From: Blautia sp. Marseille-P3201T
GTDB lineage: Bacteria > Bacillota > Clostridia > Lachnospirales > Lachnospiraceae
DNA: 64,000 nucleotides
Direction of reading: 5' to 3'
Assembly: GCF_900120295.1 (NCBI RefSeq)
Contig: NZ_LT635470.1
Location: 496,001-560,000 of the forward strand
The position numbers were made by a program, and so were the translations under genes. The notes under the pieces are model-generated. The model did no database searches. It had not been told where the DNA came from and worked only from the letters and a program-made list of their open reading frames with translations. Numbering within the stretch: position 1 is the first letter of the stretch; the number at the start of each line of letters is the position of its first letter. Shown piece by piece: positions 1 through 64,000 of the stretch.

Positions 1-75
1 TGTGGAAAAGACCACAAAAAAGTCCGTAAAATAAGAGAAATGATACAGGAAATGCTCAGTCATAAAGGGGAGTAA
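1..75 (+). CDS. C-terminal end of an upstream gene, probably part of the hem operon
   Basis: Frame 1 is open from the window edge to a TAA at 73-75 and encodes 24 residues, basic and helical in character (ending MLSHKGE). The stop lies two bases before the hemC ATG, with GGGGAG as the hemC ribosome binding site inside the last codons, so the two genes are translationally coupled. In Clostridia the gene before hemC is usually hemA or a precorrin-2 dehydrogenase; too little is visible to decide which. Confidence 0.5.
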   Translation, partial: CGKDHKKVRKIREMIQEMLSHKGE

Positions 76-77
76 AT

Positions 78-968
78 ATGAGAAAAGTAGTAATCGGAAG
101 CAGAAAAAGTAAGCTTGCAGTGGTGCAAAGCGAGATGGTGCGGGATTATATTCAAAAAAATAACGAGGATATTCAAGTGGAAATCCTTACCATGAAAACC
201 ACAGGAGATAAAATTTTAGACAGAACCTTGGACAAAATCGGCGGAAAGGGCTTGTTTGTAAAGGAGCTGGATAAGGCTCTTGCAGAAAGAAAAACAGAAC
301 TGTCCGTACACAGCTTAAAGGATATGCCTATGGAAGTTCCAAAAGAGCTTCCTCTTATCGCATTTTCCAAAAGAGAAGATCCAAGAGACGTACTGGTGCT
401 TCCAAAAGGCGTTACCCAATTAGAACCTTCAAAGCCTATTGGGTGCTCCAGTTTAAGAAGAATTTTACAGCTAAAAGAAATCTTTCCGGATATGGAATGT
501 AAAAGTGTCAGAGGAAACGTTCAGACACGTTTGAAAAAATTAGATGACGGAGAATACAGCGGTCTTTTACTGGCGGCGGCAGGCTTGAAACGATTAGGAC
601 TGGAAGACAGAATTGCCCGTTATTTTGAGCCGGAGGAAATGATACCGGCAGCCGGTCAGGGGATTTTGGCAATTCAGGGAAGAAACGACGTGGATTACAG
701 TTACTTAAAAGGCTATGGGGACGAAAATGCCACTTATGCAGCATTGGCAGAACGGGCTTTTGTAAGATATTTAGACGGAGGCTGTTCCTCTCCGGTAGCA
801 GCTCATGCCAAGGTAGAGGACGGACAAATTATTTTACGTGGACTTTACTATGATGAAAATACAGGAAATTATGAAAAAGGATTGAAAAAAGGCAGCGTAA
901 AAGAAGCAGAGGAACTTGGAATTTCTCTTGCAAAAGAGCTGAGAGAAAGGGGTAAAGCGCATGTGTAA
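78..968 (+). CDS. hemC: Hydroxymethylbilane synthase (porphobilinogen deaminase)
   Basis: Cytosolic enzyme that condenses four porphobilinogens into hydroxymethylbilane, the linear tetrapyrrole. At 296 aa it has normal length. The N-terminus IGSRKSKLAVVQSEMV is the family opening, SVHSLKDMP carries the conserved substrate-binding region, and GGCSSPVAAHA near residue 236 holds the cysteine that covalently anchors the dipyrromethane cofactor. The ATG follows GGGGAG by six bases. The gene overlaps the next one (cobA/hemD) by 8 bases, so it belongs to one operon with cobA/hemD, hemB and hemL. Confidence 0.97.
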   Translation: MRKVVIGSRKSKLAVVQSEMVRDYIQKNNEDIQVEILTMKTTGDKILDRTLDKIGGKGLFVKELDKALAERKTELSVHSLKDMPMEVPKELPLIAFSKREDPRDVLVLPKGVTQLEPSKPIGCSSLRRILQLKEIFPDMECKSVRGNVQTRLKKLDDGEYSGLLLAAAGLKRLGLEDRIARYFEPEEMIPAAGQGILAIQGRNDVDYSYLKGYGDENATYAALAERAFVRYLDGGCSSPVAAHAKVEDGQIILRGLYYDENTGNYEKGLKKGSVKEAEELGISLAKELRERGKAHV

Positions 969-2484
969 AGGCAAGGTATGGCTGGTAGGAGCCGGTCCGG
1001 GAGATATTGGATTATTTACTTTAAAGGGAATGGAAATTTTACAGCAGGCAGAGGTGGTGGTGTATGACAGTCTGGTAGGTCAGGGAGTTTTATCACAAGT
1101 TCCAAAAACGGCTCGTTGTATTAACGTAGGAAAACGAGCATCTCATCACACCATGCCACAGGAACAGATTAATGAGGTTTTATTGGAGGAAGCAAAAAAA
1201 GGATATCGTGTAGTCCGCTTAAAAGGGGGAGATCCCTTCCTCTTTGGCAGAGGCGGAGAAGAGCTGGAGCTGTTAATTCAGGAGGGAATTCCTTACGAAA
1301 TCGTACCGGGAGTGACTTCTCCTATTGCCGTTCCTGCTTATAACGGAATACCGGTTACCCACCGTGATTTTACATCTTCTCTTCACATTATTACGGGACA
1401 TAAGAAAAAGGGTGCAGCCTATGACATTGATTTTGAAGCTCTTGTTCGCACAAAGGGAACTTTAGTATTTTTAATGGGTGTCAGCGCTTTATCGGATATT
1501 TGTCAGGCGCTTTTAGATGCAGGCATGGAAAAAGATATGCCCGCTGCGATTTTGCAGAAAGGAACAACGGCCGCACAGAAAAGAATTGTGGCAACAGTTT
1601 CTACTTTGCCGGAAGAAGTACAACGTCAGGGAATTGAAACGCCTGCCATTATTGTAGTTGGAAAAGTCTGTGCTCTGGCAGAGGAATTTGCATGGTATGA
1701 AAAGCTTCCCCTTTTCGGCTATAAGGTATTAGTGACAAGACCAAAAGAAGCTGCATCCTCCATGGCGGCAAAGCTTAGAAAGTTGGGGGCAGAAGTGTTG
1801 GAATTACCTGCTATTCAAACCACAGCAAAAAAAGAAAATACAGCTCTTTTTACAGCTTTTTCTCATTTACAGACTTATGACTGGATTGCTTTTACCAGCC
1901 CAAAAGGCGTAAAGGTTTTCTTTGAGGAAATGCAAAAGGCAAAGGTAGACGCAAGAAAGCTGGGAAATGTAAAATTTGCAGTAGTAGGAACAGGAACACA
2001 GAGAGCTTTACAGGAAAGAGGCTTTTTTGCAGATGTTATGCCAAAACTGTTTGACGGTGCATCTCTTGGGAAAATGTTGTGCGAAAAATGCAGCGGAACA
2101 GAGAAAATTTTACTCCCCAGAGCAGAAATCGGCAGTCAGGAAATTATAGAAGAATTAAAGAAAAAAGCAGGAATTACGATTGACGATATCGGTATTTATG
2201 AAACGCTTTATGAAAAATCGGAAATTATTGACGAAAAGAAAGAATTTGAAGCAGGAAGCATTAACTGTGCAGTTTTCACCAGTGCTTCCACGGTAAAAGG
2301 ATTTGTAAAAGCAGTTCCAGCACTGGATTACAGCAAGGTAAAGGCTGCCTGTATCGGAAAGCAGACAAAGGCAGCAGCAGATAAATATTCTATGGAAACT
2401 TACATGTCAAAAGAAGCTTCTATTGACAGTCTTCTGGAATTAGTAATAGAATTAAAAAAGAATTCAGAGAAAAAGGAGTTGTAG
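961..2484 (+). CDS. cobA: Fused uroporphyrinogen-III C-methyltransferase / uroporphyrinogen-III synthase
   Basis: A two-domain enzyme at the branch between linear and cyclic tetrapyrroles. Residues 1-240 are the SAM-dependent methyltransferase (VGAGPGDIGLFTLKG and VRLKGGDPFLFGRGGEE are diagnostic), which makes precorrin-2 for siroheme and cobalamin. Residues from about 250 (FGYKVLVTRPKEAA) to 507 are the HemD synthase, which cyclises hydroxymethylbilane. The fusion is common in Clostridia. The ATG overlaps the hemC stop, and hemB begins four bases after the stop. No ferrochelatase or haem branch gene is seen in the window, which fits siroheme/B12 use. Confidence 0.96.
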   Translation: MCKGKVWLVGAGPGDIGLFTLKGMEILQQAEVVVYDSLVGQGVLSQVPKTARCINVGKRASHHTMPQEQINEVLLEEAKKGYRVVRLKGGDPFLFGRGGEELELLIQEGIPYEIVPGVTSPIAVPAYNGIPVTHRDFTSSLHIITGHKKKGAAYDIDFEALVRTKGTLVFLMGVSALSDICQALLDAGMEKDMPAAILQKGTTAAQKRIVATVSTLPEEVQRQGIETPAIIVVGKVCALAEEFAWYEKLPLFGYKVLVTRPKEAASSMAAKLRKLGAEVLELPAIQTTAKKENTALFTAFSHLQTYDWIAFTSPKGVKVFFEEMQKAKVDARKLGNVKFAVVGTGTQRALQERGFFADVMPKLFDGASLGKMLCEKCSGTEKILLPRAEIGSQEIIEELKKKAGITIDDIGIYETLYEKSEIIDEKKEFEAGSINCAVFTSASTVKGFVKAVPALDYSKVKAACIGKQTKAAADKYSMETYMSKEASIDSLLELVIELKKNSEKKEL

Positions 2485-2488
2485 AAGT

Positions 2489-3469
2489 ATGAACATCAGA
2501 CCGAGAAGGTTAAGAGGAAATGAAATTCTGAGAAAAATGGTACGTGAAACCAGAGCAGATAAAAGTTCTCTGATTTATCCGGTATTTGTGAAGGAAGGAA
2601 CAGGAATAAAAGAAGAAATTCCAACTATGCCGGGACAATATCGTTACAGTATTGATACTTTGTTAAAAGGACTGGAAGAAACCTTAGATGCGGGCGTCAG
2701 TAAAGTTATGTTTTTCGGAATTCCTGATAAAAAGGATGAAGTGGGAAGTCAGGCTTACGCAGAAGACGGTATTGTACAAAGAGCCGTTGCAAAGGCAAAA
2801 GAAGCTTTTGGAGATGATTTGTATCTGATTACCGATGTATGTATGTGCGAATATACTTCTCACGGGCACTGCGGAGTTCTCTGCGGACATGAAGTGGAAA
2901 ACGACAAGACGTTAGAGCTTTTGGCAAAAACAGCCCTTTCCCATGTACAGGCAGGGGCAGATATGGTAGCGCCTTCCGATATGATGGACGGCAGAGTTTT
3001 GGCAATCCGCAATCTTTTGGATGAAAACGGATACAAGGAAGCGCCAATTATGTCTTATGCAGTAAAATATGCTTCTGCATTTTACGGTCCTTTCCGTGAT
3101 GCAGCCGGTTCTGCCCCTTCCTTTGGTGACAGAAAAAGTTATCAGATGGATTATCACAACCGCAGAGAGGGATTAAAAGAAGCTTTATTGGATGTAGAAG
3201 AAGGAGCGGATATTATTATGGTAAAACCGGCTCTTTCTTATCTGGATATTATCCGTGAGGTAAAAAATGAGCTTCACGTTCCTGTGGCAGCATATTCTGT
3301 CAGCGGAGAATACGCCATGGTAAAGGCAGGAGCAAAGCTTGGGTATATCGAGGAAGATAAAATTATCTGTGAAATGGCAGCCAGCGCTTACCGTGCAGGC
3401 ACTGATATTTATCTCACTTATTTTGCAAAAGAAATTGCGAAATACATCGAAGAAGGGAGAATTGGATAA
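2489..3469 (+). CDS. hemB: Porphobilinogen synthase (delta-aminolevulinate dehydratase)
   Basis: Condenses two 5-aminolevulinates into porphobilinogen. It has 326 aa, the usual length. The two Schiff-base lysines are visible: K193 in YAVKYASAFYGPFRDA and K246 in IIMVKPALSYLDI. The cysteine trio C118, C120 and C128 (DVCMCEYTSHGHCG) indicates a zinc-dependent enzyme rather than a purely magnesium-dependent form. Its TAA shares one base with the hemL ATG (TAATG), so hemL translation is probably coupled. Confidence 0.97.
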   Translation: MNIRPRRLRGNEILRKMVRETRADKSSLIYPVFVKEGTGIKEEIPTMPGQYRYSIDTLLKGLEETLDAGVSKVMFFGIPDKKDEVGSQAYAEDGIVQRAVAKAKEAFGDDLYLITDVCMCEYTSHGHCGVLCGHEVENDKTLELLAKTALSHVQAGADMVAPSDMMDGRVLAIRNLLDENGYKEAPIMSYAVKYASAFYGPFRDAAGSAPSFGDRKSYQMDYHNRREGLKEALLDVEEGADIIMVKPALSYLDIIREVKNELHVPVAAYSVSGEYAMVKAGAKLGYIEEDKIICEMAASAYRAGTDIYLTYFAKEIAKYIEEGRIG

Positions 3470-4740
3470 TGACAAAATCAGAGGAATTATTTCAAAGAGC
3501 AGTAAAGAGAATACCCGGAGGAGTAAACAGTCCGGTTCGTGCTTACGGTTCTGTAACAGAAGCACCTCGCTTTATACAGGGGGCTGTGGGATGTAAAATC
3601 TTTGATGTAGACGGCAACGAATATATTGACTATATCGACTCATGGGGACCTATGATTTTAGGTCATAACAATGAGCAGATTAAAGATGCGGTCATTCGTG
3701 CCAGCGAAAATGGATTAAGCTTTGGCTGTGCTACGGAAGTGGAAGTGGAAATGGCAGAATTTATCTGCGATAAAATCCCTCACGTAGATATGATACGTAT
3801 GGTAAACTCCGGTACAGAAGCCGTAATGAGCGCTTTGCGTGTTGCCAGAGGCTATACAGGGAAAAATAAAATTATTAAATTTGCAGGCTGTTATCACGGA
3901 CATACAGACGCCATGCTGGTAAGTGCAGGAAGCGGTGTAATGACCAGCGGTGTGCCGGACAGCGCCGGTGTTCCAAAAGGATGTACACAGGATACCATGC
4001 TTGCAGTTTACAATGATTTAAACAGTGTAGAAAAGCTGTTTATCGAAAGTGACAGTCAGGTAGCCGCTGTGATTGTAGAACCCGTAGGTGCAAATATGGG
4101 TGTCGTTCCTCCGGCAGACGGATTTTTACAAGGACTGCGTGATTTATGTGATAAATATCATGCGCTTTTAATCTTTGATGAAGTCATTACCGGATTTCGC
4201 TTGAGCTTTAGCGGTGCAGCAGGCTTTTATGGAATTACACCGGATTTGGTAACTTATGGAAAAATTATTGGAGCCGGTATGCCCGTAGGCGCTTACGGCG
4301 GCAGAAAAGAGATTATGGAAATGGTAGCTCCGGCAGGTCCCGTTTATCAGGCAGGTACCTTAAGCGGAAATCCCATTGCTATGGCAGCAGGACTTACACA
4401 GTTAAAAATTCTCTGGGAAGATCAGGATATTTACAAACGCCTTTACCAAAAAGGAGAACTTCTGTATGAAGGAATTCGAAAAATCTTCTTAGAAAAAGGT
4501 GTTGATTATCAAGTAAATTCCGTTTCTTCCTTAGGCTGTATTTTCTTTACAGAAAATAAGGTGACGGATTATACCTCTGCAAAGACATCTGATACCGCAG
4601 AATTTTCCAAATATTTCCGGTATATGCTAAACAACGGTATTCATATAGCTCCGTCACAATTTGAAGCCATGTTCCTGTCTGATGCACATACCGAAGCAGA
4701 AATTCAGGAAACCTTAGACTGCATTGAGAAATATTTTTAA
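3469..4740 (+). CDS. hemL: Glutamate-1-semialdehyde 2,1-aminomutase
   Basis: PLP enzyme that makes 5-aminolevulinate from glutamate-1-semialdehyde, showing that the organism uses the C5 (glutamyl-tRNA) route. It has 423 aa, typical of the family. The N-terminus RIPGGVNSPVRAY is a hallmark, NSGTEAVMSALRVARGYTG binds PLP phosphate, and K265 in TYGKIIGAGMPVGAYGG is the Schiff-base lysine. It is the last biosynthetic gene of the visible hem cluster. The following MutS-like gene starts nine bases after its stop and is probably co-transcribed. Confidence 0.97.
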   Translation: MTKSEELFQRAVKRIPGGVNSPVRAYGSVTEAPRFIQGAVGCKIFDVDGNEYIDYIDSWGPMILGHNNEQIKDAVIRASENGLSFGCATEVEVEMAEFICDKIPHVDMIRMVNSGTEAVMSALRVARGYTGKNKIIKFAGCYHGHTDAMLVSAGSGVMTSGVPDSAGVPKGCTQDTMLAVYNDLNSVEKLFIESDSQVAAVIVEPVGANMGVVPPADGFLQGLRDLCDKYHALLIFDEVITGFRLSFSGAAGFYGITPDLVTYGKIIGAGMPVGAYGGRKEIMEMVAPAGPVYQAGTLSGNPIAMAAGLTQLKILWEDQDIYKRLYQKGELLYEGIRKIFLEKGVDYQVNSVSSLGCIFFTENKVTDYTSAKTSDTAEFSKYFRYMLNNGIHIAPSQFEAMFLSDAHTEAEIQETLDCIEKYF

Positions 4741-4749
4741 GGTGAACGT

Positions 4750-6447
4750 ATGAGCGAAACAGTTGTAGGAATTGGGGTGATTGCGCTGCTGCTTTTGTCG
4801 GCAGTGGCAGTCATGCTATCAGAAAATAAACGGCGAAAGCTTTTTTTGCAGCAAAAATTAAAAAATTCATGGGGAAAGATACCTGACCGGGAATATACGT
4901 ATGAAGATTTCCATCATATTTCGCAGTTTTTTCATAAGAGAGAAAAAGAAGGCTTTTTCATTGACGATATCACATGGAATGATTTAGACATGGACCGTAT
5001 TTTCATGCTGCTGAACCAGACTTTTTCCGCCGTAGGAGGAGATTGTCTGTATGATATTTTGCGAAAACCGGTATTTGAAGAGAAAGAACTAAAATATCGC
5101 AATCGGTTGATGCTGTTTTTTGCTAAAAATCAGGAAATAAGAGAGCAGGTGCAGACCATTCTTGCTTCTGTGCGAAAATCCGGCAGCAATAGTATTTACG
5201 AAAATATTCATGTAACAACAGAAGTAAACATCAAAGGAAAAAACGTACAGATTGGATTTTGCAGTGCTTTTTTCCTGTCGCTTCTTGTCTTTATTTTGGC
5301 GCCTAATCCCGGAGTCTTTTTGTTTCTTTTGGTCTGTGTTGTGAATATCGGCGCTTATATGACACAGAAGCAGGAGGTGGATGCTTATCTTTCCAGTTTC
5401 AGAAATGTGTTGCAGCTTTTAGAAGCTTATAAGAAACTGGAAAAGCTAAAAATACCGGAGCTGGAAGCTGCCATGGCAAGAGGAATACCGGCACAGAAAA
5501 AGCTGGCAGGCTTTCAGAAACGTTCCTCGCTTGTTATTGACAGAAGTTCAACGGGAGGCGGACTGGAAGGCATGCTTATGGATTACATTCGTATGCTGAC
5601 TCATATTGATTTGATTAAATTTCAGGATATGATGAAGTCCATGAAGGAAAACCAGAAGGAACTGGAGGAGCTGATTTATACTTTAGGTTATATAGACAGC
5701 ATGATTTCCATTGCATCTTTTCGTGAAACCTTGCCTTACTATACTTGTCCTGAATTTAGGGAAGAGAAAAGAGCGTATATGGATGTGGAAAATCTTTACC
5801 ATCCATTGATTGAAAATCCCGTGGCAAACAGTATTTCTGCCAAAGGCGGCATTTTGGTAACCGGTTCCAATGCTTCGGGAAAATCTACATTTTTGAAAAA
5901 TATTGCAATAAACAGTATTTTTGCCCAAACCATTTATACCTGTACGGCATCTTCTTATTGCGCACCTTATTTTCAGGTCATGACTTCCATGGCGCTGCGA
6001 GATGATTTAGGAAGCGGAGAAAGCTATTACATCGTAGAAATCCGTTCCTTAAAGAGAATTTTAGACGCTGCAAAATCCGGCGAAAATCTGCTGTGTATTA
6101 TTGACGAGGTATTACGAGGAACCAATACCATTGAGCGAATTGGAGCATCTTCCCAAATATTAGCGCACATCTGTAAAAACAATGTATTGTCTTTTGCGGC
6201 AACTCATGATATTGAATTGTCCTATATGCTTCAGGAATATTATGAAAATTATCATTTCGAAGAGGAAGTACGAGAAAAAGACGTTGTGTTTAACTATCTT
6301 CTGAAAAAAGGAAGAGTAACTACCAGAAATGCCATTCGCCTTTTAGAAATGATTGGCTATGATAAAACATTGATTGAAGAGGCGAAAAGAGCAGTAGAGG
6401 AGTTTGAAGCTTCCGGCAGTTGGAAAAATGTCGAAAAAGCAAGATAG
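4750..6447 (+). CDS. Membrane-anchored MutS-family ATPase, function unknown
   Basis: A 565-aa protein with a MutS-type ATPase at its C-terminus: Walker A TGSNASGKST (371-380), then an ABC-type Walker B in LLCIIDEVLRGTNTIERIG and an AATHDIEL switch. It has no N-terminal mismatch-recognition domain and no C-terminal Smr nuclease domain, so it is neither MutS nor MutS2. Instead there is a hydrophobic N-terminal segment (about residues 5-23) and a second hydrophobic hairpin (about 173-203), which suggests membrane tethering. AAGGTGA precedes the ATG. Such stand-alone MutS-like ATPases are widespread in Firmicutes, but their substrate is unknown. The true mutS lies at 51990. Confidence 0.85.
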   Translation: MSETVVGIGVIALLLLSAVAVMLSENKRRKLFLQQKLKNSWGKIPDREYTYEDFHHISQFFHKREKEGFFIDDITWNDLDMDRIFMLLNQTFSAVGGDCLYDILRKPVFEEKELKYRNRLMLFFAKNQEIREQVQTILASVRKSGSNSIYENIHVTTEVNIKGKNVQIGFCSAFFLSLLVFILAPNPGVFLFLLVCVVNIGAYMTQKQEVDAYLSSFRNVLQLLEAYKKLEKLKIPELEAAMARGIPAQKKLAGFQKRSSLVIDRSSTGGGLEGMLMDYIRMLTHIDLIKFQDMMKSMKENQKELEELIYTLGYIDSMISIASFRETLPYYTCPEFREEKRAYMDVENLYHPLIENPVANSISAKGGILVTGSNASGKSTFLKNIAINSIFAQTIYTCTASSYCAPYFQVMTSMALRDDLGSGESYYIVEIRSLKRILDAAKSGENLLCIIDEVLRGTNTIERIGASSQILAHICKNNVLSFAATHDIELSYMLQEYYENYHFEEEVREKDVVFNYLLKKGRVTTRNAIRLLEMIGYDKTLIEEAKRAVEEFEASGSWKNVEKAR

Positions 6448-6474
6448 AAAATTGTAAAATTTTGCATAGAAATA

Positions 6475-6503
6475 TTGACAGATTTTCAGAAAGTTGTCAT
6501 AAT
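6475..6503 (+). promoter_or_regulatory. Sigma-A promoter of an orphan transcription unit
   Basis: TTGACA (6475-6480), a 17-base spacer and CATAAT (6498-6503). It fires into a region with no gene on the plus strand before the terminator at 6638. Confidence 0.65.
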
Positions 6504-6509
6504 AAATCA

Positions 6510-6670
6510 TAACAAAAAGAAAAAAATTTCTTTTTATATTTCAGAAAAGAAAAAGAAAATACACGAGAAAGAGACACATCTTTTTCTGCAAAGCAGGCAT
6601 ATCTTTTTGTAAAATCTACATATCTTATCTTACAAGCAGGGATACCGAAATGGTATCCCTCTTTTCTTTT
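6510..6670 (+). ncRNA. Candidate small RNA (promoter to terminator, no ORF)
   Basis: A near-consensus promoter ends at 6503 and an intrinsic terminator lies at 6638-6670, defining a transcript of about 155-160 nt with no plausible ORF. Visible hairpins are AAAAAGAAA/TTTCTTTTT (6514-6535), an AGAAAGAG/CTTTTTCT pair around 6565-6590, and the terminal stem. No known RNA family was recognised. The element could instead be a leader or remnant, so this is inference from signals alone. Confidence 0.45.
6638..6670 (+). terminator. Intrinsic terminator
   Basis: A perfect 9-bp stem AGGGATACC (6638-6646) / GGTATCCCT (6652-6660) with a 5-base loop is followed by CTTTTCTTTT. It ends the putative small RNA and any read-through from the MutS-like gene. 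It also lies just beyond the stop of the convergent gene at 6683, but the T-rich tail is on the plus side only. Confidence 0.8.
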
Positions 6671-6682
6671 TACACGGAAAAA

Positions 6683-6910
6683 TCAGCAAAATCCGTGGCC
6701 GTTACCGCAGCATAAAAGCAAGATAATCAATAAAAGACAGCTATTGTCTCCGCCGCATCCGCATCCGTCTCCGCCAAATCCGTTACCGCAGAAGCATAAC
6801 AGTAAAAGGATCCAGATAATGCAGTTACAATCGCCAAAATTGTGTGTCATGCCTCCTCCACAGTTGTCTTCACATCCGCAACCACAGTTTGTAGCAGCTA
6901 AATCACTCAT
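6683..6910 (-). CDS. Cysteine/glycine-rich small protein (chorion high-cysteine-like)
   Basis: A 75-aa protein with about 16 cysteines and many glycines, built as two Cys/Gly-rich blocks (CGCGCEDNCGGG; GNGFGGDGCGCGGDN) alternating with two short Leu/Ile/Cys-rich hydrophobic stretches (IIWILLLLCFC; LLLIILLLCCGNG). The ATG at 6910 is chosen because GGAGG (6919-6923) lies eight bases upstream; an upstream TTG would place this site inside the coding region. Similar proteins in Lachnospiraceae are often labelled chorion class high-cysteine protein, by composition only. Function is unknown; a spore-surface or metal-binding role is speculation. Confidence 0.75.
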   Translation of the reverse strand: MSDLAATNCGCGCEDNCGGGMTHNFGDCNCIIWILLLLCFCGNGFGGDGCGCGGDNSCLLLIILLLCCGNGHGFC

Positions 6911-6990
6911 GAATAAATCCTCCAAAAATTTTGATTACACTTACATACTATGTGAATAAAGAAAAATGGTGCAAAGAAATCAAAAAAAAT

Positions 6991-8685
6991 TTAGGAAAGA
7001 GTTAAAGTAGAAAGCACCTGATAAATGTCCAACGTTCCGTATCCCCATTCCCGATTGGGATATAAGCGTTCAGGGCTTCGCTTTGCTCCTCTTATCAGCA
7101 AAGTTTTCAGCTCTGTGTTATTGAAAATTCTGGCAGGAGTACGACGCATTCCCCATTCTACCAACAAAGCGCACCCTCCGGCAGTAATCGCAGCAGATAC
7201 AGAGGTTCCCGACAAAGTGGTAAAACGATTGTTTGGGGCAGGTCCAAAAACATTGACGCCGGGAGCAGCTAAATCCGGTTTTATTTGACCGCTTCTTGTA
7301 TATCCTCTGCTGGAATTTAAAAACAAGCTGTTATTATAAGCATTATAAGCGGTTGCAGTAATCACAGAAGCAGAGTCAGAAGGAGCGGTAAGGGTGGTGT
7401 CGGGATTTGGCTGTATAAAGGTAATATCCGGTCTTGCAAGCCCTGTAATAGGCAGCCACAGATGAAAAGAACCCTGCCCTGTGATATTGGTATATACCCG
7501 TATTTTCCAGATACCGGGAGTTGGATCTGAAAAGCGGATAAAAATCAGTTGGTTACCGGATACGGTTTGAAACATTTCTGAGCTGACAAAGATTTTTGTA
7601 TTTTCTAAAATAAAAGAAAGATTTTCGCTAAAGCTGATGCGGGGAGAGATTTTTTGTACGATTTCACCTAAAGGAGACTCAAAACCCACAGCATAAACCT
7701 CAGGAGGATCGCTCCAAAATTCTACACAAAATCCGGAGGTGTTTTCAGCTACCAGTATTTCCACATCTTTGGAAACTTCGTTTCCGGAAAAGCTGCCATA
7801 GAAATGATGCGCTTTTCCTGCTTCATTTCCGGCAGCAACGACAGAATGAAGTCCACGGTAATTATCTGAGATGCTAAGCATGGAGTCTACGGGAGAAACA
7901 CCGGCATGAGGACCTTGATTTGTGCCGAGACCAAGACACAGTATAAGGGGCTTTTTCAGTTCCTCTGCCAATAAAATGAGGTAGCGAATTCCCATCATAA
8001 TATCTGTGCTCTGATAAGCAGGCATATCTCCGGTAGCAAAAAAAAGAGATTTTAAATACTGCTTTGCTTCCTTTAATTTCACCACAGCTAATAGACTCTC
8101 AGGAGCAGCGCCGTTAAAATCAAATTGAGGAAGGGTGCTTCCCCCTGCCACACCGGCAAGAAAAGTACCGTGGCCATTGATATCTTCGCTGGGAACTACG
8201 GAAAAGGGCGTTGTAGCAGTAAGAGCATTATTTAAGTCCTCATTACTGTAAGCACTTCCGTATTCTAAATCAAAGGGAGGCGTACCATCCTGAACTGTCT
8301 GATCCCAAAGACCGTAAATTCTGCTGCTTCCGTCAGTTCTTCGAAATGCAGGGTGTGTGTAATCAATGCCTGTATCAATAAAGCCCAAAAGCACATCTGC
8401 TCCCTTTAAATTTAAAACAGGCTGTGTCTGCACCGTCGTAATGCCGGAAGCGTCCAGACTTACTGTATCAAGAAGTGTGTAAAGCTTTGGTACTGTATTA
8501 TAAAAAAAGCCGTATTCATAATAATCCGGGTAGAGTTCTTCTTCTAAGGGATAGTGAACCATTCCGTAATATTGATTAAAAATCTGTGCTCCCCATTCTG
8601 CATATTCTTCTAAAAAACCGGAATATATGGGCAGGATGATATCTGCATACTTTTCTGAGAGAATAAATTCCTTTTTTGATGGCAT
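6991..8685 (-). CDS. Subtilisin-family (S8) serine protease, Csp-like
   Basis: A 564-aa subtilase of the size and layout of clostridial Csp germination proteases. The catalytic triad is complete: D104 in GFIDTGIDYTHPAF, H172 in INGHGTFLAGVAGG and S495 in LSGTSVSAA, with oxyanion N287 in VVAAGNEAG. About 120 residues between N287 and the serine region (ending near FHLWLPI) match the jelly-roll insert described for CspB. There is no signal peptide. The ATG at 8685 follows GGAG by six bases; an ATG at 8697 is also in frame but has a poor ribosome binding site. A role in activating the cortex hydrolase SleC during germination is known for Csp proteins; here it is inferred. Confidence 0.88.
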   Translation of the reverse strand: MPSKKEFILSEKYADIILPIYSGFLEEYAEWGAQIFNQYYGMVHYPLEEELYPDYYEYGFFYNTVPKLYTLLDTVSLDASGITTVQTQPVLNLKGADVLLGFIDTGIDYTHPAFRRTDGSSRIYGLWDQTVQDGTPPFDLEYGSAYSNEDLNNALTATTPFSVVPSEDINGHGTFLAGVAGGSTLPQFDFNGAAPESLLAVVKLKEAKQYLKSLFFATGDMPAYQSTDIMMGIRYLILLAEELKKPLILCLGLGTNQGPHAGVSPVDSMLSISDNYRGLHSVVAAGNEAGKAHHFYGSFSGNEVSKDVEILVAENTSGFCVEFWSDPPEVYAVGFESPLGEIVQKISPRISFSENLSFILENTKIFVSSEMFQTVSGNQLIFIRFSDPTPGIWKIRVYTNITGQGSFHLWLPITGLARPDITFIQPNPDTTLTAPSDSASVITATAYNAYNNSLFLNSSRGYTRSGQIKPDLAAPGVNVFGPAPNNRFTTLSGTSVSAAITAGGCALLVEWGMRRTPARIFNNTELKTLLIRGAKRSPERLYPNREWGYGTLDIYQVLSTLTLS

Positions 8686-8737
8686 AAACAGCTCCATAAG
8701 ACTTTTCTTTCAATCTATGAAAGGAGGGGAGAAAACT

Positions 8738-8751
8738 TGACACTATTGTCA
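8738..8751. promoter_or_regulatory. Palindrome, possible operator between divergent genes
   Basis: TGACA, 4 bases, TGTCA forms a perfect inverted repeat in the intergenic region between the Csp-like gene (minus) and the phosphatase-family gene (plus). It sits 8 bases upstream of the -35 box of the plus-strand promoter. Regulator unknown; short palindromes also occur by chance. Confidence 0.3.
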
Positions 8752-8758
8752 GGCAAAC

Positions 8759-8788
8759 TTTACAGAGGGAATGTCTCCGTATATAATA
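8759..8788 (+). promoter_or_regulatory. Probable sigma-A promoter for the inositol phosphatase-family gene
   Basis: TTTACA (8759-8764), an 18-base spacer and a perfect TATAAT (8783-8788), 58 bases before the ATG at 8847. A 14-base palindrome, TGACA-CTAT-TGTCA, lies just upstream at 8738-8751 and may be an operator. Confidence 0.55.
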
Positions 8789-8846
8789 AACACAGAAACT
8801 TATTTTTCATTATACCAGTCAGTTGAAAGTAATGAGGGAAATGTAT

Positions 8847-9599
8847 ATGGATATGGAGAAAATTATTCGTTTGGTAACAGAAACCAAGAGTCTCATAAAA
8901 AATCGTGAAATGGCTGCCCATGTAAAGGAAAAAGGGGTTGCAGATTATGTGACGCAAGTAGACGTTGCAGTGCAAAATTTCTTAAAGAAAGAATTGTTTA
9001 TGCTTGCTCCGGATATTCAATTTCTCGGAGAAGAAACAGGATTGCAGGAAATGAAAGCAGATAGTTTTTGGATTTTAGATCCGGTTGACGGAACCACAAA
9101 TCTGATGCACGATTACCAGCATAGTGTTGTATCTTTAGCGCTTTGTCATCAAAGCGAAATTATTATGGGAATTGTATATGATCCTTTTCATGAAGAAATA
9201 TTTTCTGCAATAAAAGGACAAGGCAGTTTCCTAAACGAACATCCTATAAAAGTGTCAAAGGCAGAAAAACTTTCAGATACGATCATCGGTCTTGGAACTG
9301 CCAAAAGAGAACTTGCTGATGAAAACTTTGCACGATTTCGCAGAGTTTTTGGAAAGTGTCAGGATGTTCGCAGAATTGGCTCTGCGGCTCTGGAACTGGC
9401 ATATACTGCCTGCGGAAGGCAGGATGGATATTTTGAAGTATATCTAAATCCCTGGGATTATGCTGCAGGTATGCTTTTAGTTCAGGAGGCAGGAGGACTA
9501 GTAACTGCTTTTAACGGAAATGAACTGAATCCGAGAAAAGGCAGCAGTGTAGTAGGAACAAATGGAAATATTCATACAGAGCTGTTAAAACTTCTGTGA
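8847..9599 (+). CDS. Inositol monophosphatase family protein
   Basis: A 250-aa, lithium-sensitive-type, Mg-dependent phosphatase fold. Metal-binding motifs are intact: FLGEETG, WILDPVDGTTNLMHDY and, near the C-terminus, LNPWDYAAGMLLVQEAGG. Members hydrolyse inositol monophosphate, PAP or sugar phosphates; the substrate cannot be read from the sequence. The ATG at 8847 is chosen because GAGGG lies eight bases upstream; several in-frame upstream starts lack one. The gene sits between two subtilase genes, with no sign that it shares their role. Confidence 0.9.
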   Translation: MDMEKIIRLVTETKSLIKNREMAAHVKEKGVADYVTQVDVAVQNFLKKELFMLAPDIQFLGEETGLQEMKADSFWILDPVDGTTNLMHDYQHSVVSLALCHQSEIIMGIVYDPFHEEIFSAIKGQGSFLNEHPIKVSKAEKLSDTIIGLGTAKRELADENFARFRRVFGKCQDVRRIGSAALELAYTACGRQDGYFEVYLNPWDYAAGMLLVQEAGGLVTAFNGNELNPRKGSSVVGTNGNIHTELLKLL

Positions 9600-9674
9600 G
9601 AAGAAATATAAAGAACTGTGTCTTCGTACCTTTCTATTGTTTTCACATATACTAATGAAAAAGGAACTTTTGTC

Positions 9675-10547
9675 ATGGACAAAGTAAGAAAAACTAGTAG
9701 TTGTTGGCGGGATAATACAAGAGAGGAACTTTGGACAGGAAAAGGAATAGGTGTTGCTGTATTAGACACAGGAGCATTTCCCCATATAGATTTTGACAAC
9801 CGAATTTGGTGCTTTCAGGACTTTGTAAACGGCCGTACAAAGCCTTATGATGACAATGGTCACGGAACGCATGTATTGGGAATTATCGGCGGAAGCGGTG
9901 CGGCAGGAAAGGGTAAAATTCAAGGGATTGCGCCAAAATGCGGGCTTATTCCCATTAAAGTGCTGGATAAAAAAGGAAATGGCAGCAAGGAAAAGGTATT
10001 ACGGGCTTTTCAATGGATTTTAGAAAACAAAGATTGCTACAATATCCGTATTGTAAATATTTCTGTTGGTACTACCAGACGAGAAGGGCATGAGGATTTA
10101 ATTCGTGCAGTAGAGGATGTCTGGGACGCAGGGCTTGTGGTAGTAGCGGCGGCCGGAAATATGGGACCAGGAAGATGTAGCATTACAGCGCCCGGAAGCA
10201 GCAGAAAAATTATTACCGTAGGTTCTTCTGATATGCTGATGAAAAACCATGGGATTTCAGGAAGAGGTCCTACAAAAGAATGTATCAGTAAGCCGGATAT
10301 TGTAGCCCCCGGAAGCGAAATCATGTCTTGTACCAACTCCGACAGTTTATTTCCCTATATTGCAAGAAGCGGCACATCTATGTCTACCCCTATTGTGTCA
10401 GGAGGCATTGCTCTTTTATTGGAAAAATATCCTCAAATGACGAATTTAGAAGTGAAAAAAAAACTCTGGAAAACTGCCAAAGACTTGGGTTACGAGCATA
10501 ATCTTCAAGGCTGGGGATTGTTTGATTTGCATAAATTTTTGCAATAA
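9675..10547 (+). CDS. Subtilisin-family (S8) serine protease, compact intracellular type
   Basis: A 290-aa subtilase consisting almost only of the catalytic domain. The triad is D31 (VLDTGAF), H63 (DDNGHGTHVLG) and S235 (SGTSMSTPI), with oxyanion N162 (AAAGNMGPG). It lacks a signal peptide and the jelly-roll insert of the Csp-like protein at 6991-8685. It resembles AprX/Isp-type intracellular subtilases. The ATG at 9675 follows AAGGA by nine bases; an upstream GTG at 9618 is less likely. It lies 75 bases after the phosphatase-family gene. Substrate unknown. Confidence 0.88.
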   Translation: MDKVRKTSSCWRDNTREELWTGKGIGVAVLDTGAFPHIDFDNRIWCFQDFVNGRTKPYDDNGHGTHVLGIIGGSGAAGKGKIQGIAPKCGLIPIKVLDKKGNGSKEKVLRAFQWILENKDCYNIRIVNISVGTTRREGHEDLIRAVEDVWDAGLVVVAAAGNMGPGRCSITAPGSSRKIITVGSSDMLMKNHGISGRGPTKECISKPDIVAPGSEIMSCTNSDSLFPYIARSGTSMSTPIVSGGIALLLEKYPQMTNLEVKKKLWKTAKDLGYEHNLQGWGLFDLHKFLQ

Positions 10548-10550
10548 CTC

Positions 10551-10580
10551 TTGACAAATATCCTTTTTGTCTATTAAAAT
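10551..10580 (+). promoter_or_regulatory. Sigma-A promoter of icd
   Basis: TTGACA (10551-10556), an 18-base spacer and TAAAAT (10575-10580), 57 bases before the icd start. It begins just after the stop of the preceding subtilase gene, so icd is a separate unit. Confidence 0.65.
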
Positions 10581-10637
10581 GTACAAAACAGTTTAATGAA
10601 ACGCAGTGATAATTTAAGAAAGCAAGAGGTAGAAGAG

Positions 10638-11846
10638 ATGGGAAAAATACAAATGGCAACACCTTTAGTAGAGATGGACGGAGATGAAATGACAAGGATT
10701 TTATGGGGGTGGATAAAAGAAGAACTGCTTTCTCCTTTTCTTGATTTAAATACAGAATATTATGACTTAGGATTAAAGTATCGAGATGAAACAACTGACG
10801 AAGTGACTTTGGCTGCTGCAGAAGCAATAAAAAAATATAAGGTAGGGGTAAAATGTGCCACTATTACACCAAATGCAGCCAGAGTCGAAGAATACCATTT
10901 AAAAGATATGTATAAGAGTCCAAATGCCACTATTCGTTCTTGCTTAGATGGTACAGTTTTCCGTACTCCTATTTTAGTAAAGGGAATTGAACCTTGTGTA
11001 AAAAGTTGGAAAAAGCCCATTACCATAGCAAGACATGCTTACGGTGACGTATATAAGAATGCTGAAATGAAAATCCCGGGAGCCGGAAAGGTGGAATTGG
11101 TCTATACCAATGAAAAAGGAGAAGAAAGCAGAGAGCTTGTACATGTATTTCAGGAACCGGGTATTGTTCAGGGAATGCATAATCTGACTTCTTCGATTGA
11201 AAGCTTTGCCAGATCCTGTTTTTCCTATGCATTGGACTGTCATGAGAATTTATGGTTTTCTTCTAAAGATACTATCTCCAAAAAATATGATCATACTTTT
11301 AAAGATATTTTTCAGGAAATTTATGAAACAGAATATAAAGAGAAGTTTGAAAAAGAAAATCTCACTTATTTTTACACCTTAATTGACGATGCAGTAGCCC
11401 GTATTATGAAAGTAGAAGGTGGCTTTATCTGGGCATGTAAAAACTATGATGGAGACGTAATGAGCGATATGGTTTCTTCGGCTTTTGGTTCTCTTGCCAT
11501 GATGACTTCTGTCTTAGTATCTCCCAAGGGATATTTCGAATATGAGGCTGCCCATGGTACAGTACAGCGCCATTATTATCAATATCTGGAAGGAAAAGAA
11601 ACTTCCACAAATCCGGTAGCAACTATCTTTGCATGGAGCGGAGCGCTAAGAAAAAGGGGAGAACTGGATGATAATTTAGAATTAGAACAATTTGCCGATA
11701 AGCTGGAGCAGGCTGTTTTGAAAGTCATTGAGTCAGGAAAAATGACAAAAGATTTAGCTGCAATTACTACAGAAACCTCTGTAACCGTATTAAACAGTTT
11801 GGATTTTATAAGAGAAATTCGAAAAGAATTAGAGAGCCTTCAATAA
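10638..11846 (+). CDS. icd: NADP-dependent isocitrate dehydrogenase, eukaryote-like dimeric type
   Basis: Oxidative decarboxylation of isocitrate to 2-oxoglutarate, feeding glutamate synthesis in an anaerobe. The 402-aa protein opens with TPLVEMDGDEMTRILW and has KCATITPNAARVEEY and SPNATIRSCLDGTVFRTPI (substrate serine region), all typical of the homodimeric class shared with eukaryotes rather than the E. coli type. The ATG at 10638 gives the standard N-terminus; GAGG/GAAGAG lies upstream. It ends facing the ABC-F gene, with an inverted repeat between them. Confidence 0.95.
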   Translation: MGKIQMATPLVEMDGDEMTRILWGWIKEELLSPFLDLNTEYYDLGLKYRDETTDEVTLAAAEAIKKYKVGVKCATITPNAARVEEYHLKDMYKSPNATIRSCLDGTVFRTPILVKGIEPCVKSWKKPITIARHAYGDVYKNAEMKIPGAGKVELVYTNEKGEESRELVHVFQEPGIVQGMHNLTSSIESFARSCFSYALDCHENLWFSSKDTISKKYDHTFKDIFQEIYETEYKEKFEKENLTYFYTLIDDAVARIMKVEGGFIWACKNYDGDVMSDMVSSAFGSLAMMTSVLVSPKGYFEYEAAHGTVQRHYYQYLEGKETSTNPVATIFAWSGALRKRGELDDNLELEQFADKLEQAVLKVIESGKMTKDLAAITTETSVTVLNSLDFIREIRKELESLQ

Positions 11847-11880
11847 AAACAGGAAATAGCTGTTGTATAAAGCAGTAGTC

Positions 11881-11978
11881 CAGAATATTTCTGCATTTTG
11901 CGTTCCGTATGTGCACGCTTTGGGCTTGTAATCTCAAAGTGTGCTCCACAAATTTGCTAAAAATGTAGAAATATTCTG
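11881..11978. repeat. Nested inverted repeat between convergent genes
   Basis: Outer arms of 19 bases (11881-11899 and 11960-11978) are complementary at 18 positions, the exception being a G-U-type mismatch. Inner arms GCACGCTTTG (11913-11922) and CAAAGTGTGC (11935-11944) pair 9/10, again with one wobble. The structure fills the gap between icd and the ABC-F gene. It could be a small palindromic repeat element or serve as a bidirectional terminator, although no T-tract follows either arm. Confidence 0.7.
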
Positions 11979-11995
11979 CAATAACTTCAGTTAAA

Positions 11996-13906
11996 TTATT
12001 CTGCCAATTCTTCCCATTTTTCGTAAAGTTCTTCCAGTTTTTGAGCAATTTCTGCTTTTTCTTTGGAAAGGCGAACACATTCTGCTACATTGGTAGCAAT
12101 TTCCGGCTTTGCCATTTCCTCATCAATTTCACTGTCCCTGGTTTCCAGTTCTTCAATCATAGCTTCTGTCTTTTTTAAGTCGTTTTCCTTTTTTCGAAGA
12201 CGTGCTTGTTCTTCTTTCTGTTGTTTCCAGTCAAGTTTTACAGCAGAAGACTTGGTTTCAACAGCAGCTTCCTGCATATCTGGTGCATAAATCTGTGTTA
12301 ATTCTTCCTTTTTTTCCAGATAGTAATCATAATTCCCAATGTAATTTACAAGTTTATGATTGGTTAAATCTAAAATTCTGGTGGCTGTTTTATTGATAAA
12401 ATAACGGTCATGGGAGACATACAAAACTGTTCCTTCATAATTATTTAAGGCTTCTTCTAAAATCTCTTTTGAAGTAATATCTAAATGGTTAGTAGGCTCA
12501 TCCAAAATTAAGAAGTTTGCTTCTGAAAGCATAAGTTTGGCAAGTGAAACACGTCCTTTTTCTCCACCGCTCAAAGCCTGAATAGGCTTAAACACATCAT
12601 CTCCTGTAAACAGAAAAGCTGCCAAAAGGTTGCGGATTTCTGTATTGGTAAGCTTTGGAAAATCATCTGAAATTTCCTCAAAAATAGTCTTTTCATTATG
12701 CAAAACATGATGTTCCTGATCGTAATAACCAATGTGAACCTTACTTCCTAAATGGAAACATCCGGTATCTGCGGGCACAATTTCATTTAAAATTTTTAAA
12801 ATCGTAGTTTTTCCAGTACCATTATTTCCGATAATGGCAACACGTTCACCTCTTTTAATAGAAAAATTTAAATCTTCAAAAAGTGTGAGAGGAGGAAAAG
12901 ATTTTCCAAGTCCTTCTACGGTTAAAACATCATTTCCACTGGTAATTCGCGGTTTTAAAGCGATTTTCATAGAATTATCAATTTCCACCGGTTTTTCCAG
13001 AACTTCCATTTTGTCAAGCAGTTTCTCTCTACTTTCTGCCCTGCGGATAGATTTTTCTCTGTTAAAAGATTTTAATTTTGCAATGACTTCCTCTTGATGT
13101 TTAATTTCCTGCTGCTGATTTAAGTATGCCTGATAAGCCGCTTTTCGAAGAATAGCCTTTTTTTCGCTGTAAGCACTGTAATTTCCAGTGAAAGAAGTTA
13201 CTTTTCCATTGTCGATTTCAATAACCTTTGTAGCAACTTTATCCAGAAAATAACGGTCATGGGAGACAATGAAAACAGCTCCGGGATAATTTAAAAGATA
13301 AGTTTCCAGCCATGCAATAGAGTCCATATCTAAGTGGTTGGTAGGTTCATCCAGAAGGATAATATCTGGTTTAGATAAAAGCAGACGACCGAGAGCGACT
13401 CTGGTTTTCTGTCCTCCGGACAGAGTAGAAACTTGTTTTTGAAAATCTTCTTCCTGAAAGCCAAGTCCTTTTAAAACTCCGATTAACTCACTTTTATATG
13501 CATATCCGTTTTCCAGTTCAAATTCGTGAGTAAGGCGTGAGTAGCTGTCCATCAGTTTTGTTAAAGCTTCGCCTGTGGTGTGTTTCATTTCCGTTTCCAT
13601 TTCACGCATTCGAATTTCCATATCTAAGATATGTTGTTTCACCTGTAAAAGGCAGTCATAAATGGTAAGCTGATTTTCCATTTCCTGATGCTGCGCCAGA
13701 TATCCCAGTGTCTTTCCTTTTGAAAGAATAACCTGTCCGTTATCCGGGGCAAGCTCTCCTACAATAATGCGAAAAAGAGTGGATTTACCTGCGCCGTTAA
13801 TACCTACCAGAGCAGCCTTTTCTCGTTCTTCTATGTGAAAACTGGCATCTTGTAAAATTGTGACACCATCAAAAGATTTTTCTATATTTTGACACGCTAA
13901 TATCAT
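11996..13906 (-). CDS. ABC-F family ATPase (ribosome-associated type)
   Basis: A 636-aa soluble protein with two ABC ATPase domains and no membrane segments. Domain 1 has Walker A GINGAGKST and signature LSGGQKTRVALG; domain 2 has GNNGTGKTT and LSGGEKGRVSLAK; each has an LLDEPTNHLDM/ILDEPTNHLDI Walker B. The charged linker between them and a C-terminal coiled coil fit ABC-F factors that act on ribosomes. Divergent location next to rex resembles the ydiF-rex neighbourhood of Bacillus, so a YdiF-like assignment is plausible. AAGGAG lies eight bases before the ATG. A resistance role is possible, but nothing indicates it. Confidence 0.93.
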   Translation of the reverse strand: MILACQNIEKSFDGVTILQDASFHIEEREKAALVGINGAGKSTLFRIIVGELAPDNGQVILSKGKTLGYLAQHQEMENQLTIYDCLLQVKQHILDMEIRMREMETEMKHTTGEALTKLMDSYSRLTHEFELENGYAYKSELIGVLKGLGFQEEDFQKQVSTLSGGQKTRVALGRLLLSKPDIILLDEPTNHLDMDSIAWLETYLLNYPGAVFIVSHDRYFLDKVATKVIEIDNGKVTSFTGNYSAYSEKKAILRKAAYQAYLNQQQEIKHQEEVIAKLKSFNREKSIRRAESREKLLDKMEVLEKPVEIDNSMKIALKPRITSGNDVLTVEGLGKSFPPLTLFEDLNFSIKRGERVAIIGNNGTGKTTILKILNEIVPADTGCFHLGSKVHIGYYDQEHHVLHNEKTIFEEISDDFPKLTNTEIRNLLAAFLFTGDDVFKPIQALSGGEKGRVSLAKLMLSEANFLILDEPTNHLDITSKEILEEALNNYEGTVLYVSHDRYFINKTATRILDLTNHKLVNYIGNYDYYLEKKEELTQIYAPDMQEAAVETKSSAVKLDWKQQKEEQARLRKKENDLKKTEAMIEELETRDSEIDEEMAKPEIATNVAECVRLSKEKAEIAQKLEELYEKWEELAE

Positions 13907-13942
13907 GTAAATATCTCCTTTGTAAGTATAGTACCTCCATTT

Positions 13943-13970
13943 ATTATAACGAAAAAAATATATTTGACAA
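13943..13970 (-). promoter_or_regulatory. Probable promoter of the ABC-F gene
   Basis: Read on the minus strand: TTGTCA (13970-13965), a 16-base spacer and TATAAT (13948-13943), 37 bases before the ABC-F ATG. Confidence 0.5.
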
Positions 13971-13988
13971 CAGATAAATGAATTATGA

Positions 13989-14017
13989 TTGACTTTAATT
14001 TAACAATTCTATATAAT
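13989..14017 (+). promoter_or_regulatory. Sigma-A promoter of rex
   Basis: TTGACT (13989-13994), a 17-base spacer and TATAAT (14012-14017). Transcription would start near 14024, leaving a 35-base leader before the GTG start at 14059; this argues against the upstream in-frame ATG at 14029. No clear Rex operator (TTGTGAA-type palindrome) was found. Confidence 0.7.
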
Positions 14018-14058
14018 AATTTTAAGAAATGTGTATTTTGAATACAGGAGGGTTCGCC

Positions 14059-14706
14059 GTGGAGGAAAAAAGCATTTCAAAAGCAGTAATTAAACGACTG
14101 CCCCGATATTACAGATATTTAGGTGAACTCATGGAGGAGGGAATAGAAAGGATTTCATCCAATGAGTTAAGTGCAAAAATGCGTGTCACTGCATCTCAAA
14201 TTCGTCAGGATTTAAATAATTTCGGAGGTTTTGGGCAGCAGGGATACGGATATAATGTGCCATATCTGTATGAGGAAATCGGAAAAATTCTGGGGTTGGA
14301 TAAAACCCATCACATGATTATTATAGGAGCGGGAAATCTTGGACAGGCTCTTGCGAATTATGTAAAATTTGAAAAACGAGGATTTAAAATTGTAGGTGTT
14401 TTTGATATTAATCCGGTTTTAAAGGGAATTTCAATCAGGGGAAATGGAATTCGAATGATGAGTGAATTACCGGATTTCCTGCAGAAAGAAGATGTGCAGA
14501 TTGCAGCATTGACTGTGCCAAAGAGCAGTGCGGCAGAAATTGCAGAACTTCTGGTAGAAAATGGAATTAAAGCCATTTGGAATTTTGCCCATTTGGACTT
14601 AAATGTTCCTAAGGATGTCATTGTTGAGAATGTTCATCTTTCAGAAAGCCTGATGCGTTTATCCTACAATTTAAATTGTTCTGTTGCGGAGCAGGAAGAG
14701 AAATAA
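14059..14706 (+). CDS. rex: Redox-sensing transcriptional repressor Rex
   Basis: A 215-aa NADH/NAD+-responsive repressor of fermentation and anaerobic metabolism genes. The N-terminal winged helix (SKAVIKRLPRYYRYLGEL; RVTASQIRQDLNNFGGFG) precedes a Rossmann NAD domain with GAGNLGQAL and GVFDINP. The GTG at 14059 is used because GGAGGG (14047-14052) lies six bases upstream and the resulting length matches the family. It is divergent from the ABC-F gene. Confidence 0.95.
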   Translation: MEEKSISKAVIKRLPRYYRYLGELMEEGIERISSNELSAKMRVTASQIRQDLNNFGGFGQQGYGYNVPYLYEEIGKILGLDKTHHMIIIGAGNLGQALANYVKFEKRGFKIVGVFDINPVLKGISIRGNGIRMMSELPDFLQKEDVQIAALTVPKSSAAEIAELLVENGIKAIWNFAHLDLNVPKDVIVENVHLSESLMRLSYNLNCSVAEQEEK

Positions 14707-14755
14707 AAGGGAAGGCTGTTGTGAAAGGAATTTTGCAGCAGTCTTTTCCTTGTTT
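14707..14755 (+). terminator. Probable terminator after rex
   Basis: The hairpin has arms AAGG-GAAGG-CTGTTG (14707-14721) and CAGCAG-TCTTTT-CCTT (14736-14751), pairing with one bulge and wobbles, and is followed by GTTTAT. The tail is imperfect, so partial read-through into nnr is possible. Confidence 0.5.
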
Positions 14756-14773
14756 ATATAAGGAGGCTGAAAA

Positions 14774-16258
14774 ATGGAAAGAATTGTAACAGGCAGTCAG
14801 ATGAAAGCTTTAGATAAATATACCATAGAACAGGTGGGAATTCCTTCTCTCGTGCTCATGGAGCGGGCCGGACTTTCTGTTTTTGAGGCGATGAGAAAAG
14901 AAGGGTTTTCTCTTAAAAAAACACTCATTTTATGCGGAAGTGGAAATAACGGAGCAGATGGTGTTGTTCTTGCACGTTTGCTTCATCTTGCAGGTTATGA
15001 AACAGATGTCTGTATTTTAGGAAAGCCGGAGAATTTTACCAAAGAAATGCAAAAACAGATAGATATTGGAAGAAATTATGGTATTTCCTTTGTCAAGAGT
15101 TTTCATATTGCTGAATATACTGTTATCGTAGATGCTGTTTTAGGAGTAGGACTTTCCAGAGAAATCACAGGAAATCTAAAAGAAATTATAGAAGAATTAC
15201 ATAATTTCCAGGGAAAAATCGTATCTGTAGACATTCCATCAGGTATCTGCAGTGATACAGGAAAAATTTTAGGATGTGCGGTGAAAGCAGACTTAACAGT
15301 TACTTTCGGATATAAAAAAGCAGGGCTTTGTTTTTACCCAGGTACCGTTTATGGAGGGAAAATTGTTACTGCCGATATTAGTATTTACGCTATGTCAGCG
15401 CTCTTATCTCAACCTGAAATTTTTTCTTATACAAAAGAAGATTTGAAGAAAATTCAGAGAAAACAAGATGGAAATAAGGGGACTTTTGGAAAGGTTTTTC
15501 TTATTGCCGGAAGTAAAGATGTTTTCGGAGCTGCATATTTAAGTGGAATGGCAGCCATGAGAAGCGGAGCAGGTATGTTAAAAATCTGTACGCATAAGGA
15601 AAATAGATCTCTTTTCTCCTGTTTTCCGGAAGCTATGCTATTATGTTATGAGGATAATCAAGATATTACAAAAGAGCTTCTGGAAAATTTTATGTGGGCA
15701 GATGCTATTGGAATTGGACCGGGTATTGGTCTTCAGGAACAGGCAGAAAAGCTTTTAGATACAGTACTTTCTCATGGGGAAAAACCTCTTGTTATTGATG
15801 CAGATGCCATTGGAATGTTAAAGGGACGAGAAGAACAGTTAAAAAATTATCCAAATGAAGTAATTTTAACACCTCATTTGGGGGAATTTTCCCGCCTTAC
15901 GGGGATTTCTATAGAAGAATGGAAAGAAAATCCTATAAAAATCACACAGAAAATTGCAAAAACCCTTTCAGTTGTGTTAGTATGTAAAGATGCCAGAACA
16001 GTTATCAGTAAGGAAAACGAAAGAGTATACTTAAATTTATCCGGGAATGACGGCATGGCCAGCGCAGGAAGCGGTGATGTTCTGACAGGAATAATTTTAA
16101 GTTTTTTAGCACAGGGAAAAGAAGCGCAGGAAGCAGCAGGTCTGGGTGTTTATTTACATGGTGCGGCAGGAGATTTGGCAGCACAGAGAAAAGGCCGTGC
16201 AGCTATGTTGGCTGGGGATTTAATTGAAGCAGCAGGACAAATTCTGGATGCAATTTAA
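14774..16258 (+). CDS. nnrD: Bifunctional NAD(P)H-hydrate epimerase / dehydratase
   Basis: Repairs damaged NAD(P)H. The 494-aa fusion has the YjeF_N epimerase (residues 1 to about 210; CGSGNNGADGVVLARLL, and SVDIPSGICSDTG) and the C-terminal ADP-dependent dehydratase of ribokinase fold (about 230-494; GNKGTFGKVFLIAGS, ATP/ADP site GNDGMASAGSGDVLTGI). AAGGAGG precedes the ATG. It is followed 21 bases later by alr, a common gene pair in Firmicutes. Confidence 0.95.
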   Translation: MERIVTGSQMKALDKYTIEQVGIPSLVLMERAGLSVFEAMRKEGFSLKKTLILCGSGNNGADGVVLARLLHLAGYETDVCILGKPENFTKEMQKQIDIGRNYGISFVKSFHIAEYTVIVDAVLGVGLSREITGNLKEIIEELHNFQGKIVSVDIPSGICSDTGKILGCAVKADLTVTFGYKKAGLCFYPGTVYGGKIVTADISIYAMSALLSQPEIFSYTKEDLKKIQRKQDGNKGTFGKVFLIAGSKDVFGAAYLSGMAAMRSGAGMLKICTHKENRSLFSCFPEAMLLCYEDNQDITKELLENFMWADAIGIGPGIGLQEQAEKLLDTVLSHGEKPLVIDADAIGMLKGREEQLKNYPNEVILTPHLGEFSRLTGISIEEWKENPIKITQKIAKTLSVVLVCKDARTVISKENERVYLNLSGNDGMASAGSGDVLTGIILSFLAQGKEAQEAAGLGVYLHGAAGDLAAQRKGRAAMLAGDLIEAAGQILDAI

Positions 16259-16279
16259 AAAGGGAGAGATGAGAAAGGC

Positions 16280-17428
16280 ATGAGAATACAAAGCAGAATT
16301 CAGGCACATATTAATCTGGATGCAATTGATTACAACCTGAAAAATATGCATGATTATATGGGGCAGGATACGCAGATTATTGCAGTGTTAAAGGCAGACG
16401 GATATGGGCACGGAGCAGTTCCCATTGCAAAGGAAATTCAGGATTATCCTTATATATGGGGAATTGCAGTTGCTACTGTTGAAGAAGGCAGAGAGCTTCG
16501 AAAAGCCGGGATTAAAAAACCAATTTTAATATTAGGTTATACATACGAGGAAGATTATGACCGAATTGTAAAAGAGGATTTTCAACCTACGGTGTTTAAG
16601 CTTTCCATGGCAGAACAGCTTTCAAAAGCAGCCGTAAAAGTCAATAAAACTTTAAAAATACATATAAAATTAGATACAGGAATGACACGCATCGGATATC
16701 GTCATATTGAAGAGGCAATACCGGAAATTGTGGAAATTTCAAAACTGCCGGGCATTGAAATCGAAGGAATTTTTACTCATTTTGCCAGGGCAGATGAAAA
16801 GGATATTGCACCGGCTTATCGGCAGTTAGAAAAATATCAGAGATTTTTGGACGCATTACAGAAAAAGGGGATATCTGTACCTGTGAAACACTGCTCTAAC
16901 AGTGCAGCAATTATTCGTATGCAGGATGCTTGTTTTGACGCAGTACGTGCAGGAATTATTCTCTACGGAATGTATCCTTCCAGTGAGGTGGAACGGAATA
17001 AAATTCTTTTAAAACCGGCAATGGAATTAAAAAGTCATATTGCGTACATAAAAGAAGTAGAGCCGGGAGTAGAAATCAGTTATGGCGGAACTTTTACAAC
17101 AGAAAAAATAACCAGAGTTGCCACCATACCTGTAGGATATGCAGATGGTTATTCCAGAGGTCTTTCTAATAAGGGAAGTGTTTTAATACGAGGTAAAAGA
17201 GCGAAAATTCTTGGAAAAGTATGTATGGATCAGTTTATGGTAGATGTGACGGAAATTCCGGAAGCAGAAGAATTAGACGAAGTCACGCTTCTTGGAAAAG
17301 ACGGTGCAGATTGTATTACCATGGAAGAACTGGGAGAATTATCAGGTAGATTTAATTATGAATTTGCCTGCTGTATCAGCAAAAGAGTTCCAAGAGTATA
17401 TTATAAAGACGGACAAGTAAAAGAATAA
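16280..17428 (+). CDS. alr: Alanine racemase
   Basis: PLP enzyme providing D-alanine for peptidoglycan, 382 aa. The Schiff-base lysine is K38 in VLKADGYGHG and the second catalytic base is Y268 in ISYGGTF. The nnr-alr-endoA order matches the Bacillus alr-ndoAI-ndoA neighbourhood, except that no antitoxin gene lies between alr and the toxin. Confidence 0.96.
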   Translation: MRIQSRIQAHINLDAIDYNLKNMHDYMGQDTQIIAVLKADGYGHGAVPIAKEIQDYPYIWGIAVATVEEGRELRKAGIKKPILILGYTYEEDYDRIVKEDFQPTVFKLSMAEQLSKAAVKVNKTLKIHIKLDTGMTRIGYRHIEEAIPEIVEISKLPGIEIEGIFTHFARADEKDIAPAYRQLEKYQRFLDALQKKGISVPVKHCSNSAAIIRMQDACFDAVRAGIILYGMYPSSEVERNKILLKPAMELKSHIAYIKEVEPGVEISYGGTFTTEKITRVATIPVGYADGYSRGLSNKGSVLIRGKRAKILGKVCMDQFMVDVTEIPEAEELDEVTLLGKDGADCITMEELGELSGRFNYEFACCISKRVPRVYYKDGQVKE

Positions 17429-17509
17429 AGGAGCCTGCGGATAATACATGAATACACACGAAAAAAATGGGTAAAATCATAAAAAACATAAAATCGGAGT
17501 GTGAAATGT

Positions 17510-17857
17510 GTGGTTATCAAACGCGGAGATATTTTTTATGCAGACCTGCGGCCGGTAGTAGGCAGTGAGCAGGGGGGTATCAGACCTGTTCTGATTATAC
17601 AAAATGATATTGGAAACAAACATAGTCCAACAGTTATCTGTGCAGCAATTACTTCAAGAATGAATAAAGCAAAACTTCCAACTCATATTGAAATTGATGC
17701 ACAATCTTATGCTATTGTAAAGGATTCGGTGATTTTGTTGGAGCAGTTAAGAACCATTGATAAACGAAGATTGAAAGATAAAGTCTGCCATTTAGATGCA
17801 GAGATATTGAAGAAAGTCAACCATGCACTGTGTATCAGTCTGGAACTTCCTACATAG
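17510..17857 (+). CDS. ndoA: EndoA/MazF family mRNA interferase toxin
   Basis: A 115-aa endoribonuclease of the PemK/MazF fold: [20 protein letters not shown] is nearly the Bacillus EndoA N-terminus, [10 protein letters not shown] follows, and [20 protein letters not shown] contains the conserved core. The GTG at 17510 is chosen because GGAG lies ten bases upstream and the protein then aligns in length with EndoA (116 aa); a GTG at 17501 overlaps the binding site. Only 81 bases separate it from alr, and no MazE/NdoAI-like antitoxin is encoded there. Confidence 0.92.
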
Positions 17858-17872
17858 TTTTCTGCGGAAATC

Positions 17873-17901
17873 TTGACGAAAGATATGGAAAATGGTATTT
17901 T
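17873..17901 (+). promoter_or_regulatory. Probable promoter of the CBS/CorC gene
   Basis: TTGACG (17873-17878), a 17-base spacer and TATTTT (17896-17901), 63 bases before the ATG at 17964. Confidence 0.45.
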
Positions 17902-17963
17902 ATTCATGGTCAGATTTTTTCAATCACGAAAAACGTAAGAAAAGGAAGGTAATAAAGTAATTT

Positions 17964-19355
17964 ATGGACGATGGGAGTAGCCTTATAGGGGCTCTGATAG
18001 TATTTGCTGCATTTATTTTGGTAAATGGGGCTTTATATGGATTTGGCGCAGCAATTCAAAAGGTCAGTGAGGCAGATGTAGAGAAAAAAGCCAGTGAACA
18101 AAATGACAGGAAATCTCAGTGGATTTTAGATATTATGGCCAATCCCGCTGCGATTATTAACACCATTTTGACAACAGCAACACTTTTAAGTATTTTAATC
18201 GGTTATATCGGAATTCATTCTATAACGCCGTATGTTTATAACTGGATAGAAAAAATTTTAAAAGTTATAGGTGTAGAAATATCACCTTATATTGGAGTTA
18301 TCATTTCTGTTGTATTAGTGCTGACATTCTTTTTAATTATACTGATGTCTTTCGGTGTGATTTCAGCTAAAAAGGTATTTAACCATAATCCGGATAAATG
18401 GGTTTATCGCACAGCCGGTATGGTTCGGTTTTTAGTTACGATTTTTAAACCGATTACGTTTTTGATTATGAAGCTTTCCAATGTTATTGTTCGTCTGTTT
18501 GGGGTTGATCCTCATAAGCAGGAGGATGATGTGACAGAAGAGGAAATTATTTCTATGGTAGATGATGCGCATGAACAGGGTGTCATTGAAGAAAATGAAG
18601 CTGAAATGATTCAGAATATTATGGAATTTTCTGAGACAGAAGCGCAAGATATTATGACACATAGAAAGAACCTTCATGCTATAGATGAAAATACGTTGTT
18701 AAAGGATGCGCTGTCTTATATGCTGGACAACAGTAATTCCCGTTATCCTGTGTATAGAGAAGATATTGACAATATTATCGGTATTTTACATTTGAAAGAT
18801 GTTATGAGACAAATTACACTGCCTGCATGTGAAAATCTTCCTATTGGCTCTATTCCAAATTTAATCAGAGAAGCAGTATACGTTCCGGAAACAAGGAGTA
18901 TTAATGATTTGTTTAAGGGGATGCAGGCGAAGAAAATTCATCTGGTGGTTGTAGTAGATGAATACGGACAGACTTCAGGAATTGTAACAATGGAAGATAT
19001 TTTAGAAGAGATTGTAGGAAATATCTTGGATGAATATGATGAAGATGAAAACTTTATTCAGCTTCAGAATGATCAGTCTTTAGTGATGAACGGTCTTACA
19101 CCTCTGGAGCAAGTGGATGATGTATTAAATTCGGATTTTGACGAAGAGGAGTTTGATACTTTAAATGGTTATCTTACCTCTTTATTAGGTCATGTGCCTA
19201 ATATGGCAGAGGATAAAGAAATAAAAGCAAAAGGATATTTATTTACCATTCTTGCAGTGGAAAATAATACCATACAAAAAGTCAGGGTTGAAAAATTACC
19301 AGACGAAGAAAAAGGAGAAGAGAAATGTCAGGACATTCAAAATTCGCAAACATAA
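17964..19355 (+). CDS. CNNM/CBS-domain membrane protein (HlyC/CorC family)
   Basis: A 463-aa protein with about three to four N-terminal membrane segments of the CNNM (DUF21) fold, then a helical linker ([19 protein letters not shown]), two CBS domains ([28 protein letters not shown]) and a C-terminal CorC/HlyC domain. Family members are implicated in Mg2+/Co2+ efflux or its regulation; the hemolysin label is historical. Its last 31 bases overlap the start of the yebC gene in another frame. Confidence 0.9.
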
Positions 19356-20053
19356 AACATAAAAAAGAAAAAAATGATGCAAAAAAAGGGAAAATCTTTA
19401 CTGTCATCGGTAGAGAGATTGTAGTAGCTGTAAAAGAAGGCGGACCGGATCCGGCAAATAACAGCAAATTAAGAGATGTTATCGCGAAAGCAAAAGCAAA
19501 CAATATGCCAAATGATACCATTGACAGAGGAATTAAAAAAGCTGCCGGAGACTCTAATGCAGATAACTTTGAGGTGCTTACATACGAAGGATATGGTCCA
19601 AACGGTGTGGCTATTATTGTCGAAACACTGACTGATAATAAAAATCGTACTGCCGGAAATGTAAGAAGCGCATTTACAAAAGGAAACGGAAATATTGGTA
19701 CACCAGGTTCTGTATCTTTTATGTTTGATAAAAAAGGCCAGATTATCATTGACAAAGAAGAATGTGAAATGGAAGCTGATGATTTAATGATGATTGCTTT
19801 AGATGCCGGTGCAGAGGACTTTGCAGAAGAAGAAGATAGTTTTGAAGTAATCACAGATCCTGATGACTTCAGTGCAGTAAGAGAAGCATTGGAAAAAGAG
19901 GGCATTCCAATGGTGGAAGCTCAGGTTGCCATGATTCCTCAAACTTATGTAACACTGACAGACGAGCAGGATGTTAAAAATCTTCAGAAAACTCTTGACT
20001 TACTTGATGATGATGACGACGTCACAGATGTGTGGCACAATTGGGAAGAATAA
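19325..20053 (+). CDS. YebC/PmpR (TACO1) family protein
   Basis: A 242-aa cytosolic protein with the canonical N-terminus [19 protein letters not shown]. The family was annotated as DNA-binding regulators; more recent work on homologues supports a role in translation of difficult peptide stretches. Motifs [19 protein letters not shown] and [14 protein letters not shown] are conserved. The ATG lies inside the 3' end of the CorC gene behind GGAGAAGAG, so translation is likely coupled. Confidence 0.93.
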
Positions 20054-20072
20054 AAATAAAGATACTACACAT

Positions 20073-20106
20073 AATACCTCCAGAAAGCAGAACTGGAGGT
20101 ATTTTT
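20073..20106 (+). terminator. Intrinsic-terminator-like hairpin overlapping the tepA ribosome binding site
   Basis: AATACCTCCAG (20073-20083) pairs perfectly with CTGGAGGTATT (20093-20103) around a 9-base loop and leads into TTTTT (20102-20106), immediately before the ATG at 20107. The 3' arm contains GGAGG, the binding site of the downstream gene. It may terminate yebC transcripts, sequester the binding site, or both. Confidence 0.7.
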
Positions 20107-20811
20107 ATGTCTGAGGAGAAGAGAGAAAAACTGGATAAAATTCAACAGCAAAATGATCAGATTGAAGAAATGGGACAGGTTTTACTGGAGGAAAATGACA
20201 GAGAATATCATATTCAGCTTTTATCCATTATTGGAGAAGTGGAAGGGCATGAATGTCTTCCAAATAACAGTAAAACTACAAAATATGAACATGTTCTTCC
20301 GAAGTTGGCAATGATTGAAGACAGCAAGGAAACAGATGGACTTTTGATTTTATTAAATACAGTGGGAGGAGATGTAGAAGCAGGACTTGCCATAGCAGAA
20401 ATGATTGCTTCTTTAAGTAAGCCTACGGTGTCTCTTGTGTTGGGAGGCGGTCATTCTATCGGGGTCCCCATGGCAGTTTCTGCTGATTATTCCTATATTG
20501 TTCCCAGCGCTACTATGGTCATTCACCCGGTACGAAGCAATGGAATGTTTATTGGAGTAATGCAGACCTATCGGAACATGGAAAAAATTCAGGACAGAAT
20601 TACTCGTTTTATTGCTGCTCATTCTAAAATGCCGCAGAAACGTATAGAAGAACTGATGCTGGATACCTCGCAGCTGGTAAAAGATGTGGGGACTATGCTG
20701 GAAGGTGAAGAGGCAGTAAAAGAGGGGTTAATTGACGAAACCGGAGGTATTCATCAGGCCCTTCATAAATTATATGAATTAATTGAAAATGAGAAAGAAC
20801 AGAAATCTTAG
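20107..20811 (+). CDS. tepA: ClpP-fold protease, TepA/YmfB family
   Basis: A 234-aa ClpP/crotonase-fold serine protease. Landmarks are LLNTVGGDVEAGLAIAEMI (substrate-binding strand), GGGHSIGVPMAVSAD, where the serine after GGH is at the nucleophile position, and MVIHPVRSNG with the catalytic histidine. In Bacillus, tepA lies just upstream of spoIIIE, as here with uppP inserted. The ATG at 20107 follows GGAGG by seven bases; upstream in-frame starts would overlap yebC. The binding site is embedded in the hairpin at 20073-20106. Confidence 0.88.
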   Translation: MSEEKREKLDKIQQQNDQIEEMGQVLLEENDREYHIQLLSIIGEVEGHECLPNNSKTTKYEHVLPKLAMIEDSKETDGLLILLNTVGGDVEAGLAIAEMIASLSKPTVSLVLGGGHSIGVPMAVSADYSYIVPSATMVIHPVRSNGMFIGVMQTYRNMEKIQDRITRFIAAHSKMPQKRIEELMLDTSQLVKDVGTMLEGEEAVKEGLIDETGGIHQALHKLYELIENEKEQKS

Positions 20812-20820
20812 GATTTTAAG

Positions 20821-20849
20821 TTGTATGAAAACAGGATTTATGATAAAAT
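20821..20849 (+). promoter_or_regulatory. Probable promoter of uppP
   Basis: TTGTAT (20821-20826), a 17-base spacer and TAAAAT (20844-20849), 45 bases before the uppP ATG. Confidence 0.5.
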
Positions 20850-20894
20850 AAACATTTGATAAAAACATAAAATACGAATGATGAGGTTAATAAA

Positions 20895-21767
20895 ATGTCA
20901 TTTATACAGGCACTCTTATTAGGTGTAGTTCAGGGAATTACAGAATTTCTTCCAGTAAGTAGTTCCGGACATCTGGCAATTATAGAAAATTTATTTAAAA
21001 TAGAAACAGATACCGGACTTTTATTTAATACAATTATCCATCTTGGAACCCTTGCTGCAATTTTTATTGCTTTTCGCCAGGATGTAAAAAAATTGTTGTT
21101 GGAAGGTTGTAAAAGTTTATACGACATCTATGGTAATGTGCAGACTTATTTCCATAATAAACACCATCAGGATGCGAAACGGTATAAAAAGATTATTTCC
21201 AATAATTATAGAAAACTATTTCTTTTACTTTTCATATCTACAATTCCCACGGCTTTTTTAGGATTTTTACTTCAGGATTTTGTAGAGCAGGCGGGAAAAA
21301 ATCTTCTGGCACCGGCTATGGGACTCTTTATAACAGGAATTTTGCTTCTGATAGTAGATTTCTTTCCTGCCGGAAAGAAAATTCCTAAGGATGTCACTTA
21401 TTCTATAGCATTTTTACTGGGAATTTGTCAGGGAATTGCTGTTTTTCCAGGAATTTCCAGAGCGGGGATTACGATTGCGGTATGTTTATTATGTGGATTT
21501 AACAGGAAATTTGCAGTGAAATATTCCTTTTTAATGGCTATCCCTGCTATGTTGGGAGCGGCGCTGTTAGAGCTGTTTCAGACTTCCTACACAGGAGAAA
21601 ATGTAGAAACAGTAGCCTTGGCTGTTTTGGCAGCAGCAGTGGCCGGTGTTGTAGGATATTTTTGTATTAAAGGAATGTTAGTTTTAATGAGAAAAAAACG
21701 TTTTCGTATTTTTTCTATTTACTGTTTTTTATTGGGAATAGCAGCAATTATTTGCAATTTTATATAA
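20895..21767 (+). CDS. uppP: Undecaprenyl-diphosphatase
   Basis: Integral membrane enzyme recycling the undecaprenyl-PP lipid carrier of cell-wall synthesis; also known as BacA and linked to bacitracin tolerance. The 290-aa protein has the family motifs GVVQGITEFLPVSSSGHL and PGISRAGITIAVCLL, and about eight hydrophobic segments. It carries a charged loop of about 35 residues (after the first segments, NVQTYFHNKHHQDAKRYK) often seen in clostridial members. Confidence 0.95.
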   Translation: MSFIQALLLGVVQGITEFLPVSSSGHLAIIENLFKIETDTGLLFNTIIHLGTLAAIFIAFRQDVKKLLLEGCKSLYDIYGNVQTYFHNKHHQDAKRYKKIISNNYRKLFLLLFISTIPTAFLGFLLQDFVEQAGKNLLAPAMGLFITGILLLIVDFFPAGKKIPKDVTYSIAFLLGICQGIAVFPGISRAGITIAVCLLCGFNRKFAVKYSFLMAIPAMLGAALLELFQTSYTGENVETVALAVLAAAVAGVVGYFCIKGMLVLMRKKRFRIFSIYCFLLGIAAIICNFI

Positions 21768-21803
21768 GTAATAGGGGAATTTAGTTAAGGGGAGAGAAGA
21801 AAT

Positions 21804-24260
21804 ATGGCAACAACCAAAAAAAGAAGCACAGGAAAGCGAAAGAAACAAGTACAGAGTGGCACATCTATGGAGTCAGAAATCTTTTTATGGATTGTTCTGG
21901 CTATTTCTGTTGTGCTTTTAATCAGTAATTTTGGAGTTGGAGGTTCTGTAGGAAATGCTATTAGCAGTTTCTTTTTTGGCTTAGTAGGACTGGTATGTTA
22001 CCCTCTTCCTATTTTCTTGTTTCTGGGTGTTGCGTTTGTAATTGCAAATAAAAACAATCCCAGGGCATACAGAAAAATGGCAGGATTTTTCCTGCTGTTT
22101 CTTGCGGTTTGCCTTTTTTTACAGCTTATTACAGAAGGCGCAGTATATGAAAGAGATTTAATGACTTACTACAGAATATCTGCAGAATATAAAACAGGAG
22201 GCGGGCTTTTAGGAGGAACCTTATGCCGTTTTTCTGTACAGGCATTTGGAACCGTGGGCACATATGTGATTACTATTACAGCGATGGTAATTTCTTTTGT
22301 ATTGATTACACAAAAATCTATGTTTGATATGATCCAAAAGTACAGTCACAGAATGTACCAGCGTGCAGCAAAAAGAAAGCTGGAAAGACAGAAAGCTTTA
22401 AAAGCTCGTCAAGAAGAGCAAAAGGAAGAGCAGAACCAGCAAGAAAGAAGAAAGAAGAGAAAAGAAAGAACCGAGGACTATTTAAAGGAAACAGAAATCA
22501 AAGAAACAGAAAATAGAGCAAAACGAAAAAAAGAACGGAAAATTTTAAAAGAAGAACCGGAAGAAGAGCAGATAAAAACAGAAGAAAGTCTTTTGGAAGA
22601 ACCCTTTGTTCCGGAAAATGCTTTTCCAATACATAGAGCAGAGGAATTGGTGCAGGATATAGAAGAAATTGTTCCGGCAGCGCCAGAAGAGAAGGATACC
22701 CATAATAAAAATCCTCGCTCTTCAAAAGCGGAAATTGAACAGGGAATTAATGAGGTTAAAGAAGAGATTGCTTCAAAAGAGACTCAGGAAAAAAGAATTT
22801 ACGAATTTCCTCCAATTGATCTTTTGAAAAAAGGAAAACAGACCGGAGGAGACTCAGATGCCCATTTAAGGGAAACTGCCGGAAAATTACAGGAAACCTT
22901 ACATAATTTTGGCGTAAATGTAAGTATCACAAATGTAAGCTGCGGACCTACTGTTACCAGATATGAACTTCAGCCGGAGCAAGGTGTGAAAGTAAGCAAA
23001 ATTGTAGGACTGACAGATGATATTAAATTGAATTTGGCTGCAACGGATATCCGAATTGAAGCACCGATACCGGGAAAAGCCGCTGTAGGAATTGAAGTCC
23101 CCAACGAAAACAACAGTACGGTAATGCTGAGAGATTTATTGCAATCAGAGGCGTTTCTAAACTGTAAAACGAAACTTGCTTTTGCAGCCGGGAAAGATAT
23201 TGCCGGAAAACCTGTCATTACGGATATTGCGAAAATGCCTCATTTGCTTATTGCAGGTGCGACAGGTTCCGGTAAATCTGTATGTATTAATACAATTATC
23301 ATCAGTCTTCTTTACAAAGCATCACCAGATGATGTAAAATTAATTATGATTGATCCCAAAGTGGTGGAACTTAGTGTATACAACGGAATTCCCCACTTAT
23401 TTATTCCTGTTGTCACTGATCCGAAAAAGGCAGCAGGAGCATTAAATTGGGCAGTGGCTGAAATGACAGACCGTTATAATAAATTTGCACAGTATAATGT
23501 GCGTGATTTAAAAGGTTATAATGCAAAAGTAGAAAGTATTTCGGATATTGAAGATGAAAATAAACCGAAAAAGCTGCCTCAAATTGTGATTATTGTAGAT
23601 GAGCTTGCAGACCTTATGATGGTAGCTCCGGGTGAGGTGGAAGACTCTATCTGTCGTCTTGCACAGCTTGCAAGAGCTGCCGGAATTCATTTGATCATTG
23701 CTACACAAAGACCTTCCGTCAATGTTATTACGGGATTGATTAAAGCGAATATGCCGTCCAGAATTGCTTTTTCTGTGTCATCCGGCGTGGACTCCAGAAC
23801 GATTTTAGATATGAATGGTGCAGAAAAATTGCTGGGTAAAGGGGATATGCTTTTTTACCCACAAGGTTATCAGAAGCCAGCAAGAGTTCAGGGCGCTTTT
23901 GTCAGCGATCAGGAAGTAGGCGCTGTGGTGGACTTTTTGTCAAAACAAAATCCAGCAGCAGAGTATGATAAAGAAATTCAGGAAAAAATTGAAGCAGTAA
24001 AAGAGACAACAGCAGCCGGTGCAAACACGGCAAATGACAGAGATGTCTATTTTGCCGATGCCGGTAAATTTATTATTGAAAAGGACAAAGCCTCCATCGG
24101 AATGCTCCAAAGGGTGTTTAAAATCGGCTTTAACAGGGCTGCCCGTATTATGGATCAGTTATATGAAGCCGGTGTGGTAGGTGAGGAAGAAGGGACAAAG
24201 CCCCGAAAAGTGCTGATGTCTATGGAAGAATTTGAACAGTATATTGACGAGTATTTATAG
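21804..24260 (+). CDS. ftsK: DNA translocase FtsK/SpoIIIE
   Basis: An 818-aa septal DNA pump. Four hydrophobic segments at about residues 25-180 anchor it. A highly charged Lys/Glu linker (about 190-340) follows, then the RecA-like motor with Walker A GATGSGKS (485-492) and Walker B IIVDELADLMM, and a C-terminal winged-helix gamma domain (about 750-818; SIGMLQRVFKIGFNRAARIMD) that reads KOPS/SRS-type DNA sequences. It moves chromosomes through the division or sporulation septum; whether it is the sporulation-specific copy cannot be decided here. Confidence 0.95.
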   Translation: MATTKKRSTGKRKKQVQSGTSMESEIFLWIVLAISVVLLISNFGVGGSVGNAISSFFFGLVGLVCYPLPIFLFLGVAFVIANKNNPRAYRKMAGFFLLFLAVCLFLQLITEGAVYERDLMTYYRISAEYKTGGGLLGGTLCRFSVQAFGTVGTYVITITAMVISFVLITQKSMFDMIQKYSHRMYQRAAKRKLERQKALKARQEEQKEEQNQQERRKKRKERTEDYLKETEIKETENRAKRKKERKILKEEPEEEQIKTEESLLEEPFVPENAFPIHRAEELVQDIEEIVPAAPEEKDTHNKNPRSSKAEIEQGINEVKEEIASKETQEKRIYEFPPIDLLKKGKQTGGDSDAHLRETAGKLQETLHNFGVNVSITNVSCGPTVTRYELQPEQGVKVSKIVGLTDDIKLNLAATDIRIEAPIPGKAAVGIEVPNENNSTVMLRDLLQSEAFLNCKTKLAFAAGKDIAGKPVITDIAKMPHLLIAGATGSGKSVCINTIIISLLYKASPDDVKLIMIDPKVVELSVYNGIPHLFIPVVTDPKKAAGALNWAVAEMTDRYNKFAQYNVRDLKGYNAKVESISDIEDENKPKKLPQIVIIVDELADLMMVAPGEVEDSICRLAQLARAAGIHLIIATQRPSVNVITGLIKANMPSRIAFSVSSGVDSRTILDMNGAEKLLGKGDMLFYPQGYQKPARVQGAFVSDQEVGAVVDFLSKQNPAAEYDKEIQEKIEAVKETTAAGANTANDRDVYFADAGKFIIEKDKASIGMLQRVFKIGFNRAARIMDQLYEAGVVGEEEGTKPRKVLMSMEEFEQYIDEYL

Positions 24261-24279
24261 AAAATGAGGATAGAGTGGC

Positions 24280-25410
24280 ATGAAATGTACGAAATGTGGT
24301 GCAAAGCTTGAAGAAGGAACTTTATTTTGCCCCAAATGTGGGAAGGAGGTTCAATGGGTTCCGGAATATAATACACTGGAAACCTTAATCAAGCAAAGAG
24401 AGTTAAAAGAGCTGGAAAAAAGAAAAAAAGAGCTGGAACTGCAAAAAGAACAGGAGCGTCTGCAAAGAAAAGCAGAGCTTGAAAGAAAGAAAAAAAAGAA
24501 AAGAAGGATTATATTGGCTGGTTCTCTTACGGCAGTTGTTGCAGCAGCAGGACTTGGAATGTTTTTTGTCTATCAGTCTCAGCACAATTCCTTTGATTTT
24601 CAGATGGCACAGGCAGAGACAAAATTCAGCAACAAAGATTACGAAAGCGCTTTAAAATACATAGAAAGAGCCTTGTCCTTAAATCCCAAAAGCGCCGAAG
24701 CAAACGTTTTAGAAGCAAAGATTTACCTGAAGGAAGATAATGAGTCGGCTGCTCTGTCTATTTTGCTTTCTGTTGTGGAAGAACATCCGGACAGTGTCAA
24801 TGCCTACGGAGAGCTTTTAAGACTTTACGAAAAAAATGAAGAATTTGACAAAATTGCAGAACTGATGAGCAATGCCAGCGATACTATGAAGGAAAAATAT
24901 AAAGCGTATGTGTCCGAAAAGCCTTTGCCTTCCAATGTAGGCGGCACATACTCCATAGATATTACTGTGGAATTTCAAAATCTTCCCGAAGGAACAGAAG
25001 TTTTCTATACTTTAAACGGAAAAACACCGGATAGGCACAGTAAAAAGTATGAGGAAGCCATTGCTCTTGAGGAAGAAGAAACCGTAACCTTAAAATATAT
25101 TGCTTATAATCAAAAAGGCATCCCTAGTGAAGTAGGGGAGGAAACCTATACACTAACCTTTAAAGCACCGGATAAACCACAGATTTCTCCCAGTTCAGAC
25201 AAATATGATTATGCGGCAGAAATTATTGTAACAGCAGCAGAGGACTGCGAGATTTATTATGCTTTTGATGAAGAACCTACAGTTGACAGTCAAAAATACA
25301 CAGGTCCTATTACTATGCCGGAAGGGGAACATACTTTTTCAGCCATTGCCGTGGACAAAAGAGGAAAAGTAAGTCCGGTAAGCAGTGCAATCTATGTTTA
25401 TTATGGATAA
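24280..25410 (+). CDS. Zinc-ribbon, TPR and CHB_HEX_C-repeat membrane protein
   Basis: A 376-aa multidomain protein of unknown function. Order: zinc ribbon (CTKCGAK...FCPKCGK, residues 3-20), a Lys/Glu-rich coiled coil (about 35-75), one membrane helix (about 77-98), TPR-like helices (about 105-205; EANVLEAKIYLKEDNESAAL), then two beta-rich repeats of the chitobiase C-terminal type (EVFYTLNGKTPD; EIYYAFDEEPTVDSQKYTG). The topology suggests a cytoplasmic ribbon and coiled coil, and an extracellular TPR and beta region. It begins 20 bases after ftsK. Confidence 0.8.
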   Translation: MKCTKCGAKLEEGTLFCPKCGKEVQWVPEYNTLETLIKQRELKELEKRKKELELQKEQERLQRKAELERKKKKKRRIILAGSLTAVVAAAGLGMFFVYQSQHNSFDFQMAQAETKFSNKDYESALKYIERALSLNPKSAEANVLEAKIYLKEDNESAALSILLSVVEEHPDSVNAYGELLRLYEKNEEFDKIAELMSNASDTMKEKYKAYVSEKPLPSNVGGTYSIDITVEFQNLPEGTEVFYTLNGKTPDRHSKKYEEAIALEEEETVTLKYIAYNQKGIPSEVGEETYTLTFKAPDKPQISPSSDKYDYAAEIIVTAAEDCEIYYAFDEEPTVDSQKYTGPITMPEGEHTFSAIAVDKRGKVSPVSSAIYVYYG

Positions 25411-25477
25411 TAAGTAGAAAAAAATGAACAAATAGTAGCAATATGCACAAAAATGAATTTTATGCAGTAAAAGCAGA

Positions 25478-25506
25478 TTGAAATTTTATTCTATTTGTCT
25501 TATACT
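25478..25506 (+). promoter_or_regulatory. Sigma-A promoter of the nfnAB operon
   Basis: TTGAAA (25478-25483), a 17-base spacer and TATACT (25501-25506). The leader to the ATG at 25626 is about 113 nt and holds a small CGATG/CATCG hairpin near 25549-25563; no known riboswitch was recognised. Confidence 0.6.
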
Positions 25507-25625
25507 GATGGTTAGCAATTATAACAATATATCGACATAAGATAATATCGATGGAATTCATCGCAAAAACTGCTATGCGGGCAGAGAGAAGCCGGTATTT
25601 TGTAAGAAATATTGAGGAGGACATT

Positions 25626-26513
25626 ATGTATAAAATTCTAAAAGCAGAAAAGCTTAATGAGATTGTATATCTCATGGTTGTAGAAGCACCTATGGTTGCA
25701 AAACATTGTCAGCCAGGCCAGTTTATCATCGTAAAATTAGATGATGCAGGAGAAAGAATTCCCCTGACAATTTGTGATTACGACAGAGAGGCAGGAACTG
25801 TAACTATTGTATTCCAGCCAATCGGAGCATCCACAGAAAAATTCGCAAAATTACAGACAGGAGATGCTTTTGAAGACTTTGTTGGTCCTTTAGGATGTCC
25901 ATCTGAATTTGTAAATGAAGATATTGAAGAATTAAAGAAAGAAAAAATTCTTTTTGTAGCCGGCGGAGTAGGTACTGCACCTGTTTATCCTCAGGTAAAA
26001 TGGCTTCATGAGCATGGTATTGATGCTGACGTTATTGTAGGAGCAAAAACAAAAGATTTAGTTATTCTTGAAAAAGAAATGGAAGCTGTGGCAGGAAATC
26101 TGTATGTTACAACAGATGACGGCTCTTACGGACGCAGCGGTATGGTAACAAAAGTTATTGACGATTTAGTTGCAGAAGGCAAAACTTATACAAGATGTGT
26201 TGCTATCGGTCCTATGATTATGATGAAATTCTGCTGCCTTACAACAAAGAAATATGATATTCCAACTATTGTATCCATGAACCCGATTATGGTTGACGGA
26301 ACAGGTATGTGTGGAGCATGTCGTGTAATCGTTGGCGGTGAAGTTAAATTCGCATGTGTAGATGGTCCTGAATTTGACGGTCATTTAATCGATTGGGATT
26401 TAGCTATGAAGAGACAGCAGATGTATAAAACAGAAGAAGGCCGTGCGTTATTAAAAGAGCGTGAAGGCGATACACATCATGGTGGATGTGGAAACTGCGG
26501 AGGTGACGAATAA
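25626..26513 (+). CDS. NfnA-type FAD/[2Fe-2S] subunit (sulfide/dihydroorotate dehydrogenase-like)
   Basis: A 295-aa subunit with a ferredoxin-reductase fold: FAD motif ERIPLTICDYD, NAD motif LFVAGGVGTAPVYPQVKWL, and a C-terminal iron-sulfur site in GMCGACRVIVGGEVKFACVDG. With the next gene it matches the electron-bifurcating NADH-dependent ferredoxin:NADP+ oxidoreductase (Nfn), which balances NADH, NADPH and ferredoxin in anaerobes. The ATG at 25626 follows GAGGAGG; the upstream open stretch is not family-like. It shares one base with the next gene (TAATG). Confidence 0.9.
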   Translation: MYKILKAEKLNEIVYLMVVEAPMVAKHCQPGQFIIVKLDDAGERIPLTICDYDREAGTVTIVFQPIGASTEKFAKLQTGDAFEDFVGPLGCPSEFVNEDIEELKKEKILFVAGGVGTAPVYPQVKWLHEHGIDADVIVGAKTKDLVILEKEMEAVAGNLYVTTDDGSYGRSGMVTKVIDDLVAEGKTYTRCVAIGPMIMMKFCCLTTKKYDIPTIVSMNPIMVDGTGMCGACRVIVGGEVKFACVDGPEFDGHLIDWDLAMKRQQMYKTEEGRALLKEREGDTHHGGCGNCGGDE

Positions 26514-27907
26514 TGGGTAACGTATTAGAAAAAGTTCCTGTAAGAGAACAGGATCCTCAGGTAAGAGCAACAAATTTTGAAGAAGTTTGTCTTGGATATA
26601 ATAAAGAAGAAGCTATGGAAGAAGCAGCTCGCTGCTTAAACTGTAAAAATGCAAAATGTGTAAAAGGATGTCCGGTATCTATTAACATTCCTGCATTTAT
26701 CCATGAAGTAAAAGAAGGAAACTTCGAAGAAGCATACAAAATCATTGGTCAGTCCAGTGCACTTCCTGCTGTATGTGGCCGTGTATGTCCTCAGGAATCA
26801 CAGTGTGAAGGCGTATGTATCAGAGGCATTAAGGGAGAAGCTGTTTCTATTGGTAAGCTGGAACGTTTCGTTGCAGACTGGGCAAAAGAAAATGGCATTA
26901 AACCAGAAGCTCCTGCTGAGAAAAACGGACATAAAGTAGCTGTAATCGGTTCCGGTCCTTCCGGACTTACCTGTGCCGGTGATTTGGCAAAAATGGGCTA
27001 TGATGTAACTATTTTTGAAGCATTGCATCAGGCAGGTGGTGTACTGGTATATGGTATTCCGGAATTCCGTCTTCCAAAAGATAAAGTTGTAAAAGAAGAA
27101 GTAGAAAACGTAAAATCTTTAGGTGTTAAAATTGAAACAAATGTTATTATCGGTAAATCTACTACGGTAGATGAATTACTGGAAAATGAAGGCTTTGAAG
27201 CTGTATTCATCGGTTCTGGTGCAGGTCTTCCAATGTTTATGGGAATTCCTGGTGAAGTATCTAACGGTGTATTTTCCGCAAACGAATATTTAACAAGAAG
27301 TAATCTGATGAAAGCTTTCCGTGAAGATTACGATACTCCGATTGTAACAGGTAAGAAAGTAGTCGTAGTAGGCGGCGGTAACGTTGCTATGGATGCTGCC
27401 AGAACAGCTCTTCGTCTTGGAGCAGAAGTACATGTTGTATATAGAAGAAGTGAAGAAGAACTTCCTGCAAGAAAAGAAGAAGTACATCATGCAAAAGAAG
27501 AAGGTATTATTTTTGATCTTCTGACAAACCCAGTAGAAATTTTGGCTGATGAAAATGGCTGGGTAAAAGGTGTTAAATGTGTTCGTATGGAACTTGGTGA
27601 ACCGGATGCATCAGGAAGAAGACGTCCTGTAGTTATTGATGGTTCTGAATTTGAAATGGAAGCAGATACGGTTATCATGTCTCTGGGAACTTCTCCAAAC
27701 CCGTTGATTTCTTCTACAACAGTAGGACTTGACATCAACAGAAGAAAATGTATTATCGCAGATGAAGAAAATGGTAAAACATCTAAAGAAGGTGTTTATG
27801 CCGGCGGTGATGCTGTAACAGGCGCAGCTACTGTTATTCTGGCTATGGGTGCAGGTAAAGCAGCAGCAAAAGGTATTGATGAATTCATTAAAAATAAAGC
27901 AAAATAA
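26513..27907 (+). CDS. gltA: NfnB / GltA-type NADPH-dependent oxidoreductase subunit
   Basis: A 464-aa flavoprotein related to the small subunit of glutamate synthase. Residues 1-130 bind two [4Fe-4S] clusters (CLNCKNAKCVKGCPV and CGRVCPQESQCEGVC). Then follow the FAD motif GSGPSGLTCAGDLAKMG and the NADPH motif VVGGGNVAMDAARTALRLG. Databases name it homotetrameric NADPH-dependent glutamate synthase, but its pairing with the upstream subunit, joined as TAATG, makes the Nfn bifurcating complex more likely. Confidence 0.92.
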   Translation: MGNVLEKVPVREQDPQVRATNFEEVCLGYNKEEAMEEAARCLNCKNAKCVKGCPVSINIPAFIHEVKEGNFEEAYKIIGQSSALPAVCGRVCPQESQCEGVCIRGIKGEAVSIGKLERFVADWAKENGIKPEAPAEKNGHKVAVIGSGPSGLTCAGDLAKMGYDVTIFEALHQAGGVLVYGIPEFRLPKDKVVKEEVENVKSLGVKIETNVIIGKSTTVDELLENEGFEAVFIGSGAGLPMFMGIPGEVSNGVFSANEYLTRSNLMKAFREDYDTPIVTGKKVVVVGGGNVAMDAARTALRLGAEVHVVYRRSEEELPARKEEVHHAKEEGIIFDLLTNPVEILADENGWVKGVKCVRMELGEPDASGRRRPVVIDGSEFEMEADTVIMSLGTSPNPLISSTTVGLDINRRKCIIADEENGKTSKEGVYAGGDAVTGAATVILAMGAGKAAAKGIDEFIKNKAK

Positions 27908-27940
27908 AATCGGAAAATAGTTATGCTATTTCGGTTTCAG

Positions 27941-27970
27941 AAAAGGTCCGTACAAAATGCGGGCCTTTTC
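27941..27970 (+). terminator. Intrinsic terminator of the nfnAB operon
   Basis: AAAAGGTCCG (27941-27950) pairs with CGGGCCTTTT (27960-27969) across a 9-base loop, with one G-U pair. A shorter GAAAATAG/CTATTTC hairpin precedes it. Confidence 0.8.
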
Positions 27971-27983
27971 GTATAAATATTTT

Positions 27984-28270
27984 AATATCAAAAGATATAT
28001 AAATAAAATTTTGCAGAAATAAATACTTTATTTTGATATATTCCAGCTATTCTATGGGTAAACAGTCCACTTTCTTGTTTTTCTTCGCCGCTTACAGATA
28101 CCTTGTCCGTCAAACTCGTGCGAAAGCACTCAAACACGACTCCCAAGGTATCGCTATGCTGGAAAAACTACGTCAGTGTTCCAATCGTTTGCCCATAGAA
28201 TACTGAATTTCATCCAATAGGATGTGTGTATTTCTGCAAAATTTTACTTCATATATATCTTTTGATATTA
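27984..28270. repeat. 287-bp palindromic element with long terminal inverted repeats (MITE-like)
   Basis: The left end (27984-28021) and right end (28270 back to about 28229) are inverted copies: 19 bases identical, a short indel, then 18 bases identical. Inside are three further nested pairs: 28048-28063 with 28187-28202 (16 bp, one wobble), GATACCTTG 28097-28105 with CAAGGTATC 28144-28152, and a GTGC-GAAA-GCAC hairpin at 28118-28129. A CATCC-AATA-GGATG hairpin lies at 28211-28224. The whole could fold as one long rod. It fills the gap between gltA and the alkD-like gene. No target-site duplication was obvious. No transposase is present. Confidence 0.8.
28054..28206 (+). CDS. Possible 50-aa ORF inside the palindromic element
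   Basis: ATG to TGA, 50 codons, starting MGKQSTFLFFFAAYRYLVRQ, with a hydrophobic N-terminal part and a basic remainder. The ATG lies in the left arm of the inner 16-bp repeat, and the stop lies just after the matching right arm. There is no ribosome binding site before the ATG, so translation is doubtful and the ORF may be a by-product of the repeat. Confidence 0.25.
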   Translation: MGKQSTFLFFFAAYRYLVRQTRAKALKHDSQGIAMLEKLRQCSNRLPIEY

Positions 28271-28298
28271 GAATGTAATAATTAAAATGGAGAAAAGA

Positions 28299-28991
28299 AT
28301 GTCAGATATTACGCAATGGATAAGAAATGAGTTGTATGAAAACAGTGAGGAAGGTTATAAGGAGTTCCAGAGTTCTCTTGTTCCCGGTGTTTCTAATATT
28401 TTAGGTGTGCGGGTTCCGAAGCTGAGAGAGATTGCGAAAAAGGCGGCAAAAGGAGATTGCAGGGAATTTATTGAAAATGTTGATATACAGATTTACGAGG
28501 AACTGATGTTATGGGGAATGATTTTAGGCTATGCAAAGCTTTCAACAGAAGAAAGGAAAAAGGAGCTTGAGAAATTTATTCCTCACATCAATAATTGGGC
28601 AATTTGCGACTGCAGTTGTGCTACTTATAAATTTATGCGGGATTTTCCAAAGGAATGGCTGTCTTTTCTTAAATCTTATTTATGCAGCACGCAAGAATAT
28701 GAAATACGTTTTGCTGTGGTATGTCTTTTAGACTTTTTTATTAATGAAGCTTATATAGAAGAGGTACTGGATTTATTATTGAAGGTTCATCATGAAGGAT
28801 ATTATGTAAAAATGGCAGTTGCGTGGGCAATTTCTGTATGCTATGTAAAATTTCCTGAAAAAACAGAAGAAATTTTTGCGAAAAACCTTTTAGATGATTT
28901 TACTCATAATAAATCCATTCAAAAAATTCGAGAGTCTTATCGTGTACCGAAGGAAAGCAAAGAACGTTTACAGAAAATGAGGAGAAAATAG
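28299..28991 (+). CDS. DNA alkylation repair protein, AlkD-like
   Basis: A 230-aa all-helical HEAT-like repeat protein of the AlkC/AlkD glycosylase superfamily, which excises alkylated bases without base flipping. Recognisable stretches are GVRVPKLREIAKKAAK, INNWAICDCSCATYKF (the conserved NWA-D region with the catalytic aspartate candidate) and YYVKMAVAWAISVCYVKFP. The ATG at 28299 follows GGAG by six bases; the in-frame ATG at 28287 has none. Its TAG abuts the next ATG directly. Confidence 0.88.
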   Translation: MSDITQWIRNELYENSEEGYKEFQSSLVPGVSNILGVRVPKLREIAKKAAKGDCREFIENVDIQIYEELMLWGMILGYAKLSTEERKKELEKFIPHINNWAICDCSCATYKFMRDFPKEWLSFLKSYLCSTQEYEIRFAVVCLLDFFINEAYIEEVLDLLLKVHHEGYYVKMAVAWAISVCYVKFPEKTEEIFAKNLLDDFTHNKSIQKIRESYRVPKESKERLQKMRRK

Positions 28992-29516
28992 ATGAAAGCA
29001 GGAAAAGGCGATAAAGTTAAAATTGTAAAGAAAATGAATGATTGGTCCTCCGATTATCAGGAGGGTGATATTTTTACTGTGGAAAGCACTTGGTATGGTG
29101 GCATCAATGTAACCAGCAGTACAGGGATACCTTTATCTATTGATGAAATAGAGTATGAAATTATAGGAAAAGAACCGGCTTCCCAGCCAAAGGGTAAAGT
29201 GATTTTTCATGCAGAAGATAAGCAGGGGTTGGAAAGAGCAGAACAATATGCTCAAAAGCTTTGTGAGGAAAATGCAGTATGCAATATAGAAATTTTAGCA
29301 GTAAATCAGGCAGTAAAAGGGCTTTTGTCATCTGAAGAGAATCAAAGAACTTTCGAGCTTCATGCAAAAGGCGTGAAATTTTTTGCGTGTGAAACTTCTA
29401 TGAAGGAATTAGAGCTTACAAATGCAGAGCTGGTATCTTTGGCAACAACAGTTCCTTTTGGTATTTTGACACTTGTAGAAAAACAAGAAGAAGGATATGC
29501 CTATATACGTGTTTAG
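28992..29516 (+). CDS. SH3-like plus DsrE-like two-domain protein
   Basis: A 174-aa protein. Residues 1-58 resemble an SH3/KOW-type beta barrel ([20 protein letters not shown]). Residues 66-174 resemble the DsrE/DsrF fold, with [19 protein letters not shown] and, later, [20 protein letters not shown] carrying the conserved cysteine region. DsrE-like proteins handle sulfur or act in unknown roles. It is translationally adjacent to alkD and followed after 11 bases by rlmH. Function not established. Confidence 0.6.
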
Positions 29517-29527
29517 GAAGGATGTTT

Positions 29528-30007
29528 ATGAAAATTACCATTATTACCGTAGGAAAATTAAAAGAAAAATATTTAAAAGATGCTGTGGCAGAATACAGCA
29601 AAAGGCTTGGCAAATACTGTAAATTAGAAATTATCGAGGTTGCAGACGAAAAGACACCGGATGCTGCCAGCGAGGTTGTAGAAAATCAAATCCGTCAAAA
29701 AGAAGGAGAGCGAATTCTAAAATATGTAAAAGAAGACGCTTATGTAATTACTTTGGAAATCGGAGGCGCGATGTTAGACTCTGTGGAATTTTCAAAAAAA
29801 ATCCAGCAGTTAGGCGTTCAGGGAAAAAGCCATATTATTTTCATTATCGGCGGCTCTATCGGGCTGGGAACAGCAGTATTAAAGCGTTCCGATTATGCAG
29901 TTAGCTTTTCTAAGATGACATTCCCACACCAGTTAATGCGTGTGATTTTATTAGAGCAGATTTATCGTGGATATCGTATTGCAGCAGGAGAACCATATCA
30001 TAAGTAA
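29528..30007 (+). CDS. rlmH: 23S rRNA (pseudouridine1915-N3)-methyltransferase
   Basis: SPOUT-class methyltransferase acting on 23S rRNA helix 69 of assembled 70S ribosomes. The 159-aa protein begins [19 protein letters not shown] and has the SAM knot [10 protein letters not shown] and [21 protein letters not shown], ending GEPYHK as in virtually all RlmH. The ATG at 29528 follows GGAAGG; the ATG two codons earlier is too close to it. Confidence 0.97.
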
Positions 30008-30023
30008 AGAAAGCATATACAAG

Positions 30024-30052
30024 TTGTATTTTAAAATTAAGTTGTGTATAAT
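30024..30052 (+). promoter_or_regulatory. Sigma-A promoter of the PfkB kinase gene
   Basis: TTGTAT (30024-30029), a 17-base spacer and a perfect TATAAT (30047-30052), 49 bases before the ATG. Confidence 0.6.
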
Positions 30053-30101
30053 AAATATCCTGATTAAAAACAATTAAGCAGATAGTATGAGGTAAACTAA
30101 A

Positions 30102-31121
30102 ATGAAAATATTAACTTTCGGAGAAATAATGCTCCGTTTAAAAACACCGGAACATTTACGAATTATCCAATCACAAAATTTTGAAGCCAGCTATGGAGGG
30201 GCAGAAGCCAATGTTGCGGTATCTCTGGCAATGCTGGAGGATAAAGTTTCTTTTCTTACAAAGGTACCGGATAATCCTGTGGGCATGTCTGCCTTAAAAG
30301 AAATTCGCGGTTATGGTGTCAATACAGACCTTGTCTTGAAAGGCGGTAAACGTCTGGGCATCTATTATTTTGAAAAAGGAAGTAACATTCGTCAGACGAA
30401 TGTTGTCTATGACAGGGAATACAGTGCGTTATCTATGGCAGAACCAGAGGAATTTTGCTGGGAAAATCTTCTTCGGGATGTAGATATTTTCTATTTTTCC
30501 GGTGTTACTCCGGCAATCAGTGAAAATATTGAAATTGCAGTAACAGAAGCTTTAAAATATTGCAAAGAGCATAAAATTCAGGTGGTTTGTGATTTGAATT
30601 ACCGTGGGAAAATGTGGAGTACAGAAAAAGCACGGAGTGTTATGAAAAAATTAATGCACTATGTAGATTTATGTATTGCCAATGATGAAGATTTTGAAGC
30701 TACTTTAGGCATCCATGCCTTTGACGGAGACATGGCACACGGAATTGACCAGATTGAAACTTATAAAAAAGGCATGGAGGAAATTATAAAACAATATCCC
30801 AACTGTAAAGCAGTAGCCAGCGTTTTGAGAAATATTTATTCAGTAGAAGACGGACAATGGATGGGAATTTACCTGTGTGACGGAAAATTTTATGAAAGTC
30901 CAATCCATACCGTACACAGCTTAGAGGCAGTGGGAGCCGGTGATGCTTTTGCAGCAGGACTTTTGCATGCTTTGGCAAATAATTTTTCACCACAGAAGCT
31001 CATTGATTTTTCTATTACAGCCAGTGTAATCAAATTAATGGTTCAGCATGATTTTAATGTGGTAAGTGAAGCTGAAATTTTAAAAGTTATGAAATCAAAG
31101 GATGTTAATCTTTCAAGATAG
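30102..31121 (+). CDS. PfkB-family sugar kinase, 2-keto-3-deoxygluconate kinase-like
   Basis: A 339-aa ribokinase-fold kinase. The N-terminal FGEIMLRLKTP, the YGGAEANVAVSLAMLE glycine-rich region and the catalytic VGAGDAFAAGLLHAL are clear. The opening and overall length are closest to KdgK-type kinases of uronate catabolism, but no KDPG aldolase or uronate gene is nearby, so the substrate is inferred. It is followed after nine bases by an RsmH-type gene. Confidence 0.85.
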   Translation: MKILTFGEIMLRLKTPEHLRIIQSQNFEASYGGAEANVAVSLAMLEDKVSFLTKVPDNPVGMSALKEIRGYGVNTDLVLKGGKRLGIYYFEKGSNIRQTNVVYDREYSALSMAEPEEFCWENLLRDVDIFYFSGVTPAISENIEIAVTEALKYCKEHKIQVVCDLNYRGKMWSTEKARSVMKKLMHYVDLCIANDEDFEATLGIHAFDGDMAHGIDQIETYKKGMEEIIKQYPNCKAVASVLRNIYSVEDGQWMGIYLCDGKFYESPIHTVHSLEAVGAGDAFAAGLLHALANNFSPQKLIDFSITASVIKLMVQHDFNVVSEAEILKVMKSKDVNLSR

Positions 31122-31130
31122 GAGTAGAAA

Positions 31131-32180
31131 ATGGAAAATCAGGAACAACAGCATAAAAGACGGGTGCGCTATAAAGGCACACATCCCAGAAGCTATAAGG
31201 AAAAGTATAAAGAATTACAGCCGGAAAAGTATGCAGATACCATTGAAAAGGTTATTCAAAAAGGTGGTACACCGGCAGGAATGCACATTTCTATCTGTGT
31301 GCAGGAAATTTTAGATTTTCTGCAAATCCAGCCGGGACAGACAGGCCTTGATGCGACTTTAGGGTATGGCGGACATTCTTCAAAGATGTTAGGCTGCTTA
31401 GAAGGCAAAGGACATTTATATGCTCTAGATGTAGACCCTATAGAGATAAAGAAAACAAAAGCACGATTGGAAAAAATGGGATATGGAGAAGATATTCTTA
31501 CAATTAAACAAATGAACTTTGCCGATGTAGACCAGCTAAAAGAAGAGGCCGGTGGATTTGACTTTGTTCTGGCGGATTTAGGTGTTTCTTCCATGCAGAT
31601 TGATAATCCTGAGCGTGGATTTACTTATAAATTTGAAGGCCCTCTGGATTTGCGTTTAAATCCTGAAAAGGGAATTTCAGCAGCAGAGCGTTTAAAAGAT
31701 ATTTCTCAGCCGGAACTGGAAGGAATGTTGATTGAAAATTCAGATGAGCCTTATGCAAAAGAAATTTCCAATACCATTATTTCTGAACTCAGGAGAGGAA
31801 ATGCTATAACAACTACGACACAGCTTCAGAAAGCAGTGGAAAAAGCTTTAGTACGTGTTCCTGAAAAAGACCGGAAAGAAATGGTGAAAAAATCCTGTGC
31901 CAGAACATTTCAGGCTTTGCGTATTGATGTAAACAGCGAATTTGAAGTGCTGGAGGCATTTATGGAAAAGCTTCCTGCTGTTTTAAATAAGGGAGCCCGT
32001 GTCGCTATTTTAACCTTCCATTCAGGAGAGGACAGGCTGGTAAAAAAAGCATTTCAGCGTTTTTACAGAGAAGGCGTTTACAGCGAAATTTCTAAAGATG
32101 TCATCAGACCTTCTGCGGAAGAATGTGCAAGAAACAGTCGTTCACGCTCTACCAAAATGAGATGGGCAATAAAAGCTTAA
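31131..32180 (+). CDS. rsmH: RsmH/MraW-type SAM methyltransferase outside the dcw cluster
   Basis: A 349-aa enzyme resembling 16S rRNA C1402 N4-methyltransferase: LDATLGYGGHSSKML (SAM site), FVLADLGVSSMQIDNPERGF, LDLRLNP and the C-terminal RLVKKAFQRF are typical. It carries a basic N-terminal extension of about 45 residues absent from classical RsmH, and the usual HxPVL segment reads HISICVQEIL. It is not next to mraZ or ftsL, so it may be a paralogue with another target. Confidence 0.85.
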   Translation: MENQEQQHKRRVRYKGTHPRSYKEKYKELQPEKYADTIEKVIQKGGTPAGMHISICVQEILDFLQIQPGQTGLDATLGYGGHSSKMLGCLEGKGHLYALDVDPIEIKKTKARLEKMGYGEDILTIKQMNFADVDQLKEEAGGFDFVLADLGVSSMQIDNPERGFTYKFEGPLDLRLNPEKGISAAERLKDISQPELEGMLIENSDEPYAKEISNTIISELRRGNAITTTTQLQKAVEKALVRVPEKDRKEMVKKSCARTFQALRIDVNSEFEVLEAFMEKLPAVLNKGARVAILTFHSGEDRLVKKAFQRFYREGVYSEISKDVIRPSAEECARNSRSRSTKMRWAIKA

Positions 32181-32196
32181 AGGAGATTATAATTTC

Positions 32197-32772
32197 ATGA
32201 AAAAATTGACTCGAATAATTGCAGCAGCCAGTATATTAGGACTTGTTTTAACTGGATGTGGTGAAAAAGATAAAAAAGATAATCCTGAAATTGAAATTAC
32301 CATTAAGGATTATGGAACAATCAAAGCAGAATTAGATCCTGAACAGGCGCCGATTACAGTAGAAAACTTTATTTCTTTGGCAGAAGATGGTTTTTATGAT
32401 GGATTGACTTTTCATCGCATTATGGATGGATTTATGATGCAGGGCGGCGACCCTCTGGGCAATGGCACAGGCGGTTCTGAAGAAACCATTAAAGGTGAAT
32501 TTTCTCAAAATGGCGTAGAGAATACGATTTCACATAAAAAGGGAACATTATCTATGGCTCGTTCTCAGGCGCCGGACAGCGCCAGTTCTCAGTTTTTTAT
32601 TGTAGATGAAGACAGCACCTTCTTAGACGGGCAGTATGCTGCTTTCGGACATGTCACAGAAGGAATTGAAATCGTGGATAAAATTTGCAGTGACGCAAAG
32701 GTAATTGATGATAACGGCACAGTGCTACCGGAAGACCAGCCTGTCATCGAAAGCATCAAAGTTGTAAAATAA
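32197..32772 (+). CDS. Lipoprotein peptidyl-prolyl cis-trans isomerase (cyclophilin)
   Basis: A 191-aa exported foldase. The signal peptide ends in the lipobox LTGC with C21 as the lipidated residue. Residues 33-190 are a compact bacterial cyclophilin: FYDGLTFHRIMDGFMMQGGD, then GTLSMARSQAPDSASSQFFI and AAFGHVTEGIEIVD, which include the active-site Arg, Phe and Gln. It is likely to act outside the membrane on secreted proteins. Confidence 0.93.
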   Translation: MKKLTRIIAAASILGLVLTGCGEKDKKDNPEIEITIKDYGTIKAELDPEQAPITVENFISLAEDGFYDGLTFHRIMDGFMMQGGDPLGNGTGGSEETIKGEFSQNGVENTISHKKGTLSMARSQAPDSASSQFFIVDEDSTFLDGQYAAFGHVTEGIEIVDKICSDAKVIDDNGTVLPEDQPVIESIKVVK

Positions 32773-32775
32773 AAT

Positions 32776-32804
32776 TTGACAAACGTCTTTTCTAATGGTA
32801 TAAT
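32776..32804 (+). promoter_or_regulatory. Consensus sigma-A promoter of the FUSC gene
   Basis: TTGACA (32776-32781), a 17-base spacer and TATAAT (32799-32804); both boxes are perfect. Transcription would start near 32811, giving a leader of about 40 nt. Confidence 0.8.
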
Positions 32805-32850
32805 GCCTCCCCGCTAGGTAAAATTATACAGAAAGGACGGGAGTCATTTT

Positions 32851-33906
32851 ATGACAATTTATCAAGAATTACAGCTCAATCAGGCGGGCTCCAAAGCCGT
32901 GATTAAAAGTTCTCTGACCGGTAAAGAAAAGCTGAAACACACAGCTATTTATTTGTTCAAGATTTTCATTACGATGGTATTCTGCATGGCGTTTGTAATC
33001 GGGTACAGTAAGATTTTCGGTGATGCAAACAGCGTTGTAGGTGTTGTGATTTTGTTGTGCATTATGGTATTTCGCTTTGCAGATTTTGGTATTTATACCC
33101 CTCACGGTCTTAGTTCCCTTTTCATTATTTTCGGTATTTTAGCCTTTGGTCCAAGACTGGCAAATATGGGAGGGCTTTTTACAGAATTACTGGTAAATCT
33201 GGCATGTATTTTTGTTTTGATGCTTTTAGGTTGCCATAATGTTATTATGGGAAACCACTCTACCTTAGTTTTAGGTTATTTACTTTTATACGGTTATGAT
33301 GTGACAGGTAAAATGTATCTTTTGCGTCTTGCCGGCCTTGCAGTGGGAGCATTGCTTACAGGTATTGTATTTTACCGTAATCATAAGCATGTGACTTATA
33401 AAAGAAGCTGGAAAGACCTTCTTCGTGAATTTGATTTACATTCTATGAGAACCAGATGGCAGCTTTCTGTTACTTTCGGTGTATCTACAGTTATTCTTTT
33501 AGCTGGTTTATTACATATTCCAAGAGCCATGTGGGCAGGAATTGCAGCAATGTCTGTTATTCTTCCGTTTCATGAAGATGTAAAAACCAGAGTAAAAGGA
33601 AGAATTCCGGGAAATCTGATAGGCGGAATGGTATTTTTACTGGTTTATCCGATTTTGCCGGAAGCTTTCTACCCTTATATTGGTGTAGTAGGTGGAATTG
33701 GCGTTGGCTTATCGGCTACTTATGGTTGGCAGGCAGTCTTTAACTCTTTTGGAGCTATGGCAATTGCCGTGAGCATTTTAGGTGTTCCGGGAGCTGTATT
33801 TTTCCGAATTTTCAATAATATTTTAGGCGCTGTATATGGACTGATTTTTAACCATATATTCCAGCATTCTGTTTCAAAAATCAGTGAGCCTGCTATACAA
33901 AGCTAA
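32851..33906 (+). CDS. FUSC-family membrane protein
   Basis: A 351-aa polytopic protein with two blocks of membrane helices (about residues 33-175 and 205-340) split by a hydrophilic stretch (YRNHKHVTYKRSWKDLLREF). The second block, RTRWQLSVTFGVSTVILLAG and MWAGIAAMSVILPFHEDVKT, followed by RIPGNLIGG, matches the FUSC/aromatic-acid-exporter type family. Substrate unknown. It has its own perfect promoter. Confidence 0.8.
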   Translation: MTIYQELQLNQAGSKAVIKSSLTGKEKLKHTAIYLFKIFITMVFCMAFVIGYSKIFGDANSVVGVVILLCIMVFRFADFGIYTPHGLSSLFIIFGILAFGPRLANMGGLFTELLVNLACIFVLMLLGCHNVIMGNHSTLVLGYLLLYGYDVTGKMYLLRLAGLAVGALLTGIVFYRNHKHVTYKRSWKDLLREFDLHSMRTRWQLSVTFGVSTVILLAGLLHIPRAMWAGIAAMSVILPFHEDVKTRVKGRIPGNLIGGMVFLLVYPILPEAFYPYIGVVGGIGVGLSATYGWQAVFNSFGAMAIAVSILGVPGAVFFRIFNNILGAVYGLIFNHIFQHSVSKISEPAIQS

Positions 33907-33913
33907 AAAATCA

Positions 33914-33942
33914 TTGACAAGGAGAAACAGCAAAGCTAAAAT
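33914..33942 (+). promoter_or_regulatory. Sigma-A promoter of the Dabb gene
   Basis: TTGACA (33914-33919), a 17-base spacer and TAAAAT (33937-33942), 36 bases before the ATG. Confidence 0.6.
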
Positions 33943-33977
33943 AAAACCATATTTAGCGGTTATAAGGAGGGTACATC

Positions 33978-34277
33978 ATGGTACATCATATTGTTATGTG
34001 GAAGTTTAAACCGGAAATTCAGGAAGCTGAAAAGCCGGCGCTTAAAAAAGCAATGGCTGAGAATTTAAAAGGCTTGGTAGGAAAAGTACCGGGACTTCTG
34101 ACAGTAGAATTTGTAGAAGAACCATTATCATCCAGTACACACGATGTTGCGCTGGTAACAACACTTGAGAAAGCAGAAGATGTAGCAGTTTATGGCTCAC
34201 ATCCGGAACATGTAAAAGTTGCAGATACTTATGTTCGTCCTTACGTGACAGAAAGAGCATGTTTAGATTATGAATAA
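33978..34277 (+). CDS. Dabb (stress-responsive alpha/beta-barrel) family protein
   Basis: A 99-aa single-domain protein with the dimeric alpha-beta barrel pattern: VHHIVMWKFKPEI at the start, LLTVEFVEEPLSSSTHDVAL in the middle and the YGSHPEHVKVADTYVRPYV C-terminus. AAGGAGG precedes the ATG. The biochemical role of bacterial Dabb proteins is mostly unknown. Confidence 0.9.
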   Translation: MVHHIVMWKFKPEIQEAEKPALKKAMAENLKGLVGKVPGLLTVEFVEEPLSSSTHDVALVTTLEKAEDVAVYGSHPEHVKVADTYVRPYVTERACLDYE

Positions 34278-34310
34278 GAGTGCAGAAGTCAGGTAATCGT
34301 GACTATGGCA

Positions 34311-34346
34311 AAAGAGGCTGATCAGTAAAGGATTGGTCTCTTTTTT
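34311..34346 (+). terminator. Intrinsic terminator after the Dabb gene
   Basis: AAAGAGGCTGATC (34311-34323) pairs along 13 positions (three wobbles) with GATTGGTCTCTTT (34331-34343) and continues into T's. Confidence 0.8.
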
Positions 34347-34497
34347 CGTACATTTCTATTCGGAAAATGGTAAAATAATATCTTACGCATGATATAATTT
34401 TTTTATACAGTGATTAGAAAGGATGAGTAAAGTTAGGTATAGGCTTTCGCGCGGATCTTTGTTATAATATAACCAACAGAGAAGGAGTGTGAATAAC

Positions 34498-36189
34498 ATG
34501 GGTGAAGAAAAGAAACGCCTTCCGGTAGGATTGGAAAATTTTGAGCAGATTATAAAAGATAACTATTATTATGTTGATAAAACAGGACTGATTTCAGAAC
34601 TGCTCCGCAATGGCGGAATGGTAAATCTTTTTACCAGACCAAGACGTTTTGGGAAAACCTTAAATATGAGTATGCTGGAACACTTTTTTTCCATAGAGCG
34701 GGAGCAGAGTATTTTTGATGGATTTGAAATTTCAAAAGATACAAAACTGTGTGAAGCATATATGGGGAAATATCCGGTTATTTCAATTTCTCTGAAAGGA
34801 ATTAATGCTGCTACTTATGAGGATGCATTTGATTTTGCAGTTCAGATTATAAAGAATGTAGCAGGTAAAATGCAGTTTCTTTTGGAAAGTGGGAATTTAA
34901 GTGATTTTGATAAGTCAGAATATAAGAAACTTTTAGATAGCAGAATGAGTAAAGCCGTATTTTGCAGCGGATTGAAAACTTTATCGGAACTATTGGAGAA
35001 ACATTATGAAACAAAAGTAGTTCTTTTGATTGATGAGTATGATGTTCCATTAGCAAAAGCATTTGAAAATGGGTATTATGATCAGATGATCTTTTTAATC
35101 CGTAGTTTATTGGAACAGGCATTGAAAACGAATGACAGCTTGAAATTTGCAGTGATGACAGGATGCATGCGTATTTCAAAAGAAAGTATCTTTACGGGGC
35201 TTAATAACCTGAAAGTATTGTCCATTACAGATGAACGGTATGATGAATATTTCGGTTTTACAGATATGGAAGTAAAGAACATGCTGGAGTATTATGGGAT
35301 AGAAGAGCATTATGAGGATGTTAAGAGCTGGTATGATGGGTATCAGTTTGGCAGCGTGGAAGTGTACTGCCCTTGGGATGTATTGAATTACTGTGATAAA
35401 TTAAAAGACCATACGGATTCGTTTCCGGAAAATTATTGGATCAACACCAGCAGTAATGATGCCATCAGGAAATTTATTCAAATGTCCGACAATTTTAAAA
35501 CCAAGCGTGAGATTGAAAAACTGCTTGCCGGTGGGGAAATCACGAAAGAGATTCATCAGGAGCTGACTTACCCGGAGATGTATCAGTCTTTGGAGAACGT
35601 CTGGAGTCTTTTATTCATGACGGGATATTTGACACAGCGTGGAAGGGTTGATGCAAAACGGTATAAACTTGCGATACCTAATTTGGAAATCCGGGATATT
35701 TTTCAGACACAGATCATGGAATACTTTAAAGAGCGTGTAAAAAAAGACGGCGACACGTTAAGCCGGTTTTGTAATGCCCTGAAAAGTGGTGAAGAAACGA
35801 AGGTAGAGGAGATTTTTGAAAGCTACCTGAAAAAGACCATCAGTATCCGGGATACGTTTGTGAAAAAAGCAAGTAAGGAGAACTTTTATCATGGGATACT
35901 GCTTGGAATTCTGGGTGTGAAGGAAGAATGGTACGTATCGTCCAATCAGGAAAGCGGCGAAGGATACAGCGATATCCTCGTTGAAACCGAAAACAGTGAA
36001 ACGGTTATCCTTATCGAAGTCAAGTATGCCAATGACGGAAATCTTGATCAGGCTTGTGAACGCGCACTACAACAGATAGAGGAAAAGAAATATGATGAAG
36101 AACTCCGGGAGAACGGAGTGGATAAAATCTTGAAATATGGGATTGCGTGTTATATGAAACGATGCAAAGTAAAACTGGCAGATTTATGA
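34498..36189 (+). CDS. AAA-ATPase-like protein with C-terminal PD-(D/E)XK nuclease-like domain
   Basis: A 563-aa protein of the AAA-ATPase_like plus PDDEXK_9 (DUF1703) family, common in many divergent copies in gut anaerobes. The N-terminus has PVGLENFEQIIKDNYYYVDK and the P-loop-like FTRPRRFGKTLNMSML; LLIDEYDVPLAKA is the Walker B. The C-terminal nuclease fold shows D492 and E507-V-K509 (LIEVKYAND). Function is not established; the family is lineage-expanded and often in variable regions. The ATG at 34498 lies ten bases after AAGGAG. No regulator or partner gene is seen. Confidence 0.88.
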   Translation: MGEEKKRLPVGLENFEQIIKDNYYYVDKTGLISELLRNGGMVNLFTRPRRFGKTLNMSMLEHFFSIEREQSIFDGFEISKDTKLCEAYMGKYPVISISLKGINAATYEDAFDFAVQIIKNVAGKMQFLLESGNLSDFDKSEYKKLLDSRMSKAVFCSGLKTLSELLEKHYETKVVLLIDEYDVPLAKAFENGYYDQMIFLIRSLLEQALKTNDSLKFAVMTGCMRISKESIFTGLNNLKVLSITDERYDEYFGFTDMEVKNMLEYYGIEEHYEDVKSWYDGYQFGSVEVYCPWDVLNYCDKLKDHTDSFPENYWINTSSNDAIRKFIQMSDNFKTKREIEKLLAGGEITKEIHQELTYPEMYQSLENVWSLLFMTGYLTQRGRVDAKRYKLAIPNLEIRDIFQTQIMEYFKERVKKDGDTLSRFCNALKSGEETKVEEIFESYLKKTISIRDTFVKKASKENFYHGILLGILGVKEEWYVSSNQESGEGYSDILVETENSETVILIEVKYANDGNLDQACERALQQIEEKKYDEELRENGVDKILKYGIACYMKRCKVKLADL

Positions 36190-36212
36190 GTCAGAGGAAA
36201 GGAGCGTTGCAA

Positions 36213-36399
36213 TTGAAACGTTGAAAATACAGATGGCTGGCGGGAACGCTGGCTTTTCTTTTATCTTGTTCTGCACTTATCCCGTCCGGAAATGTCGTAT
36301 TCGCGGCGTCAAAAGGCAGAAAACAGCAGAAACGGAGATGGACAGAATGCGATAGATAACGCTTTGGAAGCATGTGAAAAAGATATGAAAAAATCCTAA
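36213..36399 (+). pseudogene. Decayed secreted-protein gene fragment
   Basis: GGAG (36201-36204) precedes a TTG at 36213, but TGA follows after three codons. The same frame continues as a good signal peptide (WLAGTLAFLLSCSALIPSG, then NVVFAAS) and is lost after about 45 codons; a +/-1 shift restores a frame reading NGDGQNAIDNALEACEKDMK to a TAA at 36397. Two lesions and intact secretion signals indicate a remnant of an exported protein. The parent family was not recognised. It lies just after the AAA-ATPase gene, whose stop is 24 bases upstream. Confidence 0.6.
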
Positions 36400-36406
36400 T
36401 AGACAG

Positions 36407-36435
36407 ATGACGTATTCTTTATCCTATGCTATAAT
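36407..36435 (+). promoter_or_regulatory. Probable promoter of helD
   Basis: ATGACG (36407-36412), a 17-base spacer and TATAAT (36430-36435), 38 bases before the helD ATG. Confidence 0.5.
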
Positions 36436-36472
36436 AATGTCTTTAATAAAATTGAAATTATGGAGAACATCT

Positions 36473-38521
36473 ATGAGTCAGGGAACAGAATTTTTAACGC
36501 TTATTAATGAAAAACTGAAACATAAAATTCAAGAAGTCAACCATGCTCTTTCAGAAGGGCAAAAAGAAATCGAAAGTATGCACACCTATTACTGGGATAA
36601 TTATACCGAGATGGACCAGTATGGATACGAAAATTTTGACAACCAGCAGGCGTTGTTTCAGCAGGTAAATGCCAATCAGGAGCAATTTATTTACCGCCAG
36701 CGGTTAGAGAAAATGATGGACTCTCCTTTTTTCGGGAGAGTTGATTTCTGTTATGAAGGAGAAAAAGAACCGGAGCAGTTTTATATTGGAATTGGAAACT
36801 TTTCTGAAAAGACAGGGCATGTTCCTTTGATTTATGACTGGAGAGCCCCTGTAAGTGGTTTATTTTACGATTATGACAAAGGTGCTGCCAGCTATACTGC
36901 ACCGGCTGGTATTTTGCACGGAGAAATCACATCCAAATGGCAGTATAAAATTCGCCGCGGAAAAATGGTTTATGAATTTGAAAGTGACGTAAAAATTGAT
37001 GATGATATTTTAAAAGCAGAATTAGGCAGTAATGGAGACGTACAGCTTAAAAATATTGTACGAACTATTCAGAAAGAGCAAAATGCCATTATCCGAAATA
37101 CAAAAGATAAAATTATGGTTATTCAGGGAGCAGCAGGAAGTGGGAAAACATCTGTGGCACTGCATCGTATTGCTTATCTTCTATATCATGACAGGGAACA
37201 TTTAAAATCTTCCAATATTCTGGTTTTATCTCCCAACAGCGTTTTTTCTGATTATATTTCACATATCCTTCCTGAACTGGGAGAGGAAAACATTCAGGAA
37301 ATGAGTTTTGATTTATATGCTTATAAAGAATTAAAGTCCTTTGTTTATGACTGTGAAGACCGCTATCATCAGATTGAAAGAGAGCTTGCGTTTGCAAACG
37401 AAAAACAGATAAAAAGGATGCGCTGGAAACAGTCGAAAGAGTTCCTTGATGAAGCCGAAGCCTTTCTTTTGGAATTAGAAGATGAGCTTATGAATTTCCG
37501 TACTATGGAATACAGAGGTTTTGAAAAAACAGAACAGGAAATTTTGAATTTGTTTTATTTTAAGTTTCAGGATATTCCATTGCTTTCCAGAATGGAAGCA
37601 GTGCTGGAATATTTTATAGACGAATATGAAACTTTAAAAGACTGTACTTTACCGGAAGAAGAACGGGATATGCTCTATGGAAAATTTATGAAAATGTATG
37701 AAACAAAAGATTTATATGTTTTATATAGCCGTTTTTTAAAACGTACAGGCCTGAAAACTTTACCCCATTGTTCTTATGAAAAGCGACTGTTGCCTTATGA
37801 AGATGTATATCCTATGCTTTACTTTAAATACCGTCTGTTTTCTTCTACACAGCAAAAAACCGTAAAGCATCTGGTGATTGATGAAATGCAGGACTATTCT
37901 TATTTACAGTATATTATTTTAAAAGAACTGTTTCATTGTCCAATGACAATTTTAGGAGACAAGGCTCAGACTATGGAAGCAGAAGTGCAGGATGTATTAG
38001 AATTTTTGCCGGAGATTTACGGAAGACAGATACGTGTTATTTACATGAATAAAAGTTATCGCAATACAGTAGAAATCGCATCTTACGCCAATAAAATTAC
38101 CAATGTACAGGGAGTAGAATTATTTGAGCGTCATGGAAAACCGGTAGAAGAAGAGACATTTTCTGTTATGACAGAAATATTAGACGAAACACTGAAAAAT
38201 TTAAAGCTTCAGGAGAACGGATATGAAACTGCAGCAGTGATTACCACGACAGAGGAAGAGGCTGTTTTTGCCTATCAGTATTTAAAAGAAAAATTTCCAC
38301 AGACTTTTTATATTGATAAAGACAGTTCTGTATTTCAAAAAGGGCTTACTGTCACTACTTTTTATCTGGCAAAAGGACTGGAATTTGATCAGGTATTTGG
38401 AATTTCTGAGAAAAGAACTACACCGCTTCTAAAGCAGGCGGCGTATATCTGTGCCACCAGAGCGCTGCACGAACTGTATATGTACCAATGGGAGGAGGAA
38501 AATCATGATAAGAGAGCTTGA
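36473..38521 (+). CDS. helD: HelD-like UvrD-family helicase (RNA polymerase recycling factor)
   Basis: A 682-aa superfamily 1 ATPase. HelD proteins remove stalled RNA polymerase from nucleic acid. The N-terminal coiled coil (EFLTLINEKLKHKIQEVNHA) is the arm that enters the polymerase secondary channel. Walker A is GAAGSGKT (219-226) and Walker B is HLVIDEMQDYSYLQY; GLEFDQVFGI and YICATRALHELYMY are C-terminal helicase motifs. It is shorter than Bacillus HelD (about 770 aa). The ATG at 36473 follows GGAG by seven bases, giving the proper N-terminus. Confidence 0.88.
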   Translation: MSQGTEFLTLINEKLKHKIQEVNHALSEGQKEIESMHTYYWDNYTEMDQYGYENFDNQQALFQQVNANQEQFIYRQRLEKMMDSPFFGRVDFCYEGEKEPEQFYIGIGNFSEKTGHVPLIYDWRAPVSGLFYDYDKGAASYTAPAGILHGEITSKWQYKIRRGKMVYEFESDVKIDDDILKAELGSNGDVQLKNIVRTIQKEQNAIIRNTKDKIMVIQGAAGSGKTSVALHRIAYLLYHDREHLKSSNILVLSPNSVFSDYISHILPELGEENIQEMSFDLYAYKELKSFVYDCEDRYHQIERELAFANEKQIKRMRWKQSKEFLDEAEAFLLELEDELMNFRTMEYRGFEKTEQEILNLFYFKFQDIPLLSRMEAVLEYFIDEYETLKDCTLPEEERDMLYGKFMKMYETKDLYVLYSRFLKRTGLKTLPHCSYEKRLLPYEDVYPMLYFKYRLFSSTQQKTVKHLVIDEMQDYSYLQYIILKELFHCPMTILGDKAQTMEAEVQDVLEFLPEIYGRQIRVIYMNKSYRNTVEIASYANKITNVQGVELFERHGKPVEEETFSVMTEILDETLKNLKLQENGYETAAVITTTEEEAVFAYQYLKEKFPQTFYIDKDSSVFQKGLTVTTFYLAKGLEFDQVFGISEKRTTPLLKQAAYICATRALHELYMYQWEEENHDKRA

Positions 38522-39164
38522 TTTATCTGAAATTTCTGATGGAAAACGATATGGGTATAAGGATATGGTAAAAGCCGGCTGCAATGATTGCAAAGGCTGT
38601 TCCAAATGCTGTCAGGGCATGGGACATTCCATTGTTTTAGACCCTTATGATGTGTATCTTTTGTGCAAAAATTTAAACCAGAGTTTTGAAGAATTGTTAT
38701 CCTATGCAGTAGAATTACAGGTAGCAGAGGGAATTATTCTTCCTAATCTGAAAATGGCCGGAGCAGAAGAAAAATGTAGCTTTTTAAACGAACAGGGCAG
38801 ATGTGCCATTCACGGATTTCGTCCGGGATTTTGCCGTATGTTTCCTCTTGGAAGAATTTACGAAGACAATGATTTTCAATATTTTCTTCAGACTAAGGAA
38901 TGCCCTCAGGAGCCCAAGACAAAAGTAAAAATCCAAAAATGGCTGGGAATAGGCGATATCCGAAAATATGAAACTTTTGTAAAAGACTGGCATTATTTTT
39001 TAAAGAAAATGCAGGAGGTTTTAGAAAAAGCTCAAGATGAAGTTTTGTCAAAACAGTTTTCGGTACAGCTTTTACAACTTTTCTATATTATGCCTTATGA
39101 TGCAGGGCAGGATTTTTACGCACAGTTTTATCTTAGATTAGAAGAAATGAAAAAAAGATTTTAA
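38505..39164 (+). CDS. YkgJ-type cysteine-cluster protein
   Basis: A 219-aa protein with the metal-binding cysteine pattern of the YkgJ/UPF0153 family: CNDCKGCSKCCQGMGHSIVL near residues 24-43, then CSFLNEQGRCAIHGFRPGFC (97-116 region). It probably binds zinc or an iron-sulfur cluster; function unknown. The ATG at 38505 lies seven bases after GGAGG and overlaps the helD 3' end by 17 bases, so the two are coupled. Confidence 0.87.
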   Translation: MIRELDLSEISDGKRYGYKDMVKAGCNDCKGCSKCCQGMGHSIVLDPYDVYLLCKNLNQSFEELLSYAVELQVAEGIILPNLKMAGAEEKCSFLNEQGRCAIHGFRPGFCRMFPLGRIYEDNDFQYFLQTKECPQEPKTKVKIQKWLGIGDIRKYETFVKDWHYFLKKMQEVLEKAQDEVLSKQFSVQLLQLFYIMPYDAGQDFYAQFYLRLEEMKKRF

Positions 39165-39180
39165 ATGAAAAGAAGGAAAA

Positions 39181-39221
39181 AAGCAGGAGACAGACCGAAA
39201 ACTTCGATTTATCTCCTGCTT
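39181..39221 (-). terminator. Intrinsic terminator, mainly for lgt
   Basis: AAGCAGGAGA (39181-39190) and TCTCCTGCTT (39212-39221) form a 10-bp stem. On the minus strand the stem is followed by TTTTTTCCTTC, a good tail for lgt; on the plus strand the tail is only TATTATC, so it may serve the YkgJ-type gene weakly. Confidence 0.75.
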
Positions 39222-39231
39222 ATTATCATTT

Positions 39232-40005
39232 TTATACTTCTTCGCTATTTTCTTTTTTGATACCTTTAAAAATTTTATGTCTGAAAAACAATACTATTGC
39301 AAAAAGTATAATGGCAATAGAAATAAACTGGGAAGTGGAAAGTATGCCAACTGTTCCTCTGTCATCGCTTCGTAAACATTCTACCAGAAATCTGCCAATT
39401 CCATAGAGTACCATATAGAGAATACCTACATTTCCTGCCTTTTTATTATGTTTGCTGTATAAAAGCAAGATACCTGCAACAGTAAAATCTCCTACAGAAG
39501 AAATAAGCTGTGTGGGAATAAGAGGTACGCCTGCCGGTGCAAAGCTTCCTTCTGGAAAAGTCACTCCCCAAAAAGCTTCTGTGGGTCTGCCGTAGCAGCA
39601 GCCTGCAAGAAAACAGCCAATTCTTCCAAATCCCTGTGCAACAGCAATGGAAGGTGCCAGCAAATCAAAGTATTCCCAAAAAGGTAATTTTTTAACACGA
39701 CAGTAAATAACGCCTGCCAAAGCGCCTACAATAATTCCTCCATAGACGACAAAGCCTTCGGAACCTAATACATCCATGGGATTTTCCAGAAACCGGTCAA
39801 ATTCTACAAGAACATACAAAAGCTTTGCTCCGATAAAACCACTTAAAATACCGAAAATAGCAATATCTAAAACAGCCTCGTCTTTATAACCATGCTTTCG
39901 CGCACGATACATTCCCATGAAAACACAGACTAAGATACCTAAAGCAATCATTAAACCATAGCTGTGTATGGTAAGAGGTCCTATGGAAAATAAATCATTT
40001 TTCAT
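39232..40005 (-). CDS. lgt: Prolipoprotein diacylglyceryl transferase
   Basis: Integral membrane enzyme adding diacylglycerol to the lipobox cysteine of prolipoproteins, such as the cyclophilin at 32197. The 257-aa protein has about seven hydrophobic segments, HSYGLMIALGILV at the N-terminus (active-site histidine) and FGRIGCFLAGCCYGRPT, the clostridial form of the Lgt signature. It is transcribed alone, divergent from sbcD. Confidence 0.95.
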   Translation of the reverse strand: MKNDLFSIGPLTIHSYGLMIALGILVCVFMGMYRARKHGYKDEAVLDIAIFGILSGFIGAKLLYVLVEFDRFLENPMDVLGSEGFVVYGGIIVGALAGVIYCRVKKLPFWEYFDLLAPSIAVAQGFGRIGCFLAGCCYGRPTEAFWGVTFPEGSFAPAGVPLIPTQLISSVGDFTVAGILLLYSKHNKKAGNVGILYMVLYGIGRFLVECLRSDDRGTVGILSTSQFISIAIILFAIVLFFRHKIFKGIKKENSEEV

Positions 40006-40151
40006 TTTTGCATCTCACTTTCTTATTTCAATTTTCATTCGTTTCACCATTATAACATCTTTTTTGAAAAAAATCATTATTCTCTTTTTTTCTTTTCTGC
40101 CAAATGTTAGAATAGGAGAAGAATATAAATAGAAAGCAGCAGGTTTTATTA

Positions 40152-41393
40152 ATGAAGATATTGCATACCGCAGATTGGCATATTGGAAAGCTTTTGGAAG
40201 GAAAAAGCAGACTGGAGGAACAAAAAATTGTTTTAGAGCAATTTGTTTCCATTGCAGATACAACAGATGCAGATGTTATTTGTATTGCCGGAGATGTGTT
40301 CGACAACGGGCATCCATCTGCAGGAGCAGAAATGCTTTTATATCATACATTAAAAGAATTAAGTAAACAAGGGCAACGTCTGGTTGTTTTAATTTCAGGT
40401 AATCATGATCAGCCTTCTCGCCTGGAGGCGATTGTTCCGCTGGCTCGTGAGCATGGTATTATTATTTATGGGACACCTAAAACCAGAATTCCTTCCGGTA
40501 AATACGGAAATTTTGAAATAGAGTCTTTAGAGGAAGGCGTCTTTTCCTTTTCCTGTAAAGGAGAAAAGGCAATTTTTGCCTGTGTTCCTTATGTCAGTGA
40601 AAAGACTTTAAATGAAGTCTTATATCGAGAAGAAGACAGTGATGAGAAACGGGCTGCAGATTATGCGGAAAAAATAGGTGAACTGTTTCAAAAAAGAGCT
40701 GTCTGGTACGAAGAAGATACGATTAATATACTGATGAGTCATGTATTTACTCTGGGCTGTAAAAAAGATGGCTCTGAACAGGGATTAATGCTGGGAAACA
40801 GTTATCTCCTTCCACCTGAGGTATTTCCTGAAAAGGCTCAGTATGTGGCTTTGGGACATGTACACAGACCGCAAAAAGTGGTGGGAAGTCATGGACGAAT
40901 TCGGTACAGTGGTTCACCTCTACCTTATCGCTTGCAGGAAACGGTTATTGCAAAGCAGTGTTCTTTGGTTACGTTACATCCTCATGAAGAAGCAGTTGTG
41001 CAGGAAATTTATTTTGATAATCCTAAACCTATTGAAAAATGGGTTTGTAAAAGCTATGAGGAAGCATTAAAAAAATGTGAGGAAAATCAGAACCGTTCCT
41101 GTTATGTTTATTTACAGATTTACACAGATACTTATATTCGGGAAGAACAGCTAAAAGAACTAAAAAGTTATAAAGAAGATATTTTAGAAGTTATTCCTGT
41201 TTTTCCCGAAATGAAACAAAAAGATGCAGGGACTGTTTTTACAGAAAAAACTTTTGAGGAACTGTTTTTAGATTATTATCAGGAAAAGAAAGGAGTTCTG
41301 CCTGAAGCGGAAGTTTTAGAAACTTTATGGGAGATTTTAAAAAAGGAGGACGAAAATGAAACCGATTTCCATGAAAATGAAGGGATTAAATAG
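40152..41393 (+). CDS. sbcD: Nuclease SbcD (Mre11-like subunit)
   Basis: Mn-dependent double-strand exonuclease and hairpin endonuclease subunit of SbcCD, acting on replication-generated hairpins and DNA ends. The 413-aa protein shows the phosphoesterase motifs HTADWHIGK, CIAGDVFDNG, LISGNHDQPSR and LGHVHRPQ. It overlaps sbcC by 38 bases, indicating tight coupling of the two subunits. Confidence 0.96.
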   Translation: MKILHTADWHIGKLLEGKSRLEEQKIVLEQFVSIADTTDADVICIAGDVFDNGHPSAGAEMLLYHTLKELSKQGQRLVVLISGNHDQPSRLEAIVPLAREHGIIIYGTPKTRIPSGKYGNFEIESLEEGVFSFSCKGEKAIFACVPYVSEKTLNEVLYREEDSDEKRAADYAEKIGELFQKRAVWYEEDTINILMSHVFTLGCKKDGSEQGLMLGNSYLLPPEVFPEKAQYVALGHVHRPQKVVGSHGRIRYSGSPLPYRLQETVIAKQCSLVTLHPHEEAVVQEIYFDNPKPIEKWVCKSYEEALKKCEENQNRSCYVYLQIYTDTYIREEQLKELKSYKEDILEVIPVFPEMKQKDAGTVFTEKTFEELFLDYYQEKKGVLPEAEVLETLWEILKKEDENETDFHENEGIK

Positions 41394-44300
41394 TTTTTTA
41401 GAGGTTCAGGAAGTCGATTTTGAGAAGCTGACCAGTCAGGGACTCTTTGGGATTTTCGGTCCCACAGGAAGTGGAAAAACCAGTATTCTGGATGGCATGA
41501 CACTGGCTCTTTATGGAACCACTTCCAGAAATAGTACGAACTATATTAACGTAAATACAGATAAAGCTTATGTAGAATATATTTTTTCTATACAGGAAAA
41601 GCAGTTCCATAAATATCTGGTAGCCCGAAGTTTTAAGAGAACAAAAGATGGGGGAATTCGCAGCGACAGTGCGAAATTTGCTGATATTACAGATGCAGAA
41701 CCTGTCATTTTAGCTGATAAAGTGGGAACGGTAAATGCTAAATGCCAGGAAGTTCTGGGATTATCGAAAGATGATTTTTTCCGTACAGTGGTTTTACCTC
41801 AGGGAAAGTTTTCTGAATTTTTAAAACTGGAGGGCATGGAAAGAAATAAAATGTTGGAACGGCTTTTTCATTTGGAAAAGTATGGGGAACGGCTTGCTTT
41901 TCTGGTAAAAGAGCATGCCGGACAGTGGGAAGGCAGACGCAGGGAACAGGAAGGCGCACTTTCCCGTTATGAGGCTGTTACAGCAGAAGCAATTCAAGAT
42001 TTAAAAGAGAAAGAAACAGAATTAGAGCAAACTCTGGAAATAAAAGAATTTTCTTTGAAAAAAATGCGAAAAAATCTGGAGGACAGCAAAAGCCAAATTT
42101 TGTTGTGGGAAGAATACGATGCAGCCTGTGAAAAAGAAAGATCACTTGCAAAAGAGCAGGAAGAAGTTAATGTTTTACAGGAAAATTTGAAAAAAGCGGA
42201 AATCGCCAATGGCCTTTTCCCTTATTTCGCAGATTATCAGGAAAGTATTGCCAAAGAAAAAAGTTACAGGCAAAAAGCTGCTGCTCTTACAGAAATGTGG
42301 ATGGAAAAAAAGCAAGTGCTTGTATCTTTGCAAAAAGAGTTTCAAAAAGCAGAAGAAGATAAACAGCAGAAAAAGCCAGTCTGGGAACAGCAGAGAAATA
42401 ATCTTTTAGATGCAGTAAAGTTGTCAGAGGAACAAGATAAGCAGAAAGCGCTTTTCGCTGCACAGAAGGTCATTTGTGAAGAAACAAAAGAAAAACTGTC
42501 GGAAGCACAGGGGAAAATGAAGGCTTTGCTGCAGGATATTGATAGCCGAAAACTGCAAAAAACAAATCTGCAGCAGGAAATTACAAAAACTGTAGTTTCA
42601 TCAGAAATCCAGCAAATGATTATAGATGGATTTCAGAAGACCAGAGAATTAAACCAGCAGAAAATTCGAAGAACTGCCTTGGAAAAAGCCATGGAGACAG
42701 ATAATAAAAATGTAGCTGCAAAAAACTTAGAAAAACAAGAGTTTATACATTGTTTAAAAGAAAAAGAGGCAGAGAAAACAGCATATCTTCAAAAGGCCTG
42801 GGAAACCCAAAAAAAGAAATGTAAAAAACTTTCTGCCGAAATAGAAGCAGTGCAGAGGAAGCAGGCACAGATACAAAGAAAAAAAGAGGAACAGGAACAA
42901 CTTTATGTAGAAAACATGGCAGCTATTCTGGCTTCTTCGCTGGAAGAAGGTATGCCCTGCCCGGTATGCGGAAGCATTCATCATGAAAAACCTCAGACAG
43001 TATCACAAAAAGCAGATATTCTTGCATTGCAAAAGCAAAAAGAACTGTTAGAAAAAGAAATACAGACAATTCATGAAACCATTGCCGGATTAAAGACTCA
43101 ATTGCAGCAGGAACAACAGATCTCTTTGGAAGACCTTCCAGTCAGTCCAAAACTGACAGAAGAATTACAAAACCTCCAGACAGACATTGTAAAAAAGGAG
43201 ATTGAAATAGAAACTCTGCAAAAGCGTTGCCTGGAAAGAAAATCAGAATGGGAAACGGAACATAAAGAAATCTTGCAAAAAGAAAAAGAACTGGAAACGC
43301 AAAAGAAAATTGTAGAGATTGAAGATTTTCAGACAGCTTATGAAGCTTTACAGGAAAAAAATAAAAAGAGAGAAGAAATGCAAAAGCAACTGGAGCTTTT
43401 GGAGCAAAGACTGGATGCCCGTATACAAAATCGGGAAAAAGGAGAGGGCATCATTCAGGATTTAAAGACAAAACAGACAGAAATTTACTTACTGCAAAAA
43501 CAAACAGAAGAAAAGCTTCTGGAAATAAGAGAAAAAATTTTAGAAAAAGCCGGAACAGAGGAAAATCTGCCTGAAAAACTAAAAGAAGCAGAAGAGTCCA
43601 TAACTGTACTGGATATGCAATATGAACGTACGAAAAATCTTTTTGATCAGGCAGCTTTGGAAGAAAAGACTCTTGCCCAACAGTTGGCTGCCAAAAAGGC
43701 TCTTGTCGAAGCTTCTTTCAAAGACAGTGAACAAAAATATGCGCTTTTAAAAGAAAAAATGCACAGCTTTTTTATCACAGAAGAAGCTTATATTGAAAAA
43801 TATTGTAAAGAAGAAAAAGAATTGTCTCAGGTAAGACAAAAAATTGAAAATTTCCAAAACGAGAAAATCCGCATTCAAGAACAGCTTCAGCAAATCAAGA
43901 AAAAGTTATCAAAAGAACGAATGGATAAGAACGCCTTTACTTTGCTGGAACAAGAAGTACAGGCGCTGGAAAATGAAACAACAGAGGAAAACAAAAGATT
44001 TGGTGCGGTGCGAAAAGAGCTGGAACAAATGAAAGGTGCATGGGAAGCAAAAGAAAAGGTTTGTACACTTTTAGAGCAAATTCAACATAAATTAGATATT
44101 CTTTCAGAATTAGAAGGTCTGTTTAGAGGAAAACGCTTTGTTGAATACATTTCCCGTTATTATCTGGAGCACATTGCCAAAGAAGCTGATATAAGCCTGA
44201 AAGAAATGACAGGAAACACCTATGGTTTAGAGATTGATGAGAACACTTCTTTTATCATTCGCGATTATAAAAATGGAGGTGTGTCACGACCGGCTTCTAC

Positions 44301-44601
44301 TCTTTCCGGAGGAGAAACTTTTATGGCTTCTTTAGCACTGGCGCTTGCTTTATCTTCACAAATTCAGATGAAGGGGGCAGCGCCTTTGGAACTGTTTTTC
44401 TTAGATGAAGGATTTGGAACATTAGACGAGAATTGCTTAGAAGTAGTAATGGAAGCTTTAGAAAAAATAAGAAATAAAAAACGAAGCGTAGGCGTTATTA
44501 CCCACGTAGAGGAAATCAAAGCCCGCATTCCTGTGCATTTGCTCATTGAACCAGCAAAAGCAGGAGAAGGGGGCAGTAAAATTTCCATAGAAGAAATATA
44601 A
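41356..44601 (+). CDS. sbcC: Exonuclease SbcC (Rad50-like subunit)
   Basis: SMC-type ATPase partner of SbcD, 1081 aa. Walker A is FGPTGSGKTSI near residues 33-43. Two long coiled coils (about 180-520 and 560-900) flank the zinc hook CPVC (535-538 in MPCPVCGSIHH). The C-terminal lobe has the signature STLSGGETFMASLALALALS and Walker B LFFLDEGFGTLD. The ATG lies inside sbcD, preceded by AAAAAGGAGG. Confidence 0.96.
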   Translation: MKPISMKMKGLNSFLEVQEVDFEKLTSQGLFGIFGPTGSGKTSILDGMTLALYGTTSRNSTNYINVNTDKAYVEYIFSIQEKQFHKYLVARSFKRTKDGGIRSDSAKFADITDAEPVILADKVGTVNAKCQEVLGLSKDDFFRTVVLPQGKFSEFLKLEGMERNKMLERLFHLEKYGERLAFLVKEHAGQWEGRRREQEGALSRYEAVTAEAIQDLKEKETELEQTLEIKEFSLKKMRKNLEDSKSQILLWEEYDAACEKERSLAKEQEEVNVLQENLKKAEIANGLFPYFADYQESIAKEKSYRQKAAALTEMWMEKKQVLVSLQKEFQKAEEDKQQKKPVWEQQRNNLLDAVKLSEEQDKQKALFAAQKVICEETKEKLSEAQGKMKALLQDIDSRKLQKTNLQQEITKTVVSSEIQQMIIDGFQKTRELNQQKIRRTALEKAMETDNKNVAAKNLEKQEFIHCLKEKEAEKTAYLQKAWETQKKKCKKLSAEIEAVQRKQAQIQRKKEEQEQLYVENMAAILASSLEEGMPCPVCGSIHHEKPQTVSQKADILALQKQKELLEKEIQTIHETIAGLKTQLQQEQQISLEDLPVSPKLTEELQNLQTDIVKKEIEIETLQKRCLERKSEWETEHKEILQKEKELETQKKIVEIEDFQTAYEALQEKNKKREEMQKQLELLEQRLDARIQNREKGEGIIQDLKTKQTEIYLLQKQTEEKLLEIREKILEKAGTEENLPEKLKEAEESITVLDMQYERTKNLFDQAALEEKTLAQQLAAKKALVEASFKDSEQKYALLKEKMHSFFITEEAYIEKYCKEEKELSQVRQKIENFQNEKIRIQEQLQQIKKKLSKERMDKNAFTLLEQEVQALENETTEENKRFGAVRKELEQMKGAWEAKEKVCTLLEQIQHKLDILSELEGLFRGKRFVEYISRYYLEHIAKEADISLKEMTGNTYGLEIDENTSFIIRDYKNGGVSRPASTLSGGETFMASLALALALSSQIQMKGAAPLELFFLDEGFGTLDENCLEVVMEALEKIRNKKRSVGVITHVEEIKARIPVHLLIEPAKAGEGGSKISIEEI

Positions 44602-44628
44602 ACAAAACAAGATGAAGGAGTAAAACAC

Positions 44629-45165
44629 ATGATTTCTCATGAAGAATTAGAAGAATTTATTTGTCAGTTTCCAGTATATCAATATGCCTTTTTTGATCCG
44701 GAAGAAATCGAATTTTCATTCCGGGTGCGGTGGATTTGCGAAAAAGAATGCGAGCGATACAATTCCACCTGGGCATGCCCTCCTGCTGTGGGAACAGTAG
44801 AAGAATGCAGAAAACGTTGTCTTTCTTATAAAGAATGTTTTCTCTTTTCTACGATTGCAGAAGTTTCTGATGTAATTAATTTTGAAGAAACATTAGCTAC
44901 CAGAAAAGAACATGAAAAAATTACGGCAGCCATAGAAGCATTTATCCGTGAAAAAGGCACAGATTGTATGGCTCTTTCTACGGAGTCCTGTGATATCTGT
45001 GAAGTTTGTACCTATCCCAATGCCCCATGTCGTTTCCCGGAAAAGATGCATCCTTGTGTGGAAAGTCATGGAATTATTGTCTGCGAACTGGCAGAAAAAT
45101 ATAACATGGAATTTACTTTAAGTGCAAACCAGATTTTGTGGTTTGGTATCCTTTTTCTAAAATAA
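44629..45165 (+). CDS. DUF2284 metal-binding protein
   Basis: A 178-aa cysteine-rich protein of the DUF2284 family with about 13 cysteines: ICEKECERYNSTWACPPAVG, CRKRCLSYKEC and SCDICEVCTYPNAPCRFPEK. The cysteines probably bind a metal or iron-sulfur cluster; the family is unassigned, though often linked with corrinoid or radical-SAM biology in anaerobes. AAGGAG lies upstream. It separates sbcC from the sporulation genes. Confidence 0.88.
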   Translation: MISHEELEEFICQFPVYQYAFFDPEEIEFSFRVRWICEKECERYNSTWACPPAVGTVEECRKRCLSYKECFLFSTIAEVSDVINFEETLATRKEHEKITAAIEAFIREKGTDCMALSTESCDICEVCTYPNAPCRFPEKMHPCVESHGIIVCELAEKYNMEFTLSANQILWFGILFLK

Positions 45166-45188
45166 CCGCATGATTTTACGGAATATTT

Positions 45189-45212
45189 CATAAGTTAGAA
45201 TAAGAACTTATG
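45189..45212. promoter_or_regulatory. Inverted repeat upstream of yqfC, possible sporulation promoter region
   Basis: CATAAGTT (45189-45196) and AACTTATG (45205-45212) are perfect inverted copies. CATAAGTT also loosely resembles a sigma-E -10 element, with GCATGATT as a weak -35 match 14 bases upstream. Bacillus yqfC-yqfD is sigma-E controlled; here this is conjecture. Confidence 0.25.
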
Positions 45213-45225
45213 CAGGAGGCTTTTG

Positions 45226-45501
45226 GTGAAAAGGAAATTAGGAGATTTTTCAGGAAAATTAGGAGACTCCTTACAAATTCCAAAAGATTTATCTTATAAA
45301 GAGGCAGTTCTTACACTAACCGGTTCCCGTGAGTTATATATTGAAAACTATAAATGTATACGTCAATATCAGGACACCTGTATCATACTTCTTTCAAAGA
45401 GAAATAAAATTCAGATTGAGGGGAAAAATCTCCTTATTCTTTATTACACAGATGTGGAAATGAAAATAAGTGGAAATATCAATAAAATTTTGTTTTTATA
45501 A
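45226..45501 (+). CDS. yqfC: Sporulation protein YqfC
   Basis: A 91-aa protein of the YabP/YqfC family: LQIPKDLSYKEAVLTLTGSR and ELYIENYKCI match it, as does the neighbourhood with yqfD and phoH. In Bacillus it is made in the mother cell under sigma-E; the exact function is unknown. The GTG at 45226 is used because AGGAGG (45214-45219) lies six bases upstream; the TTG one codon earlier is too close. Confidence 0.9.
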   Translation: MKRKLGDFSGKLGDSLQIPKDLSYKEAVLTLTGSRELYIENYKCIRQYQDTCIILLSKRNKIQIEGKNLLILYYTDVEMKISGNINKILFL

Positions 45502-45512
45502 GGAGGCTGTGT

Positions 45513-46742
45513 GTGCAGGATTGGAGCCATTATGGAAAAGGTTATGTCCGGATAAAAGCGTATACCCAAAGCCCGGAGCGATTTTTGAATTTATGTGCTT
45601 ATCACAAAATCACCGTATGGAATTTAGTAAATAAAAATGATGTTTATGAGATGAATATAAGTATTAAAGATTTCTTTCGCTTAAAAAATATCTGTAAAAA
45701 AACAGGTACAAGAGTTCTGATTACAGGTAAATACGGACTGCCTTTCTTTTTTTATCGCAATAAAAAGAGGAAGGCATTTTTCATCGGTATTTTTTTAAGC
45801 TTTCTGATTATGTTCTTTTTATCCGGTTATATCTGGAATATTCATGTAGAAGGAAATATACATAATAGCACTCAAAGTATTCTGGATTATTTGGAAGAAA
45901 TAGATATCCATCACGGAATACCTAAGAAGGATTTGGACTGTGCTGTAATTGCCGAAAAATTAAGAGGAGAGTTTTCTGATATTACCTGGGTTTCTGCAAA
46001 GATTACAGGAAGCCGATTACTTTTGGAAATCAAAGAAAATGATAAAATTTATACAGAGAAAATTCCTGAAAAGGGAGCTTACGATTTGATATCCGACAAA
46101 ACAGGAAAGATTGTTTCTATGGTTACCAGAAAAGGAACTCCTGTAAAAAAGGTCGGGGAGCTTTGCAAAAAGGGCGAAATTTTAGTAAGCGGTCGTCTGG
46201 ATATTTTAAATGACAGCAAAGAAGTGGCAAAATACGAATATACTGATGCAGATGCAGACATTTATGTACAGTATCCGCTAGAATATTATCAACAGTTCTC
46301 CATGATATACCAAAAGCCAATCTATACAGGGAGACAGAGAAAGGGGTATGTTCTTCAGGCAGGAGATTATTATTTTGACCTTAAGCGAAAATCCCAATGG
46401 GAAACCTTTGATACCACTACGAATTTAAAACAGCTTCGGCTTACAGAAAACTTTAAACTCCCTGTTTTCTATGGAACCAGCACAGATTATGAATATAAAA
46501 CACAAGAATTTGTTTATACTGAAAAAGAGGCAAAAGAAAAAGTGCAAAGCCATTTAAGAGTACTTTTAAAAAGTTTGGAGGAAAAAGGGGTTCAAATATC
46601 AGAAAATCATGTTAAAATAAACATACAAAAAAATGTCTGTACAGCCAGTGGAACACTTCAGGCTGTTGAAAAAGCAGGGAAAAAAGTTCCCACAGACATT
46701 CTTCCCCAGCAAACAGAAAGGAAAATTGACATTAATGAGTAA
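45513..46742 (+). CDS. yqfD: Sporulation protein YqfD
   Basis: A 409-aa membrane protein required for sporulation in Bacillus. It has a cytosolic N-terminal part (YGKGYVRIKAYTQSPERFLN), one strong membrane helix (about residues 88-108, FFIGIFLSFLIMFFLSGYIW) and a large external domain beginning with a POTRA-like stretch (DYLEEIDIHHGIPKKDLD). The GTG start is set by AGGAGG six bases upstream. Its stop overlaps the phoH start (ATGAGTAA). Confidence 0.93.
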   Translation: MQDWSHYGKGYVRIKAYTQSPERFLNLCAYHKITVWNLVNKNDVYEMNISIKDFFRLKNICKKTGTRVLITGKYGLPFFFYRNKKRKAFFIGIFLSFLIMFFLSGYIWNIHVEGNIHNSTQSILDYLEEIDIHHGIPKKDLDCAVIAEKLRGEFSDITWVSAKITGSRLLLEIKENDKIYTEKIPEKGAYDLISDKTGKIVSMVTRKGTPVKKVGELCKKGEILVSGRLDILNDSKEVAKYEYTDADADIYVQYPLEYYQQFSMIYQKPIYTGRQRKGYVLQAGDYYFDLKRKSQWETFDTTTNLKQLRLTENFKLPVFYGTSTDYEYKTQEFVYTEKEAKEKVQSHLRVLLKSLEEKGVQISENHVKINIQKNVCTASGTLQAVEKAGKKVPTDILPQQTERKIDINE

Positions 46743-47748
46743 TATTTGTGAAGAAAAAATGGAATTGCCTGCAGAGCATGAACGAAATGTGTTCGGGCAG
46801 TTTGACGAGCATATTAAAAAAATAGAAAAAACACTGGGGGTTACGGTTATTTCAAGAGATGGTCAGCTTCGTATTTTAGGACCTATGACAGCCTGCCAAC
46901 AGGCAGTAAAGATTATACGGGAATTTCTGACATTATCTCAAAAAGGAAATATCATTACCCAGCAGAATGTAAACTATGCGCTGGCTCTTGCAGCGGAAGA
47001 AAAGACTTCTGTAATTACAGAAATAGATAAGGAATGTATTTGCCATACTTTAAACGGACGTCCCATTAAACCCAAAACACTGGGGCAGAAAGCCTATATC
47101 GATGCAATCCGAAAGAAAATGATTGTCTTTGGCCTTGGCCCTGCCGGAACAGGAAAGACTTACCTTGCAATGGCAATGGCAATTACCGCATTTAAAAATG
47201 ATGAGGTTGGAAGGATTATTTTAACGAGACCTGCCATTGAAGCCGGTGAAAAATTGGGGTTTCTTCCCGGTGATCTGCAAAGCAAAATTGATCCTTACCT
47301 CCGGCCTTTATATGATGCTCTTTATGAAATCATGGGAGCAGAAAGTTTTGCTAAAAACATGGAAAAAGGACTGATAGAAGTCGCTCCCCTTGCTTATATG
47401 AGGGGGCGAACATTGGATAATGCTTTTATTATCTTAGATGAAGCCCAAAATACCACACCTGCCCAGATGAAAATGTTCCTTACCCGTATTGGTTTTGGCT
47501 CAAAAGTCATTGTTACCGGAGACCTTTCTCAAAAAGATTTACCTTCCGGTGCAAAATCAGGACTGGATGTTGCGCTCCATGTACTAAAAAAAGTTGAAGA
47601 TATTGCCTTTTGTGAATTAACGAATAAAGATGTGGTGCGTCATCCGCTGGTACAGAAGATTGTTCAGGCTTATGACGCTTATGAAAAAAAGGAAGCAAAT
47701 GAAAAACGAGAAAAGAAACCTCGCAAAGACAGGAGGAAAGAACGATGA
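46735..47748 (+). CDS. PhoH-family ATPase
   Basis: A 337-aa cytosolic ATPase of the PhoH-like class, usually next to ybeY and linked to ribosome/RNA maturation. An N-terminal KH-like segment (TLGVTVISRDGQLRILGP) precedes the P-loop GPAGTGKT (135-142), TRPAIEAGEKLGFLPGDL and Walker B FIILDEAQNTTPAQMKMF. The ATG at 46735 gives the usual length; the ribosome binding site AGAAAGG is 13 bases away, rather far, consistent with coupling to yqfD. Its stop overlaps ybeY by four bases. Confidence 0.94.
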   Translation: MSNICEEKMELPAEHERNVFGQFDEHIKKIEKTLGVTVISRDGQLRILGPMTACQQAVKIIREFLTLSQKGNIITQQNVNYALALAAEEKTSVITEIDKECICHTLNGRPIKPKTLGQKAYIDAIRKKMIVFGLGPAGTGKTYLAMAMAITAFKNDEVGRIILTRPAIEAGEKLGFLPGDLQSKIDPYLRPLYDALYEIMGAESFAKNMEKGLIEVAPLAYMRGRTLDNAFIILDEAQNTTPAQMKMFLTRIGFGSKVIVTGDLSQKDLPSGAKSGLDVALHVLKKVEDIAFCELTNKDVVRHPLVQKIVQAYDAYEKKEANEKREKKPRKDRRKER

Positions 47749-48242
47749 CACTAAATTTAGAAATGGAATATGAAGGAGAACTGGATTTTGATTACGAAGA
47801 ACTGGCTAAAAAAGTAATCGAGGCTGCTCTTGACTATGAAGGCTGCCCCTATGAGACAGAAGTCAATCTTGTCTTAACCGGAAACGAAGAAATTCAGCAG
47901 ACAAATAAGGAGTTTCGTAATATTGATCGTGTTACAGATGTTCTGTCTTTCCCTATGCTGGATTTTGTAACACCGGCAGACTTTTCTTGTGCAGAGGAAG
48001 ACGATACCTGTTTCCATCCGGAAAGTGGTGAGCTGATTTTAGGAGATATTATGATTTGCATTCCCAGAATGCAGGAACAGGCTGAAAGCTATGGCCATGG
48101 CCAGGTAAGGGAATTTGCTTTTTTGATTGCTCACAGTATGCTGCATCTTATGGGGTATGACCATATGGAACCTGAAGAAGCAAAAGAAATGGAAAAGAAG
48201 CAGGAAGAAATTCTGGAAAGCCTTGGAATTACACGTTCTTAA
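47745..48242 (+). CDS. ybeY: Endoribonuclease YbeY (rRNA maturation factor)
   Basis: Zinc endoribonuclease involved in 16S 3'-end maturation and ribosome quality control. The 165-aa protein has the triad motif AHSMLHLMGYDH, the NxxFRxxDRxTDVLSFPM block and ELILGDIMIC. AGGAGG precedes the ATG inside phoH, and ATGA couples the two. Confidence 0.96.
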   Translation: MTLNLEMEYEGELDFDYEELAKKVIEAALDYEGCPYETEVNLVLTGNEEIQQTNKEFRNIDRVTDVLSFPMLDFVTPADFSCAEEDDTCFHPESGELILGDIMICIPRMQEQAESYGHGQVREFAFLIAHSMLHLMGYDHMEPEEAKEMEKKQEEILESLGITRS

Positions 48243-48302
48243 AAGTGAATAGAATATAAAAATCAGCCGATACTATAAGTATTCAGAAATAAGGAGGTTC
48301 TT

Positions 48303-48779
48303 ATGAAAAGAATAATCTGTGGTGTCGGCTGTTTTCTTGTCTTTGTTTTTTTTAGTGCAGGTTTTCTGTTCACCTACCAAATTACAGATTTGAAAGATCG
48401 AATTTATGTTTTAGAAGAAACAAATGCAGCAGTTAAGCGGCAAGTATCTGTACCGGCCATAAATAATAAAAACAAAACTTTTGTTTTAGAGCATTATGAA
48501 GATGGAAAATTACAGAAAAAGTCTTTTAAGATCAGTTCCTATGGAGGAGATAAAATTGTTTTTCGCCAGGAAGAAATACCATCGAATAAAGAAGGCTATA
48601 CACTTCAGGTAGAAGAGGGGTATGTGGTAGTATATGAAAATACTCAAAATCAAGTCTTTGAATATACCGACATTCCTTTGGAAGCCCTGCCGAAAGAGCT
48701 GCAAAGTGAAGTTTTACTGGGAAAACAAATTGAGACTATTGACGAACTTTATAACTTTCTGGAAAACTATTCCAGCTAA
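48303..48779 (+). CDS. BofC-like C-terminal-domain membrane-anchored protein
   Basis: A 158-aa protein with one N-terminal membrane helix (about residues 5-26), a short coiled segment and an exported domain. The tail, GYVVVYENTQNQVFEYTDIP then LPKELQSEVLLGKQI and LYNFLENYSS, fits the BofC C-terminal domain, which in Bacillus inhibits the SpoIVB protease in the sigma-K checkpoint. A similar role here is inference. AGGAGG lies upstream. Confidence 0.7.
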   Translation: MKRIICGVGCFLVFVFFSAGFLFTYQITDLKDRIYVLEETNAAVKRQVSVPAINNKNKTFVLEHYEDGKLQKKSFKISSYGGDKIVFRQEEIPSNKEGYTLQVEEGYVVVYENTQNQVFEYTDIPLEALPKELQSEVLLGKQIETIDELYNFLENYSS

Positions 48780-48864
48780 AATATGCCAAAATCCCTGTCT
48801 GGACTTATAGACAAAAATAGTGTAATATAAAATGATGTGAAAATGAACCAAAGAGGAAAAATAC

Positions 48865-49719
48865 ATGAATATCAGAGAAAAATTAAAAGACAAAAAAAGA
48901 ATTGTAATCAAAATCGGTTCTTCATCACTGACACATAAAGAAACAGGACGACTGGATTTGATTAAGCTGGAGATATTGGTTCGAGAACTGGCAGATTTAC
49001 ACAACCAGGGAAAAGAAGTCATTGTCGTGTCCTCCGGTGCTATTGCTGTAGGCCGCGCAGCCATGGGGATAAAAGAAAAACCTTCCCGTCTTTCTGAAAA
49101 GCAGGCATGTGCAGCAGTAGGACAGGCCAGGCTTATGATGATTTATCAAAAACTGTTTGCAGAGTATAGTCAGACAGCAGCACAGGTATTGATTACAAAA
49201 TACACTATGGTAAATGACATTACCAGAGAAAACGCAAGAAATACTTTTCAGAGCCTTCTGGATATGGGGGCAATTCCTGTTGTAAATGAAAATGATACGG
49301 TCTCCACGGATGAAATCGAATTTGTTAATACTTTTGGGGACAATGATACCTTGTCAGCTTTAGTGGCAGCTTTAGTAGATGCAGATATGCTTATCCTTTT
49401 ATCTGACATTGACGGATTATTTACCGATGATCCCAATGTCAATCCACAGGCAGAATTTATTGATGTAGTGGAGAAACTGGATGATCATTTAATGAAAATG
49501 GGGAAAGGTTCTACAGGCAGCAAGGTAGGAACAGGAGGAATGGCAACGAAGCTTTCTGCAGCCCGAATTGCAACCGGTGCAGGAGCAGACATGGTTATCG
49601 CCAATGGCGCAGACTTCCATGTCATACATAAGATCATGCAGGGCAGAAAACATGGTACGCTTTTTCTGGCAGATAAAAAGGAACCGAATATTTTACAGGA
49701 AATATTTGAAAATCTATAG
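48865..49719 (+). CDS. proB: Glutamate 5-kinase, short form without PUA domain
   Basis: First step of proline biosynthesis. The 284-aa protein contains only the amino-acid kinase fold (KIGSSSLTHKETG; VSSGAIAVGRAAMG; NENDTVSTDEIEF; GTGGMATKLSAARIA) and ends where the C-terminal PUA domain of the E. coli enzyme (367 aa) would begin. The usual partner proA is not in the neighbourhood; the next gene encodes a DUF896 protein. Confidence 0.94.
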   Translation: MNIREKLKDKKRIVIKIGSSSLTHKETGRLDLIKLEILVRELADLHNQGKEVIVVSSGAIAVGRAAMGIKEKPSRLSEKQACAAVGQARLMMIYQKLFAEYSQTAAQVLITKYTMVNDITRENARNTFQSLLDMGAIPVVNENDTVSTDEIEFVNTFGDNDTLSALVAALVDADMLILLSDIDGLFTDDPNVNPQAEFIDVVEKLDDHLMKMGKGSTGSKVGTGGMATKLSAARIATGAGADMVIANGADFHVIHKIMQGRKHGTLFLADKKEPNILQEIFENL

Positions 49720-49743
49720 AAATAAAGGAGAGAAACAGATACT

Positions 49744-49965
49744 ATGGATCAAAATACCATTAACCGAATTAATGAACTGGCAAGAAAATCGAAGGGAGAA
49801 GGGCTGACGCCGGAAGAAAAAGAAGAGCAGAGAAAACTTCGTGCCGAATATATTGCGGCAATCCGCATGAATATGCGTGCGCAGTTGGATAATATTGACA
49901 TTCAGGAAAAAGATGGAACGATTATCAATTTAGGTGAGAAATATGGCAGAAAAAAAGGAAATTAG
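49744..49965 (+). CDS. DUF896 (YnzC/UPF0291) family protein
   Basis: A 73-aa helical protein: INRINELARKSKGEGLTPEE, then KEEQRKLRAEYIAAIRMNMR, the hallmark of DUF896. Bacillus YnzC is a small helical-hairpin protein under SOS control; function unknown. It overlaps the start of the following gene by 23 bases. Confidence 0.93.
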   Translation: MDQNTINRINELARKSKGEGLTPEEKEEQRKLRAEYIAAIRMNMRAQLDNIDIQEKDGTIINLGEKYGRKKGN

Positions 49966-50494
49966 GAAATATATTTTCGGAAAACGAAAAGAATTTACAC
50001 AGCAGGAAGCAGAAAAATGCAGTGAAAAAATTTGTGAAACCATAATAGCTCTTCCTGAATTTCAGGAAGCAGACTGTATCTACGCTTATGTAGATTATAA
50101 TAAAGAAGTCATTACACGAGGCATGATTGAAGCTGCATGGAAAGCAGGGAAACGAGTTGCAGTTCCCAAAGTAACCGGCGCTCATGAAATGAAATATTAC
50201 TATTTGGAAAGCTTTGAACAGTTAGAACCGGGCTATTTCCAGATACCGGAGCCTGCATGGGGTGAGGAGGCAGCAGAAGAAGACGCCTTTTTAATTGTTC
50301 CCGGTGTTGCTTTTGACAAAAATCGTCACAGAGCCGGATATGGGCAGGGATTTTATGACCGCTATTTATCCGTACATAAAAAACACAAAACAGCAGCAGT
50401 TGCTTTTGACTTTCAGATTGTAGAGGAAGTTCCAGCAGAAGATACGGATATTTTCCCTGATAAAGTTATCACAGAAACAAAAATAATCAATTAA
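49943..50494 (+). CDS. 5-formyltetrahydrofolate cyclo-ligase
   Basis: ATP-dependent conversion of 5-formyl-THF to methenyl-THF, salvaging one-carbon folate. The 183-aa protein has the basic N-terminus EKKEIRKYIFGKRKEF, LIVPGVAFDKNRHRAGYGQG and FYDRYL, the family's ATP/folate signature. The ATG at 49943 follows AGGTGAG; a GTG three codons earlier lies within that site. It is followed by miaB after 12 bases. Confidence 0.94.
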   Translation: MAEKKEIRKYIFGKRKEFTQQEAEKCSEKICETIIALPEFQEADCIYAYVDYNKEVITRGMIEAAWKAGKRVAVPKVTGAHEMKYYYLESFEQLEPGYFQIPEPAWGEEAAEEDAFLIVPGVAFDKNRHRAGYGQGFYDRYLSVHKKHKTAAVAFDFQIVEEVPAEDTDIFPDKVITETKIIN

Positions 50495-50506
50495 AGGATG
50501 AATTTA

Positions 50507-51982
50507 ATGGAAAATACAACACTTTTATTTAATGATGAAATAGAAAAAATAATTGACGCCATGGATTTAAGCCAGGAAGCTCCTGTGGAAGAGCCACAGC
50601 GTCAGTATTGGTTTATGAAAAAAGCGCGTCAGCTTGTAAAAGAACAGTCTGAAAAACTGGGAAGACCGCTTACTGCCAATATTACTACTTTTGGCTGCCA
50701 GATGAATGCGAGAGACTCTGAAAAGCTGGTAGGAATTTTAGAACGCATGGGATACGTGGAAGTTTCTGATGAAAATGCAGATTTTGTTATTTACAATACC
50801 TGTACGGTAAGAGAAAATGCAAATCTTCGTGTATACGGACGATTAGGATATCTGCACAGTCTGAAAAAGAAAAATCCTCACATGATGATTGGCTTATGTG
50901 GCTGCATGATGCAGGAACCACAGGTAGTAGAAAAGCTGAAAAAAAGCTATTCTTTTGTCAATCTGATTTTTGGTACTCATAATATTTATAAATTTGCAGA
51001 ACTGGTGGTTTCCTCTCTGCTTTCCAACCGTATGATTATTGATATCTGGAAAGACACAGACAAAATCGTAGAAGACCTTCCGGTAGAAAGAAAATATCCT
51101 TTTAAGTCCGGAGTAAATATTATGTTTGGCTGCAACAACTTCTGCAGCTATTGTATTGTGCCTTATGTACGAGGAAGAGAACGCAGCAGAAATCCAAAAG
51201 ATATTATAAGAGAAATTGAGCGTCTGGTAAAAGACGGTGTTGTAGAAGTCATGCTTTTAGGACAAAATGTAAATTCTTATGGAAAGAATTTAGAGGAGCC
51301 AATGACTTTTGCCCAGCTTCTTACAGAAATTGAAAAAATCGAGGGATTAAAGAGAATTCGATTTATGACTTCTCATCCAAAGGATTTATCCGATGAACTC
51401 ATTGAAGTTATGAAAAACAGCAAAAAAATCTGCAAGCATCTCCATCTTCCTTTGCAGTCAGGCAGCAGTGACATTCTGCAGAAGATGAACCGCAGATATG
51501 ATAAAGAAAAATACTTAAATCTGGTAGAAAAAATCAGAACTGCCATTCCTGATATTTCTCTTACCACAGATATTATTGTAGGATTTCCGGGGGAAACAGA
51601 AGAAGATTTTCTGGAAACCGTTGACGTAGTAAAAAAAGTACGCTATGACAGCGCCTTTACTTTTATCTACTCTAAACGTACGGGAACACCTGCTGCCGTT
51701 ATGGAAAATCAAATTCCGGAAGATGTGGTAAAAGACCGCTTCAACCGCCTTTTGGAAACGGTGCAGACCATTGGTAGAGAAATGTCTGCAAGAGACACAG
51801 GAAAAGTCATGGAGGTTCTGGTGGAAGAACAAAACAGTCAGGACAAACACCTGATGACAGGACGTCTTTCCAACAATCTGCTGGTTCATTTTGAAGGAGA
51901 CACTTCCTTAATCGGACAGCTTTGTCAGGTACGTTTAGATGAATGCCGCGGCTTTTATTATATGGGAACGAAAGTAGGATAA
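50507..51982 (+). CDS. miaB: tRNA-2-methylthio-N6-dimethylallyladenosine synthase
   Basis: Radical-SAM methylthiotransferase modifying A37 of tRNAs after MiaA. The 491-aa protein has the N-terminal UPF0004 domain with three cluster cysteines (TFGCQMNARDSE; YNTCTVREN; GLCGCMMQ), the radical-SAM CxxxCxxC in FGCNNFCSYCIVPYVRGRE and a C-terminal TRAM domain. The ATG at 50507 lies eight bases after AAAGGA. miaA lies in the same operon, after mutSL. Confidence 0.96.
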   Translation: MENTTLLFNDEIEKIIDAMDLSQEAPVEEPQRQYWFMKKARQLVKEQSEKLGRPLTANITTFGCQMNARDSEKLVGILERMGYVEVSDENADFVIYNTCTVRENANLRVYGRLGYLHSLKKKNPHMMIGLCGCMMQEPQVVEKLKKSYSFVNLIFGTHNIYKFAELVVSSLLSNRMIIDIWKDTDKIVEDLPVERKYPFKSGVNIMFGCNNFCSYCIVPYVRGRERSRNPKDIIREIERLVKDGVVEVMLLGQNVNSYGKNLEEPMTFAQLLTEIEKIEGLKRIRFMTSHPKDLSDELIEVMKNSKKICKHLHLPLQSGSSDILQKMNRRYDKEKYLNLVEKIRTAIPDISLTTDIIVGFPGETEEDFLETVDVVKKVRYDSAFTFIYSKRTGTPAAVMENQIPEDVVKDRFNRLLETVQTIGREMSARDTGKVMEVLVEEQNSQDKHLMTGRLSNNLLVHFEGDTSLIGQLCQVRLDECRGFYYMGTKVG

Positions 51983-51989
51983 AATTAAC

Positions 51990-54665
51990 ATGGGAATTTC
52001 GATAAAAGACGTAAATGTTGCATCTATTTCACCGATGATGCAGCACTACGTAAAAACAAAAGAAGAATATAAAGACTGTATCTTATTTTACCGCTTAGGT
52101 GATTTCTATGAAATGTTTTTTGAAGATGCAGAAATCGTGTCCAAGGAGCTGGAGCTTACCTTAACAGGAAAAGATTGCGGTATGTCAGAACGTGCGCCAA
52201 TGTGCGGAATACCCTTTCATGCGGCAGAAGTCTATTTAAACCGCCTAATCAGCAAAGGATATAAAGTAGCCATCTGTGAACAAATGGAAGACCCCAAACA
52301 GACAAAGGGAATTGTGAGAAGAGAGGTTATCCGTGTGGTGACACCGGGAACTACCTTAAACACACAGGCACTTGATGAGACAAAAAATAATTATATTATG
52401 TCTGTGGTATATGTTTCCAACCGATTTGGAATTGCCATTGCCGATATTACCACAGGAGTGTTCATGGTTACGGAAGTAGATGAAATTCGAAAACTGCTGG
52501 ATGAAATTTACAAATTTTCTCCGGCAGAACTTGTGTGCAATGAAGCCTTTACCATGAGCGGCATTGAAATTGACGAGCTGAAAAATCGTTTAAATATTTC
52601 TCTTTCTGCTCTGGATAACTGGTATTTTGATGATGACTTATGTGCCCGTACTTTAAAGGAGCATTTTCATGTGGGAACATTAGAAGGTCTTGGATTGAAG
52701 GATTATAACTGTGCAGTAATTGCAGCAGGCGCCTTATTTACTTATCTTTTGGAAACGCAGAAAAATTCTATGGAACATATGCGTCAGATTACACCGTATA
52801 TTACAGATAAGTACATGCTCATTGACAGTTCCACAAGGCGAAACCTGGAATTGACAGAAACTATGCGGGAAAAAGCCAAAAGAGGCTCTCTTTTGTGGGT
52901 GCTGGATAAAACGAAAACGGCTATGGGCGCACGTATGATGCGTACGTTTATCGAGCAGCCGTTAATTGATGAAGATGAAATTAATGCGCGCTTAGATGCT
53001 GTAGAAGAGATTAACTGTCATGAAATGGACAGAGAAGAAATTAGAGAATATTTAAGTCCTGTTTATGATATGGAACGTTTAATCAGCCGTGTCAGCTATC
53101 AGTCCGCCAATCCAAGAGATTTGATTTCGTTTAAAAGTTCCATTTCCATGATACCGTACATACGTCAGCTTCTGTCCCAGTTCCAGTGTGAGGAACTGCA
53201 AAAAGTATATGAGGAAATGGATGATTTACAGGATTTATATCAGCTTTTGGAAGCATCTATTGTAGACGAACCCCCTCTTGCCATGAAAGAAGGCGGCATT
53301 ATCAAAGAAGGCTATCAGGAGGACATTGACCATTTCCGTGAAGCCAAAACAAAGGGAAAAATGTGGCTTGCTGAACTGGAAGCAGAAGAAAAAGAAAAGA
53401 CAGGTATTCGTACCTTAAAAATTAAATATAACAAGGTATTCGGTTACTATCTGGAAGTCACAAATTCTTTTAAGGACATGGTTCCGGATTACTATACCAG
53501 AAAGCAGACATTGACCAACGCAGAACGTTATATTACACCACGTTTAAAAGAACTGGAAGATATGATTTTAGGAGCGGAAGATAAACTTTATGCATTAGAG
53601 TACGAAGCATTTGTGTCTATTCGAACAAAAATCGCAGCAGAAGTAGAACGTATTCAGAAAACAGCACGAGCCATTGCCAAACTGGATGCCTATGCATCTT
53701 TGGCTCTTGTAGCATCCCGCAATCAGTTTGTCCGTCCGAAAATCAACACCAAAGGTGTTATTGACATTAAAAACGGCAGACATCCTGTAGTAGAAAAAAT
53801 GATTTCCAACGATATGTTTATTCCAAACGATACTTATTTGGATAATGGAAAAAATCGTGTTGCCGTTATTACAGGACCAAACATGGCAGGAAAATCCACT
53901 TATATGCGTCAGTCTGCCCTGATTGTTTTAATGGCGCAGATTGGTTCTTTTGTACCTGCTGAAAAAGCCAATATCGGGATTGTGGACCGTATTTTTACCC
54001 GTGTAGGTGCATCTGATGATTTGGCAAGCGGACAGAGTACCTTCATGGTGGAAATGACAGAAGTTGCCAATATTCTGCGAAATGCCACTTCTAAAAGTCT
54101 TTTAATCTTAGATGAAATCGGCAGGGGAACCAGTACCTTTGACGGACTTTCTATTGCATGGGCAGTGATTGAACATATCAGCAATACCAGAATTTTGGGG
54201 GCAAAAACCTTGTTTGCGACTCATTATCATGAGTTGACAGAATTGGAAGGAAAGCTGGCAGGAGTAAACAATTATTGTATTGCAGTAAAAGAAAGAGGAG
54301 ATGACATTGTCTTTCTTCGAAAAATTGTAAAAGGCGGAGCAGATAAGAGTTATGGTATTCAAGTTGCCAAACTTGCCGGCGTTCCAGATTCTGTCATTGA
54401 AAGAGCAAAAGAACTGGTAGAGGAGCTTGTCAGTGCAGATATTACTACTACGGTAAAGAACATTGCTTCCGAAAATAAAAAACAAAAGACAAAACCTGTC
54501 ATTCATTTTGACGAAGTAGATATGGAACAGATTTCTCTTTTTGATACAGTAAAAGATGACGATGTCATTGAGGAATTAAAGTCCATGCAGTTGGATGAAT
54601 TACGACCGGTAGATGCTTTAAATATTTTATATCGACTTCAAAATAAGCTGAAAAATAGATGGTGA
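51990..54665 (+). CDS. mutS: DNA mismatch repair protein MutS
   Basis: Mismatch recognition ATPase, 891 aa. The N-terminal domain has the mismatch-wedge motif LGDFYEMFFEDA (Phe-x-Glu), followed by the connector, lever (helical) and clamp domains. The ATPase has Walker A GPNMAGKSTYMRQ, the RVGASDDLASGQSTFMVEM switch, LLILDEIGRGTSTFDGLS and FATHYHEL. It starts eight bases after miaB and is followed by mutL seven bases later. Confidence 0.97.
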   Translation: MGISIKDVNVASISPMMQHYVKTKEEYKDCILFYRLGDFYEMFFEDAEIVSKELELTLTGKDCGMSERAPMCGIPFHAAEVYLNRLISKGYKVAICEQMEDPKQTKGIVRREVIRVVTPGTTLNTQALDETKNNYIMSVVYVSNRFGIAIADITTGVFMVTEVDEIRKLLDEIYKFSPAELVCNEAFTMSGIEIDELKNRLNISLSALDNWYFDDDLCARTLKEHFHVGTLEGLGLKDYNCAVIAAGALFTYLLETQKNSMEHMRQITPYITDKYMLIDSSTRRNLELTETMREKAKRGSLLWVLDKTKTAMGARMMRTFIEQPLIDEDEINARLDAVEEINCHEMDREEIREYLSPVYDMERLISRVSYQSANPRDLISFKSSISMIPYIRQLLSQFQCEELQKVYEEMDDLQDLYQLLEASIVDEPPLAMKEGGIIKEGYQEDIDHFREAKTKGKMWLAELEAEEKEKTGIRTLKIKYNKVFGYYLEVTNSFKDMVPDYYTRKQTLTNAERYITPRLKELEDMILGAEDKLYALEYEAFVSIRTKIAAEVERIQKTARAIAKLDAYASLALVASRNQFVRPKINTKGVIDIKNGRHPVVEKMISNDMFIPNDTYLDNGKNRVAVITGPNMAGKSTYMRQSALIVLMAQIGSFVPAEKANIGIVDRIFTRVGASDDLASGQSTFMVEMTEVANILRNATSKSLLILDEIGRGTSTFDGLSIAWAVIEHISNTRILGAKTLFATHYHELTELEGKLAGVNNYCIAVKERGDDIVFLRKIVKGGADKSYGIQVAKLAGVPDSVIERAKELVEELVSADITTTVKNIASENKKQKTKPVIHFDEVDMEQISLFDTVKDDDVIEELKSMQLDELRPVDALNILYRLQNKLKNRW

Positions 54666-54671
54666 TAAGAA

Positions 54672-56582
54672 TTGAGAAAAATTGCAGTTTTAAGTCAGAA
54701 TACAATTGATAAAATTGCTGCGGGAGAGGTGGTGGAAAGACCGGCTTCCGTAGTAAAAGAGCTGGTAGAAAATGCCATTGATGCAGGAGCTACGGCAATT
54801 ACCGTAGAGATTAAGGAAGGTGGCATTTCTTTTATCCGTGTTACCGACAATGGAGGCGGTATTCCAAAGGAACAGGTTCCTCTGGCATTTTTACGCCATG
54901 CAACCAGCAAAATCACACAGGCAGAAGATTTACTCCAGATTACGTCCCTTGGATTTCGAGGAGAAGCTTTATCCAGCATTTCAGCGGTATCACAGATGGA
55001 GGTTATTACAAAAGCGCCGGAGGATTTCATGGGCGTGCGCTATGTGATTGAAGGCGGGCAGGAAAAGGTTCTGGAAGATGTAGGCGCACCAAACGGAACC
55101 ACCATGCTGGTGCGAAATTTGTTTTTTAACACTCCTGCCCGAAAGAAATTTTTGAAAACAGCAATGACAGAAGCGGGATATGTAAGCAGCTATATGGAAC
55201 AGCTTGCATTGTCCCATCATAATATTTCTTTTAAGTATATGGTAAATGGACAGTTGCGCCTGCACACCTCAGGAAATGCCAATTTAAAGGATGTAATTTA
55301 TGGAATTTACGGAAGAGATATTACCAGAGAACTAATCTCAGTACAATACGAAAAAACAGGAATTTCTATTACCGGTTTTATTGGAAAACCTTCTATTGCC
55401 AGAGGAAACCGAAATTTTGAAAATTATTATATCAATGGCAGATATGTAAAAAGTAAGCTCTTAATGAAAGCTATCGAAGAAGCGTATAAGCCTTATATGA
55501 TGCAGCACAAATATCCTTTTGTTTGTTTACAATACGATATTCACGGAGAAGATGTAGATGTCAATGTACATCCTACCAAAATGGAGGTACGGTTTCAAAA
55601 CCAAAGCGCTGTTTACAATGCTACCTATGATTTGATTACAGAAGCCTTGGCAGGGAAAGAAATCATCCCTGAGGTTTCGCTTACACCAAATCCGGCCGCT
55701 GTAAAAAAGCAGCCACAACCAAAAGAGGAAAAAATACCCGTTCCCGAGCCTTTTGAAAAGAACCGGATTGCAGAAGAAAAACCGGTATATGCTCCCATAG
55801 GGCTTCGTCCCGCAAGCGCTGAGCCAAAAACAGAAAGTAAAACAGTACCTATAAGCGTAAGCGCGCCTGTAAAGCCAAAAGAGTCCGAAATACAGACAAA
55901 ACCGGAAGAACAGAAGAAAGAAACTTTCCCACAAGAACAGCCGGAGATTGCAAAAGCAGAACAGCTGGAGCTTTTTGACAATCGACTTTTGTCAAAAGAA
56001 GCCCGTGTTCATCATCGTATCATCGGACAGCTTTTTGATACTTACTGGCTGGTGGAATATGATAATAAATTCTATATTATTGACCAGCATGCTGCTCATG
56101 AAAAGGTATTATATGAACGCTTTTTAAAAGAATTCGCCAATAAAGAAATTATTTCTCAGATGGTGTCACCACCGTCCTTGGTTTCTTTGAATTTACAGGA
56201 AAGTAACCTTTTAAAGGCAAATCTGGAAATTTTCCGTGAGTTTGGATTTGAAATTTCAGAATTCGGCGGTAAAGAATACAGTATTCATGCAGTTCCTGCA
56301 AATATTTATGGAATTTCTGTTCAGGAACTTTTTATACAGATTTTAGACAGTCTGGAGCAGGAACACGTTTCTAAAACGCCGAACATTCTTGCAGAACGAA
56401 TTGCAACGGCAGCATGTAAAGCAGCGGTAAAGGGAAATAACCGACTTTCCGTAAAGGAGGCAGATGCACTGATTGATGAACTTCTCGGTTTGGAAAATCC
56501 ATATAACTGTCCTCACGGAAGACCCACTATTATCTCCATGACAAAATATGAACTGGAGAAAAAGTTTAAACGAATTGTGTAG
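54672..56582 (+). CDS. mutL: DNA mismatch repair protein MutL, endonuclease type
   Basis: A 636-aa GHKL ATPase and latent nickase. N-terminal motifs VVKELVENAIDAGAT, VTDNGGGIPKEQ and TSLGFRGEALSSIS are intact. A Pro/Lys/Glu-rich linker (about residues 335-435) follows. The C-terminal domain contains DQHAAHEKVLYE, a perfect DQHAx2Ex4E metal-site motif, and a late CPHGRP motif, so the protein should nick DNA as in organisms without MutH. The start is TTG at 54672, with only a weak ribosome binding site, suggesting coupling to mutS. Confidence 0.97.
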   Translation: MRKIAVLSQNTIDKIAAGEVVERPASVVKELVENAIDAGATAITVEIKEGGISFIRVTDNGGGIPKEQVPLAFLRHATSKITQAEDLLQITSLGFRGEALSSISAVSQMEVITKAPEDFMGVRYVIEGGQEKVLEDVGAPNGTTMLVRNLFFNTPARKKFLKTAMTEAGYVSSYMEQLALSHHNISFKYMVNGQLRLHTSGNANLKDVIYGIYGRDITRELISVQYEKTGISITGFIGKPSIARGNRNFENYYINGRYVKSKLLMKAIEEAYKPYMMQHKYPFVCLQYDIHGEDVDVNVHPTKMEVRFQNQSAVYNATYDLITEALAGKEIIPEVSLTPNPAAVKKQPQPKEEKIPVPEPFEKNRIAEEKPVYAPIGLRPASAEPKTESKTVPISVSAPVKPKESEIQTKPEEQKKETFPQEQPEIAKAEQLELFDNRLLSKEARVHHRIIGQLFDTYWLVEYDNKFYIIDQHAAHEKVLYERFLKEFANKEIISQMVSPPSLVSLNLQESNLLKANLEIFREFGFEISEFGGKEYSIHAVPANIYGISVQELFIQILDSLEQEHVSKTPNILAERIATAACKAAVKGNNRLSVKEADALIDELLGLENPYNCPHGRPTIISMTKYELEKKFKRIV

Positions 56583-56591
56583 GTGAAAATT

Positions 56592-57548
56592 TTGAAAAAA
56601 CCTTTAATTATCTTAACAGGTCCTACAGCAGTAGGAAAAACAAAACTCTCGATTGCACTTGCAAAAGCAGTAAACGGAGAAATTATTTCTGCAGACTCCA
56701 TGCAGGTGTATAAACATATGGATATTGGTTCTGCGAAAATTAAAAAAGAAGAAATGTGTGGTGTTACCCACCATCTAATAGATGTGCTAGAGCCTGACGA
56801 AGAATTTCACGTAGTACGGTTTCAAGAAATGGCAAAACAGGCTATGGAAGAAATCTATGCAAAGGGAAAAGTTCCCATTCTTGCCGGAGGTACAGGCTTT
56901 TATATTCAGGCAGTGGTAAAAGATATTGATTTTTCAAAAGAAACTGAAAAATCACCAATAAGAGAAGAGCTGGAAAAACTGGCAGAAGAAAAAGGCTGTG
57001 AATATCTCCACGAAAAGCTACAGCAGATTGATCCGAAATCAGCAGAGAAAATTCATGCAAACAATGTAAAAAGAGTCATTCGGGCATTGGAGTATTTTGA
57101 GCTTACGGGAAAACCGATTTCTGCTCATAACGAAGAAGAGTCTTTAAAACAGTCTCCTTACAATGTGGCATATTTTGTTTTAAATGATATCCGCGAAAAG
57201 CTGTATGAAAGAATTGATGCCCGTGTAGATGTAATGCTGCAGGAAGGATTAGTTCAAGAAGTTTCTATGCTTGCAAAGAAAGGCTATACAAAAAATATGG
57301 TTTCCATGCAAGGATTAGGTTATAAAGAGATTTTATCTTATCTGGAAGGGGACTGTACTTTAGATGAGGCCGTTTACATTTTGAAACGAGATACTCGCCA
57401 TTTTGCCAAACGACAGCTTACCTGGTTTAAGAGAGAACAAGATGTTATCTGGGTGAATAAACAGGATTTCCATTATGAGGAAAATCAGATTTTAAATTAT
57501 ATATTAGAAAACTGTGAGAAAAGAGGAATATTATCATGCAGGAAATGA
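56592..57548 (+). CDS. miaA: tRNA dimethylallyltransferase
   Basis: Adds the isopentenyl group to A37 of UNN-reading tRNAs, the substrate of MiaB. The 318-aa protein begins MKKPLIILTGPTAVGKT (P-loop G10-T17), with SADSMQVYKHMDIGSAK and KRDTRHFAKRQLTWFKRE. The TTG at 56592 is preferred because AGGTGA lies five bases upstream; a GTG at 56583 is the alternative. Its 3' end overlaps the next gene by 13 bases. Confidence 0.96.
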   Translation: MKKPLIILTGPTAVGKTKLSIALAKAVNGEIISADSMQVYKHMDIGSAKIKKEEMCGVTHHLIDVLEPDEEFHVVRFQEMAKQAMEEIYAKGKVPILAGGTGFYIQAVVKDIDFSKETEKSPIREELEKLAEEKGCEYLHEKLQQIDPKSAEKIHANNVKRVIRALEYFELTGKPISAHNEEESLKQSPYNVAYFVLNDIREKLYERIDARVDVMLQEGLVQEVSMLAKKGYTKNMVSMQGLGYKEILSYLEGDCTLDEAVYILKRDTRHFAKRQLTWFKREQDVIWVNKQDFHYEENQILNYILENCEKRGILSCRK

Positions 57549-58828
57549 AAGAAATATACAGCGATTTAGGCATTAGCTCTCAAGTACTTGCCTTTGGAAA
57601 TAAAATAGAAGCAGAATTAAAGGAACGTTTTCAGGAAATTGATGAAAATGCAGAATATAATCAATTAAAAGTCCTTCATGCTATGCAGAAAAATAAAGTA
57701 AGTGAAGGCTGTCTTTATTCCTCTACCGGTTATGGTTACAATGATTTAGGCCGTGACACTTTAGAAGAAGTTTATGCAGCTGCTTTTCATACGGAAGCAG
57801 CCTTAGTGCGTCCTTTAATTGCCTGCGGTACTCACGCATTATCTGTAGCTCTTGCAGGAAATTTAAGACCGGGAGACGAGCTTCTTTCTCCTGTAGGAAA
57901 ACCTTACGATACTTTAGAGGAAGTTATCGGTATTCGTCAATCCAAAGGTTCTCTGGCTGAATATGGCATTACTTACCGTCAGGTAGAGCTTTTAGAAGAT
58001 GGAAGTTTTGATTATGAAGGAATTCGAAATGCTATTACAGATAAAACAAAAATGGTAGAAATTCAGCGTTCTAAGGGATATCTTACACGTCCTACTTTTT
58101 CCGTTGCACAAATTGGCGAACTGATTTCTTTTATCAAAGGCATTAAACCGGATATCATCTGTATGGTAGATAACTGTTATGGTGAATTTGTAGAAAAAAT
58201 AGAACCAAGTGATGTGGGTGCTGATTTAATCGTTGGTTCACTTATTAAAAATCCAGGCGGCGGTCTTGCACCAATTGGCGGATATATTGCAGGAAAAAAA
58301 GAATATGTAGATAATGCAGCCTATCGCCTTACCTGCCCCGGACTTGGTAAAGAAGTAGGAGCTACTCTTGGAGTAAATCCATCCTTTTATCAGGGATTTT
58401 TCCTTGCGCCTACCGTTACTGCCGGTGCATTAAAGGGAGCAATTTTTGCTGCAAATATTTACGAGCGTCTGGGATTTTCTGTCACACCAAATAGTACAGA
58501 AAGCCGTCATGACATTATTCAGGCAGTTACTTTTGGTACACCGGAAGGTGTGATTGAATTTTGCAAAGGCATTCAGGCAGCTGCGCCTGTAGATAGTTAT
58601 GTAGAACCAGAACCATGGGCAATGCCCGGCTATGACAGTGATGTAATTATGGCAGCCGGAGCTTTTGTACAGGGTTCTTCCATTGAACTTTCTGCTGACG
58701 GACCGATTAAACCACCTTATACCGTATATTTCCAGGGTGGTCTTACCTGGTATCATGCAAAATTAGGTATCTTAATGTCTTTGCAGAAGCTTGCAGATAA
58801 AAATCTGGTTACAATACCACAGGAGTAA
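57536..58828 (+). CDS. PLP-dependent methionine gamma-lyase family (aluminium-resistance-type) protein
   Basis: A 430-aa PLP enzyme of the Cys/Met-metabolism-like fold known as aluminium resistance protein. The likely Schiff-base lysine is K238 in VGSLIKNPGGGLAPIGGYIA; CGTHALSVALAGNLRPGDEL is the cofactor-binding region. In Firmicutes it commonly follows miaA or hfq. The substrate is unproven; the lyase name is family transfer. Confidence 0.9.
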   Translation: MQEMKEIYSDLGISSQVLAFGNKIEAELKERFQEIDENAEYNQLKVLHAMQKNKVSEGCLYSSTGYGYNDLGRDTLEEVYAAAFHTEAALVRPLIACGTHALSVALAGNLRPGDELLSPVGKPYDTLEEVIGIRQSKGSLAEYGITYRQVELLEDGSFDYEGIRNAITDKTKMVEIQRSKGYLTRPTFSVAQIGELISFIKGIKPDIICMVDNCYGEFVEKIEPSDVGADLIVGSLIKNPGGGLAPIGGYIAGKKEYVDNAAYRLTCPGLGKEVGATLGVNPSFYQGFFLAPTVTAGALKGAIFAANIYERLGFSVTPNSTESRHDIIQAVTFGTPEGVIEFCKGIQAAAPVDSYVEPEPWAMPGYDSDVIMAAGAFVQGSSIELSADGPIKPPYTVYFQGGLTWYHAKLGILMSLQKLADKNLVTIPQE

Positions 58829-58831
58829 ACT

Positions 58832-60034
58832 ATGGAAAAAAAGAAGGTCTGTATTGTAGGCGGCGGAGCTGCCGGTATGATTGCTGCTATTATGGCAGCC
58901 AGAAATCATGCAACTGTCACTGTTTTAGAACATAATGAAAAAACCGGGAAAAAGCTGCTGGCAACGGGCAATGGACGTTGTAATCTCACAAATGAAAAAC
59001 AGGAAAAAGGATGTTATCACAGCGAACATCCTGATATTCTCTGGGATGTACTGCAAAACTTTTCTTTCCAACAGACACTGAATTTTTTTAAAGAAATTGG
59101 CATTTATCCTGTTTCAAAAAATGGATATTTTTATCCTTCCAGCATGCAGGCATCCAGTGTACAAGAATTATTGGAAATGGAAGCTCGTTTTTTAAAGGTA
59201 AAAATAAAATGCAAAGAACATGTAAAAGAAATTAAAGTATCAGGTGATGCAATAGAAGGCTCGCGTTTTTCAGTAGTGACAGAAACATGGCAATATCCTG
59301 CTGATGCCGTTATTCTTGCCTGTGGATCCTGTGCTTCGGAAATTGACGGAGCTGACGGAAGTGGATATACTTTGGCTAAACAGTTGGGATTAAAAGTGAT
59401 AAATCCACTTCCTGCTTTAGTTCCGCTAAAAGGAAAAGGAAATTACTTTTCAAAGTGGAGCGGCACTCGGATTTATGGAAAAATACACTTACAGTCCTGT
59501 AATAAAATTATGCAGACAGAAGAGGGAGAATTGCAGCTTACCGACTATGGTGTTTCCGGTATTCCGGTATTTCAGCTCAGTGGTCTGGCAGCTCAGTTGC
59601 TTCATAATCAACATTCGGTTATTTTGAATATAGACTTTTTGCCTGACTTTACAAAAAAAGAATTGGAAGACCTTCTTCAAAAAAGAAAAGAGCTCTGCCC
59701 ATATAAAACAACAAAAGAACTTTGTATTGGTCTGCTCCCGAAAAAGCTGATTGAGGTTTTAGTAATTAAAAACATGGAGCTTTCAGAGCTGACAGAGAAA
59801 ATTAAATCTTTTCCTCTGGAAATTGTGGGAACAAAACCCTTTTCCAATGCACAAGTATGTCAGGGTGGTGTATCTTTAGAAGAAATTTCTTCAGAAACCA
59901 TGGAATGTAAAAAAATCCCCGGTTTATATCTGGCAGGAGAACTATTAGATGCAGATGGTATTTGCGGAGGTTATAATCTCCAGTGGGCATGGTCCAGCGG
60001 CGCTTGCGCAGGAAAGGAGGCTGCTTTATGGTAA
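58832..60034 (+). CDS. BaiN/RdsA (HI0933-like) flavoprotein
   Basis: A 400-aa NAD(P)/FAD-dependent oxidoreductase: FAD-binding CIVGGGAAGMIAAIMAARNH, KLLATGNGRCNLTN and the C-terminal GLYLAGELLDADGICGGYN. The family includes BaiN, implicated in bile-acid 7-dehydroxylation in some clostridia, and RdsA-type proteins of other roles; membership alone does not imply bile-acid activity. It overlaps the following flavoprotein by 7 bases. Confidence 0.9.
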   Translation: MEKKKVCIVGGGAAGMIAAIMAARNHATVTVLEHNEKTGKKLLATGNGRCNLTNEKQEKGCYHSEHPDILWDVLQNFSFQQTLNFFKEIGIYPVSKNGYFYPSSMQASSVQELLEMEARFLKVKIKCKEHVKEIKVSGDAIEGSRFSVVTETWQYPADAVILACGSCASEIDGADGSGYTLAKQLGLKVINPLPALVPLKGKGNYFSKWSGTRIYGKIHLQSCNKIMQTEEGELQLTDYGVSGIPVFQLSGLAAQLLHNQHSVILNIDFLPDFTKKELEDLLQKRKELCPYKTTKELCIGLLPKKLIEVLVIKNMELSELTEKIKSFPLEIVGTKPFSNAQVCQGGVSLEEISSETMECKKIPGLYLAGELLDADGICGGYNLQWAWSSGACAGKEAALW

Positions 60035-61617
60035 AAATTCAACAGATAAAACTTCCTGTTTCTCATACAAAAGAGGATTTGGAAAATAAAATCAAAAAGC
60101 TTTTAAAAATTTCTTCCAGTGATTTAATTTCCTGGACAATTCGCCGTCAGTCTTTAGATGCAAGGAAGAAACCAGAGCTTTTCTTTGTTTATACCATTGA
60201 AGCAGAAGTAAAAAAAGAAAAGCAGATTTTAAAAAGAGTAAACAATAAAAATATTATGTCAACAACTCCTGTGAAATTTTCATATTTGAAAACAGGCAAT
60301 ACTGTTTCTCAAAGACCTGTGATTGTGGGTAGCGGTCCTGCAGGGCTTTTTTGTGCTTATTATCTGATACAGGCAGGTTTAAAGCCTCTGATTATCGAGA
60401 GGGGAGAAGCTGTAGAAAATCGTTTAAAAACCGTAGAAAAATTTTGGAATACAGGAACTTTAAATACAGAGTCCAATGTGCAATTTGGAGAAGGGGGAGC
60501 CGGAACCTTTTCAGACGGAAAATTAAATACCCTGGTAAAAGATACAAAAGGACGTAATCAGGAAGTTTTAAAAATCTTTGTGAAATTTGGAGCGCCTGAA
60601 GAAATCCTCTATCAGCAAAAACCTCATTTAGGAACAGATGCATTAGTTGGTATTGTAAAAAATATGCGAAATTATATTAAGGATGCCGGTGGAGAGTTCC
60701 TTTTTTCTACTAAAATGACAGATATTCACATTAAAAATAAAGAAGTAAAGGCAATTACTGTTAATGAAACAGAAAAATTGGAAACAGATTGCTTAGTTCT
60801 GGCTATCGGACACAGTGCCAGAGATACTTTTGCCTTACTAAAAGATAAAAAACTACCTATGGAGGCGAAGGCCTTTGCAGTAGGACTGCGCGCAGAACAT
60901 CCACAAACCATGATTAATTTATACCAATACGGTGAAGAAAAATCCCAGTATCTTGGGGCTGCATCTTATAAGCTTACACATAAGTGTAAAAACAATCGAG
61001 GTGTTTATAGTTTTTGTATGTGTCCCGGCGGGTTTGTAGTTAATGCTTCTTCTGAAGAGAAAAAATTGGCTGTAAATGGCATGAGTTATCAAGATCGAGG
61101 TTCTGATAATGCCAACAGTGCTTTAATTGTTACAGTCACACCAGAAGATTTCCCGGGAACAGATGTGCTTCGTGGCATGGAATTTCAAAGAAAACTGGAA
61201 GAAAAAGCTTATGAACTTGGAAATGGAAACATCCCCCTTCAGTTGTATGGTGACTTTGTGGAAAACAAAACGTCAAAAACTTTTGGCAGTATCCTTCCAT
61301 GTATGAAAGGTGGTTATTCTTTTGCTAATCTAAGAACATTACTTCCGGAAGAATTGAATACTGCACTGATAGAAGGAATTGAGGCCTTTGAAAAGACAAT
61401 TCCCGGGTTTTCCAGAGCAGATACCATCTTAAGCGGAATTGAAAGCAGAACTTCTTCTCCTATACGAATTGTTCGAAATGAAGCATTTGAGTCTGAAATT
61501 CATGGAATTTATCCTTGCGGAGAAGGTGCCGGTTATGCCGGAGGCATCACGTCTGCTGCCATGGATGGCTTAAAAGTAGGAGAGGCAATTATGAAAAAAA
61601 TCATAAATTTTTCTTAA
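60028..61617 (+). CDS. FAD-dependent dehydrogenase (COG2509 type)
   Basis: A 529-aa flavoprotein. An N-terminal basic domain (residues 1-95; IKKLLKISSSDLISWTIRRQ) precedes the FAD site VIVGSGPAGLFCAYYLIQAG. Then come NVQFGEGGAGTFSDGKLNT and the C-terminal YPCGEGAGYAGGITSAAMDG, typical of COG2509. The substrate is unknown. The ATG at 60028 follows AAGGAGG by seven bases; an upstream ATG would overlap the previous gene further. Confidence 0.9.
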   Translation: MVKIQQIKLPVSHTKEDLENKIKKLLKISSSDLISWTIRRQSLDARKKPELFFVYTIEAEVKKEKQILKRVNNKNIMSTTPVKFSYLKTGNTVSQRPVIVGSGPAGLFCAYYLIQAGLKPLIIERGEAVENRLKTVEKFWNTGTLNTESNVQFGEGGAGTFSDGKLNTLVKDTKGRNQEVLKIFVKFGAPEEILYQQKPHLGTDALVGIVKNMRNYIKDAGGEFLFSTKMTDIHIKNKEVKAITVNETEKLETDCLVLAIGHSARDTFALLKDKKLPMEAKAFAVGLRAEHPQTMINLYQYGEEKSQYLGAASYKLTHKCKNNRGVYSFCMCPGGFVVNASSEEKKLAVNGMSYQDRGSDNANSALIVTVTPEDFPGTDVLRGMEFQRKLEEKAYELGNGNIPLQLYGDFVENKTSKTFGSILPCMKGGYSFANLRTLLPEELNTALIEGIEAFEKTIPGFSRADTILSGIESRTSSPIRIVRNEAFESEIHGIYPCGEGAGYAGGITSAAMDGLKVGEAIMKKIINFS

Positions 61618-61621
61618 GACG

Positions 61622-61650
61622 TATACATCGTTTTTAATCTGTGCTACAAT
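61622..61650 (+). promoter_or_regulatory. Probable promoter of radC-mreBC
   Basis: TATACA (61622-61627), a 17-base spacer and TACAAT (61645-61650). The following leader contains a hairpin with arms TTGTTATAGC (61656-61665) and GC-TATAACAA (61679-61689, one bulge) and with GGAG in the loop. Confidence 0.5.
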
Positions 61651-61692
61651 GAAAATTGTTATAGCCAACTGCCGGAGAGCTTATAACAAAGA

Positions 61693-62388
61693 ATGACAAA
61701 ATATACAACAATCCATGAAATGCCTGAAGAAGACAGACCTTATGAAAAGTGTCTTCGTCTGGGCGCAGAATGCTTAACGGACAGCGAACTTTTAGCAGTT
61801 CTTTTAAGAACTGGTACAAAAGGCAGCCCTTCCGTAGAAATGGCAGAAGCAGTTTTACGGCTTTCCAAAGACAGGGAAGGACTTTTAGGACTGCATCATT
61901 TAAGCCTTACGCAATTGCAGGGGGTAAAAGGAATTGGAAAAGTAAAAGCAATACAAATTAAATGTATCGGAGAGCTTTCCAAGAGAATTGCTACGGCAAC
62001 TGCAAAAAAAGGGCTTTCTTTTCAGCATCCCGCAAGTATTGCAGATTATTATATGGAACAGCTTCGTCATGAAGAACAAGAACTTTTAATCTGTATGATG
62101 CTGGATACGAAAAATCATTTATTAGGAGATGAAATGATTTTTAAAGGAACGGTTAATAGTTCTCTAGCCAATCCCAGAGAGATTTTTCTCTCTGCTGTTT
62201 CTTACCATGCAGTGGGAATTCTCTTAGTACATAACCATCCCAGCGGAGATTGTACACCCAGTGAGGCAGACATTTCTTTTACCCAGAGAATAAAAGAAGC
62301 TGGTGAATTATTGGGAATTCCTTTACTGGATCATATTATTATTGGGGACTGCAAATATTTAAGCTTTCGTGAACAGGGGATTTTTTAA
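61693..62388 (+). CDS. radC: RadC-family JAB-domain protein
   Basis: A 231-aa protein with N-terminal helix-hairpin-helix (LTQLQGVKGIGKVKAIQI) and a C-terminal JAMM metalloprotease-like domain (LLVHNHPSGDCTPSEADI). The DNA-repair name is historical and its role is unproven. radC upstream of mreBC is a classic bacterial arrangement. The ATG at 61693 lacks a close ribosome binding site; the nearest GGAG is 15 bases away, in a leader hairpin loop. Confidence 0.93.
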   Translation: MTKYTTIHEMPEEDRPYEKCLRLGAECLTDSELLAVLLRTGTKGSPSVEMAEAVLRLSKDREGLLGLHHLSLTQLQGVKGIGKVKAIQIKCIGELSKRIATATAKKGLSFQHPASIADYYMEQLRHEEQELLICMMLDTKNHLLGDEMIFKGTVNSSLANPREIFLSAVSYHAVGILLVHNHPSGDCTPSEADISFTQRIKEAGELLGIPLLDHIIIGDCKYLSFREQGIF

Positions 62389-62416
62389 ATGTTAAAAGAT
62401 AAAGGGGAGCATTCAA

Positions 62417-63406
62417 ATGCTATTACACAAAACCTTTGGAGTAGACCTTGGAACAAGCACAATAAAAATTTATGCACAAGATAAAGATACTATTATTACA
62501 GAAAAAAACATGATAGCCATTCGAAACCAAAATCAGATTTTGGCAGTAGGAAATGAGGCATATAAGATTTTTGAAAAAAATCCGTCTAATGTATCTGTAA
62601 TTTCTCCTATGGCTTATGGAAAAATTGCAGATATCAATCATACTGAGATGGTTTTACAGGCTTTACTTGAAAAGATAAATGCAGGTGGTTTATTTAATAA
62701 CAATTTATACCTGGCTGTTCCTTCAGATTTATCAGAAATAGAGCAGCGTGCCTACTATACCATTGGAAATTCCAACAGAAAAAGTAAAATTTATATGATA
62801 AACAAGACCATCGCTGATGCGGTGGCTCTTGGAATTCCTATCAATCATACAAAAGGAAGCATGATTGTCAATATAGGAGCGCAAAGTACAGAAATTTCTG
62901 TAATTGAGAGAGGAAAAATCGTTTTAAGCAAAATTGTTGCCATGGGCGGAACTCAATTAAATGAAGCGATTGTAAATGAAGTACGAAAAAATTATAATCT
63001 TCATATTGGAAACAGAACGGCCCGAAGGCTGAAATTTTCTCTGGCATATTTAAAGGAAGATATCAAAGAAGCCAGAAAAATTGTAGGTGTTGACAGTCTT
63101 TCAGGTCTTCCCAGAGAGGGGATTATCCCTTCTGATATGATTTATGAAACAATTTTAGGACCGGTTCGCTCCATTTGTCAGGAAATTCGTTCTTTTTTAG
63201 AAAGAACACCACCTCAAATTTACCAAAATATTCTGGAGGAAGGTATATTTCTTGCCGGAGGAACTACAAGAATTCCTGATATTGACTGGTTTTTAAGTCA
63301 GGAAACAGGGCAAAAGGTACGTTTATCCGGATATTATGAGCATTGCACCGTTTGCGGATTAAAAGAAATTATCGGAAACCGTACTTTACACAAGTGGGTT
63401 CAATAA
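62417..63406 (+). CDS. mreB: MreB/Mbl-family actin-like rod-shape protein
   Basis: A 329-aa bacterial actin guiding lateral wall synthesis. The phosphate loops FGVDLGTSTIKIYAQD and MIVNIGAQSTEISVI, and GIFLAGGTTRIPDIDWFL, are the actin-fold nucleotide site. It is divergent from canonical MreB, whose first loop reads DLGTANT, and the C-terminus is Cys-containing (HCTVCGLKE). AGGGGAG lies upstream, with mreC 26 bases after its stop. Confidence 0.9.
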   Translation: MLLHKTFGVDLGTSTIKIYAQDKDTIITEKNMIAIRNQNQILAVGNEAYKIFEKNPSNVSVISPMAYGKIADINHTEMVLQALLEKINAGGLFNNNLYLAVPSDLSEIEQRAYYTIGNSNRKSKIYMINKTIADAVALGIPINHTKGSMIVNIGAQSTEISVIERGKIVLSKIVAMGGTQLNEAIVNEVRKNYNLHIGNRTARRLKFSLAYLKEDIKEARKIVGVDSLSGLPREGIIPSDMIYETILGPVRSICQEIRSFLERTPPQIYQNILEEGIFLAGGTTRIPDIDWFLSQETGQKVRLSGYYEHCTVCGLKEIIGNRTLHKWVQ

Positions 63407-63432
63407 CAAAAAGAAAAGCTGAGGTTTTAAAC

Positions 63433-64000
63433 ATGAAAAAGAAGCGTAGTTGGACATTTAAAAGTAAACATGTCCTGATAGCCATGAGTTTAATCTGTAT
63501 TAGTCTTATGATTTTTGCAGCGGCAGTAAAATTTCCCGTTGCACCTATAAGAAATGCAGCAGGCTATATCATTGTTCCTTTTCAAAAAGGAATTAACCAA
63601 ATCGGAAAAGTTCTGGATAATGCAACAGCGGGATTTCAGGACAAACAATCATTAGTAAAAGAAAATAAAAAACTTCAGAAAAAAGTAGATGAACTGACTG
63701 CAGAAAACAGCCGTCTCACACAAGGCTTGACGGAATTGGAAAGTTTACAGGAGCTTTATCAGTTGGATCAAAGCTACAGTGAATATGATAAAGTAGCTGC
63801 CAATGTAATTTCTATGGATGCCGGAAATTGGTTTTCTAATTTTACCATTGATAAGGGTACAGAAGATGGAATTCAGAAAGACTGCAATGTAATTGCCGGA
63901 AGCGGTCTGGTAGGAATTGTAACCGAAGTGGGAAAAAACTGGGCAACTGTGCGATCTATTATTGATGATACCAGCAATGTCAGTGCCATGACTATGAGTA
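63433..64000 (+). CDS. mreC: Rod-shape-determining protein MreC (truncated by window edge)
   Basis: The first 189 residues are visible. A basic cytosolic tail, one membrane helix (about residues 13-32) and a coiled coil (about 65-105; KENKKLQKKVDELTAENSRL) precede the start of the extracellular beta domain (ANVISMDAGNWFSNFTIDKG and GSGLVGIVTEVGKNW), all typical of MreC. It links MreB to the periplasmic-side wall machinery. The 3' end lies outside the window. Confidence 0.93.
   Translation, partial: MKKKRSWTFKSKHVLIAMSLICISLMIFAAAVKFPVAPIRNAAGYIIVPFQKGINQIGKVLDNATAGFQDKQSLVKENKKLQKKVDELTAENSRLTQGLTELESLQELYQLDQSYSEYDKVAANVISMDAGNWFSNFTIDKGTEDGIQKDCNVIAGSGLVGIVTEVGKNWATVRSIIDDTSNVSAMTMS

Follow-up and report, generated by a model that had tools for sequence, protein, structure and literature searches.

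The palindrome at 27979-28274 of the window (the whole stretch of 64,000 nucleotides that was analysed) is probably a non-autonomous, MITE-like palindromic transposable element. A non-autonomous mobile element had been proposed in the first-pass annotation, and the idea is upheld by about ten dispersed copies in the same genome, an empty orthologous site in a sister species (G008) and target-site duplications in some relatives. That annotation had named a single copy, no relative with an empty site and no compensatory base changes as outcomes that would speak against it; the element proved to be multi-copy, an empty site exists and compensatory changes are very many. Several features of MITEs are found here, namely terminal inverted repeats, a short non-coding sequence, dispersed copies and an empty site.

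A nested palindrome that folds as a single rod

The element (27979-28274, 296 bp) is non-coding, with no open reading frame (ORF) of at least 100 amino acids within it, and is almost perfectly self-complementary. It had been recognised earlier as a palindrome of 287 bp at 27984-28270; the palindrome stands, but its coordinates required correction as the outermost inverted repeat (I2) closes at 27979/28274. The outermost arms consist of 23 nt at 27979-28001 (+ strand), 96% complementary to 28252-28274 (− strand), and are followed inward by middle arms of 35 nt (28001-28035, + strand, 80% complementary to 28215-28249, − strand), the left of which carries TTTTGCAGAAATA, a block that by eye has a similar form in some other copies of the same genome. 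Further inward lie a 16-bp helix (28048-28063, + strand, 94% complementary to 28187-28202, − strand), an additional helix GTTTTTC/GAAAAAC and a 9-bp helix, the inverted repeat formed by GATACCTTG (28097-28105, + strand) and CAAGGTATC (28144-28152, − strand), whose two sides covary in 54 copies (helix 4). At the apex is the tip motif AACTCGTGC-GAAA-GCACTCAAACA (28113-28136, + strand), which recurs in distant groups with compensating stem changes and which includes the innermost of the nested pairs, the hairpin GTGC-GAAA-GCAC (28118-28129). The conserved core (28058-28192, + strand) scores 145.6 bits with our covariance model R1, this copy being itself among the 12 used in building the model.

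All four of the nested inverted-repeat pairs noted previously were found by an inverted-repeat search. When folded as RNA, the region 27984-28270 reached −98.5 kcal/mol on the + strand (shuffles −44.9, sd 4.7, z = −11.3) and −104.4 kcal/mol on the − strand (shuffles −54.3, sd 4.4, z = −11.5), and none of 200 dinucleotide shuffles matched its stability on either strand. The palindrome is real, and its folding into a single rod, as had been suggested, is beyond chance. In a scan of 27880-28320, promoter-like sites numbered two, where 2.4 would be expected; a single terminator-like site, at 28211-28224 within the element, compares with an expectation of 0.1.

An empty site in a sister species

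The element lies, as first annotated, between a terminator and an alkD-like gene. The upstream ORF (26513-27907, 464 aa) is by eye similar to the glutamate synthase small subunit and is followed by a terminator-like hairpin at 27940-27970 (+ strand, inverted repeat I14), which is conserved in G008 and was not flagged in the terminator scan of 27880-28320. Downstream is a gene of the AlkD-like DNA alkylation repair family (28287-28991, + strand, start at 28287 or 28299; PF08713, E 2.4e-15). The C-terminal part of its product also matches DUF6164 (PF19661) at a borderline 27.3 bits, the cut-off being 27.

A comparison with relatives, which the first-pass annotation had asked for, was made with a 2.1-kb query spanning the locus against 20 genomes of the genus, with 15 candidates scored per genome. 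In the sister species G008 the orthologous site is empty: window positions 27100-27978 and 28285-29200 (query segments 1-879 and 1186-2101) are contiguous in G008:C1, where they adjoin with a 4-bp overlap. The stretch between the two matches (27979-28284, 306 bp) is absent from that site, and the 4-bp overlap brings the net difference in length to 310 bp. The element thus arrived as a single unit of about 300 bp, which separates the upstream terminator-like hairpin from the start region of the alkD-like gene. The locus query matched 19 of the 20 genomes, the element's own included, and gave no match in G002; in none of the 18 other matching genomes of the genus was there a match over the element at the orthologous place, and in G003 the two flanking matches are separated by a gap of 71 bp. 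On these alignments, a gain in the window's lineage after its split from G008 would be the simplest account. The approximately 10 bp at the right of 27979-28284 may be a target duplication or a change in the flank. The left flank GTATAAAT (27971-27978) and GTAATAATTAAAAT on the right possibly represent a target-site duplication; they do not match cleanly.

Copies in the genome and across the family

Searching the element's own genome (G000, 2.94 Mb) with blastn, as the annotation had also recommended, returned nine matches, these being the query, its own reverse complement and seven further places with 75-83% identity over 104-169 bp. The tip pattern with up to 2 mismatches occurs at 11 places in this genome and adds a full copy (L047) and a half copy (L040) to the blastn set; with one weak 2-mismatch hit excluded, the total is about ten dispersed copies, one of them half, and the element is not single-copy. 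As the best matches to the window copy are only 75-83% identical, no close source copy was found in its own genome. Among 60 other genomes, blastn gave seven matches in G008, which is of the same genus (one of only 29 bp), and only short matches of 27-43 bp in four more. Three of the ten G000 copies share their sites with three of the six G008 copies that were compared (L003/L016, L005/L015, and L006/L019).

Model R1 (135 positions, 32 pairs) was built from 12 copies of G000 and G008. At E ≤ 0.001 it matched 24 of 397 genomes of the family, and 21 of the 320 of good quality, the element's own genome being included in both counts; at most 8 candidates per genome were scored, under stricter filters, and copy numbers are lower bounds. 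In one of these genomes, G290, three copies score equally, with 97-100% identity to one of their number, and a fourth has 91% identity. Of the 44 core copies at loci with listed ORFs (≥110 aa), 40 are clear of any ORF, and the overlaps of the remainder are 7 bp (L010), 71 bp (L139), 56 bp (L140), and 136 bp (L147). The same core is dispersed in the window's family, mostly between ORFs.

Terminal sequences differ between copies of one genome, and the tip and core are conserved where the ends diverge, which agrees with the earlier remark that the internal pairs are more than a simple MITE needs. Of the 54 aligned family copies, 40 retain the strict tip, AACTCG...CTC[AG][AG]ACA, and the other 14 have variants or other apices. 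A different apex, e.g., GCGGGATGACAGGTTTGCACCCG, replaces the AACTC...TCAAACA tip in L178-L182 (G278), L151, and L155. One copy in the own genome, L009 (1521-1673; G000:C9, ~35888), has a 3′ half that resembles the reversed 5′ half of another copy, L002, at 77% (six other copies, 58-69%), as though an inverted copy had taken the place of one arm. A first impression that L009 is an inverted copy of its own 5′ half was not borne out, its two halves matching at only 60%.

Covariation and pairing of the arms

The covariation analysis proposed in the first-pass annotation was performed on 54 family copies, aligned by fitting to R1, which favours structure. Of 1676 cells, 94.7% are paired; double changes occur in 30 of the 32 pairs, and there are 459 double-change cells against 13 one-sided ones. 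Slid controls reached at most 51.3% paired and 82 double-change cells, and of 500 shuffles none equalled the observed figure for four of the five measures, while four did so for the fifth.

The scarcity of wobbles is the more telling result. The cells comprise 1572 Watson-Crick, 15 G-T, 35 A-C (which on the opposite strand is a wobble), and 54 others. Depending on the strand, wobbles therefore make up 0.9% or 2.2% of pairs, as compared with 6.4% in tRNAs (G-T in 25 of 392 marked pairs of 18 tRNAs from the fetched loci and the window). Arms are also alike within a copy where copies differ: in G330, which has eight copies, the outer 24-nt arms agree at 87% within a copy and at 62% between copies (shuffled 55%), and the core agrees at 86% between copies. 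Arm complementarity that persists despite divergence, with few wobbles, suggests homogenisation at the level of DNA rather than a selected RNA. Selection on RNA should leave wobbles, which the copying of arm onto arm in a DNA hairpin would not.

The first-pass annotation had offered as its second reading a structured RNA dispersed in the genome. Such a reading would make the copies genes or regulatory cassettes of a non-coding RNA, or cis-acting RNA hairpins, with pairing selected in the transcript, and it would sit well with the very strong covariation and with the conservation of the unpaired loops that surround the tip. As RNA, 91 of 102 copies fold better on the strand reading TGTTTGAG...CGAGTTT, which is perhaps due to G-A stacking in the tip loop, and wobbles lean to the same strand, 35 to 15 in the family core and 91 to 12 in G066, an incomplete 1.7-Mb Desulfobacterales bin. 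However, with a no-wobble fold the strand counts in the window's family are 45 and 39 and the bias vanishes, and in G066 two columns give about half of the wobble count, the lean by column being 25 to 13. Given also the proportion of wobbles relative to tRNAs, the presence and absence of the element at orthologous sites and the target duplications in relatives, we consider a selected RNA unlikely, and the covariation, being almost wholly Watson-Crick, lends that part of the annotation no support. Nor was there a match to a known structured RNA in Rfam 15, for which the best score in the window region was 15.9 bits against 55 needed, with no matches in 20 loci.

The apical tip in distant groups

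The apical motif AACTC-G[variable stem]C-TCAAACA also occurs in long hairpins of bins labelled Deltaproteobacteria, Cyanobacteria, and Chitinophagaceae; for contigs outside the window's family these labels are those of the record titles. The pattern AAACTCGTGCNNNNGCACTCNRACA was found in 18 stretches in species-representative contigs, 13 of which are in bins titled Deltaproteobacteria (10), Desulfobacterales (2), or Syntrophaceae (1), the others being two in a single Cyanobacteria bin, two in goat-gut bacteria and one in a Chitinophagaceae. In 13 of 17 loci measured (L038 was not among them) at least 40 Watson-Crick pairs enclose the tip, and there are fewer in L023, L027, L035, and L036, of which L035 is cut by the end of its contig. 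By eye, the stems of tip-bearing loci from other groups are unlike those of the window's family, and in several of these copies the next helix has GGCTAAA to its left and CTTAACGCC to its right. R1 matches 19 of 27 such loci at E ≤ 1, with 19 to 36.5 bits, matches which are not independent evidence as the loci were chosen by their tip. In L130, L084, L105, L033, and L024 a second strong hairpin, of the kind CTTTCTT...AAGAAAG, was seen by eye shortly before the tip-bearing hairpin.

We also searched with a pattern that leaves the stem free, AACTCG N2-24 CTCAAACA, using the pattern read backwards as control. G066 has 49 such places against 1 for the control, and their stems (GGC/GCC, GAC/GTC, GTGC/GCAC, and others) are compensating. 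Counts in seven other genomes range from 1 to 6 places, the control giving 0 to 2, and in G064 the tip reads GTGC-TTT-GCAC. Across the Bacteroidota, the phylum of G065, the bare tip pattern is present in 43 of 148 genomes, which is about the level of the backwards control and represents no general enrichment; among 67 listed hits, a tip stem of at least three pairs occurs in 7 (2.0 expected), concentrated in few genomes. In viral contigs the GTGC-type tip was absent and a CTNCG-type tip was found in six, within an extended palindrome in four (L130, L131, L132, and L134) and lacking one in L133 and L135. The window core had no match in plasmids and phages, and three other element queries gave weak partial matches to plasmids and, in addition, one match to a Bacteroides plasmid that covers 34% of a query.

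Target duplications and terminal repeats

Transposition is clearest in the Desulfobacterales copies. Of the 49 tip places in G066, 41 were read, of which 30 were kept and 11 dropped, the requirements being both terminal repeats (near CGTAAAAAG) 171-177 bp apart, at least 16 flanking bases and a distinct sequence. Of the 30 copies, 16 have a perfect 6-bp target duplication just outside the GA...TC ends, whereas 5000 permutation runs gave a mean of 0.92 and at most 5. Twenty different forms of the 8 bp outside CGTAAAAAG occur, and the two ends of the same copy are identical in 20 of 30 (2.6 expected, maximum 8); mismatches total 14, where 60.6 would be expected.

Elements that have the same terminal repeats and no tip bear a perfect duplication at six of nine loci (L242, L243, L246, L248, L250, and L251), match at five of six bases in L245 and L247 and at three of six in L244. 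The tip is therefore dispensable for movement in the genomes labelled Deltaproteobacteria. Four of these tip-less elements, in G061 (L246, L248, L250, and L251), have unlike ends and yet perfect duplications, so that end identity is not a necessary outcome of transposition. The terminal repeats GANNNNNTCGTAAAAAGTC have 150 exact hits in G066 and 135 in G061. They also enclose different palindromes (GTCATTCCCG... and GTCATTTCGAGCG...) that by eye are like CGTC-type REPs (L243, L246, L247, L248, L250, and L251), five of these six loci having a perfect 6-bp duplication. In one case (L249 62-533; G066:C45) a complete UPF0047 gene (PF01894, E 7e-45) lies between facing terminal repeats of the hairpin element, and its flanking hexamers match at only three of six bases.

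Within the window's family, two of the four G290 copies have direct repeats at their ends, TATGAAAATT (10 bp) and AATGATAAGCA (11 bp). A wider test took 65 loci, of which 9 with no recognisable tip were dropped; among the 56 left (some duplicated under two ids), direct repeats of at least 9 bp near the ends were found in 14, as against 36 of 280 mismatched pairings, a modest excess. G290 also has seven dispersed mini-palindromes of 59-115 bp (e.g., L293, L285, and G290:C2:93938-93996), each made of two facing CANGACAAACGCATGAAT-type repeats and co-occurring with the four tip-bearing copies in that genome.

Search for a mobiliser

The observation in the first-pass annotation that the element has no transposase holds at the window copy, and near other copies none was found among the 25 most frequent of 141 protein families (106 of 110 listed flanking ORFs scanned), which are host-like. 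An autonomous partner was sought in G290, in one pair of terminal repeats in G061 and in the scanned flanking ORFs. In G290, a scan for terminal repeats returned 49, and many of them form facing pairs 59-246 bp apart; there was no autonomous copy within the facing 2.8-kb pair of G061, nor an autonomous partner in a 1.6-kb mini-palindrome pair and a 3.1-kb facing pair of G290, all of which enclose genes that are host-like by eye. Terminal repeats shared with an autonomous element, a further feature of MITEs, were thus not found in this partial search, which did not cover the element's own genome. As no autonomous partner was found, we refer to the element as MITE-like and not as a member of a named IS-derived family.

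Profile searches for Y1_Tnp (PF01797) and PF05635 were conducted on eight whole genomes. The former bear on whether the tip could be a REP- or REPIN-like short hairpin unit, central in longer palindromes and moved by an HUH tyrosine transposase (RAYT). Y1_Tnp genes occur in six of the eight, and a short conserved hairpin with unrelated flanking stems across bacterial groups is in keeping with such a unit, as is the precedent of GTAG and CGTC REP dimers inside long palindromes, the CGTC type being said to lack a dedicated transposase (in the available part of PMC3733652). Nevertheless, there was no Y1_Tnp match in the window's genome or in the incomplete bin G066 with its 49 motif hits, and no complete tip motif within ~1.5 kb of any of 30 Y1_Tnp matches, although half motifs are near some. 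The hairpin foot reads AACTCG...CTC[AG][AG]ACA in 40 of 54 copies and has no GTAG or CGTC tag, and the family core is conserved well beyond the tip. Target duplications were found here, whereas IS200/IS605-type elements are not known to leave any. On balance, we regard movement of the tip by a RAYT as rather improbable. A link to the 23S rRNA intervening sequence (PF05635) was rejected, there being no match in G000 or G008 and no motif near 20 matches in the other six genomes.

It is highly improbable that the palindrome is an old, vertically inherited one that was lost in relatives and whose copies are decayed remnants devoid of present mobility, for while three of ten G000 copies share places with three of the six compared in G008 and most G000 copies are only 75-83% like the window copy, the empty G008 site and the lack of a match in the other matching genus genomes would require many losses, and the near-identical G290 copies and perfect G066 duplications also speak against it.

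Relation to known elements

Bacterial MITEs, which include RUP, NEMIS, ERIC, YPAL, Bcr1, Nezha, and EFAR (available part of PMC3733652), resemble the present element in being 70-300 bp, non-coding, mostly intergenic, hairpin-forming and bounded by inverted repeats, with duplications in some relatives. The present element differs in that its ends vary by copy while core and tip are conserved, its arms covary, its tip motif is common to distant groups and a partial search found no parental IS. The nearest structural precedent is that of REP dimers inside long palindromes: in the GTAG and CGTC REPs of that partly available source, as here, a small hairpin unit is placed mid-palindrome and found in several phyla, in the CGTC case with no known dedicated transposase. 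The present element, by contrast, has neither tag, is not near the Y1_Tnp genes examined and, as the empty site shows, is inserted as a whole palindrome.

The MITE in hupL of Candidatus Thiomargarita nelsonii is described in the available part of PMC4853749 as having 10-bp direct repeats that flank its inverted repeats, no parental IS in ISfinder and a wide dispersal. Direct repeats of about 10 bp (in G290), the failure to find a parental IS and wide dispersal are also features seen here, a likeness drawn from descriptions only. The same source links the hupL MITE to PD-(D/E)XK (YhgA-like) genes, a precedent which suggests that PD-(D/E)XK may be a candidate mobiliser family for the present elements. 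Template switching between imperfect inverted repeats is described as making arms alike (PMC7202029, PMC3820800, and PMC8604942, available in part), and the quasipalindromes so formed would share with our element arms made alike by DNA synthesis across a hairpin; in the parts of those sources available they are described as a mutation process and not as a mobile-element family.

None of six 17-base tip strings was found in the published literature searched, a result that reflects absence from those searches and is no proof that such a description does not exist. Among the papers listed for shorter tip, terminal-repeat and REP-like strings only AACTCGTGC was matched, in papers that look unrelated by title, and the literature found on MITEs in Lachnospiraceae was unrelated as judged by title and start of abstract. 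The tip is not described in the available portions of the REP, REPIN and MITE literature examined (PMC3733652, PMC4853749).

Proposed mechanism and implications

If the element is MITE-like, a transposase acting in trans would move it as DNA, by cut-and-paste or by copying; the gene for this transposase may lie elsewhere in the genome or on another replicon, or may have been lost. During lagging-strand replication or transposition the element would fold into a hairpin or cruciform, and one arm could then be copied onto the other or repaired against it, via template switching or mismatch repair. Changes would in this way arise on both arms at once, with no G-U intermediates, while the large asymmetric internal loops of the core would survive. 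Most likely the conserved tip would be an apex that a structure-specific protein recognises, or one with a protective role for the hairpin, and this is the weakest step of the proposal. Several observations sit less easily with a MITE-like element. Unlike terminal sequences within one genome are unusual for a transposase that reads terminal repeats, neither a transposase nor an autonomous copy turned up in the partial search, the flanks of the window copy do not form a clean duplication, no close source copy was seen in its own genome, and the lean of the wobbles is also expected from selection on RNA.

We raise tentatively, as a possibility short of even odds, that there is a cross-phylum class of mobile DNA hairpins defined by the apical motif AACTC-G[any stem]C-TCAAACA, with unrelated ends and with duplications of differing length (6 bp in the Desulfobacterales bin, ~10 bp in G290). 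The motif could serve as an apex that can be passed between elements and is recognised by a conserved structure-specific protein, and whenever an element moves or replicates it could go through a single strand that folds, one arm serving as template for the other.

If arm copying does occur, these elements would preserve a natural record, from living bacteria, of DNA hairpins in which one arm was copied onto the other, and compensatory base changes would be able to arise at the DNA level with no selection on RNA. This would carry a warning, as a covariation test alone would call these elements a strong RNA family. A tip common to distant groups, in elements whose ends differ, would also point to a factor that recognises hairpins. 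For the window's genome the practical meaning is probably modest, the insertion having shifted alkD by ~300 bp from the upstream gene.
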